Shown here in pieces: positions 1-40,432 of a DNA stretch of 40,432 nt. Position 1 is the first letter of the stretch. The number at the start of each line of letters is the position of its first letter. Source of the DNA: Hyphomonadaceae bacterium (GTDB lineage: Bacteria > Pseudomonadota > Alphaproteobacteria > Caulobacterales > Hyphomonadaceae). Position numbers and translations under genes: made by a program. Where the stretch lies: contig JAIXRO010000171.1 of the NCBI GenBank assembly GCA_027485145.1, positions 1 through 40,432 of the forward strand. The letters run 5' to 3'. Below the pieces are notes generated by a model that worked only from the letters and a program-made list of their open reading frames with translations, had not been told where the DNA came from and did not search any database.

Positions 1-10
1 GGCTCACACC

Positions 11-2326
11 TTGCCCCGTCTCTCTCAATTTCTTGAAGCGGCTCTCGAAAAAGCGCTCTCGCTCGCCTCCGAACGCGATCACGAGTACGCAACACTGGAG
101 CACCTGCTGCTGGCCCTCACCGAGGACGAGCACGCGCGCGACGTGATGGGCGCCTGCAAGGTCAATATCGACGAGCTGCGCACGGATCTGACGCGCTATA
201 TCGACGAAGAGCTGTCGAGCCTGATCGTCGATGGCAGCGATGGCCGGGTTCAGCCGACGGCCGCTTTCCAGCGGGTCGTTCAGCGCGCGATCCTGCATGT
301 CGAAAGCTCCGGCCGCGAGGAAGTGACAGGCGCCAACGTGCTGGTGTCGATCTTCTCCGAGCGCGAAAGCCATGCAGCCTATTTCCTGCAAGAACAGGAC
401 ATGACGCGCTATGATGCGGTCAATTACATCTCCCACGGAGTGGCCAAACAACCCGGAATGTCGCGCCCGACCACACCGCGCGGCGCAGACTCGACTGAGG
501 AAGAGCCCGTGAAGCAGGGCCATGAAGCGCTCGACACCTATTGCGTGAATCTCAATGCCCGCGCGCGGGCCGGCAAGATCGATCCCCTGATCGGCCGGGA
601 CATGGAAGTGAACCGGTGCATCGAGGTTCTCTGCCGCCGAAACAAGAACAACCCGATCCTCGTGGGCGACCCCGGCGTGGGCAAGACGGCGATTGCCGAA
701 GGTCTCGCCAAGCGCATCGTCGATGGCGAAGCGCCGGAAATCCTGGATGATGCGATCATCTGGTCGCTCGACATGGGCGCGCTGCTCGCCGGCACGCGCT
801 ATCGCGGTGACTTCGAAGAGCGCCTGAAGTCAGTGATGAAGGAACTCGAACAACAGGAAAAAGCGATCCTGTTCATCGACGAGATTCACACGATCATCGG
901 CGCGGGCGCGACCAGTGGCGGCGCGATGGATGCGTCGAACCTGCTGAAACCGGCGTTGCAGTCCGGCGGCCTGCGCTGCATGGGCTCCACCACCTTTAAG
1001 GAATACAAGCAGCACTTCGAGAAGGACCGCGCGCTGAGCCGCCGGTTCCGCAAGATCGACGTGGTCGAGCCGACGGTGCCCGATACGATCAAGATCCTGA
1101 CGGGCCTCAAAACAAAGTTCGAGGATTTCCACGGCCTCAAATACACCAACGATGCGATCAAGGCGGCCGTTGAGCTGTCGGATCGGTACATCACGGACCG
1201 CAAACTGCCGGACAAGGCCATCGACGTGATCGACGAGGCCGGAGCCGCGCAATGGCTGCTGCCCGCGCCGAAGCGCAAGAAGCAGGTCGGTATCCGCGAC
1301 ATCGAGGCAGTCGTCGCCAAGATCGCGCGCATTCCGCCCAAACAGGTCACGTCCGATGACGCAGCCTCGCTGAAATCGCTGGAAAGCGATCTGAAGCGTG
1401 TCGTGTTCGGTCAGGACGAAGCCATCGTCGCCCTGTCGGCCACGATCAAGCTCGCCCGTGCGGGTCTGCGCGAACCGAACAAGCCGATCGGTTCCTACCT
1501 GTTCACCGGCCCCACCGGCGTCGGCAAGACGGAAGTCGCCAAGCAGCTCGCGTCCATCATGGGCGTCGAAATGCTGCGTTTCGACATGTCGGAATACATG
1601 GAACGCCACACCGTCAGCCGTCTGATTGGCGCGCCTCCGGGCTATGTCGGTTATGATGAAGGCGGCCTGCTGACGGACGGCGTGGACCAGCATCCGCACT
1701 GCGTGCTGCTGCTCGACGAGATCGAGAAGGCTCACCCGGACCTGTTCAACATCCTGCTTCAGGTCATGGACAATGGCGCGCTGACGGATGCCAACGGCCG
1801 CAAGGTCGATTTCCGGAACGTGATCCTGATCATGACCACCAACGCCGGTGCATCGGACGCGGCGAAGAACTCCATCGGTTTCGGCCGCGGCAAGAAGGAC
1901 GAGGAATCGGGCGAGGCGTTGAAGCGCCTGTTCACGCCGGAATTCCGCAACCGTCTCGATGCAACGATTGCCTTCGGCGGTCTCACGCCCGAGATCATCG
2001 ACCGCGTGGTCGAGAAGTTCATCCTGCAGCTGGAAGTTCAGCTGGAAGACCGCAACGTCTCGATCGAAGTGTCGAAAGCGGCGCGCGACTGGCTGGCCAA
2101 GCGCGGTTTCGATCCGGACATGGGCGCCCGCCCGCTGTCGCGGACGATCCAGGAATACGTCAAGAAGCCGATGGCCGAGGAACTTCTGTTCGGCAAGCTG
2201 ATGAAGGGCGGTATCGTCAAGATCGGCATGGACGAGAAGAAGGACGAGCTGACCTTCAAATACGTGGCCGAGCCGGCGAAGAAGAAGAAAGCCACCAAGG
2301 ACGCCACAGAAGAACCGGCGGCTTAA
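11..2326 (+). CDS. clpA: ATP-dependent Clp protease ATP-binding subunit ClpA
   Basis: ClpA is the AAA+ unfoldase that feeds substrates (including ClpS-delivered N-degron proteins) into ClpP in the cytoplasm. The product shows the N-terminal Clp repeat region (EYATLEHLLLAL), a first AAA+ module with Walker A GDPGVGKT near residue 219 and Walker B ILFIDEIH, and a second module with GPTGVGKT near residue 500 and LLLDEIEKAH, followed by the D2-small domain. Length (about 771 aa) fits ClpA (about 758 aa) and not the longer ClpB. The frame is open to the left edge. The TTG at 11 is the only start inside the window, but the codon ending on base 1 ends in G, so an ATG straddling the edge followed by Ala-His-Thr-Leu is more plausible. 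The gene is therefore complete or nearly complete. The C-terminal tail is Lys/Glu/Ala rich. A terminator follows. clpS, the usual neighbour, would be off-window. Confidence 0.96.
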   Translation: MPRLSQFLEAALEKALSLASERDHEYATLEHLLLALTEDEHARDVMGACKVNIDELRTDLTRYIDEELSSLIVDGSDGRVQPTAAFQRVVQRAILHVESSGREEVTGANVLVSIFSERESHAAYFLQEQDMTRYDAVNYISHGVAKQPGMSRPTTPRGADSTEEEPVKQGHEALDTYCVNLNARARAGKIDPLIGRDMEVNRCIEVLCRRNKNNPILVGDPGVGKTAIAEGLAKRIVDGEAPEILDDAIIWSLDMGALLAGTRYRGDFEERLKSVMKELEQQEKAILFIDEIHTIIGAGATSGGAMDASNLLKPALQSGGLRCMGSTTFKEYKQHFEKDRALSRRFRKIDVVEPTVPDTIKILTGLKTKFEDFHGLKYTNDAIKAAVELSDRYITDRKLPDKAIDVIDEAGAAQWLLPAPKRKKQVGIRDIEAVVAKIARIPPKQVTSDDAASLKSLESDLKRVVFGQDEAIVALSATIKLARAGLREPNKPIGSYLFTGPTGVGKTEVAKQLASIMGVEMLRFDMSEYMERHTVSRLIGAPPGYVGYDEGGLLTDGVDQHPHCVLLLDEIEKAHPDLFNILLQVMDNGALTDANGRKVDFRNVILIMTTNAGASDAAKNSIGFGRGKKDEESGEALKRLFTPEFRNRLDATIAFGGLTPEIIDRVVEKFILQLEVQLEDRNVSIEVSKAARDWLAKRGFDPDMGARPLSRTIQEYVKKPMAEELLFGKLMKGGIVKIGMDEKKDELTFKYVAEPAKKKKATKDATEEPAA

Positions 2327-2350
2327 CGGCCCCGGACAACTCCCACCCGG

Positions 2351-2383
2351 AAGGGCTGCCCATGCGGCAGCCCTTTTGCGTTT
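2351..2383 (+). terminator. Intrinsic terminator after clpA
   Basis: A perfect 10-bp stem (AAGGGCTGCC / GGCAGCCCTT) with a 5-base loop is followed by TTGCGTTT. It lies 24 bases after the clpA stop and before the next gene. Confidence 0.8.
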
Positions 2384-2433
2384 GGCGGACGGCGCCTATG
2401 GTTTGCGCAAGAAACAAACCGGGAGGGAACATC

Positions 2434-3630
2434 ATGGCAGTTCACGGCAAGTGCGATCCGAAATTCGCGAAGGTGAAGGAAGAGCTCGAGCGCAATCTGG
2501 CTGAGCGCGGCGAAGTGGGCGCGAGTGTCTGCCTCTCGGTCAATGGTGAGACGGCCGTCGATCTCTGGGGCGGGATGGCAAATCCCGAGACGAATGATCC
2601 GTGGCAAGAAGACACGATCTCGATCGTCTTCTCCTGCACCAAGGCCGCGGTGGCGCTGTGTGCGCATATCCTGATTGACCGGGGCCAGCTCAACCCGGCT
2701 GCGCTTGTGAAGGAGTACTGGCCGGAGTTTGCCAGGAACGGAAAAGAGAAGACCACCGTCCAGATGATGCTGAACCATGAGAGCGCGCTGCCGACGCTGC
2801 GCGATCCCGTGAAGCCGGGTGGTTATTCCGACTGGAACTACATGGTGGGCCGGATGGCGGACGAGGAGGCCTTCTGGGAAGTCGGCACACGCAACGGCTA
2901 TCACATGATCAATTTCGGCTGGACGGTCGGCGAACTGGTGCGCCGGGTGTCGGGCAAGTCGCTCGGCACCTTCTTCCGCGAGGAAGTGGCGGAGAAGACC
3001 GGCGCGAAATTCTGGATCGGCCTGCCCGAAAGCGAGACGGTGCACATCGCCCCGATCCGGCAGTATGCGCCGAAGCCGGGTGATCAGCCCTCGGAGTTTG
3101 CGATCAAGCTGATGACCGAGCCGGACTCGATCCAGCACAAGAGTTTCATGAACAGCGGGGGCTGGGACTTCAACGATCGCAAGAGCCAGGCCGCGGAAAT
3201 CGGCGGCGGGGGCGGCCTGTCGAACGCGCGCGGGCAGGTGGCGTTGTACACGGAGCTTGCGACGAATTCGGGCAAGCTCGTCTCCTCCGACCGGCTGGCC
3301 GCGATGAGCATGGTGTCCACCGCGACGCAGCGGGATGCCACGCTGCTGATCCCGACGCGCTTTGCCTCCGGCTTCATGAAGTCGATGGACAACCGGGCCG
3401 GCGGCTTCGGGCCGGGCACCAGCGCGATCATCGGCGAGAAAGCGTTCGGCCATGTCGGCGCCGGCGGTTCGATCGGCTTTGCCGATCCCGAATGCGGCCT
3501 CGCGTTCAGCTACACGATGAACCAGATGGGCAATGGCCTTTTGGTCAACGATCGCGGGCAGAGCCTGATCGATGCCGCGTATACGGCGCTCGGCTACCGC
3601 ACCAACGCGCCCGGCGCCTGGGTGCGCTGA
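2434..3630 (+). CDS. Serine hydrolase, beta-lactamase / EstB-like esterase family
   Basis: The product is a class-C beta-lactamase-fold serine hydrolase (Pfam Beta-lactamase type), more likely an esterase or D-aminopeptidase-like enzyme than an antibiotic resistance enzyme. The SxxK motif is SCTK at residues 67-70, and the general-base tyrosine is Tyr156 in GYHMINFGW, a pattern typical of EstB-like proteins. Length is 398 aa. No signal peptide is visible, suggesting a cytoplasmic location, unlike secreted AmpC. The start at 2434 is chosen because GGGAGG sits 7 bases upstream; the frame extends upstream to 2362 across the clpA terminator, which makes the longer form unlikely. It ends 4 bases from the convergent rluE stop. 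The natural substrate cannot be told from sequence. Confidence 0.88.
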   Translation: MAVHGKCDPKFAKVKEELERNLAERGEVGASVCLSVNGETAVDLWGGMANPETNDPWQEDTISIVFSCTKAAVALCAHILIDRGQLNPAALVKEYWPEFARNGKEKTTVQMMLNHESALPTLRDPVKPGGYSDWNYMVGRMADEEAFWEVGTRNGYHMINFGWTVGELVRRVSGKSLGTFFREEVAEKTGAKFWIGLPESETVHIAPIRQYAPKPGDQPSEFAIKLMTEPDSIQHKSFMNSGGWDFNDRKSQAAEIGGGGGLSNARGQVALYTELATNSGKLVSSDRLAAMSMVSTATQRDATLLIPTRFASGFMKSMDNRAGGFGPGTSAIIGEKAFGHVGAGGSIGFADPECGLAFSYTMNQMGNGLLVNDRGQSLIDAAYTALGYRTNAPGAWVR

Positions 3631-3634
3631 CGCG

Positions 3635-4177
3635 TCAGCCCTTGGCGAAACGGATTTCGCCGGGGGCAAGGCCTTCGAGCGTCCACTCGCCGACCTGCAC
3701 GCGGATCAGGCGCAGCGTGGGGTGTCCCACGGCAGCTGTCATGCGGCGCACCTGGCGGTTGCGGCCTTCGGTGATCTGCAGTTCGATCCAGCTGTCCGGC
3801 ACGGACTTGCGGAATCTGATCGGCGGATCGCGGGGCCAGATGTTGTCCGGATCCGGCAGCGCGCACACCTTGGCTGGACGGGTCATCCCGTCCTTAAGCT
3901 CAACCCCGGTGGCCAGCGCGTGCAGCGCGGCTTCGTCAGGGATTCCTTCGACTTGCGCCCAGTAGGTCTTGGCAAGGCTGTGCTTCGGGTCGCTGATGCG
4001 CGCCTGCAGCGGGCCGCTGTCGGTGAGCACGACGATGCCTTCTGAATCATAGTCGAGCCGTCCGGCCGGATAGACGTTCGGCACCGGCACGAAATCCTTC
4101 AGCGTGCGCTTGCCGCTGCCTTCATCCGTGAACTGAGAGAGCACGTTGAAGGGCTTGTTGAGCAGGATGATCTTCAG
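3635..4177 (-). CDS. rluE: 23S rRNA pseudouridine synthase, RluE-like
   Basis: A stand-alone RsuA/RluE-family pseudouridine synthase lacking an S4 domain. E. coli RluE makes pseudouridine 2457 in 23S rRNA. Conserved blocks are the start [17 protein letters not shown], the catalytic-Asp motif GRLDYDSEG (Asp42), the segment [14 protein letters not shown] and the C-terminal [23 protein letters not shown]. The start is unusual. The family N-terminus falls on a CTG at 4177-4175 whose last two bases are the first two of the kdsA TGA stop (CTGA overlap), and GAGG lies 7 bases upstream. The only in-frame ATG (4258) would add 27 residues from out-of-frame kdsA sequence that look unlike the family. I therefore prefer CTG, giving 180 aa, with translational coupling to kdsA. 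Function is secure; the exact start is inferred. Confidence 0.9.
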
Positions 4178-5019
4178 TTGACCGCCTCGTGCAGCGTCTT
4201 GAGGGTCGAGAGCAGGCTTTCCGCCTCCGACAGGGCGAGGCAGCTCGGTGCGTCGCACAGCGCCTTGTCGGGATCGGTGTGGAACTCGAGGAAGACGCCG
4301 TCCGCGCCGGCCGCCACGGCCGATTTCGCGATGATCGCGACGCCGTCGCGGCGTCCGCCCGTCGACGCGCCGCCGGTGCGTGGGTCTGCGCCGGGCAGCT
4401 GCACGGCGTGGGTCGCATCAATCGTCACCGGCGCCCCCAGCTTCTTCATCTCGGGGATCGCCAGCATGTCGACGATCAGGTTGTTGTAGCCGAAGCTGAC
4501 ACCGCGTTCGCAAAGGATCACGCCGACGTCGGGCGCCACTTCGGCGATCTTCGACAGGATGTTCTTTGCATCCCACGGCGCCATGAACTGCGCCTTCTTG
4601 GCCTGGATCAGCGCGCTGTGTTTCGCAGCCGCCTCGGCGGTCGCGATCACGAGATCAGTCTGGCGCACGAGGAATGCCGGAAGCTGAAGGATGTCGGCGA
4701 CTTCAGCCACCGGTTCGGCTTGGTGCGGCTCATGCAGGTCGGTCACGATGGGCACACCGAGCTTCGCCTTGACGCTGGCCAGGACCTTCAGGCCCTCGAT
4801 GCCAGGGCCGCGATAGGACTTGATCGAAGAGCGGTTCGCCTTGTCCCAGCTTGCCTTGAACACGTACGGCAGGCCGAGGCGCGCGCAGATGCGTTTGAGT
4901 TCGGTGCCGACTTCCAGCGCAAGGGCTTCGTCCTCCAGCACGTTCAGCCCGGCCATGACAGCGAGCGGTTTGCCGGTGCCGACGGACCAGCCGGAGGCCT
5001 TGTGGGTGACGACGCTCAT
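4174..5019 (-). CDS. kdsA: 3-deoxy-D-manno-octulosonate 8-phosphate synthase
   Basis: KdsA condenses phosphoenolpyruvate with arabinose 5-phosphate to give KDO 8-phosphate, the precursor of the lipid A-core linker sugar, in the cytoplasm. The full family pattern is present: [62 protein letters not shown] and the C-terminal [11 protein letters not shown]. Asn26 (in AGLNVLED) occupies the position of the metal-ligand Cys in metal-dependent enzymes, so this should be the metal-independent class, as in E. coli. The start at ATG 5019 (281 aa) has GGAG 7 bases upstream; an upstream in-frame ATG at 5049 would add MAAAAITEFK and lacks a good site. The stop overlaps the rluE start. The usual pyrG or eno neighbours are absent. 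Confidence 0.96.
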
Positions 5020-5076
5020 TTTGAACTCCGTGATAGCTGCGGCTGCCATAGCGGAAATCGGCTGAGGCGCAAAAGG

Positions 5077-5095
5077 CTGGCGAACATATCGCCAG
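5077..5095. promoter_or_regulatory. Inverted repeat in the kdsA upstream region
   Basis: CTGGCG and CGCCAG flank the 7-base spacer AACATAT, 58 bases upstream of the kdsA start. On the minus strand the spacer contains TATGTT, which could be a -10 element. It could be an operator or merely the foot of the adjacent terminator. No regulator can be assigned. Confidence 0.3.
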
Positions 5096-5129
5096 AAACA
5101 AAGAAGCCGCCCTGTCGAAGGGCGGCTTC
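5094..5129 (-). terminator. Intrinsic terminator of the 26-codon gene
   Basis: A perfect 11-bp stem, GAAGCCGCCCT (5103-5113) with AGGGCGGCTTC (5119-5129) and a 5-base loop, is followed on the minus strand by TTTGTTTCT. It ends a minus-strand transcript before kdsA. Confidence 0.85.
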
Positions 5130-5186
5130 CGTGAGCCCCGTGGGGCCCGTCAGGTCGGGACGCGTTTCGACGTCCAACCCATGTCT

Positions 5187-5267
5187 CTAGGCGCTGATCA
5201 GAGGCTGCTCCAGCCAGACACCATAGGACACAGACCCAACGGCCTCACCTGGTTTCTCACTCGACAT
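5187..5267 (-). CDS. 26-aa peptide of unknown function with an extreme Shine-Dalgarno
   Basis: This minus-strand frame of 26 codons starts at ATG 5267 and ends at TAG 5187. The peptide begins MSSEKPGEAV and ends VWLEQPLISA, with a GSVSYG centre; it has an acidic N-terminal half and a hydrophobic, Trp-containing C-terminal half. There is no signal peptide and no Cys. Three things argue that it is a real gene: a 14-base perfect Shine-Dalgarno 0 bases beyond normal spacing, a strong terminator about 60 bases downstream, and a second strong terminator upstream that insulates it from the RcnB-like gene. I do not recognise the family. It could be a small regulatory or membrane-interacting peptide, a modified-peptide precursor (no maturation enzyme is near), or a leader peptide. 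Existence as a transcription unit is well supported; translation is inferred. Confidence 0.6.
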   Translation of the reverse strand: MSSEKPGEAVGSVSYGVWLEQPLISA

Positions 5268-5281
5268 GGATCACCTCCTTT
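5268..5281 (-). promoter_or_regulatory. Full-length Shine-Dalgarno for the 26-codon ORF
   Basis: The minus strand reads AAAGGAGGTGATCC directly before the ATG. This is the exact complement of the last 14 bases of typical bacterial 16S rRNA (GGATCACCTCCTTT). The AGGAGG core is 6 bases from the start codon. Ordinary genes in this window have 4-6 base matches. Confidence 0.85.
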
Positions 5282-5402
5282 CACGCGTGCATGGGCACGA
5301 ACTTCGTCCTGGACTATCCGGGACAGGATCGAACTAAGCATGATTTGCGCCAATGTGAAGTTAACAACGTGGTGAAAGCTGCGCATTTGGCGCGCTGCGC
5401 CC

Positions 5403-5441
5403 AAAAAATGCCCGGGAGGTCCTTTTGGGACGACCCGGGCA
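5403..5441 (-). terminator. Intrinsic terminator of the RcnB-like gene
   Basis: The outer stem TGCCCGGG / CCCGGGCA (5409-5416 and 5434-5441) and inner GTCC / GGAC pair around a TTTT-containing loop. On the minus strand it is followed by six T residues. It lies 38 bases after the stop of the gene at 5479-6015. Confidence 0.85.
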
Positions 5442-5478
5442 AGAAATGCCTCAATAGGGGTACGAGGCGGTCGAACTG

Positions 5479-6015
5479 TTAATCTGAGGCGATCGCGCCG
5501 ACGACGAGACCGATGATGGCCCCGGTGGCGACCGAGGCGAGAATGGCATCGCCCCGGTCATTATCACGGACCCAGTGATAGCCGTGCGGCGGCTCGTAGA
5601 GTCCGTAATGGTCGTAATCGTTGATATAGACCGTGCGGCGGGGGGCGTAGCTGTAATAGTGGCCGACATCGTAGCGCGGATAGTATCCGGACGAGTAGTA
5701 CGGGCCATAGGAATGGCCATACGTGACGGTCACCGAGCTGCGTGGGTAGTAGTAACGCGGCTGGTACACAACCACGTCGCGCCGGCGGTAATCCCGGTAG
5801 TCGTGCCGGTCATGCCGGTCGTAACCGCGCCAACGGTCATGATCATCGTACCGGTCACGGCCCCGGCGGCCGCGATGGTCGTCATCCCCGCCGCGCCGTT
5901 CCCAGCCGCCGCGGTCGTGGTCCCGGTCCCGGTCAGCCTGGGCGACCGGGGCAAAGATGAAGCCGGCTGCCGTTGCCGCGGCAACGAACCGGGTAATGGT
6001 TTTCGTGAACGACAT
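5479..6015 (-). CDS. RcnB-like secreted protein, Tyr/Arg/Asp/His rich
   Basis: A secreted protein of 178 aa. It has a signal peptide (MSFTKTITRF then an Ala-rich hydrophobic core ending VAQA), a long low-complexity part rich in Asp, Arg, His and Gly (about residues 27-80), a Tyr-rich part (about 80-140) and the C-terminal motif YEPPHGYHWVRDNDRGDAIL followed by a hydrophobic Gly/Ala/Ile segment. The PPxGYxWV motif and layout match the RcnB family (periplasmic protein linked to nickel/cobalt homeostasis in E. coli), a family widespread and mostly uncharacterised in alphaproteobacteria. His/Asp richness is compatible with metal binding, but nickel function is not shown. It is a single-gene unit with its own terminator. 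The frame continues upstream through arfB antisense, so the start is set by the signal peptide. Confidence 0.85.
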   Translation of the reverse strand: MSFTKTITRFVAAATAAGFIFAPVAQADRDRDHDRGGWERRGGDDDHRGRRGRDRYDDHDRWRGYDRHDRHDYRDYRRRDVVVYQPRYYYPRSSVTVTYGHSYGPYYSSGYYPRYDVGHYYSYAPRRTVYINDYDHYGLYEPPHGYHWVRDNDRGDAILASVATGAIIGLVVGAIASD

Positions 6016-6153
6016 GGGTGTGCAGCCTCTGTTGAACCGTTGGACATGGCGCTGGCGGGCAAACTGGATTAAGCGCGCAAGGGCCATTGTGTTGGGAACA
6101 GGTTCGTCCCCACCGTCTGAACTTTGGCTGAACAGGTCCTTCAGGTTTCCCCG

Positions 6154-6588
6154 ATGAGCGAATTTGGCGATTTGCGGATTTCTGACACGCTGACGGTTCC
6201 GGCCTGGGAGCTCAGCGAGGCGTTTGTGCGCGCGTCCGGGCCGGGCGGGCAGAATGTGAACAAGGTGTCGAGTGCGGTCCAGCTGACGTGGCAGGTCGCG
6301 GCGTCGTCCTTGCCGGCGGCCATCAAGGAACGGTTCCAGAAGCTCTATGGCAGCCGGATCACCGCCGATGGCCGCTTGATCCTCGAAGCGAGCGAACATC
6401 GCAGCCAGATCCAGAACCGGCAGGCGGCGCGGGAGCGCCTCGGCGAGATGATCCTGAAAGCCTCGGTTGCGCCGAAGCGCCGGATCAAGACGAAACCGAC
6501 CGCCGGCAGTGTTCGCCGCCGGATCAAGGAAAAAAAGAAACGCGGCGAAGTGAAATCGCTGCGCGGCAGCGTGACCGGGGAAGACTAG
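6154..6588 (+). CDS. arfB: Alternative ribosome-rescue factor / peptidyl-tRNA hydrolase ArfB
   Basis: ArfB (YaeJ) enters stalled non-stop ribosomes and hydrolyses the peptidyl-tRNA. The 144-aa product has the class-I release factor catalytic motif GPGGQNVNK (GGQ at 31-33), the conserved ASSLP..IKERF and EHRSQIQNRQAA segments, and the basic C-terminal tail (RRRIKEKKKRGEVKSLRG) that in E. coli lies in the empty mRNA channel. It lacks the codon-recognition domains of RF1/RF2, and its length fits E. coli ArfB (140 aa). Start ATG 6154; no strong Shine-Dalgarno is visible. The stop is just upstream of a dispersed palindromic element. Confidence 0.94.
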   Translation: MSEFGDLRISDTLTVPAWELSEAFVRASGPGGQNVNKVSSAVQLTWQVAASSLPAAIKERFQKLYGSRITADGRLILEASEHRSQIQNRQAARERLGEMILKASVAPKRRIKTKPTAGSVRRRIKEKKKRGEVKSLRGSVTGED

Positions 6589-6593
6589 GGCCG

Positions 6594-6691
6594 ATTGCAA
6601 TCTGACGGAATCAGATCGCCGGCTCTAGGGTCTTGTTTTGTCGCGATGTCTTCTGCTCAACCGGCACCCACTTGAGCGGACAGCGCTCTAG
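6594..6691. repeat. Degenerate alphaproteobacterial intergenic palindromic element
   Basis: Read on the minus strand, the segment begins CTAGAGCGCTGTCCGCTCAA, continues through GTGGGTGCCGG and GACAAAACAAGA, and holds another CTAGAGC before ATCTGATTCCGTCAGAT. This order resembles a dispersed intergenic element I know from Rhizobiales and related genomes (AGAGC, TCCGC, GTGGGxxCCGGTT, GCGACAAAACAAG, AGAGC). Two hairpins are visible: GCTCAA / TTGAGC (6655-6660 and 6672-6677) and ATCTGA / TCAGAT (6600-6605 and 6611-6616). It fills the whole gap between two convergent genes and supplies the TAG stop of the DsbA-like gene. The family link is from memory, not a search. Confidence 0.6.
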
Positions 6692-7431
6692 CTTTTCAGT
6701 TCGGCTTCGATCGCGGCCTCGATGGCGGCGAAGTCTGCGCCCTCGATGTGCTGGTCGCCGATGAAGAAGCCGGGCGTGCCGCCCACCTGCAAGGCCTGCG
6801 CAAGTGCGGTGGATTCGTCGAGCTGTTTCAAAACGGCCGGCGATTTCATGTCGGCGCGCATCTTGGCGACGTTTACGCCGATGGATCGGGCGAGCTCGTC
6901 GATCTTCGCTTCGGTCAGATCGTCATTCGATTTCACGCCCATCAGGGCGACGTGCATCTCGACATACTTTCCCTGTTTGCCAGCCGCCAGGGCGGCCTGG
7001 GCGGCCGTGGTGCTGATGCCCGAAAACAGAGGCAGCTCCTTGAACACGACGCGCACTTCGCCGTCATACTTCTCCGGCAGCCCGCGCACATCTTCGACGG
7101 ACGTCTTGCAGAAGCCGCAGCGATAATCGAAGAACTCGACCACCGTCACCTTCGCGTCCGCCGGGCCAATCGCGTAATCCGATTTCTGAGCATAGAGCTT
7201 GCTCGCATTCTCGGCGATCGCAGCCTTGGCGGCCTCGGCGCGTGCGACCTTCTCTTTCTCTTGCAAAGCGACGAAGGCCCGCTCGATGATCTCGGGATTC
7301 TCGACGATATAGGACTCGATGATCTTCTCGATTTCGGCCTTGCTGGCGTCACCTTGCTGGGCGCAGGCAGGCAGGAGAGCGAGAGCAGTCACGGTGAGCG
7401 CCAGGAGCGGCTTGCGGAAAATGGGCGTCAT
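6688..7431 (-). CDS. DsbA-family thiol:disulfide oxidoreductase
   Basis: A periplasmic DsbA/Com1/ScsC-like thioredoxin-fold protein of 247 aa. It starts with a signal peptide (MTPIFRKPLLALTVTALALL) and a Cys at 23 in LLPAC that could be lipidated, although Pro at -2 is atypical for a lipobox. An N-terminal helical segment rich in Glu, Lys and Ala (about 28-75) precedes the fold, as in ScsC/BdbD-type proteins. The active site is CGFC (105-108) in VVEFFDYRCGFC, and the cis-Pro loop is GGTPGFFIG near residue 218. It probably oxidises or isomerises disulfides in exported proteins. ATG 7431 is preferred over TTG 7464 because it gives a clean signal peptide. The stop codon lies in the palindromic element. 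Confidence 0.9.
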   Translation of the reverse strand: MTPIFRKPLLALTVTALALLPACAQQGDASKAEIEKIIESYIVENPEIIERAFVALQEKEKVARAEAAKAAIAENASKLYAQKSDYAIGPADAKVTVVEFFDYRCGFCKTSVEDVRGLPEKYDGEVRVVFKELPLFSGISTTAAQAALAAGKQGKYVEMHVALMGVKSNDDLTEAKIDELARSIGVNVAKMRADMKSPAVLKQLDESTALAQALQVGGTPGFFIGDQHIEGADFAAIEAAIEAELKS

Positions 7432-7509
7432 TCGGGGTCGGTCCTGTGGATGAAACTCAAGCAACTATAGGAATGGGAGGCCTTGCGTCCACCCTTCCTC
7501 ACACAGGCG

Positions 7510-8958
7510 TTACCTTGGATCTGCAGCAGAAAAGTCCCCGAACGGCATGTTTCGGCTTGTGTGCCCGGTCTGCGCCCCGATCGACAGGCGCGAGGCGCGC
7601 CCGTACCGTTCGTAGAACTGGCGGTTGTCCGGATTGTTGGGATCGGTGATCAGCATGATGTCGTCGGCGCGCCGGTAATCGATCGTGCTCTTGTCGAGCG
7701 ACTGGGTCGCCCGGCGGGCAAAGGCATTGGCGCGAACGATATCGCCGACCCAGTAGGACGATTCCGCGGTCGCCAGCTGGGCCTCGGCCCGGCGATCCTG
7801 ATGCTCGAGCGTGATGGCGAGCTGAGCCCAGGCGAAGGCGTTGTCCGGCTCCGCGATCAGGGCATCGCGCAGCGCCGTCTCGGCCGCTTTCGTGTCGCCC
7901 TCTTCGTTGCGTGCGTTCAGCGAGCGCGCATAGTTGATGAGGAAAAGCGGCTGGCCCGGCATCAGCTCGAGCGAGCGGGCATGTGGGCCCACCGAGTCGG
8001 CGGCTCGGCCGCTCTCGAACAGGATCTGGCCCTTGAGTTCGTTGAAGTACGGGTTGTCCGGCTCATCGGCCAGCAGGGACTCGATCTCCCCCAGCGCGAT
8101 CTGGATGTCGGAGGCGCGGAAGGCCGAGATTGCGCGGGCATAGCGCGCCGGCGCGCTCTTGTCCGAGGCCGGATAATCGCGCCGCACTTTCAAGGGCGTA
8201 TCGAGAAAGCCGACAAGCTTGGCGCGCATCATCTCATATTGGCGCTGCTCACGCTCTGTAGGCTGAGCATCCATCAGCCCCGTCGCTTCGGCGAGGCCGC
8301 GCGTCGTGCGAATACGGTCGGAAGCGAGGGGGTGAGCGCGGAAATAGGGATAGCGCTTCGCATCCGACAGGACTTCCTGATAGCGGAATTTCTCGAAGAA
8401 CTCGACAATGCCAGCGGGAGATTGCCCGAGCGCAGCGAGATATTTCACCGCGGCGACGTCGGCGGCGGCTTCTTCCGAGCGTGTGTGGACGTAGAAGTTG
8501 AGGGCGGCAAACTGGCTCGAGCTGCCGATGAGGGCCGCGCCTGCGCCCGGCTCGCCCGCGGCGATTGCAAGAATGCCGAGGCCGATCGAAACGAGCGCCG
8601 GCCGCATGGCAACTGACGCCGCGCGCATCCGCGCCACTGTATGGCCGCAGGCGATGTGGCAGGTTTCGTGGCCGATGACGCCTTTGATCTGCGCGGCGGA
8701 TTCAGCCTCGATGATCAGGCCGGTATGGATGTGGATCCGCTGACCGTTCGCGACGAATGCGTTCAGCGAGGCGTCATTGATAATGAAGAGCCCCACATCG
8801 TCCGGAACGAGACCGGCCACTTCCAGGATCGGATCGGTCCACTCCTTGAGGGTTTCCTCGATCTCCGCGTCCCGGATGAGGCCTTGCGCGGAGGCGCCAA
8901 AGGCGACAAAGGCCGAGGCGGCTAGCACAGCGGCGGCGCGGAACAATTTTGCTGCCAT
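7510..8958 (-). CDS. Periplasmic M48 metalloprotease with TPR repeats, BepA-like
   Basis: A zinc metalloprotease of the M48 family. The 482-aa product has a signal peptide ending ASA-Q (about residue 24), the zinc motif HETCH at 97-101 (HExxH), the third-ligand region SEEAAADVAAVKYL with its Glu/Asp, and a C-terminal half of Ala-rich TPR-type helices (for example NPYFNELKGQILFESGR and NAFAWAQLAITLEHQ). Size and layout fit E. coli BepA (YfgC, 487 aa), which supports outer-membrane protein and LPS-transport assembly in the periplasm; the equivalence is inferred from architecture. Start ATG 8958 follows from the signal peptide; the frame extends to 9063 without support. It sits downstream of the DsbA-like gene's promoter side but is transcribed separately or in a loose pair with it. 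Confidence 0.9.
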   Translation of the reverse strand: MAAKLFRAAAVLAASAFVAFGASAQGLIRDAEIEETLKEWTDPILEVAGLVPDDVGLFIINDASLNAFVANGQRIHIHTGLIIEAESAAQIKGVIGHETCHIACGHTVARMRAASVAMRPALVSIGLGILAIAAGEPGAGAALIGSSSQFAALNFYVHTRSEEAAADVAAVKYLAALGQSPAGIVEFFEKFRYQEVLSDAKRYPYFRAHPLASDRIRTTRGLAEATGLMDAQPTEREQRQYEMMRAKLVGFLDTPLKVRRDYPASDKSAPARYARAISAFRASDIQIALGEIESLLADEPDNPYFNELKGQILFESGRAADSVGPHARSLELMPGQPLFLINYARSLNARNEEGDTKAAETALRDALIAEPDNAFAWAQLAITLEHQDRRAEAQLATAESSYWVGDIVRANAFARRATQSLDKSTIDYRRADDIMLITDPNNPDNRQFYERYGRASRLSIGAQTGHTSRNMPFGDFSAADPR

Positions 8959-9043
8959 CAATCGATACTCCGGATTCACTGGTTTGCAGCCTAGGACCGA
9001 AACCCGCCAAAAGCGAGGCTGCGGGGCATCCCTTACTGAATTG

Positions 9044-10054
9044 TCAGATTTCGCCTGACGCAATCGTGAACGTCAGCGCCGGATCGAGGCGCACACCGGT
9101 TTTTACGCCGGGGGCAGGTGCCAGACTGTGTGGCACGAGCGCCACGAGCGTTAGTCCTTGCCCCTCAAGCGTGAGGCGAACCAGAGGTCCGGCGAGACGG
9201 CGCTGGGTGACCGTGAGGACAACGGGAGATCCGGGATCGATGAGTATGCCTTCAGGGCGAAATCCGATGGACTCGCCGCCGGGATTGAAAGTTTCGCGCC
9301 AGGCGGCAGGCAAACTCTCATGCCTAATCACATTGACGCTTCCAAGCGCCCGGGCCGCCGCCAGGCTCAAAGGCCGGCGATACACCTCCTCAGCCGAGGC
9401 GCATTGCAGCAGACGGCCGGACTGCAGGATCGCAATGCGGTCGGCATGGGCCAGCGCCTCAGCCGGATCGTGCGTCACCATAAGCGCTGGAATGCCCGAC
9501 TCGCGGATGGCGGCGAGGGCCGTGTCGCGCACGGAATCGCTGAGGGCCGGATCCAGGCCAGAGAAAGGTTCATCCATCAGGATCGCGTCCGGCCGGGGAG
9601 CCAGCGCGCGCGCGATCGCGACACGCTGTTGCTCGCCGCCGGACAACTCGTGCGGATAGGCGCCTGCGCGTGCGGTCAGGCCAAGCAAGGCGAGCCAACG
9701 CCGGGCGCCGGCCTGTGCCTCTTCGCGGGGCAGGTGTTTCAGTCCGAAGGCCACGTTGCGCTCGGCTGTCAGATGCGGGAACAGGGCGAAGTCCTGGAAG
9801 ATAAGTCCAATGCGCCGGTGCTCCGGCGCAACCGTCCGTCCGGGAACGGACAAGCTACGCGCGCCGAGCCTGATTTCGCCGCCGTCAACGGCCTCAAAAC
9901 CCGCCAGCAATCGCAGCAGCGTGGATTTGCCCGCGCCGGATCCGCCCAGCAAGGCTGTGATTTCGCCCGGTTCCGCCGGCAGGGTGACATTGTCGACCAC
10001 CGCGCGCCCGTCATAGCGGCGGGTCACACCCAACGCTTCCAGCTTTCCGCTCAT
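9044..10054 (-). CDS. fbpC: Ferric iron ABC transporter, ATP-binding protein
   Basis: The cytoplasmic ATPase of an Fe(III) importer. It has Walker A GGSGAGKST (residues 37-45), Q-loop FQDFALFPHL, signature LSGGEQQR, Walker B ILMDEPF, H-loop MVTHD, and a C-terminal regulatory TOBE-like region of about 100 aa (IGFRPEGILI onward). Length is 336 aa. The start ATG overlaps the stop of the permease gene by 4 bases (ATGA), so the two are translationally coupled. Assignment to iron rather than sulfate, spermidine or thiamine rests on the neighbouring FbpA-type binding protein and on a Fur-box-like sequence upstream of the operon. Confidence 0.92.
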   Translation of the reverse strand: MSGKLEALGVTRRYDGRAVVDNVTLPAEPGEITALLGGSGAGKSTLLRLLAGFEAVDGGEIRLGARSLSVPGRTVAPEHRRIGLIFQDFALFPHLTAERNVAFGLKHLPREEAQAGARRWLALLGLTARAGAYPHELSGGEQQRVAIARALAPRPDAILMDEPFSGLDPALSDSVRDTALAAIRESGIPALMVTHDPAEALAHADRIAILQSGRLLQCASAEEVYRRPLSLAAARALGSVNVIRHESLPAAWRETFNPGGESIGFRPEGILIDPGSPVVLTVTQRRLAGPLVRLTLEGQGLTLVALVPHSLAPAPGVKTGVRLDPALTFTIASGEI

Positions 10055-11661
10055 GCGTTGCTTCCCGGTCGCGCGCGCGACATTTGCCAGGACAAGAGAA
10101 TGACAGGCGCAAGGCCCGCCACCGTGATCAGGAGGGCGGGAAGCGCCGCAGCGGCGAGACGCTCATCGCTCGCATAGGCATGGGCGCGGACGGACAGCGT
10201 ATCCCAGTTGAACGGGCGCAGCATCAAGGTGGCGGGCAGTTCCTTCAGGGCTTCAACGAACAGAACGAGGGCGGCTGCGGCAGCGCCTGACATGGCGACA
10301 GGCAAGTCAACCTCAAGCGTGCGCCGGAGGGGCGAGGCGCCCAGGCTTTGCGCGGCAAGTCCGATGGACGCCGGCGCCCGGGCAAGCGCGGCTGCCATCG
10401 GCTCGGTTCCGGCAGCTGTGAAGCGGACCGCATAGACCCAGGCCAGCGCCGCGAGCGCGACCGCGCCCGTCATCGCGAACGGCAGTATACTGATGATCGC
10501 GAGGGCGCCGAGTGCCAGCACCGCGCCCGGGATCGCGTATCCGGAGGATGCGGCAAGGCGGGCAAAGGTGGAGAGTGCGCCCCGGCCTCGGATCGAAAGC
10601 GCGATGATGAGCGCAAGGATGAAGGCGAAAGCGGCGCCGGCGCCAGCAAGAATGAGGGAGTTCAACAGTGCGTCGGACACGCTTGCGACGCGTGTACCCG
10701 CTTCAAGGCTACGCCAGACCAGCCGGCCCACCGGCAGGGCGAATGCCAGCGTAAACAGACCGGTGCACAGAGCAGCGGCGCCCATGGCTGCGGGCCCCTT
10801 CAGGCTGACGCGCGAGATCGTCCGCCACCGCACGGAGCTCTGCTGGATTCCGGCGCGGCCGCGCGCCTGACGCTCAACAATCACGAAGGTCAGGATCAAA
10901 GCGAGCAGAACGAAGGCGAGACGTGCCGCCGCTGCAGGTTCACCAAAGCTCTTCCAGGCGCGCACGATGCCGTAGGTCAGTGTCGGTACGCCCAGAAATT
11001 CAGCGGCGCCGTAGTCCGCCGCAGCTTCCATCATCGCGAGCGCAAGACCTGCGGCGATCGCCGGGCGAGCGGCCGGCAGGGCAACGGACCAGAACGTGCG
11101 CGATGCGCTGGCACCAAGGCTCCGCGCCGCTTCCATCGTGCAGACCGACTGCGAGATGAAGGCGGCCCGGGCTGTCAAATACACATAGGGATAGAGCGTG
11201 CAGGCCAGAACGAAGGATAATCCGGGCAGGGAACTGATATCCGGGAACCAGTAGTCACGCGCCGACCAGCCGGTGGCATCCCGCAACGCCGATTGCAGCG
11301 GTCCGCCGACACCGGCGAGATCACCCCAGGCATAGGCGAGCACATAACCTGGCGCGGCCAGCGGCAAGACCAGAAGCCATTCGAACATGCCCCGTCCGGG
11401 AAACCGGAACATCGTGACCAACCAGGCCGCAGGCACCGCCATCAGCAGGCAGAGCATCGCCGTCAGCGCCAGCATCGAGACCGTGCCGGTCAGGTAACTG
11501 GTCAGCAGCGTGTCCCGGATATGCGTCCAGGCCGCGCCGCCGCCTTCGGTCAGGCCGGTCATCAGGACCACCGCGACCGGCAAGGCGATGACGAGCCCGG
11601 CCACAAGGACCAGTATCTGCCCCAACGCCGGAGACCTGATGGCGGGCGTTTTCAGTTCCAT
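10051..11661 (-). CDS. fbpB: Ferric iron ABC transporter, permease (fused double domain)
   Basis: An inner-membrane permease of 536 aa with about twelve hydrophobic segments. It is arranged as two tandem binding-protein-dependent transport domains, as usual in FbpB/SfuB/ThiP-type proteins. Each half contains an EAA-like loop: MEAARSLGASASRTFWSVALPAA in shorter form (EAARSLGAS) in the first half, and IGLAAQSLGASPLRRT in the second. It should form the channel that passes Fe(III) from FbpA to the cytoplasm, driven by FbpC. Its start overlaps the end of fbpA by 10 bases and its stop overlaps fbpC by 4, so the order is fbpA-fbpB-fbpC on the minus strand. Confidence 0.92.
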   Translation of the reverse strand: MELKTPAIRSPALGQILVLVAGLVIALPVAVVLMTGLTEGGGAAWTHIRDTLLTSYLTGTVSMLALTAMLCLLMAVPAAWLVTMFRFPGRGMFEWLLVLPLAAPGYVLAYAWGDLAGVGGPLQSALRDATGWSARDYWFPDISSLPGLSFVLACTLYPYVYLTARAAFISQSVCTMEAARSLGASASRTFWSVALPAARPAIAAGLALAMMEAAADYGAAEFLGVPTLTYGIVRAWKSFGEPAAAARLAFVLLALILTFVIVERQARGRAGIQQSSVRWRTISRVSLKGPAAMGAAALCTGLFTLAFALPVGRLVWRSLEAGTRVASVSDALLNSLILAGAGAAFAFILALIIALSIRGRGALSTFARLAASSGYAIPGAVLALGALAIISILPFAMTGAVALAALAWVYAVRFTAAGTEPMAAALARAPASIGLAAQSLGASPLRRTLEVDLPVAMSGAAAAALVLFVEALKELPATLMLRPFNWDTLSVRAHAYASDERLAAAALPALLITVAGLAPVILLSWQMSRARPGSNA

Positions 11662-12722
11662 CCGGCGCGGTCGAAGATCGCCTGAGCCTCGGCCTGTCTG
11701 GAGCCAAGATCCGTGAGCGGATAATCGCTCTGCTTGAAGGCAGGCAGGAGGTCGAGACCCTCGGGGTTCACAGCGCCCGCGACAATCGGAAACTCCTTGG
11801 TTTCAGACGTCAGCAATGCCTGCCCTTCGGGCGTTGTCAGGAACTCGATGAAGCGCACAGCCAGTTCCGGCGACCTGGATGTGGAAGATACCGCCGCGCC
11901 CGTGATGTTGATATGCGTGCCGGTCGTGTCCTGATCCGGGAAGGATACGGCCGTCCTGGCGGCGGTGAGGCGTTCTTCCGTCGTGCCGGTTGCAAGGCGC
12001 AGCCAGTAATAGTGGTTGACGATCGCCGCGGCGCATTGGCCGGCCGCGACGGCTTCGATCTGAGCCGTGTCGCCGCCTTCGGGCGGGCGGGCGAAGTTGC
12101 TGGCAACCCCGGTCGCCCAGGCCTCTGCCGCTTCGCTGCCATTGCGTCCGATCATCTCGCTCAGCAATGACAGGTTATAGATGTTCGTGCTCGACCGCAC
12201 ACAGAGCTCACCCTTCAGGCGTTCCTCGGCGAGGTCGGCGTAGGTGTCGACTTCCTCGGCCGGCAAGAGTTGCGGATCGTACACGATGACCCGGGCCCGC
12301 TTGGCGAGACCGAACCAGTGCCCTTCCGCTTCCCGGAGCTGCGCAGGGATGGCGGCTTCGAGGACGTCCGACTTTACCGCCTGCGTGAAGCCCTCAAGCT
12401 GAAAGCGGTAGAGCGCACCGGCGTCGGAGGCGATGATGACATCGGCAGGGCTTTCCGCGCCTTCGGCCTTCATCGTTTCGAGCAGCTCCGGGGCGCCTGA
12501 TTCGCGCACGTTCACCTTGATTCCGGTTTCATCCTCGAATTTCGCGTAGAGCACCTTGTCAGAATCATAGTGCCGCGCGGAATACACGTTGAGCACTTGA
12601 CCCGCTGCTTCGGAGGCGGTCGCGGCAGCATCTGTGCCTTCAGCAGGTTGCGCGGGCGGTTCCGATTGCCCGCAGGCGGCCAGAATGGCGAGCGAAGCAA
12701 TCGCGAGAACGATTTTCGACAT
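11652..12722 (-). CDS. fbpA: Ferric iron ABC transporter, substrate-binding lipoprotein
   Basis: The iron-binding component, 356 aa. It has a lipoprotein signal peptide (lipobox LAAC with Cys17), an Ala/Glu/Pro-rich linker (about 20-40), then a type II periplasmic-binding fold beginning VLNVYSARHYDSDK, the family start with the Tyr-His pair. The segment IVNHYYWLRL carries the adjacent Tyr pair that binds Fe(III) in FbpA/FutA/IdiA proteins. The lipid anchor suggests attachment to the inner membrane rather than a free periplasmic protein. Start ATG 12722 has GAGGA 7 bases upstream. First gene of the fbpABC operon; a Fur-like box lies about 40 bases upstream. Confidence 0.93.
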   Translation of the reverse strand: MSKIVLAIASLAILAACGQSEPPAQPAEGTDAAATASEAAGQVLNVYSARHYDSDKVLYAKFEDETGIKVNVRESGAPELLETMKAEGAESPADVIIASDAGALYRFQLEGFTQAVKSDVLEAAIPAQLREAEGHWFGLAKRARVIVYDPQLLPAEEVDTYADLAEERLKGELCVRSSTNIYNLSLLSEMIGRNGSEAAEAWATGVASNFARPPEGGDTAQIEAVAAGQCAAAIVNHYYWLRLATGTTEERLTAARTAVSFPDQDTTGTHINITGAAVSSTSRSPELAVRFIEFLTTPEGQALLTSETKEFPIVAGAVNPEGLDLLPAFKQSDYPLTDLGSRQAEAQAIFDRAGWN

Positions 12723-12762
12723 GGGATATCCTCAGGGTTTTCTGTGCGATCCCAACCACACC

Positions 12763-12778
12763 TGAGAATGAATCGCAA
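12763..12778 (-). promoter_or_regulatory. Candidate Fur box upstream of fbpA
   Basis: The minus strand reads TTGCGATTCATTCTCA, an imperfect palindrome (TGCGAT / ATTCTCA) close to the Fur-box form of Gram-negative bacteria. It lies 41-56 bases before the fbpA start. A GANTC site (12770-12774) overlaps it. Iron repression is inferred from position and operon content. Confidence 0.5.
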
Positions 12779-12955
12779 CAAATGGATGTAGCGACTTTTT
12801 CGCCACACCTGACAGGAGAACTTGCACGCTTCTTGCACAGAACGCGCAACAGTCAGGCGAACGCGGCTCAAGTACTATATTGCACGTGCGAAATAGTTTC
12901 TGCTAAGTAAGTTAGTCTGTTAAGAATTGGTTTACCGGCGAAACGGGGTGGCGCG

Positions 12956-13201
12956 ATGACGGACATAGTTCTGGATGTCAAACTGAGCAGCGCGGAAGAA
13001 GATGTCCGTCTGTCGGAAGCTATTGATTCGTTCCTGTCGATCCAGGCCCTGGGCGGCCATGCGGAAGGCTTCGATCTCGACTTGATGGTGCGCACGGTCT
13101 TCGGGCCGGGTGGCGAGCGCCTCAAGCAGATCATCTTCCAGCACCACGAACTCGCCAACGCGTTCAGCTCGTTCTGGACCAATTTCCGCGCGATTTCCTG
13201 A
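12956..13201 (+). CDS. Small protein of unknown function
   Basis: An 81-aa acidic product with no signal peptide, membrane segment or Cys. It starts MTDIVLDVKLSSAEEDVRL and ends FSSFWTNFRAIS. Predicted helices are spread through it. I do not recognise the family. Support for it being real: ATG with a purine-rich GGGGTGG stretch upstream, third-codon-position GC like its neighbours, a hairpin terminator immediately after it, and no better frame on the other strand (a 122-aa antisense frame lacks these signs). It diverges from fbpA, with which it shares a 233-base intergenic region, so co-regulation by iron is possible but not shown. Confidence 0.55.
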   Translation: MTDIVLDVKLSSAEEDVRLSEAIDSFLSIQALGGHAEGFDLDLMVRTVFGPGGERLKQIIFQHHELANAFSSFWTNFRAIS

Positions 13202-13229
13202 GTATGACTTGAGCCGTTGAGTGAGACCG

Positions 13230-13264
13230 GGCAGGGGCTTACACCCTGCCAAAGGCTCTTTTTT
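13230..13264 (+). terminator. Hairpin and T-tract between the small gene and thiO
   Basis: GGCAGGG (13230-13236) pairs with CCCTGCC (13244-13250), followed 8 bases later by six T. The gap before the T-tract makes it weaker than the others. The T-tract ends two bases before the thiO ATG. Confidence 0.5.
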
Positions 13265-13266
13265 CG

Positions 13267-14418
13267 ATGGCACTTTTTGGTTCCCTACCGCGTATCGCAA
13301 TCATTGGCGCCGGCATCATTGGCTTGAGCGCGGCGTATGAGTTGGCGGTGCGCCGCGGCGCGCGCGTCTCGATTTTTGACACAAGGCCGCCCGGGCGCGG
13401 CGCCAGCTGGGCGGCAGCCGGCATGCTCGCGCCGGCTTTCGAGGCGGCGGACGAGCCGGGCCAACACACGCGATTGTTCGAGCTCTGTCTGCACGGCGCT
13501 GCCATCTGGCCGGACTTCGCGGAAGACCTTTCGGCCCGGTCCGGGATCGATATCGGCTTCAGCCGCGCGCCTTGTCTGGCCGTTGCGCTGGGGGCCAACG
13601 AAGCCATCCGTCTCGGCCGGATATCGGCGCGATTGGGTGGCGCGCGAATCGAACACGCGGCACTGACGCCAGATGAAGTCCTTCGCCGCGAACCGGCGAT
13701 CAGTCCCGGCGTGCTGAGCGGACTTGAGCTGCCGAGCGATCTGCGCGTCAACAACCGGCAAGTGGTGGATGCCTTGATCGCCGCCCTGCGCACGCACCCC
13801 AAGGTGAAGTTCGTATCCGATCGGGCGCCGCTCAGAGCGGTGGGCAGTCAGCTTCGTCTCGAGGGGCATGATATCATTCTGGCAGCAGCGGGATGGGAAA
13901 CGGCAATCATCAAGGTGGAAGAGCAGGGACAGCTGTTCAGTCTGGTGAACTGGGAAACCGCGCTCGACGATATCGACTGCTATGGCGGTCAGATGCTGTC
14001 GGTCGCGGATGGTGCCGGCGCGCCGAAACGGGTGGTGCGTTCGGGTCATGTCTATCTTGTGCCACGAGAGGGCCGGATCGTGATCGGCGCGACGGTCGAG
14101 CCAGACCGGGTGATGGATGAGCCGGAGGAAGCGGCGATCGAGGCTCTTCGTCTCGAAGCCATCCGGATCTGCCCTGGCCTTGCGGACGCCCCGGTTCTCG
14201 AACGCTGGGCGGGTGTGCGGCCGGGGACGCCGGACCAGGCACCTTTCATCGGAGAGACCTCGACGCCGGGGCTCTTCGTGGCGGCCGGACATTTCCGCAA
14301 CGGCATCCTTCTGGCGCCGATGACCGCCCGCATCGTCGCGGATCAGATACTTGGAAAAGATGCAGGAGACCTCGCCGGCGCCTTCTCCGTCCGGCGAACC
14401 TATGCCGCGACGGCCTGA
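13267..14418 (+). CDS. thiO: Glycine oxidase ThiO-like FAD-dependent oxidoreductase
   Basis: An FAD-dependent D-amino-acid-oxidase-family enzyme of 383 aa. The N-terminal dinucleotide-binding motif is IAIIGAGIIGLSAAYELA, followed by an acidic residue in SIFDTRPPG and the substrate-domain segment GASWAAAGMLAP typical of glycine oxidase ThiO. A C-terminal FAD-contact motif follows (GHFRNGILLAPMTARIVADQI). ThiO makes dehydroglycine for the thiazole ring of thiamine, but no thiamine gene is adjacent and no TPP riboswitch is seen, so a general amine or amino-acid oxidase is possible. The ATG at 13267 is preceded by a T-tract, not a ribosome-binding site, so the start is weakly initiated, leaderless or misplaced. 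Confidence 0.8.
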   Translation: MALFGSLPRIAIIGAGIIGLSAAYELAVRRGARVSIFDTRPPGRGASWAAAGMLAPAFEAADEPGQHTRLFELCLHGAAIWPDFAEDLSARSGIDIGFSRAPCLAVALGANEAIRLGRISARLGGARIEHAALTPDEVLRREPAISPGVLSGLELPSDLRVNNRQVVDALIAALRTHPKVKFVSDRAPLRAVGSQLRLEGHDIILAAAGWETAIIKVEEQGQLFSLVNWETALDDIDCYGGQMLSVADGAGAPKRVVRSGHVYLVPREGRIVIGATVEPDRVMDEPEEAAIEALRLEAIRICPGLADAPVLERWAGVRPGTPDQAPFIGETSTPGLFVAAGHFRNGILLAPMTARIVADQILGKDAGDLAGAFSVRRTYAATA

Positions 14419-14475
14419 CGCTGGACGCCGGCGAGGGCGCGCCTTAAGTCTCGCTCGCACAAGGAGTATCAGGCC

Positions 14476-15648
14476 ATGCATGTGATCCAGCCGATGACCG
14501 AAGATCAGGCCGCCATCCAGAGCGCCGTCGCGAAAACGCTGGAGCCGTTCGATGACGCCTATTGGGCGAAGACGGATGAAACCGGCGAGTGGCCGGAAGA
14601 GTTCTGCCAGGCGATGGCAAAGGGCGGGTGGCTCGGCATTGCGTTCCCCGAAGAATATGGTGGCTCGGGGCTGGGCCTGACGGAAGCCTCGTTGATGATG
14701 CAGACGGTGACACGCACGGGCGCAGGTTATTCCGGCGCCTCTGCCATCCACCTCAACATCTTCGGACCGAAACCGCTCGAGAAGTTCGGCAACGAAGATC
14801 TGAAGCGCGAGAATCTGCCGAAGATCATCTCGGGTCAGGAGAAGATGTGTTTCGCCGTAACCGAGCCGAACTCCGGCCTCGATACGTCAAGCCTTGAGAC
14901 GAAGGCCGAGCGCACGAACACCGGGTACATCATCCATGGCCGCAAGATATGGACGACAGGTGCTCAGCGTGCGGACAAGATCCTGATCATCGCCCGCACC
15001 ACGCCGAAGGACCAGTGCGCGAAGCCGCATCTGGGCCTGTCTTTGTTTTATACAGACCTCAACCGCAACAAGATCGAGGCAAATCCGATCCCGAAAATGG
15101 GCCGCAAGGCGGTAGAGTGCAACACGCTCTTCATCGACGGGCTCGAAGTGCCGAAGGAGCACCTGATCGGGAACGAAGGCGAAGGCTTCAAATACCTGCT
15201 GCAGGGCCTCAATCCCGAGCGCGTGCTGTTCGCCGTCGAGTCCATCGGTCTCGGTTTCTCGGCGCTCGAACGCGCGGCGCGGTATGCCAATGAGCGTGTC
15301 GTCTTCGGCCGGCCGATTGGCCAGAATCAGGGCATCCAGCATCCGCTCGCTCGTTCGTGGGCGGAGCTTTCAGCCGCCGAACTGCTCGCCTACAAGGCCG
15401 CCGCGCTCTATGATGCCGGGCTCGACTGCGGCGCAGAAGCCAACGCCGCCAAGTATCTGGGCACCGAAGCCGGCTTCACGGCTTGCGAAACGGCTGTGCT
15501 GACGCATGGCGGCATGGGTTACGCGAAGGAGTACCATGTTGAGCGGATGATGCGCGAAGCGATGCTCGCCCGTATCGCGCCTGTCAGCCGCGAGATGATC
15601 CTCAACTTCATCGCAGAGCGCGTGCTGGGCCTGCCGAAGAGCTACTGA
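14476..15648 (+). CDS. Acyl-CoA dehydrogenase
   Basis: A flavin-dependent acyl-CoA dehydrogenase of 390 aa that introduces the alpha-beta double bond in an acyl-CoA and passes electrons to ETF. Seen: FPEEYGGSGLG, the flavin/substrate motif CFAVTEPNSGLDTSS, KIWTTGAQRAD, and the C-terminal THGGMGYAKEYHVER. The Glu at the medium-chain position (YEGT) is absent (the local sequence is ARIAPVSRE). Instead Glu248 in LNPERVLFA matches the helix-G base of isovaleryl-CoA and long-chain enzymes. AAGGAG lies 9 bases before ATG 14476. It follows thiO by 57 bases; the substrate is unknown, a branched-chain or terpenoid acyl-CoA being possible. Confidence 0.92.
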   Translation: MHVIQPMTEDQAAIQSAVAKTLEPFDDAYWAKTDETGEWPEEFCQAMAKGGWLGIAFPEEYGGSGLGLTEASLMMQTVTRTGAGYSGASAIHLNIFGPKPLEKFGNEDLKRENLPKIISGQEKMCFAVTEPNSGLDTSSLETKAERTNTGYIIHGRKIWTTGAQRADKILIIARTTPKDQCAKPHLGLSLFYTDLNRNKIEANPIPKMGRKAVECNTLFIDGLEVPKEHLIGNEGEGFKYLLQGLNPERVLFAVESIGLGFSALERAARYANERVVFGRPIGQNQGIQHPLARSWAELSAAELLAYKAAALYDAGLDCGAEANAAKYLGTEAGFTACETAVLTHGGMGYAKEYHVERMMREAMLARIAPVSREMILNFIAERVLGLPKSY

Positions 15649-15660
15649 TCAGACGACGGA

Positions 15661-16290
15661 CTAAGTCTTGTTGGCGCCCTTCATCAGCTCGAAGAACTCT
15701 TCCTTGCTGTTGGTGCGCGGGTAGGGTGTCGCCGGAACGGGAACGCCCAAAAACGCGCAGAGCGGTTCCCAACCGTCCTTGGCCTGATGAATCAGCAGCC
15801 GGCTTGCGGGGATTTCAGCTTTGACGGCAGCTTCCTGTGCGTGGAAAGCGGCGATTACGCCGTCCTTGTCCGTGCGTCCGCCAAGACTGCGTTCGATCAC
15901 GACTTTGGACACCATGGTCAGCCAGGGAACAGCTGGAGGCGGCCAGCTCTCTTTCGCCATCAGGCTTGCGAGAATGGTCTCGGAGAAACTGGCATACCAG
16001 CTTTCGGCCGACCGCGTGGAGAGGATGACCTGGGCGTCCGGATAGGTCGCTGCCACCTCGCGCCAGAAGGCGGCGGTCGGCCAGTCTACGGCGGAGTTGT
16101 ATCCCTTGTAGATGGCGGTCAAGTCGGCTTTGCCGTCAGCTGCGGAACTCCAGAGCGGCACCTGCACGGCACCGTTCTCCAGAACTTCCTTCATGTGGTG
16201 GCATGGCCCGAACCCGATTTCCTCAAGTGCCAGCTTGAGCGAGAGCGTGCCGGTGCGTCCGAATCCGGCGCTGAAAACCTTGATTGTCAT
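15661..16290 (-). CDS. Sulfotransferase-family protein (Sulfotransfer_4 type)
   Basis: A 209-aa P-loop sulfotransferase-like protein. The N-terminal motif FSAGFGRTGTLSLKLALEEIG is the 5'-phosphosulfate loop, followed by GPCHHMKEV, and later DAQVILSTRSAESWYASF, the 3'-phosphate-binding segment. This pattern belongs to the small NAD-dependent-epimerase-misnamed sulfotransferase group common in marine and soil bacteria. Its acceptor is unknown. Start ATG 16290 is preceded by GAGGGGGG about 9 bases upstream; an upstream frame extension to 16320 is not supported. It is convergent with the acyl-CoA dehydrogenase, 12 bases apart. Confidence 0.8.
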   Translation of the reverse strand: MTIKVFSAGFGRTGTLSLKLALEEIGFGPCHHMKEVLENGAVQVPLWSSAADGKADLTAIYKGYNSAVDWPTAAFWREVAATYPDAQVILSTRSAESWYASFSETILASLMAKESWPPPAVPWLTMVSKVVIERSLGGRTDKDGVIAAFHAQEAAVKAEIPASRLLIHQAKDGWEPLCAFLGVPVPATPYPRTNSKEEFFELMKGANKT

Positions 16291-16358
16291 ATGTGTCCCC
16301 CCTCGGCGCTTTTGCAGCACCTTGTGAGGCGAAGTCTACAGCAGGTCAGGCGAGCCGC

Positions 16359-17279
16359 CTACTTCTTCCCGAAGAACTTGATCGCGCCGAACAGGCCCGC
16401 CAGCGCGGAGCCAAGTCCGCCGAGCAGCACGAACAGCGGATTGGCCTGATCTGCAAAGGCGATCGCGCGGTTGAGACCGGAGACTTTCACACTTACCGTA
16501 TCGCGGAATGTGCGCAGCGGCATGGCCGTGTCCGAGTCCATCGCGAAGACTTCGATCACGAGGTCGTGCTCGCCTGCACTGAGAGCCGTCACGGACCAGC
16601 GCCAGGTATTTTCGCTCATCGGTGAGATGGCCTGCACGGCCGGCGATGCGGCGACGATGTTGAAGTTCGCGCCGGACAGCCGCACTTCGACCTTTTCGGA
16701 AACCTTCGCTTCGCCCTCTTCGATCGTGCCGCGGCCGGGCAAGGCATCGGCGGCGGTCGTGTCACCCGTCGCATCGATCGCAAACGTGACATCAAAGGCG
16801 CGCTTGTATTCGGCTGTCCGCGGCGTTTCGTGCGCCACAGGAACGGTTTTCAAACGGTCGGCCAGGGAAGGCTGGGGCAGCGGCGCGGTGGCGACGGCTT
16901 CGCTGACTTCCGGCGCGGCGACCGGGCCCGCGAGACCGGGCCCCATCTCGGTCTGGAAGTTGAACGTCATTTCCTCTTCGGTCAGCGGCGCACCGCTCGG
17001 AGCGGCGATTTCGGACTCTGCGCTTTCCGGGGCGGCCTCGCGCACCGCACTTTCGGGAACGCCGATCGCTTCGGGCGCAGGCTCGGCCACCGGTTCGGCG
17101 GCCGCGACTTCGACGGGCGCTTCAGCAGCGGACGCTCCGGCAGCTTCGGCCTCAGGCGCCGGCAAGCCGGACTCCACAACCATCTCCTTCGGCGCGAACT
17201 CTTCCAGCAGGGCCGCGCCACCGATGCCGGCTGCGAGCATTCCGGCAACAAACAACAACACCGACAGGATGCGCATCAT
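16359..17279 (-). CDS. Ala/Pro/Glu-rich protein with N- and C-terminal membrane segments
   Basis: A 306-aa protein I cannot name. It has an N-terminal hydrophobic anchor (ILSVLLFVAGMLAAGIGGAAL), an Ala/Glu/Pro-rich linker of about 110 residues, a folded-looking region (about 150-275) with beta-rich sequence including ATGDTTAADALPGRGTIEEG and WRWSVTALSAGEHDLVIEVF, and a C-terminal hydrophobic segment (LFVLLGGLGSALAGLFGAIKFF) ending in GKK. The WxWxVT...G.H.L.v.. pattern resembles the Ig-like stress-sensing domain that precedes a membrane segment in some bacterial receptor-like proteins, but this is only an impression. The linker suggests a periplasm-spanning protein. GGAG lies 8 bases before the first ATG. 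Confidence 0.7.
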   Translation of the reverse strand: MMRILSVLLFVAGMLAAGIGGAALLEEFAPKEMVVESGLPAPEAEAAGASAAEAPVEVAAAEPVAEPAPEAIGVPESAVREAAPESAESEIAAPSGAPLTEEEMTFNFQTEMGPGLAGPVAAPEVSEAVATAPLPQPSLADRLKTVPVAHETPRTAEYKRAFDVTFAIDATGDTTAADALPGRGTIEEGEAKVSEKVEVRLSGANFNIVAASPAVQAISPMSENTWRWSVTALSAGEHDLVIEVFAMDSDTAMPLRTFRDTVSVKVSGLNRAIAFADQANPLFVLLGGLGSALAGLFGAIKFFGKK

Positions 17280-17318
17280 GACTTCGTCTCCCCGATTTCC
17301 AGCATGCTTAGCAGACCT

Positions 17319-18134
17319 TCAGCCTGCCGGAAAACTTCCGCGGCTCGCTTCATAGAACGCAATTGCGGCAGCATTTGAGACGTTGAGACTCTCCATGTCC
17401 GTCGCAATCGGAATGCGGGCGAGTTCGGCGCAGGCGTTGGCTACGGCAGGGCGAAGGCCGGGGCCTTCGGCGCCCAGCACGACCGCGATCTTCTGCGCGC
17501 CTTTGACGGCGAGATCGAGCGGCCGGGTGCTTTCACCCGCAAGCCCGACGGTGTGGAAGCCGGCCTCTCCCAGCTGTTCGAGCGCGCGGGCGATGTTCAC
17601 GGCGCGAACTTCGGCGACCGTTTCGATTGCGCCCGCCGCGCTTTTCGCGACGACGCCGGTGATGGGCGGCGCATTGCGCGTCTGGAGTACGAGGCCGGTA
17701 AATCCGAACGCCGCCGCCGACCGGAAGATCGCGCCCAGATTGTGGGGGTCGGACACCTGGTCCAGCACGGCGATGCGCGTCGCGCCTTCGGCGATCAGGT
17801 CTTCCAGCGCGACGGGCTCGAGCGGCTCCGCCTTCACGGCGATGCCCTGATGCACCGCGCCGGGCGGCAGGCGCTGATCAAGCTCCTTGCCCGTCAGGAT
17901 CTGCGGCGTCAGGGGAGCGCCCTGCAAGCGTTCGGCGGCGTTCTCGGTGGCGATGAATTGCAGGAACTGGCGGTCGGGGTTCGCAAGGGCGGCCAGCACC
18001 GCGTGCGTCCCCCACAGCCAGACCGGGCCACCCTCCTTTTCCCGTTCGGGGCGGGTAAAGCTGGCCGGTGCAGAACGGGTACCGGGCGGGCCGGACGGCC
18101 GCTGTCCCGGCCGTTTTGCATGGTTGCGTGCCAT
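17319..18134 (-). CDS. rlmB: 23S rRNA (guanosine-2'-O-)-methyltransferase RlmB
   Basis: A SpoU/TrmH-family SPOUT methyltransferase that 2'-O-methylates a guanosine of 23S rRNA (G2251 in E. coli). The product (271 aa) has a basic, disordered N-terminus (about 30 residues), a substrate-binding domain starting WLWGTHAVLAAL, and a C-terminal knotted domain with motif 1 DQVSDPHNLGAIFRSAAAFG, motif 2 VVLGAEGPGL and motif 3 MESLNVSNAAAIAFYE. Of two nearby ATGs, 18134 is preferred because AAGGA stands 8-9 bases upstream, whereas it directly abuts the ATG at 18143. Confidence 0.93.
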   Translation of the reverse strand: MARNHAKRPGQRPSGPPGTRSAPASFTRPEREKEGGPVWLWGTHAVLAALANPDRQFLQFIATENAAERLQGAPLTPQILTGKELDQRLPPGAVHQGIAVKAEPLEPVALEDLIAEGATRIAVLDQVSDPHNLGAIFRSAAAFGFTGLVLQTRNAPPITGVVAKSAAGAIETVAEVRAVNIARALEQLGEAGFHTVGLAGESTRPLDLAVKGAQKIAVVLGAEGPGLRPAVANACAELARIPIATDMESLNVSNAAAIAFYEASRGSFPAG

Positions 18135-18239
18135 CGGGTTCATCCTTATAAGGCCGCTTCCGGCGTGGATCGGGGTTTGGAAACAGCCCTTTTGAAGCGC
18201 TGGCGCGGCGGCGTCAAACGGCGTTGGCGCGGGTCCCGT

Positions 18240-18324
18240 GGAGGGATGGGAGAGTGGTTAAATCCGCCAGACTGTAAATCTGGTCGCCTAGCGTACGCTG
18301 GTTCGAATCCAGCTCCCTCCACCA
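18240..18324 (+). tRNA. tRNA-Tyr (GTA)
   Basis: Acceptor GGAGGGA pairs with TCCCTCC; anticodon stem CCAGA / TCTGG encloses the loop CTGTAAA with anticodon GTA. A long variable arm, T-arm GCTGG-TTCGAAT-CCAGC, and an encoded CCA end are present. This is a class II tRNA of 85 bases. Confidence 0.97.
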
Positions 18325-18361
18325 CCCCGCCAGCTCGCGCGGCAAGTTGTGGCCCTGACGG

Positions 18362-18435
18362 GCGGGTATAGCATAATGGTAATGCACTAGCCTTCCAAGC
18401 TAGCTATCTCGGTTCGATCCCGTGTACCCGCTCCA
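18362..18435 (+). tRNA. tRNA-Gly (TCC)
   Basis: Acceptor GCGGGTA pairs with TACCCGC; anticodon loop CTTCCAA has anticodon TCC. T-arm contains GGTTCGATCCC. The CCA end is encoded. It lies 37 bases after tRNA-Tyr and is probably co-transcribed with it. Confidence 0.96.
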
Positions 18436-18458
18436 GTCCATAACTTCTCCATAAGTCT

Positions 18459-19112
18459 TTAGAGCATCCACACGCGCGCAAGGCGGTGCGTGACGCCTTC
18501 GAGGTCCAGGGTCGTCTCGATGTCGTACTCGGCTAGTGGGGGCGCGCCGTCACCTGGCGCGTAGGCCCTGCCGGGATCGCCGACATAAACCTCGATACCG
18601 CGCGCCGCCGCTTCGCCCAGCCAGGCGAGGAAGCGCTCCGCCATTTGCTTCTGGTAGAAGATGTCGCCGGCAAGGATCACGTCCACCGCCGGCGCCGGGG
18701 CTTCGAGCAGGTCGCCGCCGAGCCAGCTGATGGCAACATCGTTGGCCTGTGCGTTCAGTGAGACAGCGGCCTCGCACATGGCGTCGATGTCGTTGGCCCA
18801 GACTGTCGCTGCGCCGGCGTGCGCGGCGGCGATGGCGATCATGCCACTGCCACAGGCGATGTCGAGCACCCGGCGCCCTTGCACGATCTCCGGCCGTGCC
18901 AGCACACACCGCGCGACGGCCTGTCCGCCTGCCCAGGCGAAGGCCCAGAAGGGCGGGTCGAGGGATTGGCGTTCGAGGTCGGCTTCGGTTGCCGACCAGA
19001 TCGGCGTAATCGCGTCTGCCAGCCAGAGCCGCATCGCGCGGCCGCCGAGATCGAGGCCCTCGACGGGCAGGAGGCGCGTGTTCGCCCGGATGAAGGCCGC
19101 GGCCGATGGCAA
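18459..19112 (-). CDS. Class I SAM-dependent protein methyltransferase, ETF-beta lysine methyltransferase-like
   Basis: A SAM-dependent methyltransferase of 217 aa. The N-terminal segment carries DPPFWAFAWAGGQAVAR, characteristic of the METTL20/EtfB lysine methyltransferase and nicotinamide-N-methyltransferase-like group; SAM motif I is VLDIACGSGMIAIAAA, and the post-motif acidic residue is in VWANDIDAM. The catalytic-type motif is ILAGDIFYQK. The likely target is a protein lysine, perhaps on electron-transfer flavoprotein beta, which would fit the two acyl-CoA dehydrogenases nearby, but the target is inferred. It lies just after the tRNA pair and is divergent from the ATP-grasp operon. No clear ribosome-binding site precedes the ATG. 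Confidence 0.82.
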   Translation of the reverse strand: MPSAAAFIRANTRLLPVEGLDLGGRAMRLWLADAITPIWSATEADLERQSLDPPFWAFAWAGGQAVARCVLARPEIVQGRRVLDIACGSGMIAIAAAHAGAATVWANDIDAMCEAAVSLNAQANDVAISWLGGDLLEAPAPAVDVILAGDIFYQKQMAERFLAWLGEAAARGIEVYVGDPGRAYAPGDGAPPLAEYDIETTLDLEGVTHRLARVWML

Positions 19113-19343
19113 CGTCAGTGGAAAAATGAGTCCGGCTTTCTGCGTGGAATGACGGCAGGTGCACCGCTCCTGTCAGACCGCCTCTGCCCCAACAAGCGCT
19201 TTTGCGTGCCGATTCCGGCCCGGGTGCCAGTTTTTTGGTCAGGTTTTGGACTGCTGCGCCCGGGGATGGGGCACGGTCGCGCGCCAAGTGCCTCGCAGGC
19301 GAAGCCCGTTGAGCCCCGGTGAATCCTGCGTAAGGTGGCCCGC

Positions 19344-20771
19344 ATGGGAGAAACTCCAACATTTTTCAACGAGATGGACGGGACGGGCGACCGGCCCCGC
19401 GCCCCTTATTCGCGCTATTGCGACTGGTACGGCGCTGAGCCACCCGAAAGGCTTCGGCGCAAGGCGCGGGAGGCGGAAACTTTCTTCCGCCGCACCGGCA
19501 TCACGTTCAACGTTTACGGCGCGGCGGATGCCGACGAGCGCCTGATCCCGTTCGATATCGTGCCGCGTATCATCTCCGCCAAGGAATGGACGCGTCTCAC
19601 CAAAGGCATCGAGCAGCGCGTGCGCGCCATCAACGCCTTCCTGAATGACATCTATCACCGCCAGGAAATCCTGCGGGCGGGCCGGGTGCCGGTCGAACTG
19701 ATCGAAAACAACGACGCGTTCCTTCCCAAGATGCTCGGCGTGTCGCCGCCCGGCGGGGTGTACACACACATTGTCGGTGTCGATCTGGTCCGCACCGGGG
19801 AAAACGAATTCTTCGTTCTGGAAGACAATGCCCGCACGCCGTCCGGCGTCTCCTACATGCTGGAGAACCGGGAGACGATGCTGCAGATGTTCCCGGAGCT
19901 GTTCACGAAGATCCGTGTACGGCCGGTCAGCGACTATCCCAAGATGCTCCGCCGTTCGCTGTCGGCCTGCGCGCCGCCGGCCTGCGGCGGGCGTCCGGTG
20001 GTCGCCGTGCTGACACCGGGCATTCACAACTCGGCGTATTACGAGCACGCCTTCCTGGCAGACCAGATGGGCGCCGAACTGGTCGAGGGCCGCGACCTTC
20101 GTGTTGTGGAAGGGCGCATCGCGATGCGCACCACGCTGGGCTACACGCCGATCGACGTTCTCTACCGGCGGGTCGATGACGACTATCTCGATCCGCTGAA
20201 CTTCCGTCCGGACTCCTTTCTCGGCGTGCCCGGGATTCTTGACGTCTACCGCTCGGGCGGGATCACCATCGCGAATGCGCCGGGCACGGGCATTGCCGAT
20301 GACAAGGCAATCTACTCGTACATGCCGGACATCGTGCAGTTCTATACGGGCGAGAAGCCGATCCTGAAGAACGTGCCGACCTGGCGCTGCTCGGAGGCGT
20401 CGTCGCTCAGCTATGTGCTCGATCATCTGAGCGAGCTGGTTGTGAAAGAAGTGCACGGATCGGGTGGATACGGCATGCTGGTCGGACCGGCCGCCTCGAA
20501 GAAGGAGCTGGAAGCGTTCCGGCTGAAGCTCATGGCAAAGCCTGCGAACTACATCGCCCAACCCACGCTCGCGCTCTCCACTGTACCCATCCTCACGCGC
20601 GCCGGCCTTGCGCCGCGGCACGTCGACTTGCGTCCCTTTGTGCTGATGTCGCCGGAAGGTATCGAGATCACGCCGGGCGGACTGACGCGCGTTGCGCTCA
20701 AGAAGGGATCGCTGGTCGTCAACTCGAGCCAGGGCGGCGGCACCAAAGACACCTGGGTTCTGGAGGACTAG
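19344..20771 (+). CDS. Circularly permuted ATP-grasp protein
   Basis: First gene of a four-gene operon. The 475-aa product is a circularly permuted ATP-grasp protein (DUF404/DUF407, CP_ATPgrasp type). Recognisable segments are RRTGITFNVYG, PFDIVPRIIS.KEW, ENNDAFLPKMLGVSPP, FVLEDNARTPSGVSYMLENR, the block YRRVDDDYLDPLNF, ANAPGTGIADDKAIYSYMP, VVKEVHGSGGYGMLVGP and the terminal GGGTKDTWVLED. ATP-grasp enzymes ligate a carboxylate to an amine or thiol; comparative studies propose peptide-bond formation for this group. Its substrates are unknown. Start ATG 19344 has AAGG/AGGTGG 5-8 bases upstream; a GTG at 19335 is possible. A Shine-Dalgarno for the next gene overlaps its stop. Confidence 0.93.
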   Translation: MGETPTFFNEMDGTGDRPRAPYSRYCDWYGAEPPERLRRKAREAETFFRRTGITFNVYGAADADERLIPFDIVPRIISAKEWTRLTKGIEQRVRAINAFLNDIYHRQEILRAGRVPVELIENNDAFLPKMLGVSPPGGVYTHIVGVDLVRTGENEFFVLEDNARTPSGVSYMLENRETMLQMFPELFTKIRVRPVSDYPKMLRRSLSACAPPACGGRPVVAVLTPGIHNSAYYEHAFLADQMGAELVEGRDLRVVEGRIAMRTTLGYTPIDVLYRRVDDDYLDPLNFRPDSFLGVPGILDVYRSGGITIANAPGTGIADDKAIYSYMPDIVQFYTGEKPILKNVPTWRCSEASSLSYVLDHLSELVVKEVHGSGGYGMLVGPAASKKELEAFRLKLMAKPANYIAQPTLALSTVPILTRAGLAPRHVDLRPFVLMSPEGIEITPGGLTRVALKKGSLVVNSSQGGGTKDTWVLED

Positions 20772-20776
20772 GCGCA

Positions 20777-21718
20777 ATGCTCGGCAAGACGGCAGGCGGC
20801 CTGTTCTGGATGTATCGCTATCTTGAGCGCGCGGAGAACACCGCGCGCCTCGCCGATGCGGGCTTCCGTATCGCGCTGACGCGCTCCGATCACGCAGAGG
20901 ATGAGTGGGCGTCGATCATCGAGACGGCGTCTCAGCGCAAGGCTTTCATCGACTCGGGCGCGAAGTTTGATGGCCCCAGCGTCATCAACTTCCTGCTGCG
21001 CGATCCGGCCAACCGGTCGAGCGTGATCTCGGTCACGGAAGCCGCGCGAAACAACGCACGCCTGGTGCGCACCGCGCTGACGCGCGAAGTCTGGGAAGCG
21101 GTCAACGAAACCTGGATCACGCTCAAGGACGCGCTCGCCCGCCCCGTCCGCGAGACGGATCTGCCGGATGTGCTCGCCTTGATCCGAAATCAAAGCGCGC
21201 TCGTGCGCGGCGCCACTGTCGGCACCATGTTGCGGAATGACATCTACAATTTCGCCCGCGTCGGCACGTTCGTTGAGCGCGCAGACAACATCGCGCGCAT
21301 TCTCGATGTGAAGTATTATGTGTTGTTACCCTCGGTCACGCTCGTGGGCTCAACGCTCGATAACGTCCAATGGGAAACCATCCTGCGGGCCGCATCGGCG
21401 GAGCGGTCTTTCCGCTGGCTCTATGGCGGCGAGACACGGCCGCTGACGATTGCCGACTTCCTCATCCTCGACCGGCGCATGCCGAGGTCGCTGCTCTATT
21501 GCCTGCGCAAGATTGCCGGAAACCTCGGTCATCTGTGCTCGGACTATGGCGTGCGCCGACCAAGCCTGGATTTCGCACTGAGCCTGCGCGATGAGCTCGA
21601 AGACCTCACGATCGACCAGATCATGGAGCGCGGCCTGCACGAGTTCCTGACCAAGTTCATCCAGTCCAACAACGCCCTCGCCGGTCACGTCGAGGAAGAC
21701 TTCCGCTTCAACAGGTGA
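20777..21718 (+). CDS. Alpha-E domain protein (DUF403)
   Basis: A 313-aa, almost wholly helical protein of the alpha-E family. It begins LGKTAGGLFWMYRYLERAENTARLAD and repeats a similar signature later (GTFVERADNIARILDVKYY), the two ERA/ERAD-N-AR motifs that define the family. The function is unknown; it always accompanies the ATP-grasp protein and has been suggested to be its partner or scaffold. It starts 5 bases after the ATP-grasp stop, with GGAGG 10 bases before the ATG. Cytoplasmic, no membrane segments. Confidence 0.93.
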   Translation: MLGKTAGGLFWMYRYLERAENTARLADAGFRIALTRSDHAEDEWASIIETASQRKAFIDSGAKFDGPSVINFLLRDPANRSSVISVTEAARNNARLVRTALTREVWEAVNETWITLKDALARPVRETDLPDVLALIRNQSALVRGATVGTMLRNDIYNFARVGTFVERADNIARILDVKYYVLLPSVTLVGSTLDNVQWETILRAASAERSFRWLYGGETRPLTIADFLILDRRMPRSLLYCLRKIAGNLGHLCSDYGVRRPSLDFALSLRDELEDLTIDQIMERGLHEFLTKFIQSNNALAGHVEEDFRFNR

Positions 21719-21728
21719 AGGAAGATCG

Positions 21729-22532
21729 ATGCGTCTGAAAATCAGCCATGCGTCCAAGTACAGCTATACGAGCCCGGTCTCGTACGGCCTGCTTCAACTG
21801 CGCCAGACACCGAAGTCTCGCGTAGGCCAGCAGGTGCTGCGCTGGGATCACCAGATCGAGGGCGGCCGGATTGAAGCCGAATACGAAGACCACAATGCCA
21901 ACTGGGTGCAATTGATCAGCCTCGACACCGGCGCCGAGCAGTTGATCATTTCAAGCAGTGGTGAAGTGGAAGTTGAAGACCGGGCCGGAATCATCGGCCT
22001 GCACCGCGGGTTTTCGCCGCTCTGGCTGTTTCGCCGGTCAACGGTGCTGACACGGCCCGGGCCTCTCATCCGCAAGCTGGTCAAGGCGGCGCCGGACAAT
22101 TCCGCGGGTGATGTTGCGCGCCTTCACGGTGTTGCGCAGCTCGTGCGCGACGCGATCCTTTATGAACCCGGCTGGACGGACGCGGACACCAAGGCGGAAG
22201 ATGCCCTCGAAAAAGGTCACGGCGTTTGCCAGGACCATGCGCATGTCTTCATCTCGGCCGCGCGGCTGCTCGGTTATCCGGCGCGCTATGCGGGCGGGTA
22301 CCTGATGATGAATGACCGGGTGAGCCAGGACGCCGGCCACGCCTGGGCCGAGGTGCATGTGGAAAGCCTCGGATGGGTCGGTTTCGACATCTCCAACGCG
22401 ATTTCTCCCGATAGCCGCTACGTTCGCGTGGCGACGGGGCTTGACTACCGCGAGGCGGCGCCCGTTTCTGGAATGCGGTTCGGGGCGTCCAGCGAATCGC
22501 TCGACGTCTCGATCCAGGTGCAACAACAATAA
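21729..22532 (+). CDS. Transglutaminase-like cysteine protease/amidotransferase
   Basis: A 267-aa protein with the bacterial transglutaminase N-terminal domain (LKISHASKYSYTSPVSYGLLQLRQTP) and a transglutaminase core. The catalytic triad is visible: Cys in GHGVCQDHAHVFIS, His in DAGHAWAEVHV, Asp in GFDISN. Such enzymes cut or transfer amide bonds; in this operon the role may be to process or attach the peptide made by the ATP-grasp enzyme (inference). AAGGAAG lies 5-6 bases before the ATG. It starts 10 bases after the alpha-E gene and ends 25 bases before the peptidase. Confidence 0.93.
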   Translation: MRLKISHASKYSYTSPVSYGLLQLRQTPKSRVGQQVLRWDHQIEGGRIEAEYEDHNANWVQLISLDTGAEQLIISSSGEVEVEDRAGIIGLHRGFSPLWLFRRSTVLTRPGPLIRKLVKAAPDNSAGDVARLHGVAQLVRDAILYEPGWTDADTKAEDALEKGHGVCQDHAHVFISAARLLGYPARYAGGYLMMNDRVSQDAGHAWAEVHVESLGWVGFDISNAISPDSRYVRVATGLDYREAAPVSGMRFGASSESLDVSIQVQQQ

Positions 22533-22557
22533 GAACGACGCTCCCCGGTTTTCATCC

Positions 22558-23289
22558 ATGACTTACTGTGTTGGTCTCAGGCTCAATCGCGGCCTTGTTT
22601 TCATGTCGGACACCCGCACGGGCGCGGGGGTCGATAACATCCTGCGCTTCCGGAAACTGTTCACCTGGTCGGTTCCGGGCGAACGCGCGATCGTGCTGAT
22701 GACGTCGGGCAATCTCGCGACCACGCAGTCTGTTGTCAGCCTGATCGAGGAGCGCACCAAGGCGCCGAGCGAGCGGCGGCCGTCTATCCTAGAATTGCCG
22801 AGCATGTTCCAGATCGCCCGCCACGTGGGCGACACGTTGAAGGAAGTTATCCTGTCGAGCGCCCCGACGGGTCAGCGGGCGGATTCTTCGTTCAATTCCA
22901 CCATCATCCTGGGTGGGCAGGTCAAGGGGATGGAGCCGCGTCTGTTCATGATCTATCCGGAAGGCAATTTCATCGAGGCGGGCGACGACACGCCGTACTT
23001 CCAGATTGGCGAGACGAAATACGGGCGGCCCATCCTTGTCCGGGCTTTTGATCCCGCCATGAGCTATGAGGACGCGGCCAAGTTGCTGCTCGTGTCCTTC
23101 GATTCAACCATGAAGGCGAACCTTTCCGTGGGACCGCCGCTGGATCTTCAGGTCATCGAACGCGATACTTTCCGCCTCGGCCTTTCCAAGCGGATCGAGG
23201 GCGAGGACCCCTATTACCAGTCGATCTCGCGCGGCTGGGGCGACGCGCTCAAGAAAGCCTTCGATTCGCTGCCCGGTTTTTCATTCTGA
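22558..23289 (+). CDS. Anbu: proteasome-type peptidase (ancestral beta subunit)
   Basis: A 243-aa Ntn-hydrolase of the proteasome beta family, group Anbu. The start MTYCVGLRLNRGLVFMSDTRT gives Thr1 after Met removal as nucleophile, with the conserved Asp (SDTRT) and Lys (FRKLF) positions of proteasome beta subunits. HslV is a shorter relative; Anbu is about 240 aa, as here. The start is ATG 22558, because only this exposes Thr next to Met; the frame extends upstream to 22357 through the transglutaminase gene, which is a shadow. Closing gene of the ATP-grasp/alpha-E/transglutaminase/Anbu operon; no dedicated AAA+ unfoldase is adjacent, though ClpA lies elsewhere in the window. Confidence 0.94.
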   Translation: MTYCVGLRLNRGLVFMSDTRTGAGVDNILRFRKLFTWSVPGERAIVLMTSGNLATTQSVVSLIEERTKAPSERRPSILELPSMFQIARHVGDTLKEVILSSAPTGQRADSSFNSTIILGGQVKGMEPRLFMIYPEGNFIEAGDDTPYFQIGETKYGRPILVRAFDPAMSYEDAAKLLLVSFDSTMKANLSVGPPLDLQVIERDTFRLGLSKRIEGEDPYYQSISRGWGDALKKAFDSLPGFSF

Positions 23290-23414
23290 GGCGGTATCCA
23301 GGCAAGAATATGCTCGAATTGCCTTGAACGAGGCCAGCATTTGGCTAGGCTCACCCAATACGGGGGCCGAGGCATTGCGCGCGGCACAAACGCAAACAAT
23401 CAGGGTTGAACAGT

Positions 23415-24938
23415 ATGATCTTTGACCGGGTGAAATCGCTCGACGCGATTCTGGCGACGGCTGAAAAGAAATCGCTGACACGCTCGCTGGGGGCCTTCCA
23501 GCTGACGATGCTGGGTATCGGCGGCATCATTGGCACCGGTATTTTCGTGCTGACGGCCGAAGCGGCCCAGAAGGCCGGCCCCGGCATGATGATCTCCTTC
23601 ATCATCGCCGCCGTCGTCTGCGCTGTGGCAGCCCTCTGCTATGCCGAACTTGCTTCGATGGTGCCGGTGTCCGGCTCCGCCTACACCTACACCTACGCGG
23701 TGATGGGCGAGCTGCTGGCCTGGATGGTCGGCTGGGCGCTTGTGCTCGAATATGCTGTTGCGGCGGGCGCCGTTTCGGTCGGCTGGTCCGGTTACTTTGT
23801 TGGCCTGCTTGAAAACATGGCCGGTATAAACCTGCCCGATGCCTATACGCTCGGGCCAAGCCAGGGCGGCATCATCAACTTGCCGGCCATGATCATCGCG
23901 CTGCTCGTCACCGGCCTTCTGGTGCTGGGAACAACGGAAAGCGCGTTCGTCAACACCATCCTCGTCGTGGTCAAGATCACCGCGCTGACGGCGTTCGTCG
24001 TGCTCGCCATCCCTGCGATGAACATGGAGAACTTCGAGCCGTTTGCACCGCTCGGCTTCGCCGGGATCTCGGCGGCGGCTGCGTCGATTTTCTTTGCCTA
24101 CGTGGGCTTCGACGCCGTTTCCACGGCTGCAGAAGAAACGAAGAACCCTCAACGCAACGTGCCCATCGGCCTCATCGGTTCGCTGGCGATCTGTACAGTG
24201 TTCTACCTTCTTGTCGCATCCGGTGTTGTCGGCGGCGTCGGTGCCCAGCCTCTGATGGATGAGGCCGGCAAAGGACTGGCGCCGGGGAGTGCCGAACTCA
24301 CAGCCGCCTGTAAGGAAATCGGCGACGCTGCAGTTGTCTGCTCCAAGGAAGCCCTCGCCTGGACGCTGCGCGAAATCGGCTGGGAGCAGATCGGTAACCT
24401 GCTCGGCCTCGCCGCCGGTCTCGCCCTGCCTTCGGTGATCCTGATGATGATGTTCGGTCAGACCCGCATCTTCTTCGTGATGAGCCGCGACGGCCTTCTT
24501 CCGAACGTGTTCTCCCGCATCCACCCGAAGTTCAACACACCGTACGTGATCACGATCATGACCGGCGTGTTCGTGGCGGCCTTCGCCGCATTCTTCCCGG
24601 TGGGCGCGCTGGCGGACATCTCGAACTCGGGCACGCTGTTTGCCTTTGCCATGGTCGGCATCGCCGTGATGGTGCTGCGCCGCAAGGATCCGGACCGCAA
24701 ACGCCCGTTCCGCACGCCGTTTGTCTATGTGGTGGCGCCTGTCGCGATCGCGGGCTGTCTCTACCTGTTCTTCAGCCTGTCGGATTACACCAAGATGCTG
24801 TTCGTGATCTGGGCAGCCATCGGCCTTGTCGTGTATTTCGTCTACAGCCGCAGCCGCAGCCATGTCGGCCGGGGTATCGTGGATGTGCACGAGGACGATG
24901 CGGGAATCCCGCCGCCGCCTGTGCCCCCGGTCAGCTGA
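23415..24938 (+). CDS. APC-superfamily amino-acid permease, cationic-amino-acid-transporter type
   Basis: An inner-membrane amino-acid permease of about 507 aa with roughly twelve to fourteen hydrophobic segments. The first helix has the APC signature MLGIGGIIGTGIFVLTAEAA, and conserved stretches FAYVGFDAVSTAAEETKNPQRNVPIGL and FGQTRIFFVMSRDGLLP match the CAT/YfnA-like subgroup. Substrate (Lys, Arg or branched amino acids) cannot be fixed. The C-terminus ends in a Pro-rich PPPPVPPVS tail. ATG 23415 is preferred over TTG 23406, with AGGG upstream. It follows the Anbu operon by 125 bases with no evident terminator, so read-through from the operon is possible. Confidence 0.9.
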   Translation: MIFDRVKSLDAILATAEKKSLTRSLGAFQLTMLGIGGIIGTGIFVLTAEAAQKAGPGMMISFIIAAVVCAVAALCYAELASMVPVSGSAYTYTYAVMGELLAWMVGWALVLEYAVAAGAVSVGWSGYFVGLLENMAGINLPDAYTLGPSQGGIINLPAMIIALLVTGLLVLGTTESAFVNTILVVVKITALTAFVVLAIPAMNMENFEPFAPLGFAGISAAAASIFFAYVGFDAVSTAAEETKNPQRNVPIGLIGSLAICTVFYLLVASGVVGGVGAQPLMDEAGKGLAPGSAELTAACKEIGDAAVVCSKEALAWTLREIGWEQIGNLLGLAAGLALPSVILMMMFGQTRIFFVMSRDGLLPNVFSRIHPKFNTPYVITIMTGVFVAAFAAFFPVGALADISNSGTLFAFAMVGIAVMVLRRKDPDRKRPFRTPFVYVVAPVAIAGCLYLFFSLSDYTKMLFVIWAAIGLVVYFVYSRSRSHVGRGIVDVHEDDAGIPPPPVPPVS

Positions 24939-24951
24939 CAAACCGAGAGAT

Positions 24952-24973
24952 TTCGCCGGCGCAAGCCGGCGAA
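24952..24973. terminator. Hairpin between permease and C39 lipoprotein genes
   Basis: A 9-bp perfect stem TTCGCCGGC / GCCGGCGAA with a GCAA loop lies between two convergent genes. Sequences on both sides are T-poor (GTTGTATTC downstream on plus), so termination may be weak or bidirectional. Confidence 0.5.
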
Positions 24974-24986
24974 GTTGTATTCGGGG

Positions 24987-25691
24987 TCAGGGATTTGGCG
25001 GCGCGCTGAAGACGATGGCCGCGTTTCCGAAGGCGGACCGGTATCGCATCAGCCGTTCGGCGCTGATCGTGCGCAGGCCCATCACCGGTTCGAGGATGAC
25101 AAACGTGTCTCCGTCATGACCGGCGATAACGACGTAGTGATTGAACATGCCGCGGCCTGTCAGTTCGGACAGGCTCGCAGCGCGCGAGATTCCGACCGCA
25201 GCTGGCAGGCCGAGCAGGGGGATGTTGGCGCCCGGCAATTGCCAGGGTTGTACGAACACGGACGGTACGCGCACCGGCACAAGAACGGGCCGGCCCGCTT
25301 CGAGCTCGCGCAAGAGATCCGCCTCCTGCAATCGCACAGCGCTGGCGAGCAGGCCGTGCGCTTCCGCAAGCGCCAGCAACTCGGCCATCGAATAGCCGGT
25401 TGTCATGTCTGCAGGGGGCGAGACGGCGAAAATCCCTTCGCCTGAAACCTTCGCAGGGCCAAGCCAGTAATTCGCGATGCTGGCCAGTGCATGGGCGCCG
25501 CAAGCCATTCCATTGACCTGCCGGTCATGCTCAAGCGCCAGCAGCAACGTCGATGGTGGATCGACGGATCTGTCGAACAGTTCGAAACTGTTCGCGGCGC
25601 TTCGTTCCGCAAAGTCGCCGGGACCGGCGTTCGGTGTTGTGGCGCACGCGCCCAATCCGAACGCCAGCACGGCAGCCGCGCCTCGCAGCAT
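24987..25691 (-). CDS. C39-like cysteine peptidase lipoprotein
   Basis: A 234-aa lipoprotein (signal peptide ending LGAC, Cys16) whose mature part is a papain-fold peptidase of the C39 type. Gln58 (oxyanion) and Cys64 in RQVNGMACGAHALASIANYW form the active-site block; His185 is in FNHYVVIAGHDGD. The third catalytic residue, usually Asp or Asn in a DP motif, appears as Glu201 in VILEPVMG, so activity may be altered. C39 peptidases normally cut double-glycine leader peptides at an ABC exporter, but this one is a stand-alone surface or periplasmic lipoprotein, so that role does not follow. It starts 3 bases after the small secreted gene upstream and is probably co-transcribed with it. Confidence 0.8.
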   Translation of the reverse strand: MLRGAAAVLAFGLGACATTPNAGPGDFAERSAANSFELFDRSVDPPSTLLLALEHDRQVNGMACGAHALASIANYWLGPAKVSGEGIFAVSPPADMTTGYSMAELLALAEAHGLLASAVRLQEADLLRELEAGRPVLVPVRVPSVFVQPWQLPGANIPLLGLPAAVGISRAASLSELTGRGMFNHYVVIAGHDGDTFVILEPVMGLRTISAERLMRYRSAFGNAAIVFSAPPNP

Positions 25692-25694
25692 GCT

Positions 25695-26012
25695 TCAGAT
25701 CGCCGAGGCGACGACGAGCACGATGACCACCAGACCGACGAGCGCGAGGATATTGCTGTTTGTCATGCCGGCATCGTAGGCGGCGGCTTCTTCAGCGGTC
25801 ACGAGTTGGACCGAGTAGCCCTGCTGCTGATAGGCCAGGACTGCAGCGGTATCGTCCGTAGACAGACCATAAGCTTGCAGGTCGGCGGCGTTGAATGTTT
25901 GCGGTTCGACGGTGCGGAATTGCGCGGCGGGCGTTTGAGCCTGGGCGAGCGGAATCGCAAGTTGCGACAGGGCAAAGCTTGCGGCGACGAGAGCGGGATA
26001 ACGGATTTTCAT
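25695..26012 (-). CDS. Small secreted protein with C-terminal membrane anchor
   Basis: A 105-aa protein with a signal peptide (MKIRYPALVAASFALSQLAI, cleavage probably after AQA), a short Gln/Ala-rich hydrophilic region containing LQAYGLSTDDTAAVLAYQQQ, and a C-terminal hydrophobic anchor (NILALVGLVVIVLVVASAI). I do not recognise the family. It is followed 3 bases later by the C39-like lipoprotein, so it may be its substrate, partner or inhibitor. No double-glycine leader motif is seen. Start ATG 26012 gives a clean signal peptide; AGAGGAATT upstream is a reasonable ribosome-binding site. Confidence 0.65.
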   Translation of the reverse strand: MKIRYPALVAASFALSQLAIPLAQAQTPAAQFRTVEPQTFNAADLQAYGLSTDDTAAVLAYQQQGYSVQLVTAEEAAAYDAGMTNSNILALVGLVVIVLVVASAI

Positions 26013-26160
26013 GACGGAATTCCTCTGCGGTTGTTGGTGTCACATCGGCCCGGAGGTGCGTGCGAGGCTGGACAAGCCGGGCGGCACCTGCCGCAACGAT
26101 CCCCGCACACTGCGCAGGGTCAAGGCTGCAACGCGCCGCGCAGGCTGAAGTTCCAGCCGT

Positions 26161-27174
26161 TCAGCGGAAATGTTTCGAAAGTTTAAGGCCCTGACCCTGA
26201 TAGTTCGAGCCCTGACCGCCATAGAGTGCCTTCGGCTTGGCCGACATGGGCTCGTAGATGAGCTTCGCAACCGGTTGGCCGTGTTCGAGGATGAAGGGCA
26301 CATCGCGCGAGCGCACTTCCAGCACCGCGCGGCTGCCCTCTTTGTTCGTGCCGAAGCCCGGATCAAAGAAGCCGGCATAGTGGGCGCGGAACTCGCCCAG
26401 TTCCGGCGCGATCGGTGCCATCTCGGCGGCCTCGTCGGAGGCGACCTTGACGCTCTCCCGGCTGACGAGGATGTAGAACTCCTCAGGATTCAGAACGATG
26501 CGGCCGTTCTTCGGATAGACCGGCTCCCAGAACTGGCTGACATCGTGTGCGCCTAAACCGCGCAGATCAACGACGCCGGAATGCGGCTTTGCGCGGTAAC
26601 CGGCCGGCTGTCCGGCCGGCGGCTCAAGGTCGATGGAAACGACCTTCTCCCTGATCGTTTCGGGCTTTTTCCGCTTGAACCTGATCTGAGCCAGCCGGTC
26701 CCCGGGGCGCACCATCACCGGGAACGTGCGCGGACTGACTTCGAGATAGAGCGGCCCGGCATAGCCGGTTGGCACATCGTCAAACGCCCGGCTGCGATTG
26801 GTGACGAGGCGCGTGAAGACGTCGATCCGGCCCGTGGAACTCTTGGGGTTCGCCCGCGCAGCGAGGCCCGGGGGCAGGCGCAGCGATTCCTGCAGCGGGA
26901 TCAAGTACACACAGCCGGTTTCCAGAACCGCGCCCTTGTCCGTCAGGTCGATGCGGTGAAGGCGGATGCCGGGGTCCTGAAGCAGGTCTGCCACAGCGCG
27001 GTCCTTGCCCGGCAGGAAGCTCGCCCGCAGCCGGTAGGCATCCTCGGCGAGCCGCAGGTCCAGGCTCGCCGGCTGCACCTGTCCGGGCTCCAGCGCCAGC
27101 ATGCTGCGGATGGCGCCCGCAGCCGCGAGGGCCTCGATTTCAAAATCGGGGAGAACCCCCGCCATATCCGCCAT
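26161..27174 (-). CDS. dcd: 2'-deoxycytidine 5'-triphosphate deaminase, double-length form
   Basis: Dcd deaminates dCTP to dUTP for thymidylate synthesis. This is the long alphaproteobacterial form, 337 aa against about 190 for E. coli. The first half has ANPKSSTGRIDVFTRL (compare RSSLARLG) and GYAGPLYLEVSPRTFPVMVRPGDRLAQIRF; the second half repeats the core with FRAHYAGFFDPGFG and GSRAVLEVRSRDVPFILEHGQPVAKLIYEPM. The protein therefore looks like two dUTPase/Dcd-fold units in one chain. The start is uncertain: ATG 27174 has GGGG 8 bases upstream, ATG 27195 and 27165 are alternatives. Divergent from metZ, whose start lies 65 bases away. Confidence 0.88.
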   Translation of the reverse strand: MADMAGVLPDFEIEALAAAGAIRSMLALEPGQVQPASLDLRLAEDAYRLRASFLPGKDRAVADLLQDPGIRLHRIDLTDKGAVLETGCVYLIPLQESLRLPPGLAARANPKSSTGRIDVFTRLVTNRSRAFDDVPTGYAGPLYLEVSPRTFPVMVRPGDRLAQIRFKRKKPETIREKVVSIDLEPPAGQPAGYRAKPHSGVVDLRGLGAHDVSQFWEPVYPKNGRIVLNPEEFYILVSRESVKVASDEAAEMAPIAPELGEFRAHYAGFFDPGFGTNKEGSRAVLEVRSRDVPFILEHGQPVAKLIYEPMSAKPKALYGGQGSNYQGQGLKLSKHFR

Positions 27175-27239
27175 CACTTGCACCCCATAGGTCATCAGGC
27201 ATAAGTCCCTCTCCCGGAAACACAAGGACGAGCGCTGAC

Positions 27240-28442
27240 ATGGCCGATGCACCCGGCGGAGACGACCCCAAGGGCTGGAAGCCCGCCACCCAGGCGGTGC
27301 GCGGCGGCCTGATGCGTTCGCAGTATGGCGAGATTTCCGAGGCGATCTTCCTCACCTCGGGCTACGCCTACGACTCGGCCGAGCAGGCCGAAGCCCGCAT
27401 GGCCGGCAAGGAAGAGGGCTTTGTCTATTCCCGCTATGGCAGCCCCACCGCTGAAATGCTGCAACAGCGCCTTTGCCTGATCGAGGGCGCCGAGGCTTGC
27501 CGCGTCACAGGCTCCGGCATGGGTGCGATCTCGTCCGCCATTCTCGCGCCGTTGAAGGCGGGGGACCGGGTGGTCGCCGCCACCGCCCTGTTCGGCTCCT
27601 GCCGCTGGATCCTCGCCAACCAGATGCCGAAATTCGGCATCGAGACCGTGTTCGTGGACGGCGCCGATCTTGCAGCCTGGGAGCGCGAAATCGGCAAAGG
27701 CTGCCAGCTGGTCCTGATCGAAAGCCCCGCGAATCCGCTGCTCGACGGCGTGGACATCGCGGCTGTGGCGAAGCTTTGCAAGGCAGCTGGAGCCCTGCTC
27801 GTGGTGGACAACGTGTTTGCAACACCGGTGCTCCAGCGCCCGCTCGATCTTGGCGCGGACGTGGTTGCCTACTCCGCCACCAAGCATATGGACGGGCAGG
27901 GCCGCGTGCTGGCAGGCGCGATCCTGACAAACGCAAAGTACATGTCCGAAGTCTATGATCCCTGGCTTCGGCACGTGGGTCCGGCCTGCTCGCCGTTCAA
28001 CGCCTGGGTTGTGCTGAAAGGCCTCGAAACCATGCAACTGCGCGTCGAGGCGCAGAGCCGGAATGCCGCGCGCCTTGCCGATGCGCTCGCGGCCCATCCG
28101 GCGGTGCAGGCCGTTCGCTATCCGCACCGGAAGGATCACCCGCACTATGCGATCCACAAGAAGCAGATGGCGTCCGGCGGCACGCTGCTGGCGGTCTCGA
28201 TCAAGGGCGGGCAGGCGGGCGCTTTCCGTTTCCTCAACGGCCTGAAGATCGCCGACATCTGCAACAATCTGGGCGACACCAAGACGCTTGCCTGCCACCC
28301 CTCGACGACTACGCACCGCGCGTTGTCGGACGCGGAGCAGGCGGCGATGGGGCTGGATCGCAGCTGGGTGCGCGTGTCGGTTGGCCTTGAGGATATCGAC
28401 GATCTCGAGGCCGACTTCCTCGGCGCGCTTAACGCATCCTGA
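27240..28442 (+). CDS. metZ: O-succinylhomoserine sulfhydrylase
   Basis: A PLP-dependent Cys/Met-metabolism enzyme (gamma family) that makes homocysteine from O-succinylhomoserine and sulfide in direct methionine synthesis. Seen: SRYGSPTAEMLQQRL, GSGMGAISSAILA, the PLP-cofactor segment VVDNVFATPVLQRPLDLGADV, Lys215 in YSATKHMDGQGR, and the C-terminal TLACHPSTTTHRAL with RVSVGLEDIDDLEADF. Length is 400 aa, typical of MetZ; cystathionine gamma-synthase cannot be fully excluded. AAGGA lies 11 bases before the ATG. It is followed 25 bases later by apaG, a common alphaproteobacterial arrangement. Confidence 0.9.
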   Translation: MADAPGGDDPKGWKPATQAVRGGLMRSQYGEISEAIFLTSGYAYDSAEQAEARMAGKEEGFVYSRYGSPTAEMLQQRLCLIEGAEACRVTGSGMGAISSAILAPLKAGDRVVAATALFGSCRWILANQMPKFGIETVFVDGADLAAWEREIGKGCQLVLIESPANPLLDGVDIAAVAKLCKAAGALLVVDNVFATPVLQRPLDLGADVVAYSATKHMDGQGRVLAGAILTNAKYMSEVYDPWLRHVGPACSPFNAWVVLKGLETMQLRVEAQSRNAARLADALAAHPAVQAVRYPHRKDHPHYAIHKKQMASGGTLLAVSIKGGQAGAFRFLNGLKIADICNNLGDTKTLACHPSTTTHRALSDAEQAAMGLDRSWVRVSVGLEDIDDLEADFLGALNAS

Positions 28443-28467
28443 ACCTCTGAACGGGCAGCTTCACGCG

Positions 28468-28884
28468 ATGGCGAGACGATCTGCACCTCCCGAGTATGAA
28501 GCCGTGACGGACGGCGTGCGCATCCGCGTCCGCCCGCGCTTTCTGCATGACGAATCCGAGCCGGGCCGCAGCAAGTATTTCTGGGCCTACTCGGTTGATG
28601 TGGAAAACGAGAGCGACCGGATCTGGACCATCGCACGGCGTCACTGGCGGATCGTGGACTCCGCCGGCCGGCTGCAGGCGGTGGACGGCGACGGCGTCAT
28701 CGGACAGACGCCCACTCTCGGCCCGGGCGAGCGGTTCAGCTACAGTTCGGGCGCGCCGCTGGCGACCCCCTCCGGCATGATGAGCGGCACGTATGATCTG
28801 GTTGACCAGAATGGCGAGGAAATGGTGGCGGTGATCCCGGCCTTTTCCCTCGACAGTCCCTACGATACGTCCCGCCCGAGCTAG
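28468..28884 (+). CDS. apaG: ApaG/CorD domain protein
   Basis: A 138-aa protein of the ApaG family, a fibronectin-like fold with ARRHWRIVDSAGR, VIGQTPTLGPGERFSYSSG, the APLATPSGMMSGTYDLVDQNG block and AVIPAFSLD. ApaG is linked genetically to cobalt/magnesium resistance in enterobacteria and by structure to phosphate/nucleotide binding, but its role is unclear. The start ATG 28468 gives the common family N-terminus; the frame extends upstream to 28288 through metZ and is not used. Downstream of metZ by 25 bases. Confidence 0.92.
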   Translation: MARRSAPPEYEAVTDGVRIRVRPRFLHDESEPGRSKYFWAYSVDVENESDRIWTIARRHWRIVDSAGRLQAVDGDGVIGQTPTLGPGERFSYSSGAPLATPSGMMSGTYDLVDQNGEEMVAVIPAFSLDSPYDTSRPS

Positions 28885-28890
28885 CGCAGA

Positions 28891-29958
28891 TTAGTTGGCG
28901 ACAGCTGCTGTGCCCGGCAGCGGCTCGCCGAGTTCGAGCACCCGGAAATTTTTCGACATGAACTCGGGCGTGAACAGCGAATTCAGTTCGTCCGGTGACA
29001 GCACATCTTTCCATTCCGCGAGTTGAGCGGGCGCCGCTTCGGCATAGAGCACATTGCCGCCGGCTTCATCGACGAGGATGGCGCCATACGTCTGCAGCGC
29101 GCGGGCGATCGCCTTGCCTTCGGGTGAGAGGTTCGTGTTCTCGACATCGTAGGACGGATCGAGCTGAAGGCGCGTGCCCAGGGGAAGGCCGAGTGTTGGC
29201 GCGGATGCACCTTCAACCGAGGCCAGCGCGGTGCTGGCAGGGGGGACGAACACGTCGCGGCGCACAATCGGCGAACCGAGTGCCAGCGCGTGGTCGATCT
29301 TGCCGGCTTTCAGTTCTTCTGTGCGGATCAGGCCCGCGACCAGGGGCAGGCCGGAAGGGCGCGGCGAACCGGCGAGGCGCGGCTCCTTCGCCTGCATCCA
29401 AGGCGTCTTGATGCCGGAGCCATTCAGATCGACTTCCGCGCCGAAACCGGTGAACCAGCTGCCATCCAGGTCTTGCCCGGCCTGGCGCATTTCCCAGGCT
29501 TTTCCGGCCTTGCGATCTTCGAGCACGAGGTAGGCGGTGCCAAAGTCCGGGCCGGCTGCCGAGGCGCCTTCCGGAATCGGAACACGTTTGCGCGGGCCAA
29601 AGCCCGGCCCGTATTGACCTTGGTAAAGGTCGCGGACGTAGCGCTTCGGAGCCTTCCTGGAGTCCACCGGGTAAACAGCGACAGACCATTCGGCCATGTT
29701 GATATACAGCGCGTTGACAGCGGCAAACTCGCTTACGAGGACGTCCGAATTCGGGTCAATCTTTGCATCTGCCGCGATCGGCGTGTTCCAGGGGCTGTCC
29801 GCCGAAAAGGGGCGCCAGGGGCCCGTTTGCGCAGCGACTGGCGCCGCTTCTTCGGCAGCCGGGGCTGAAATTACAGGGATTTTCAAGCCGGTCTGAGCAC
29901 ATCCGGAAAGCAGGATGGCGCTGATGAGGGCGGTGGCGGGAAGCAACTTGAGCGACAT
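28891..29958 (-). CDS. Lipoprotein of unknown function
   Basis: A 355-aa lipoprotein (lipobox LLSGC, Cys20), with a short linker and then PWRPFSADSPWNTPIAADAK, a Trp- and Pro-rich start. Further stretches are YQGQYGPGFGPRKRVPIPEG and DLDGSWFTGFGAEVDLNGSG. I do not recognise the family; the WNTPI start recalls secreted carbohydrate-active proteins but no catalytic motif can be named. Location: membrane-anchored, facing the periplasm or surface. It follows the acyl-CoA dehydrogenase (149 bases apart) and is convergent with apaG. Confidence 0.75.
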   Translation of the reverse strand: MSLKLLPATALISAILLSGCAQTGLKIPVISAPAAEEAAPVAAQTGPWRPFSADSPWNTPIAADAKIDPNSDVLVSEFAAVNALYINMAEWSVAVYPVDSRKAPKRYVRDLYQGQYGPGFGPRKRVPIPEGASAAGPDFGTAYLVLEDRKAGKAWEMRQAGQDLDGSWFTGFGAEVDLNGSGIKTPWMQAKEPRLAGSPRPSGLPLVAGLIRTEELKAGKIDHALALGSPIVRRDVFVPPASTALASVEGASAPTLGLPLGTRLQLDPSYDVENTNLSPEGKAIARALQTYGAILVDEAGGNVLYAEAAPAQLAEWKDVLSPDELNSLFTPEFMSKNFRVLELGEPLPGTAAVAN

Positions 29959-30107
29959 GGACAGGGTCTCCTGAAAGAGGTCTGCCGACGCTTCTGCAAG
30001 ATGCCTGCCGCTCGCCCGTGAGGCGAGTTAAGGCCGGGAAAAATGTTTGTGTTCGCGGGTCAGAGTGGCGACCCCTTGGCGGGTCGTCTGCGCCCGCCCC
30101 GGGGGCC

Positions 30108-31289
30108 CTACAGCCCCAGAACGCCCTTCGCCATGATGTTGCGCTGGATTTCATTCGACCCGCCATAGATCGAGCCGGCACGATTGTTGAGATAGCGCGC
30201 CATACCGATGACGAGGGCTTGGGGCCCCAGTACGGGTACGTTGGCGCCAGGTTGCCAGGCATCCGGCTGGTAGGGTGCTGCGTGGACGCCGAGCGCCTGC
30301 ACGCCCGCCTCGTCTATGGCCTGCATGAGCTCCGTACGCTGTACTTTCAGCATGGAAGCTGCCGGGCCGGGAGGCTGGCCGCCTGTCAGGTCGGACAGGA
30401 CGCGCTGCTCGGTCGTCTTGATCGCCTCGACGCGCATCGCAAGTTCGCCGATCCGCCGGATCAGCCCTAACTCGGCCGGCGTCTCCGTCTGCACATACCG
30501 CTGTAACCGGCCGAGCACAGCCTCGAGACCAGCCGAAGAACCGCCGCTGCGCTCGAATTCCAGCAGGTATTTTGCCACCGACCAGCCATCATTCTCCGCG
30601 CCGAGGCGGCCGGATTTCGGCACGCGCACATCATCGAAGAAGACCTGGTTGAGCTCATGCTCCCCGGCCAGCGTGATGATCGGCTCGACCTTGACGCCGG
30701 GCGTGTCCATGTCGAGCAGCAGGAAAGTGATGCCAAGCTGCGGTTTTGCAGCCGGGTCCGTCCGTACAAGGCAGAACATCTTATTGGCGTGATGGGCATG
30801 CGTGGTCCAGATCTTGGAACCGTTCAGCACATAATGCTCGCCGTCACTGTCTGCCTTCAGTTGCAACGAGGCGAGGTCCGATCCCGAGCCGGGTTCAGAA
30901 TACCCCTGGCACCAGTAGTCTTCGCCCGAAAGGATGCGGGGCAGGTAGTCGGCTTTTTGCTCCGGCGTTCCATAGCCGATGATGCAGGGGCCGACCATGT
31001 TCAGCCCCATCGGCGCAAGGCCCGGTGCACCGGCCCGGGCGCACTCGGACGCGAAGATGTAGCGCTGCATCTCGTCCCAGCCCGTGCCACCGTATTGCTT
31101 CGGCCAATGGGGCGCGACCCAACCACGCGCATGCAGGATGCGCTGCCAGGGCAGCGTGAATTCCGGCTCGATGAAGACGCTGGTGGCCAGCCGGCCCGCT
31201 GCCGCCAGGGCAGGTGTGAGGTTTGCACCGAGGAACGCGCGCACCTCGTCCCGGAACGCAATATCGCTGGCAGTGAGATCTAGATTCAT
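30108..31289 (-). CDS. Acyl-CoA dehydrogenase
   Basis: A second acyl-CoA dehydrogenase, 393 aa from ATG 31289. Seen: WPKQYGGTGWDEMQRYIF, the flavin motif YSEPGSGSDLASLQ, KIWTTHAHHANKMFCLVRT and the C-terminal IYGGSNEIQRNIMAKGVLGL. The usual catalytic Glu of the medium-chain enzyme is replaced by Gly in YGGS; Glu in LLEFERSGG may be the base, as in other actinobacterial/alphaproteobacterial FadE-like proteins. Substrate unknown; steroid or long-chain side-chain acyl-CoA are among the options. It is not adjacent to other beta-oxidation genes. The upstream extension to 31334 is not supported. Confidence 0.9.
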   Translation of the reverse strand: MNLDLTASDIAFRDEVRAFLGANLTPALAAAGRLATSVFIEPEFTLPWQRILHARGWVAPHWPKQYGGTGWDEMQRYIFASECARAGAPGLAPMGLNMVGPCIIGYGTPEQKADYLPRILSGEDYWCQGYSEPGSGSDLASLQLKADSDGEHYVLNGSKIWTTHAHHANKMFCLVRTDPAAKPQLGITFLLLDMDTPGVKVEPIITLAGEHELNQVFFDDVRVPKSGRLGAENDGWSVAKYLLEFERSGGSSAGLEAVLGRLQRYVQTETPAELGLIRRIGELAMRVEAIKTTEQRVLSDLTGGQPPGPAASMLKVQRTELMQAIDEAGVQALGVHAAPYQPDAWQPGANVPVLGPQALVIGMARYLNNRAGSIYGGSNEIQRNIMAKGVLGL

Positions 31290-31463
31290 GGCGTGTGTCG
31301 TCCCCCGGCGGTGTTCCGGCCTTCGGGAGGCCAAGCCGCACTCTGATCGGCAAGCTGACAGAAAACCTCGGGCACGCCAACTCCCGATACGGGCTGAACC
31401 GACGGCGCCAGTCCTGGACTCAGGCGATCCAACTCGCTGCGAACAGGCGATCGAAACGGTCCC

Positions 31464-32324
31464 TTATCCGGCCTGGCGGGCAGACAACGTCATCGTGCCC
31501 GACAGGCTCTCGCCCGGGGCGAGAGCCGACATGCTTTCCTGGGGCGCAAGCCCGCTCATGTTGATGGCATCGTTCACGTGCGAGACCGGCTCGGCGCAGA
31601 AGTAGGACTTTCCCGGCGGCGTATAGATGACGAGATTCCGGAGCGCGCCCGATCCCGTCAAAGTCAGGTGCAATCCCTCGCGCCCGCCGAATTCGGCGGC
31701 CCCATCCCAGCCATAAAAGCAATGATCGAGGCCCGGGGCGCTCAGATGCGGGGGAGCCGCCTCGCGGCGGATGGGCAATCCCGGCTCGCCCGTATCACTC
31801 GCCCAGCGGCCGGTCACGCCCGTCTTGAGCCAGAACCCGTCCGGGCGAACGAAGTAGGGATGCAGTCCGATCCCGGCGGGCATCGAAACGGCGTCGAGAT
31901 TGGTCAGCGTCAGCGTTAGAGACAGCGCGTCGCCTTCCACCCGCAAGACCTGTTCTGCCCGGTAGCGCCAGGGCCAGGCGCCGGGCGAATGCGTGAATGT
32001 CATCCGCGCTGCGTCCGGACCTGCAAGTTCGACCCGCCAGTCCGCGCGCCACCCGGCGCCATGGAGGGCGTGCGGCGCTGCATACTCCGGAGGCGGAAGA
32101 TTCACTTCACGGCCATTGAAGACAAACTGCCCGCCACGGATACGATTGGAAAAGGGGACGAGCGGGAAACAGCCTGCGTCCTGATCGGCGGCGTCTCGCC
32201 CGTGAATTCCGGGCGCCAGAACGTGATGGCCGCGCCAATCCGCCTGCACGATCTGTCCGCCTCGCGCGCCGTCCAGTTCCACTGACCAATCACCGGATTG
32301 GAGCGTCTGCAGGCCATCCGTCAC
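31464..32324 (-). CDS. galM: Aldose 1-epimerase (galactose mutarotase) family
   Basis: A 286-aa galactose-mutarotase-like protein. GalM interconverts alpha- and beta-galactose so that the beta form released by beta-galactosidase can be used by galactokinase. Family features: FPLVPFSNRIRGGQFVFNGR, PHALHGAGWRADW (with a His of the active site), GIGLHPYFVR (second His), and the closing ETVS-type SHVNDAINM. Start ATG 32324 lies 3 bases after the galK stop, so it is coupled to galT-galK. The protein is shorter than E. coli GalM (346 aa), and an aldose epimerase of related sugar specificity is an alternative. Confidence 0.85.
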   Translation of the reverse strand: MTDGLQTLQSGDWSVELDGARGGQIVQADWRGHHVLAPGIHGRDAADQDAGCFPLVPFSNRIRGGQFVFNGREVNLPPPEYAAPHALHGAGWRADWRVELAGPDAARMTFTHSPGAWPWRYRAEQVLRVEGDALSLTLTLTNLDAVSMPAGIGLHPYFVRPDGFWLKTGVTGRWASDTGEPGLPIRREAAPPHLSAPGLDHCFYGWDGAAEFGGREGLHLTLTGSGALRNLVIYTPPGKSYFCAEPVSHVNDAINMSGLAPQESMSALAPGESLSGTMTLSARQAG

Positions 32325-32327
32325 CGG

Positions 32328-33347
32328 CTAGTCCGCCCGCTTGATCTGTGGATGCCGGGCCTGAAGCGCGGCCCACCAGGTCTCGACGCGGTCTGGCGCG
32401 ACGAGCGCCACGATACAACCGCCGAAGCCGGCGCCCGTCAGCCGTGCGCCCTCTGCACCGAGCGCGAGCGCATCCTCGACCATCTGGTCCATCACGGGCA
32501 GGGACACTTCCATGTCGTCGCGAAGGGACGCGTGGCTTGCCACCATGAGGCGCCCGAACGCCGCCCGGTCGCGCGATTTCAGTGCGTCCACAGCCTCGAG
32601 GCTGCGGCGTCCTTCACTCCAGATATGACGGGCGCGCTTGGCGGGTGCGCCGCTCAATCTGGCAAACTGCGCCGGGTCCGCATGGCAAAGATCCTCTGTG
32701 CCCAGAACATCCATGGCCGCTCGGCATTCCAGCTGGCGCGCCTTGTAGCTGCCGTCTGCCAACTCCCGCCGGACGCCGGACTGGATCACCACGATCTCCC
32801 AATCCTCCGGGAGCGGAAGAAGTTCAAAGCTGCAATCGATGGTGTCGAGGGCGAGCACATGCCCGCGCCGGCCGGCCGCCACCGCCATCTGGTCCATGAT
32901 CCCGCAAGGCACGCCCATGAACTCGTTCTCGACGCGCCGGGCCGCCAATGCCAGCGACACATCGTCCGTTTCGCCCGCAGGCCGGCTCGCCTTCAATGCG
33001 GCCACAATCGTCGCGGCGGACGATGACAGTCCCTGGCCCACCGGGATGGCACTATGCACGGATACGTCTTGCCCGCCTTTGATCCAGCCCATCGCCCGCG
33101 CGGCCTGAAGCGCCCCGCGGATGGCATCGGGCCAGTCATGCTGCGCGGGCATGTCAATGCCAATACGTGCCTCGCTGCCAAACTGCGCCGAGCGAATCAC
33201 GTCGGTATCTGTGCCATTCGGCCGGCGCGTCAGCGTGATCTCGCTACGGATCGGCATCGGCAGAACCGTGCCGCCACTGAAATCAATCCACTCTCCGATG
33301 AGGTTCACGCGCCCCGGTACGCGCACGGTCACGTCTTCAGTACTCAC
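32328..33347 (-). CDS. galK: Galactokinase
   Basis: A GHMP-family sugar kinase of 339 aa that phosphorylates galactose at C1. It has the ATP loop PVGQGLSSSAATIVAAL, NEFMGVPCGIMDQMAVAAG, and the C-terminal ARLTGAGFGGCIVALV, all matching GalK. The N-terminal sugar-binding motif reads GRVNLIGEWIDFSGG, where typical galactokinases have GRVNLIGEHTDYNGG, so the His that contacts galactose is Trp20 here. Glu19 and Asp22 are kept. The start GTG 33347 overlaps the galT stop (GTGA), so translation is coupled. Order: galT-galK-galM. Galactose is the best substrate guess from context, but the motif change leaves room for a related sugar. Confidence 0.88.
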   Translation of the reverse strand: MSTEDVTVRVPGRVNLIGEWIDFSGGTVLPMPIRSEITLTRRPNGTDTDVIRSAQFGSEARIGIDMPAQHDWPDAIRGALQAARAMGWIKGGQDVSVHSAIPVGQGLSSSAATIVAALKASRPAGETDDVSLALAARRVENEFMGVPCGIMDQMAVAAGRRGHVLALDTIDCSFELLPLPEDWEIVVIQSGVRRELADGSYKARQLECRAAMDVLGTEDLCHADPAQFARLSGAPAKRARHIWSEGRRSLEAVDALKSRDRAAFGRLMVASHASLRDDMEVSLPVMDQMVEDALALGAEGARLTGAGFGGCIVALVAPDRVETWWAALQARHPQIKRAD

Positions 33348-34420
33348 AGTGCCCTCAGTCTTTCTGCTGCCGCCTCCGGAACCACATCCACGGTGAACAC
33401 GCCCGTGTGCTGCTCCACGCTCGCAAGGAACTTGAGCCGACCCGCATCGCGCAGGATGGGGAAAAACTGCACCGTGAACTGATAATCCCTTGCCGCTCCG
33501 CCAGGCGCCGCCTGAAAGCTCATCATGTACGGCATCGGCGCCCCGAACAGCGCGTCGAGCCGCCGTGTCACATCGCCCAGCAAAGCAGCCAGTGCTTCGA
33601 TTTCGTCTGCCGTCATCGCCCACGGGCCAGGGCAACGCCGCCGCGGCATGATCCATGTCTCGAACGGAAACCGAGCAAAGGGTGGGCAGAAGGCGCTGAC
33701 GCCCCCCTCCGAAGCCACGTCAAAGCGTCCGCCCCATCCGAGATGATCCGCCGTCAGATCATATCCAGCAGCAAACGCCGCCGCCGCTGCGGCCTGGGGC
33801 GCCGGTACAAACGGGAACGAATAAATCTGTCCATGTGGATGCGGCAGGGTCACGCCGACCTGTTCGCCCCGGTTCTCGAAGGGCATCACATAGGCCGCGC
33901 CCTCGGCGTGCAGCGCCAGGTAGCGGTCCACCAGCGCCTCCAGCAGCAACACGCGCCGGTCCTGACCGATCGAATGCAGGCTGCCCTCTGCTGCGCTGGT
34001 ATAGACCACCACTTCGCAGCGCCCTCGTGCCGGCCCCTCCGCCCATCCGGTCAGTGCCCCCGCGGGCGCGCCCGGTTTCAGGCTCGGAAAGCGGTTGTCG
34101 AAGATCGCGAGTTCGAAGTCCCGGAACGGTATCTCGGTCACTGCGCCGCCGCCTGCCGGTGCCAGCGGGTCCGCGGCGGCGGACGGATTGAAGGTGCGCG
34201 CCTGCCGGTGGGGCGCATAGAGCGACCACGTGTCTCGCAACGGATCCCGCCGCAACTCGCTTTGATCACTCGCCGAGGCGAGCAACTCCTCGCCTGGTTC
34301 ACCGGCGTGCGGTGAGTAGCCGTAAACGCGCAAGGCACGGCCATCGGCCTTGGCATGATCGCGCCGGTACACGTCGCGCGCCCGGCCCTTCAGGAGAATG
34401 TTGGTAACGTCAGATGTCAT
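33344..34420 (-). CDS. galT: Galactose-1-phosphate uridylyltransferase
   Basis: GalT transfers UMP from UDP-glucose to galactose-1-phosphate in the Leloir pathway. The 358-aa product has the catalytic motif LPHPHGQIYSFPFVP (His196 as nucleophile, second His of HPH), the segment RRDPLRDTWSLYAPHRQAR, NRFPSLKP and the C-terminal FQFTVQFFP-like DYQFTVQFFPILRD. ATG 34420 is preferred; an ATG at 34456 would add 12 residues. The frame remains open far upstream (to 35980) antisense to the beta-galactosidase gene; that is not coding for this enzyme. First gene of galTKM, divergent from the GH42 gene at 34502. Confidence 0.93.
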   Translation of the reverse strand: MTSDVTNILLKGRARDVYRRDHAKADGRALRVYGYSPHAGEPGEELLASASDQSELRRDPLRDTWSLYAPHRQARTFNPSAAADPLAPAGGGAVTEIPFRDFELAIFDNRFPSLKPGAPAGALTGWAEGPARGRCEVVVYTSAAEGSLHSIGQDRRVLLLEALVDRYLALHAEGAAYVMPFENRGEQVGVTLPHPHGQIYSFPFVPAPQAAAAAAFAAGYDLTADHLGWGGRFDVASEGGVSAFCPPFARFPFETWIMPRRRCPGPWAMTADEIEALAALLGDVTRRLDALFGAPMPYMMSFQAAPGGAARDYQFTVQFFPILRDAGRLKFLASVEQHTGVFTVDVVPEAAAERLRAL

Positions 34421-34501
34421 CGCCGCCTGATTGGCAGCGTTTTCATTCCAAGTCATCCCGGCCCGTGGCAGAAAGCGGCGCGGAATGGAGATTCGTGCAG
34501 C

Positions 34502-36448
34502 ATGAAACTCGGCGTCTGTTACTACCCCGAACACTGGCCTGAGGCCGACTGGGCCGAAGACGCCCGAATGATGCGCGAACTCGGCCTGAGCCTCGTGCGA
34601 ATCGGCGAGTTTGCCTGGTCGCGGCTGGAACCGGAGCCCGGCCGCTTTGACTGGGGCTGGTTGGACCGCGCCATCGAGACCCTGCACGCGGAGGGCCTTG
34701 GCATCATTCTCGGCACGCCGACCGCCACGCCGCCCAAATGGCTGGTTGACCTGCATCCGGACATCCTCCCGCAGGATGAGCACGGCAATCCCCGCCGCTT
34801 CGGCTCCCGCCGGCACTACTGCTTTTCCTCGCAGACCTATCGCCGCGAAAGCGCCCGCATCACCGAAGCGCTCGCGCGCCGCTACGGCTTGCATCCCGCC
34901 ATCGTCATGTGGCAGACCGACAACGAGTTCGGCCACCATGGCAGCGACGAGAGCTTCTCGCCCGATGCCCATGCCGCTTTCCGCCTCTGGCTCGAGCGCC
35001 GCTATGGCACCATTGACGCGCTCAACACCGCCTGGGGCGCCGTCTTCTGGTCGCAGGAGTATCGCAGCTTCGCCGAAGTGGACCTGCCCGGCGCCACGGT
35101 CACCGAGGCCAACCCGTCCCACATCCTCGATTTCCGGCGCTTCAACAGCGACCAGATGGTCAGCTTCCACGCCGAACAGGAAGCCATCCTCCGGCGCCTC
35201 AGCCCGGATCGTCCGGTCACGCACAATTTCATCGGCGACTTCATCCGCCTCAACCATCACGACATCGGCAAGCATCTCGATATCGCCACCTGGGACAGCT
35301 ATCCCATCGGCCTGCTCAGCGAGGGCCACTTCACACCAGAGGAAAAATCCCGCTGGCTGCGTCAGGGACACCCCGATTTCGCCGCCTTCAACCATGATGT
35401 CTACCGGGGCACCGCGCCCGAATGGGCCATCATGGAGCAGCAGCCCGGTCCGGTGAACTGGGCCCGCCACAACGCCGCGCCTGCGCCCGGCATGGTGCGT
35501 CTCTGGACCTGGGAAGCCTTTGCCCACGGCGCGCGTTTCGTCAGCTACTTCCGTTGGCGGCAACTCCCCTTCGCCCAGGAGCAGACGCATGCCGGCCTCC
35601 TGCGCTGGGACCGCGTGCCGCAACCGGTGACCGAAGAAGTCCGAACGGTCGCCGCCGAAATCGCCGCTCTCGGAGATCTCGCGCTTCAGCGCGCCGGTGT
35701 CGCCCTCGTGCTCGACTATCCCAGCCTCTGGCACCACGAAATCCAGCCGCAGGGCCGTCGCGGCGCCGCCATCGACTTGTGCCGAACGGTCTACACCGCC
35801 TTGCGAAAGCTCGGCCTTGATGTCGATATTGTTCCGGCCACGGCGGATTTTACGGGTTACAAGCTCGTGGTCTTGCCAAGCCCCTCGATCCTGCCGGACG
35901 GCCTCGGCGAACGCCTGAAGGCCAGCGGCGCCGTTGTGCTCGCTACGGCGCTGACCGGCTGCCGGACCCAGGACGTGCACCTCCCGCCGCGCCCGGATCG
36001 CGGGCCGCTACCCGAACTCCTCCCGATGCAGATGATCCGCTTCGAGAGCCTCGCGCCGCCGATCACGTTGAAGGTGCGGACCGAGAGCGCGATGTACACG
36101 GCCAGCCGCTGGCTCGAAACGATTGAGACCAGCGCGCAGGTCATCGCCCGGTTCGATAGTGGCGCCCCCGCCTGGATCAGCGAAGCCCGCGCGCACTATC
36201 TCGCGACCTGGCCGGACGAGTCACTGCTGAACGCGGTCCTCGAAACCCTCTGCGCCGAGGCGGGTCTTGCCGTTCGCCGCACCGGCCCGGACATCCGCTT
36301 GCGCCGCGCGGGCGGGCTCCAGTTCGCCTTCAACTATGGCCCCAATGCGGTTGACCTGACGCCCCTCGGTGCGCCGGCCGACGCCTCTGCCTACGCGCTC
36401 GGCGGTCCGCGCATAGAGCTTGGCGGCGTGGCGGCCTGGAAGGTTTGA
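34502..36448 (+). CDS. GH42 beta-galactosidase
   Basis: A glycoside hydrolase family 42 beta-galactosidase of 648 aa, hydrolysing terminal beta-galactosides such as lactose or galactan fragments. Seen: start LGVCYYPEHWPEADWAEDARMM, acid/base Glu142 in WQTDNEFG (141-142) and nucleophile Glu312 in EWAIMEQQPG, at the same numbers as the Thermus enzyme (Glu141/Glu312). A trimerisation domain (about 390-570) and a C-terminal beta domain follow. No signal peptide, so cytoplasmic: substrate must be imported. GGAG lies 10 bases upstream of ATG 34502. It is divergent from galT and convergent with the alpha-galactosidase, only 3 bases between stops. Confidence 0.94.
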   Translation: MKLGVCYYPEHWPEADWAEDARMMRELGLSLVRIGEFAWSRLEPEPGRFDWGWLDRAIETLHAEGLGIILGTPTATPPKWLVDLHPDILPQDEHGNPRRFGSRRHYCFSSQTYRRESARITEALARRYGLHPAIVMWQTDNEFGHHGSDESFSPDAHAAFRLWLERRYGTIDALNTAWGAVFWSQEYRSFAEVDLPGATVTEANPSHILDFRRFNSDQMVSFHAEQEAILRRLSPDRPVTHNFIGDFIRLNHHDIGKHLDIATWDSYPIGLLSEGHFTPEEKSRWLRQGHPDFAAFNHDVYRGTAPEWAIMEQQPGPVNWARHNAAPAPGMVRLWTWEAFAHGARFVSYFRWRQLPFAQEQTHAGLLRWDRVPQPVTEEVRTVAAEIAALGDLALQRAGVALVLDYPSLWHHEIQPQGRRGAAIDLCRTVYTALRKLGLDVDIVPATADFTGYKLVVLPSPSILPDGLGERLKASGAVVLATALTGCRTQDVHLPPRPDRGPLPELLPMQMIRFESLAPPITLKVRTESAMYTASRWLETIETSAQVIARFDSGAPAWISEARAHYLATWPDESLLNAVLETLCAEAGLAVRRTGPDIRLRRAGGLQFAFNYGPNAVDLTPLGAPADASAYALGGPRIELGGVAAWKV

Positions 36449-36451
36449 AGT

Positions 36452-38536
36452 CTATCTGGCGACAAGCCGGAAGATCGCCACGCTTTCCGCAGCGATGGTC
36501 GGCATCGTCAGGCCCGATTGCCTGAGCCACGCGCCCGAGACCTCGACACCAGCCTCCATGGCCTCGACAAACGGCGCCGTGTGGTTCGTCCGTGTCCGGT
36601 CAATCCGCGTGACCGTATAGGCGCCATCCTCCAGCATCGGCAGGCGGACCAGCGGCATGTGCCGATGCGCCGTTGGCTCCACACGGTAGAGCAGCAGGAT
36701 CAGGTCACGCGCCTCGCCATGCGCCTGCCACACGACGCCGTCACCGGCCTCGCCCAGCCACACCTGCCCGGAATGCAGCCGGCCGCGCAGTGCCTTGTGC
36801 GTCGCGATCCACTCGGCCAGCCTTGCCTTGTCCTTTGGGTCCAGTTTCATCGGGTCAAGCTCGACCCCGAAATGCCCGGCCAGCGCGACACCTGCCCGGA
36901 AATCCAGCGACTGCCGCCGCCGCGTGCTGTGCGCCGGCGCCGTGCCGATATGCGACCCCATGACTTCCGGCGGGAACACCCGCAGGAACTCACGCTGCAT
37001 GGCGATCCGCTGTACAGCGTCCAGCGAGTCGCTCGTCCAGAACCGGTGCGTATGCTGAAGGATACCTGCATCGATCCGCCCACCACCCGCCGCGCAGGTT
37101 TCGATCTCGACCTCCGGATACGCCGCCCGCAGGCGCGCCATCAGGCCATAGGTGGCCTGCACCTGCCGCCGATACGCCGCGCGCGGCCCACCCGCCACGA
37201 TCTCCCGGTTATGGTCCCACTTGAGGTATGAGATCGGCAGGCTACGGAGCAAATCCGAGAGTACGCCGAAAAGATACTCCGTGACGCCCGGCGCATTCAA
37301 GTCCAGCACCATCTGGTTTCGCCCGGTCAGCACGGGCCGGCCTGCGCCGGTCAGCATCCAGTCCGGATGCGCGCGCGCAAGTGCACTGTCCGGGTTGATC
37401 ATTTCCGGCTCGACCCACAGACCAAACTCCATCCCGAGCCCGGTCACATGCGCTGCCAGCGGCCCGAGCCCGTCGGGATACTTCGTCCGGTCCGGCGTCC
37501 AGTCGCCCAGCGCGGCCTTGTCGTCCTTGCGGCCTTCGAACCAGCCATCATCCAGAACAAACCGCTCGATACCGAGCGCCGCCGCTTCATCGGCCAGCGC
37601 TTTCATGCCGGCCATGTCGTGATTGAAGTAGAAGCCTTCCCAGGTGTTGATCTGGACCGGACGCGGCCGCATCACGCCGCCCGGCCAGGTCATCCGTTTG
37701 CGGATCTCCGCATGGAAGTTCTGCATCGCGCCATTGCGTCCCTCCGGCGAAAACGTCGCCAGCAGCTCGGGCGTCTCGAGGCTCTCGCCCGGCGCGAGCC
37801 GCACCTCGCCTGGGGCCAGCCACTCTCCGAACTGCCAGAGATACCGTCCGTCATCCAGCCACTCGGCCTGCTGCACAGAATTGCCGGACCAGGCGAGATG
37901 CGCCGCATAGACATGCCCATTCTCGGTCTCCGCAAACCCCGTCGGCGGCGCGTCATGCGATGTCAGTCCTCGCCGGTTTTCCCGCCGCCACAGGCTGCGC
38001 GTCAGTTCCTGGACCTGCGGCTGGAACTCGGCCTGATGGCGCCCGTTATAGAAATGCATGCGCCGCGTATCCGATGGCAAGGGCAGGGACGCCGCCGCGA
38101 GCCATTGCACGTCGAGCACACCTTCACCGGTATTGCTCAGCGCCGTGGACGTCGTCAGAACATCCGTCTCCGGATCAAGTGCCAGGCGAATGACCATTGT
38201 CACGCCCGATACGGAATCGGCGAGGCGTATGCGGATGGCCGTTGCAGTCGCGAGAACGCTTGAATCGGTGACGGCCTGCGCCCAGTCCTCGCCGGCCCGG
38301 TGCGCCAGCAATGCGCTCTGCCCGAACCAGCCCTCGCCGATCAGCGGAAGCACGGTCAACGCCACGTCCTTGTCCAGAGCAAAAGTAGGCAAGGGCCGCG
38401 TGTCCGCCAGCGCGGCCTCCGGCACCGCGCCGTCCGGCAGCCTTGGCCCCCAGTATCGCCATAGCGGCGCGCCGCCATCCACCTGCTCGATGACAAGTGA
38501 ACTCGCGCGCCCATGCAAAAGATGAAACTCGGCCAT
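36452..38536 (-). CDS. GH36 alpha-galactosidase
   Basis: A glycoside hydrolase family 36 alpha-galactosidase of 694 aa, releasing galactose from raffinose-type oligosaccharides or galactosides. Seen: the beta-supersandwich N-terminal domain, VLDDGWFEGRKDDKAALGDW, nucleophile Asp441 in LKWDHNR and acid/base Asp503 in WTSDSLDAVQR, plus CAAGGGRIDAGIL. No signal peptide, so cytoplasmic. ATG 38536 has GGAG 6 bases upstream; upstream extension to 38719 overlaps the lacI start and is not used. Divergent from the LacI-type gene. Confidence 0.93.
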   Translation of the reverse strand: MAEFHLLHGRASSLVIEQVDGGAPLWRYWGPRLPDGAVPEAALADTRPLPTFALDKDVALTVLPLIGEGWFGQSALLAHRAGEDWAQAVTDSSVLATATAIRIRLADSVSGVTMVIRLALDPETDVLTTSTALSNTGEGVLDVQWLAAASLPLPSDTRRMHFYNGRHQAEFQPQVQELTRSLWRRENRRGLTSHDAPPTGFAETENGHVYAAHLAWSGNSVQQAEWLDDGRYLWQFGEWLAPGEVRLAPGESLETPELLATFSPEGRNGAMQNFHAEIRKRMTWPGGVMRPRPVQINTWEGFYFNHDMAGMKALADEAAALGIERFVLDDGWFEGRKDDKAALGDWTPDRTKYPDGLGPLAAHVTGLGMEFGLWVEPEMINPDSALARAHPDWMLTGAGRPVLTGRNQMVLDLNAPGVTEYLFGVLSDLLRSLPISYLKWDHNREIVAGGPRAAYRRQVQATYGLMARLRAAYPEVEIETCAAGGGRIDAGILQHTHRFWTSDSLDAVQRIAMQREFLRVFPPEVMGSHIGTAPAHSTRRRQSLDFRAGVALAGHFGVELDPMKLDPKDKARLAEWIATHKALRGRLHSGQVWLGEAGDGVVWQAHGEARDLILLLYRVEPTAHRHMPLVRLPMLEDGAYTVTRIDRTRTNHTAPFVEAMEAGVEVSGAWLRQSGLTMPTIAAESVAIFRLVAR

Positions 38537-38616
38537 CAATTCTCCAGCCGGGACCACTCGCCGTCCCGCATAGCGCGTCGTCTGATTGCCGGACCTGCCG
38601 CGCCCGATCAACTCAT

Positions 38617-38626
38617 TTGCACGCAA
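38617..38626. promoter_or_regulatory. Candidate operator in the GH36-lacI intergenic region
   Basis: TTGC-AC-GCAA, a short palindrome, lies 81 bases upstream of the GH36 start and 56 bases before the lacI-type ATG. LacI-family operators are usually longer palindromes around CG, so this is only a candidate. The intergenic region (38537-38681) otherwise shows nothing clear. Confidence 0.25.
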
Positions 38627-38681
38627 CTGTGTAAGCTTTCCGCAATAAGCCCATGGCAGGTGTGCTGGCGATCCAGCGAGG

Positions 38682-39716
38682 ATGAGCACGGTTGTGGGTA
38701 TCAAGAAAAAGATAACCATGACCGAGCTTGCCCGGCTCGCGAACGTGACGCCCTCGACGGTGTCGCGTGCATTGAATGACAGCCCGCTCGTCAGCCGCGA
38801 GACGCGTGATCAGATCGCCGCTCTCGCCGCAAGAACAGGCTACGTCATCAACGCCTCCGCGCGCAGTCTGCGCCGGCAATCCAGCGAAGCGATCGGCGTC
38901 GTCATCCCGCTGCGTCCCGAATCGGCACAGTCGATCTCAGACCCTTTCTTTCTCGAAATGCTGGGTGCCATCTCGCACGCCGCCTCGAAACGGGGTTTCG
39001 ATCTGATCGTGACCCTGCCGGAAGATGCCAGCGAAAGTGCGGAACGCCGTCTGCTCCTGACCGGCCGCGCCGATGGCCTCATCATCTTTGGTCAAGCTGG
39101 ACGGATCGACCGCCTCAACGCCCTGGGCGAGCTATCGGACAAGATCGTTGTCTGGGGCGGAAAGCTGAAAGGCAGCACGTACACGCTCGTCGGCAGCAAC
39201 AACCGTCTCGGCGGCCGGCTGGCTGCGGAACATCTCATCGCCGCGGGTCGCAGGCGTCTCCTCTTCATCGGCGACAATACGCTGCCGGAAGTCGATCTTC
39301 GGTTCAAAGGCTTCCTCGATGCCCATGCAACGGCTGGCTTGCGCCACGCACCGTCGCGCATCCTGAGCATCGACTTCAGCAGCGAAACCTCGTTCAGCCG
39401 CATCGCGGCCTTCCTTCCGAAAGCGCCGCTCTTCGATGCTGTGTTTGCGGCCTCTGACGTGCTCGCCATGGCGGCCATTCAGGCGCTCAACGCAGCCGGA
39501 CGCCGCGTCCCTGAAGACGTTTCAGTCGTAGGCTACGACAATATCGGCGCGTCCGCGCTCACGGTTCCGGGGCTCACCACCGTCACACAGAACATTCGCG
39601 AGTCCGGCGAAATCATGGTTGATCTCCTGGTTCGCAAGCTCGCCGGCGAGACGGTACGGTCGCGCACGGTGCCAACCAGCCTTATCGTGCGCGGGTCGTC
39701 GATCCCGAATGTGTGA
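38682..39716 (+). CDS. LacI-family transcriptional regulator
   Basis: A 344-aa LacI/GalR-type repressor. The N-terminal helix-turn-helix is MTELARLANVTPSTVSRALNDSPLVS and the hinge follows (AASARSLRR-like INASARSLRRQSSEAIGVV). The periplasmic-binding-like domain includes DGLIIFG, the ligand segment FAASDVLAMAAIQAL and SVVGYDN. It probably controls the adjacent alpha-galactosidase and the gal/beta-galactosidase genes, sensing a galactoside or galactose derivative (inferred from position). The start is uncertain: ATG 38682 abuts GAGG without spacing; ATG 38718 and GTG 38694 are alternatives. Confidence 0.88.
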   Translation: MSTVVGIKKKITMTELARLANVTPSTVSRALNDSPLVSRETRDQIAALAARTGYVINASARSLRRQSSEAIGVVIPLRPESAQSISDPFFLEMLGAISHAASKRGFDLIVTLPEDASESAERRLLLTGRADGLIIFGQAGRIDRLNALGELSDKIVVWGGKLKGSTYTLVGSNNRLGGRLAAEHLIAAGRRRLLFIGDNTLPEVDLRFKGFLDAHATAGLRHAPSRILSIDFSSETSFSRIAAFLPKAPLFDAVFAASDVLAMAAIQALNAAGRRVPEDVSVVGYDNIGASALTVPGLTTVTQNIRESGEIMVDLLVRKLAGETVRSRTVPTSLIVRGSSIPNV

Positions 39717-39737
39717 GCCTGCACCGGCAAAATAGAA

Positions 39738-39770
39738 AACGCCCGGCAACGCGTCACGCGGCCGGGCGTT
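39738..39770 (-). terminator. Intrinsic terminator of the HU gene
   Basis: A perfect 10-bp stem AACGCCCGGC / GCCGGGCGTT with a 13-base loop lies between convergent genes. On the minus strand it is followed by TTTTCTATTTT, fitting termination of the HU transcript; on plus it may also stop the lacI-type transcript. Confidence 0.8.
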
Positions 39771-39793
39771 ATGTCTGATGTATCTGGAAAACC

Positions 39794-40222
39794 TTAGAGA
39801 ACGCGGTCCTTGAGGTCTTTCGACGGACGGAAGGCCACTTTCTTCGAAGCCTTGATCTTGATCGCTTCGCCGGTCGCCGGGTTGCGGCCCTTGCGGGCAG
39901 GGCGGGCGCGGACCTGCAGGATGCCGAGACCGGAAATACGAAGCTTCTTGCCCTTCTTCAGGTAGCCGCCCATGCGGTCGATGAAGTCGCTGACCACGAG
40001 TTCAGCCTGCTTTTTCGGCATTTCATGCGCTTCCGACAGTTCGGCCGCCAGATGCTTCAGCGTCAGCACGTCTGGCTGAACTTTTTTCGCCGCCGCCTTC
40101 GGCGCAGCTTTCGCGGGGGCTTTTGCAGCCGCTTTCATAGGCGTTTTTGCTTTGACGGGAACTTTCTTCACCGGTGCTTTTGCGGCCGGCGCTTTCGTTG
40201 CGGTTTTTGGTTTGAGGGCCAT
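39794..40222 (-). CDS. HU-family DNA-binding protein with a histone-H1-like N-terminal tail
   Basis: A 142-aa nucleoid protein. Residues 1-48 are Lys/Ala/Pro repeats (APVKK, APAKAA, AAAKKV), like the tail of histone H1 or of some actinobacterial and alphaproteobacterial HU variants. Residues about 50-142 are an HU/IHF domain: LTLKHLAAELSEAHEMPKKQAE, VVSDFIDRMGGYLKKGKK, the conserved GLG, RARPARKGRNPATGE (the DNA-binding arm with the Pro that intercalates) and VAFRPSKDLKDRV. HU normally is about 90 aa. The tail should extend contacts with DNA. AAGGA lies 8 bases before the ATG, and a strong terminator follows. Confidence 0.92.
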   Translation of the reverse strand: MALKPKTATKAPAAKAPVKKVPVKAKTPMKAAAKAPAKAAPKAAAKKVQPDVLTLKHLAAELSEAHEMPKKQAELVVSDFIDRMGGYLKKGKKLRISGLGILQVRARPARKGRNPATGEAIKIKASKKVAFRPSKDLKDRVL

Positions 40223-40364
40223 TCTGGTTTCCTTTGTCAGTCTGTGAGTGCAAAAAAGCAGCGTAAAACGTGGGTTTTTGGCTGTTGTAAAGTCAGATTT
40301 GCGAATGATTCAGTGCAGAACGTGATCGGATAACTTCGCTTCGGTGATTGTGCAAGCAGGCGAC

Positions 40365-40432
40365 TGGAGCGGGTGAAGGGAATCGAACCCTCGTATTCAG
40401 CTTGGGAAGCTGCTGCTCTACCATTGAGCTAC
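40365..40432 (-). tRNA. tRNA-Gly (CCC), truncated at the 5' end by the window edge
   Basis: On the minus strand the sequence runs GTAGCTCAATGGTAGAGC, the loop TTCCCAA with anticodon CCC, then GAGGGTTCGATTCCC and acceptor CACCCGC-T-CCA. The first six acceptor bases lie beyond the right edge. It closely resembles E. coli glyU. Confidence 0.94.

Follow-up and report, generated by a model that had tools for sequence, protein, structure and literature searches.

A divergent relative of the CC2171 RNA with an extended Shine-Dalgarno arm and a short reading frame in Hyphomonadaceae

What is the role of an isolated 26-codon reading frame that is preceded by a ribosome-binding site matching the 3' end of 16S rRNA over 16 bases? 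The question arises on the minus strand of contig JAIXRO010000171.1 of a Hyphomonadaceae bacterium (assembly GCA_027485145.1), of which positions 1 to 40,432 were analysed (the window, 40,432 nucleotides in all). The element is interpreted here as the local representative of a CC2171-related family that occurs across the Alphaproteobacteria, whose members are structured, stand-alone RNAs with a length of some 150-250 nt.

The element and its complementarity to 16S rRNA

The minus-strand frame of 26 amino acids described in a first-pass annotation of this DNA was recovered at 5187-5267 (ATG 5265-5267, stop TAG 5187-5189), where 26 codons encode MSSEKPGEAVGSVSYGVWLEQPLISA, and the complementarity of 16 bases claimed for its ribosome-binding site was found at the same coordinates, 5267-5282 (minus strand), where GAAAGGAGGTGATCCA is the perfect complement of the 16S 3' end TGGATCACCTCCTTTC. 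The parts of the element, from 5' to 3', are:

5335..5365, minus strand: promoter-like block GTTAACTT..TTGGCGCAAATCATGCTTA, kept in same-genus loci
5286..5299, minus strand: 5' hairpin CGTGC...GCACG just upstream of the Shine-Dalgarno arm (RNAalifold columns 51-65)
5267..5282, minus strand: Shine-Dalgarno arm GAAAGGAGGUGAUCCA, complementary to the 16S 3' end over 16 nt without mismatch
5187..5267, minus strand: open reading frame of 26 codons, ATG..TAG
5256..5260, minus strand: 5' strand of the closing helix P1, GUGAG, codons 3-4, pairing with 5131-5135 (RNAalifold columns 92-96 with 219-223, 27/27)
5180..5232, minus strand: hairpin spanning the second half of the reading frame and the stop codon (RNAalifold columns 120-172)
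5131..5135, minus strand: 3' strand of P1, CUCAC, directly before the terminator
5102..5130, minus strand: intrinsic terminator, 12-bp stem GGAAGCCGCCC..GGGCGGCUUC with a U-rich tail

The draft genome of the window (G000) contains no assembled 16S 3' end, the element being the sole match of TGGATCACCTCCTTTC there, and the match was therefore checked in congeners. In five of the six same-genus genomes searched (G004, G007, G015, G018 and G036), ...CTGCGGCTGGATCACCTCCTTTCT / GCTGGATCACCTCCTTTCT occurs at a site apart from the element, with 16-base complementarity, and we take this site to be the 16S 3' end; in the sixth (G063) the element alone matched. The comparison of the Shine-Dalgarno sequence with the strain's own 16S end, proposed in the first-pass annotation, thus gave agreement in five congeners, with G063 and G000 showing the element alone. 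The pattern BGAAAGGAGGTGATCC (its B rules out the A found before this motif on the antisense strand of 16S genes) has a single match in each of 84 genomes among the 249 of the order, and in each of 55 among the 385 of the class; the reversed pattern has none (0/249 and 0/385, respectively). The arm pattern is commoner than chance, and a few of its places are 16S antisense or unrelated. Among the 104 members that were not fetched by the exact arm pattern, the perfect 16S-complementary run is at least 15 nt long in 61, 10-14 nt in 42 and 8 nt in one. A test of whether changes in the arm are G-U compatible with 16S rRNA did not discriminate and was dropped. An origin of the element as an artefact or as antisense 16S sequence was rejected because it has conserved flanks of its own.

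The same arm gives rise to a serious if unlikely rival explanation, namely that the RNA is a sponge or antisense RNA whose exposed GGAGGU pairs in trans with small RNAs that have CCUCC-type anti-Shine-Dalgarno loops, and so derepresses their targets. Alphaproteobacterial small RNAs often use CCUCC loops, and the arm core is the least variable part of the element (GGAGGTG was seeded by the script, yet it is present in all 30 CM-fetched loci). Sponging of SisA-D by CrfA, by another sequence, is reported for C. crescentus in passages of PMC12559287. The complementarity, however, extends past CCUCC to GAUCCA and GAAA, which 16S rRNA explains and a CCUCC loop does not, and a sponge would have no need of a start codon and a fixed length of reading frame.

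The predicted duplex of the arm with 16S rRNA (16 bp) has an energy of -28.4 kcal/mol, compared with -11.6 kcal/mol for an 8-nt Shine-Dalgarno sequence. Such stability would also suit a hibernation-type RNA that caps the 16S 3' end, its arm shielding the tail of idle 30S subunits from 3'-5' exonuclease (RNase R), and passages of PMC10901742 report that, in vitro, 16S rRNA was better protected against RNase R with a Shine-Dalgarno oligonucleotide; the protein encoded downstream of the element in Bosea (L217) is RNase R-like by eye. Capping is nevertheless judged decidedly improbable: it makes both the start codon and the conserved stop unnecessary, and just one of 16 inspected loci had an RNase R-like protein next to the element.

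In a protein search of 61 genomes, the reading frame was detected at E 3.2e-3 or better in 30 of the 37 genomes from the same genus, and the 24 from elsewhere in the order gave no match. With a DNA query, the RNA was found in six of the seven remaining congeners, as a 26-codon frame in G003, G019, G024 and G025 and as partial copies at contig ends in G026 and G030, and no element was found in G001 (84% complete). Codons 3, 4, 14, 16, 18 and 20-22 and the stop codon are identical in 30/30 same-genus sequences, with no synonymous change, and the amino acids of codons 7-13 and 23-26 vary; the alignment shows a constraint on nucleotides, not codons. RNAalifold analysis of 27 same-genus sequences predicts two 5' hairpins, the hairpin in the second half of the reading frame, P1, some short helices and the terminator, and also places a 3-bp hairpin inside the Shine-Dalgarno arm; a both-sided change is kept in 11 of its 62 pairs. 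The hairpin at 5286..5299, in which five pairs are kept in 27/27 sequences and one pair has a UA/CG compensatory change in six, is genus-specific, many other clades having a UUCAACA-like sequence there. The hairpin at 5180..5232, with both-sided compensatory changes at column pairs 121-171 (10 sequences) and 122-170 (8 sequences, with 4 broken), agrees with the unchanging TAGAGA. Within the genus P1 does not vary and therefore has no covariation support there.

A block resembling a promoter lies upstream of the element in 28 of 30 same-genus loci (L001-L030), with varying sequence adjoining it, and is replaced in L021 and L030, both of which carry an insert there. No match to the sigma-70 consensus was found; for the block we infer a promoter function, with transcription expected to start just downstream. 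A sigma-54-like reading, made by eye, was not kept because the GC of its -12 part is lost in L008, L013, L015 and L016. The first-pass annotation had placed the unit between two terminators: the downstream one stands (5102-5130) and is kept in same-genus alignments, and the upstream hairpin (5403-5441), located between the element and an RcnB-domain gene (5479-6015, minus strand), belongs behind that gene, whose transcript it would end.

In three of the 37 same-genus genomes, an insert of about 2.0, 3.2 or 4.1 kb splits the gene right after the arm and start codon (L333 in G004, L334 in G012, L338 and L341 in G024). Each end of the insert carries the arm and start codon, as at an integration site in an RNA gene; the inserts of G004 and G012 have no integrase among their open reading frames of at least 100 amino acids (by eye), three of which match no Pfam family.

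Relationship to CC2171 and distribution

The first-pass annotation recognised no family, but the element aligns to Rfam family RF01867 (CC2171, a Caulobacter sRNA) at 18.8 bits (E 0.049, cmscan with a relaxed threshold), far short of the gathering score of 75 bits. It shares with RF01867 the core arm, the start codon and the following UGUC, as well as a helix that runs from after the start codon to before the terminator, predicted as GUGAG/CUCAC in the window and in 27/27 sequences of the genus. Matches to RF01867 at E values up to 1 were found in 194 of 249 genomes of the order, an inflated number, as the same search also gives matches in 6 of the 14 genomes used as controls (Bacillus subtilis and Thermotoga maritima among them); the Rfam cut-off is passed in 33/249 genomes of the order and in one control genome. 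Scores reach 48.8 bits in other genera of the window's family, the match falls on the element itself in G015 (28.8 bits) and G022 (25.9 bits), and the cut-off is passed by five of 18 named loci scanned (L217, L222, L250, L267 and L275); a homologue above it exists in Caulobacter.

A core model (R1), based on sequence only, with 41 positions, was built from 43 of 60 candidate stretches from across the class, none from the same genus; the rest, mostly with other spacing, were left out by hand. R1 finds the element of the window as its sole match in G000 (E 1.4e-4), and has 106 matches in 105 of 385 genomes of the class (E 5.3e-4 or better, hand count), of which a handful (e.g., G391, G394, G541 and G618) cover little beyond the arm and may not be members. 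The second match in one genome (G276:C1:805103-805139, E 3.9e-8) is possibly a true second copy. Among 349 genomes of the phylum, 22 outside the class match at 18-20.4 bits, 21 of these matches ending at model position 28 and one (G798) covering positions 3-22; matches resembling 16S antisense (about 18 bits, positions 12-28) were set apart. A pattern scan of named genomes yielded at least 119 stretches (L201-L319), and among the matches listed, five are labelled outside the Alphaproteobacteria, two only as Proteobacteria (L214 and L230) and the rest as groups of Alphaproteobacteria, including a Hyphomonadaceae bin (L249) that carries the MSSEKPG type. The five are L216 and L316 (Phycisphaerales), L269 (beta), L290 (Nitrosomonadales) and L279 (Terriglobia), all from metagenome bins, some of which may contain mis-binned contigs.

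The family is spread over the Alphaproteobacteria, usually with one copy per genome. The element is a divergent relative of RF01867 and not an orphan, and it is considered very probable that it is a structured RNA of the CC2171 kind in which a short reading frame is conserved. The Rfam entry, the only name found for the family, lists CC2171 as an sRNA gene, and its source is probably Landt et al. (2008). Landt et al. is cited in a passage of PMC5988900, CC2171 is a table row in the Rfam 15 paper (PMC11701678), and a 215-nt intergenic RNA-seq transcript of Mesorhizobium huakuii 7653R, MH_s33, is tabulated as RF01867 (PMC5596092), which speaks for transcription in a relative. Neither a reading frame nor a function of CC2171 is described in the literature searched.

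Translation and the closing helix across the class

The loci fetched by the arm alone (L061-L124 and L171-L200) number 94, of which 79 are distinct, and 75 of the 79 have a start codon at +16 or +17 from the start of the pattern (ATG 53, GTG 21, TTG 1). A start codon is missing there from L117 and L176 and from L121 and L191, the last two being 16S antisense. Changes of one base in spacer length keep the start codon (ATCCATG, ATCCAATG, ACCAGTG). Loci L201-L319, fetched with a pattern that demands the arm and ATG or GTG, are for that reason no evidence for either; stop codons were not selected for. The lengths of the reading frames by clade, obtained without conditioning, are 18 codons in 32 of 34 listed SHG (sphingomonad-type) members, with stops of all 34 being TAA 17, TGA 16 and TAG 1; 18 codons in 10 of 10 listed SRV members (TGA 5, TAG 4, TAA 1); and 26 codons in 58 of 65 SSE (MSSE-type) members, with stops of all 65 being TAG 48, TGA 10 and TAA 7. 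All 34 SHG and eight of the 10 SRV members come from L201-L319. Ten loci (L117, L121, L176, L191, L173, L178, L192, L241, L279 and L216) were left out of the wobble, pN/pS and length counts, and the same ten together with L316 were left out of the permutation, single-sequence-folding and run-length counts and of the R1 candidate stretches, as non-members or doubtful. Constancy of the start codon and of the length of the frame, with exchange of stop codons, suggests that translation is selected.

The same cannot be said of the product as readily. Ratios of pN/pS are 0.60-1.19 in the seven groups with at least 14 sequences, and 0.70-3.43 in smaller groups. The two large MSS groups have ratios of 0.60-0.61 and a slight excess of third-position differences (38% of differences), so that some peptide constraint is possible in these two; in most groups beyond them the excess is absent or a deficit. 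An ordinary small-protein gene, in which the peptide of 26 amino acids is the product and the long Shine-Dalgarno sequence serves high expression, would accord with the conserved start, stop and length and with the 26-codon MSS group (pN/pS 0.61). It is judged improbable: ratios are 0.81-1.19 in the five other groups with at least 14 sequences; there is almost no synonymous change at invariant codons inside the genus; L114, L128 and L180 use a different frame (by eye) for GGAGCARCC, which encodes EQP in the window; and changes in the N-termini (MSSE or VSHC) go along with changes in the P1 strand that pairs with them. Clear conservation of the peptide is lacking, and it appears to be weakly selected or not selected. 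The first-pass annotation had named conservation of only the Shine-Dalgarno sequence, and not of the frame, as evidence against its reading; in the event the start codon, stop position and length are kept, and the amino-acid sequence not clearly so. Translation of a short frame is therefore preserved more tightly than what the frame encodes, and the RNA itself bears much of the constraint on the element. An internal anti-Shine-Dalgarno sequence in the frame (ACCUCC-like) gave only a weak signal (15.25 versus 13.09 for shuffles; above in 36 of 44 types). A different gene, VRISAFVLAAAMLVAAAGAAFAEGG..., was observed in L192 and L241, encoding 57 amino acids that are signal-peptide-like by eye, with a full-length arm as its Shine-Dalgarno sequence.

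Outside the genus, P1 could be assessed by exchange of its strands. A terminator-like hairpin is present in 288 of 297 sequences with a start codon, and since only sequences without a start codon (4/301) or a terminator (9/297) were dropped, this set of 288 still holds doubtful rows. When codons 2-6 are paired with the 22 bases preceding the terminator, the top-scoring helix averages 14.0, compared with 9.97 for partners exchanged across N-terminal types and 10.4 for shuffled sequences; 252 of the 288 score above the mean of the exchanges. With one sequence for each of 44 N-terminal types, the score with the own partner is 12.19 versus 9.76 permuted, and 0 of 500 permutations reach the observed value in each of 20 draws. 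The control stretch 5' of the Shine-Dalgarno sequence gave no signal (9.71 versus 9.60, mean p 0.44). Codons 7.7-11, meant as a control, also scored (14.37 versus 11.83), which may be due to extra pairing or stem extension or to relatedness among types. Examples of the paired strands are UCAUUGUC/GACAAUGG, CAUGGUC/GACCAUG, AUGAGAUU/AAUCUCAU and CGAGAUC/GAUCUCG. In single-sequence folding, the probability of P1 exceeds 0.5 in only 31 of 77 members, and P1 is therefore better supported by covariation than by energy; for the Shine-Dalgarno sequence, the mean probability of being unpaired is only 0.38. The element may have both an open and a closed state.

Neighbourhood, proposed function and comparison with known systems

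In the window, the terminator at 5102-5130 is followed by kdsA (DAHP_synth_1 domain, 4174-5028), which raises the possibility of a kdsA leader peptide or attenuator, in which the position of the ribosome on the short frame would control read-through of the terminator. By tblastn, kdsA lies within the fetched flanks of 26 of loci L001-L029, but of only 28 of all 301 loci (the flanks being about 1.5 kb in many), and other genes, judged by eye, flank the element in the 16 loci inspected from other orders (SMC-like, ArfB, cyclopropane-fatty-acid-synthase-like, RNase R-like and others). The leader is very unlikely because the downstream gene is not conserved. Of the three roles suggested in the first-pass annotation, a strong translation unit and a ribosome-sequestering RNA thus survive, and the leader peptide falls away. 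Because its neighbours change, the element is read as an autonomous gene and not as a leader of kdsA, and the changing neighbours argue for a stand-alone role.

One neighbour recurs more widely. An RF-1-domain gene, arfB (ArfB by sequence, of the ribosome-rescue type), is near the element in 56 of 301 loci. In 40 of these, of MSSE type, it lies upstream and on the opposite strand; in the other 16, of Rhodobacterales type (among them L207, L212, L214, L262, L272 and L296), it lies downstream and on the same strand. The copy in the window is at 6154-6588. This proximity is possibly old synteny and possibly a functional link. At the far end of the window, a tRNA on the minus strand (40368-40432) is cut off.

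Comparison across the loci shows an arm, a start codon, a fixed stop, a closing helix, a terminator and an autonomous gene. Start and stop are kept while the peptide changes, which points to engagement of ribosomes, and not to the peptide, as the way in which the RNA acts. The explanation favoured here, held with somewhat less than even confidence, is a structured, translated RNA selected for engagement of the 30S subunit. Its 5' arm would capture 30S subunits by holding the single-stranded 3' tail of 16S rRNA; initiation at the start codon would have to open P1; and the ribosome would make a short throw-away peptide and leave at a fixed place. If the selected property is such engagement (occupancy, load or trapping) and not the peptide, the RNA would act as a decoy or sensor for free 30S subunits. 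Ribosome profiling of C. crescentus counts against a translated RNA: according to passages of PMC4117421, in which CC2171 is not named, most of its non-coding RNAs come from intergenic regions that are untranslated.

The comparison shows a family that spans much of the Alphaproteobacteria; most genomes with a member have one copy, its Shine-Dalgarno sequence is exceptionally long, and its start and stop are kept more than its peptide. If it binds 30S subunits, this would be a natural RNA addressed to the anti-Shine-Dalgarno sequence. Passages of the same study place a Shine-Dalgarno sequence at only 24.6% of coding sequences of C. crescentus (PMC4117421). A tentative and rather doubtful extension is that the RNA is a class-wide, ribosome-addressed regulator that captures or caps 30S subunits where most genes lack a Shine-Dalgarno sequence, its peptide-neutral mini-frame, opened against the closing helix, serving to gauge free ribosomes or to switch translation between Shine-Dalgarno-led and other modes.

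Structured RNAs that contain a short reading frame and have their own promoter and terminator are familiar from RNAIII/hld, SgrS/SgrT and rnTrpL/peTrpL; their peptides are functional, whereas that of the element is not clearly conserved. Closest is CC2171 itself (RF01867), which has the same arm, UGUC after the start codon, a long-range closing helix and a terminal hairpin, but differs in the letters of P1 (CAUUGUC/GACAAUG, as opposed to GUGAG/CUCAC in the window) and in the length of the frame, which is 26 codons in the window and 19-27 in the best RF01867 loci (L031-L060; 21-22 in 26 of 30). The likeness of MH_s33 is by its assignment to RF01867; it is only tabulated, and the passages of PMC5596092 concerned mention no reading frame, 16S complementarity or function. 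The extended Shine-Dalgarno sites of Staphylococcus aureus, as described in passages of PMC13009471, likewise pair with the anti-Shine-Dalgarno sequence beyond the canonical length near starts, including those of small reading frames, but they add two base pairs in many genes, whereas here the pairing covers about 16 nt and belongs to a structured RNA found at a single site in each genome. CrfA of Caulobacter is, like the element, an independent small RNA gene, in a related bacterium, and acts by titration; its partners, however, in the passages of PMC12559287 are the small RNAs SisA-D and not rRNA.
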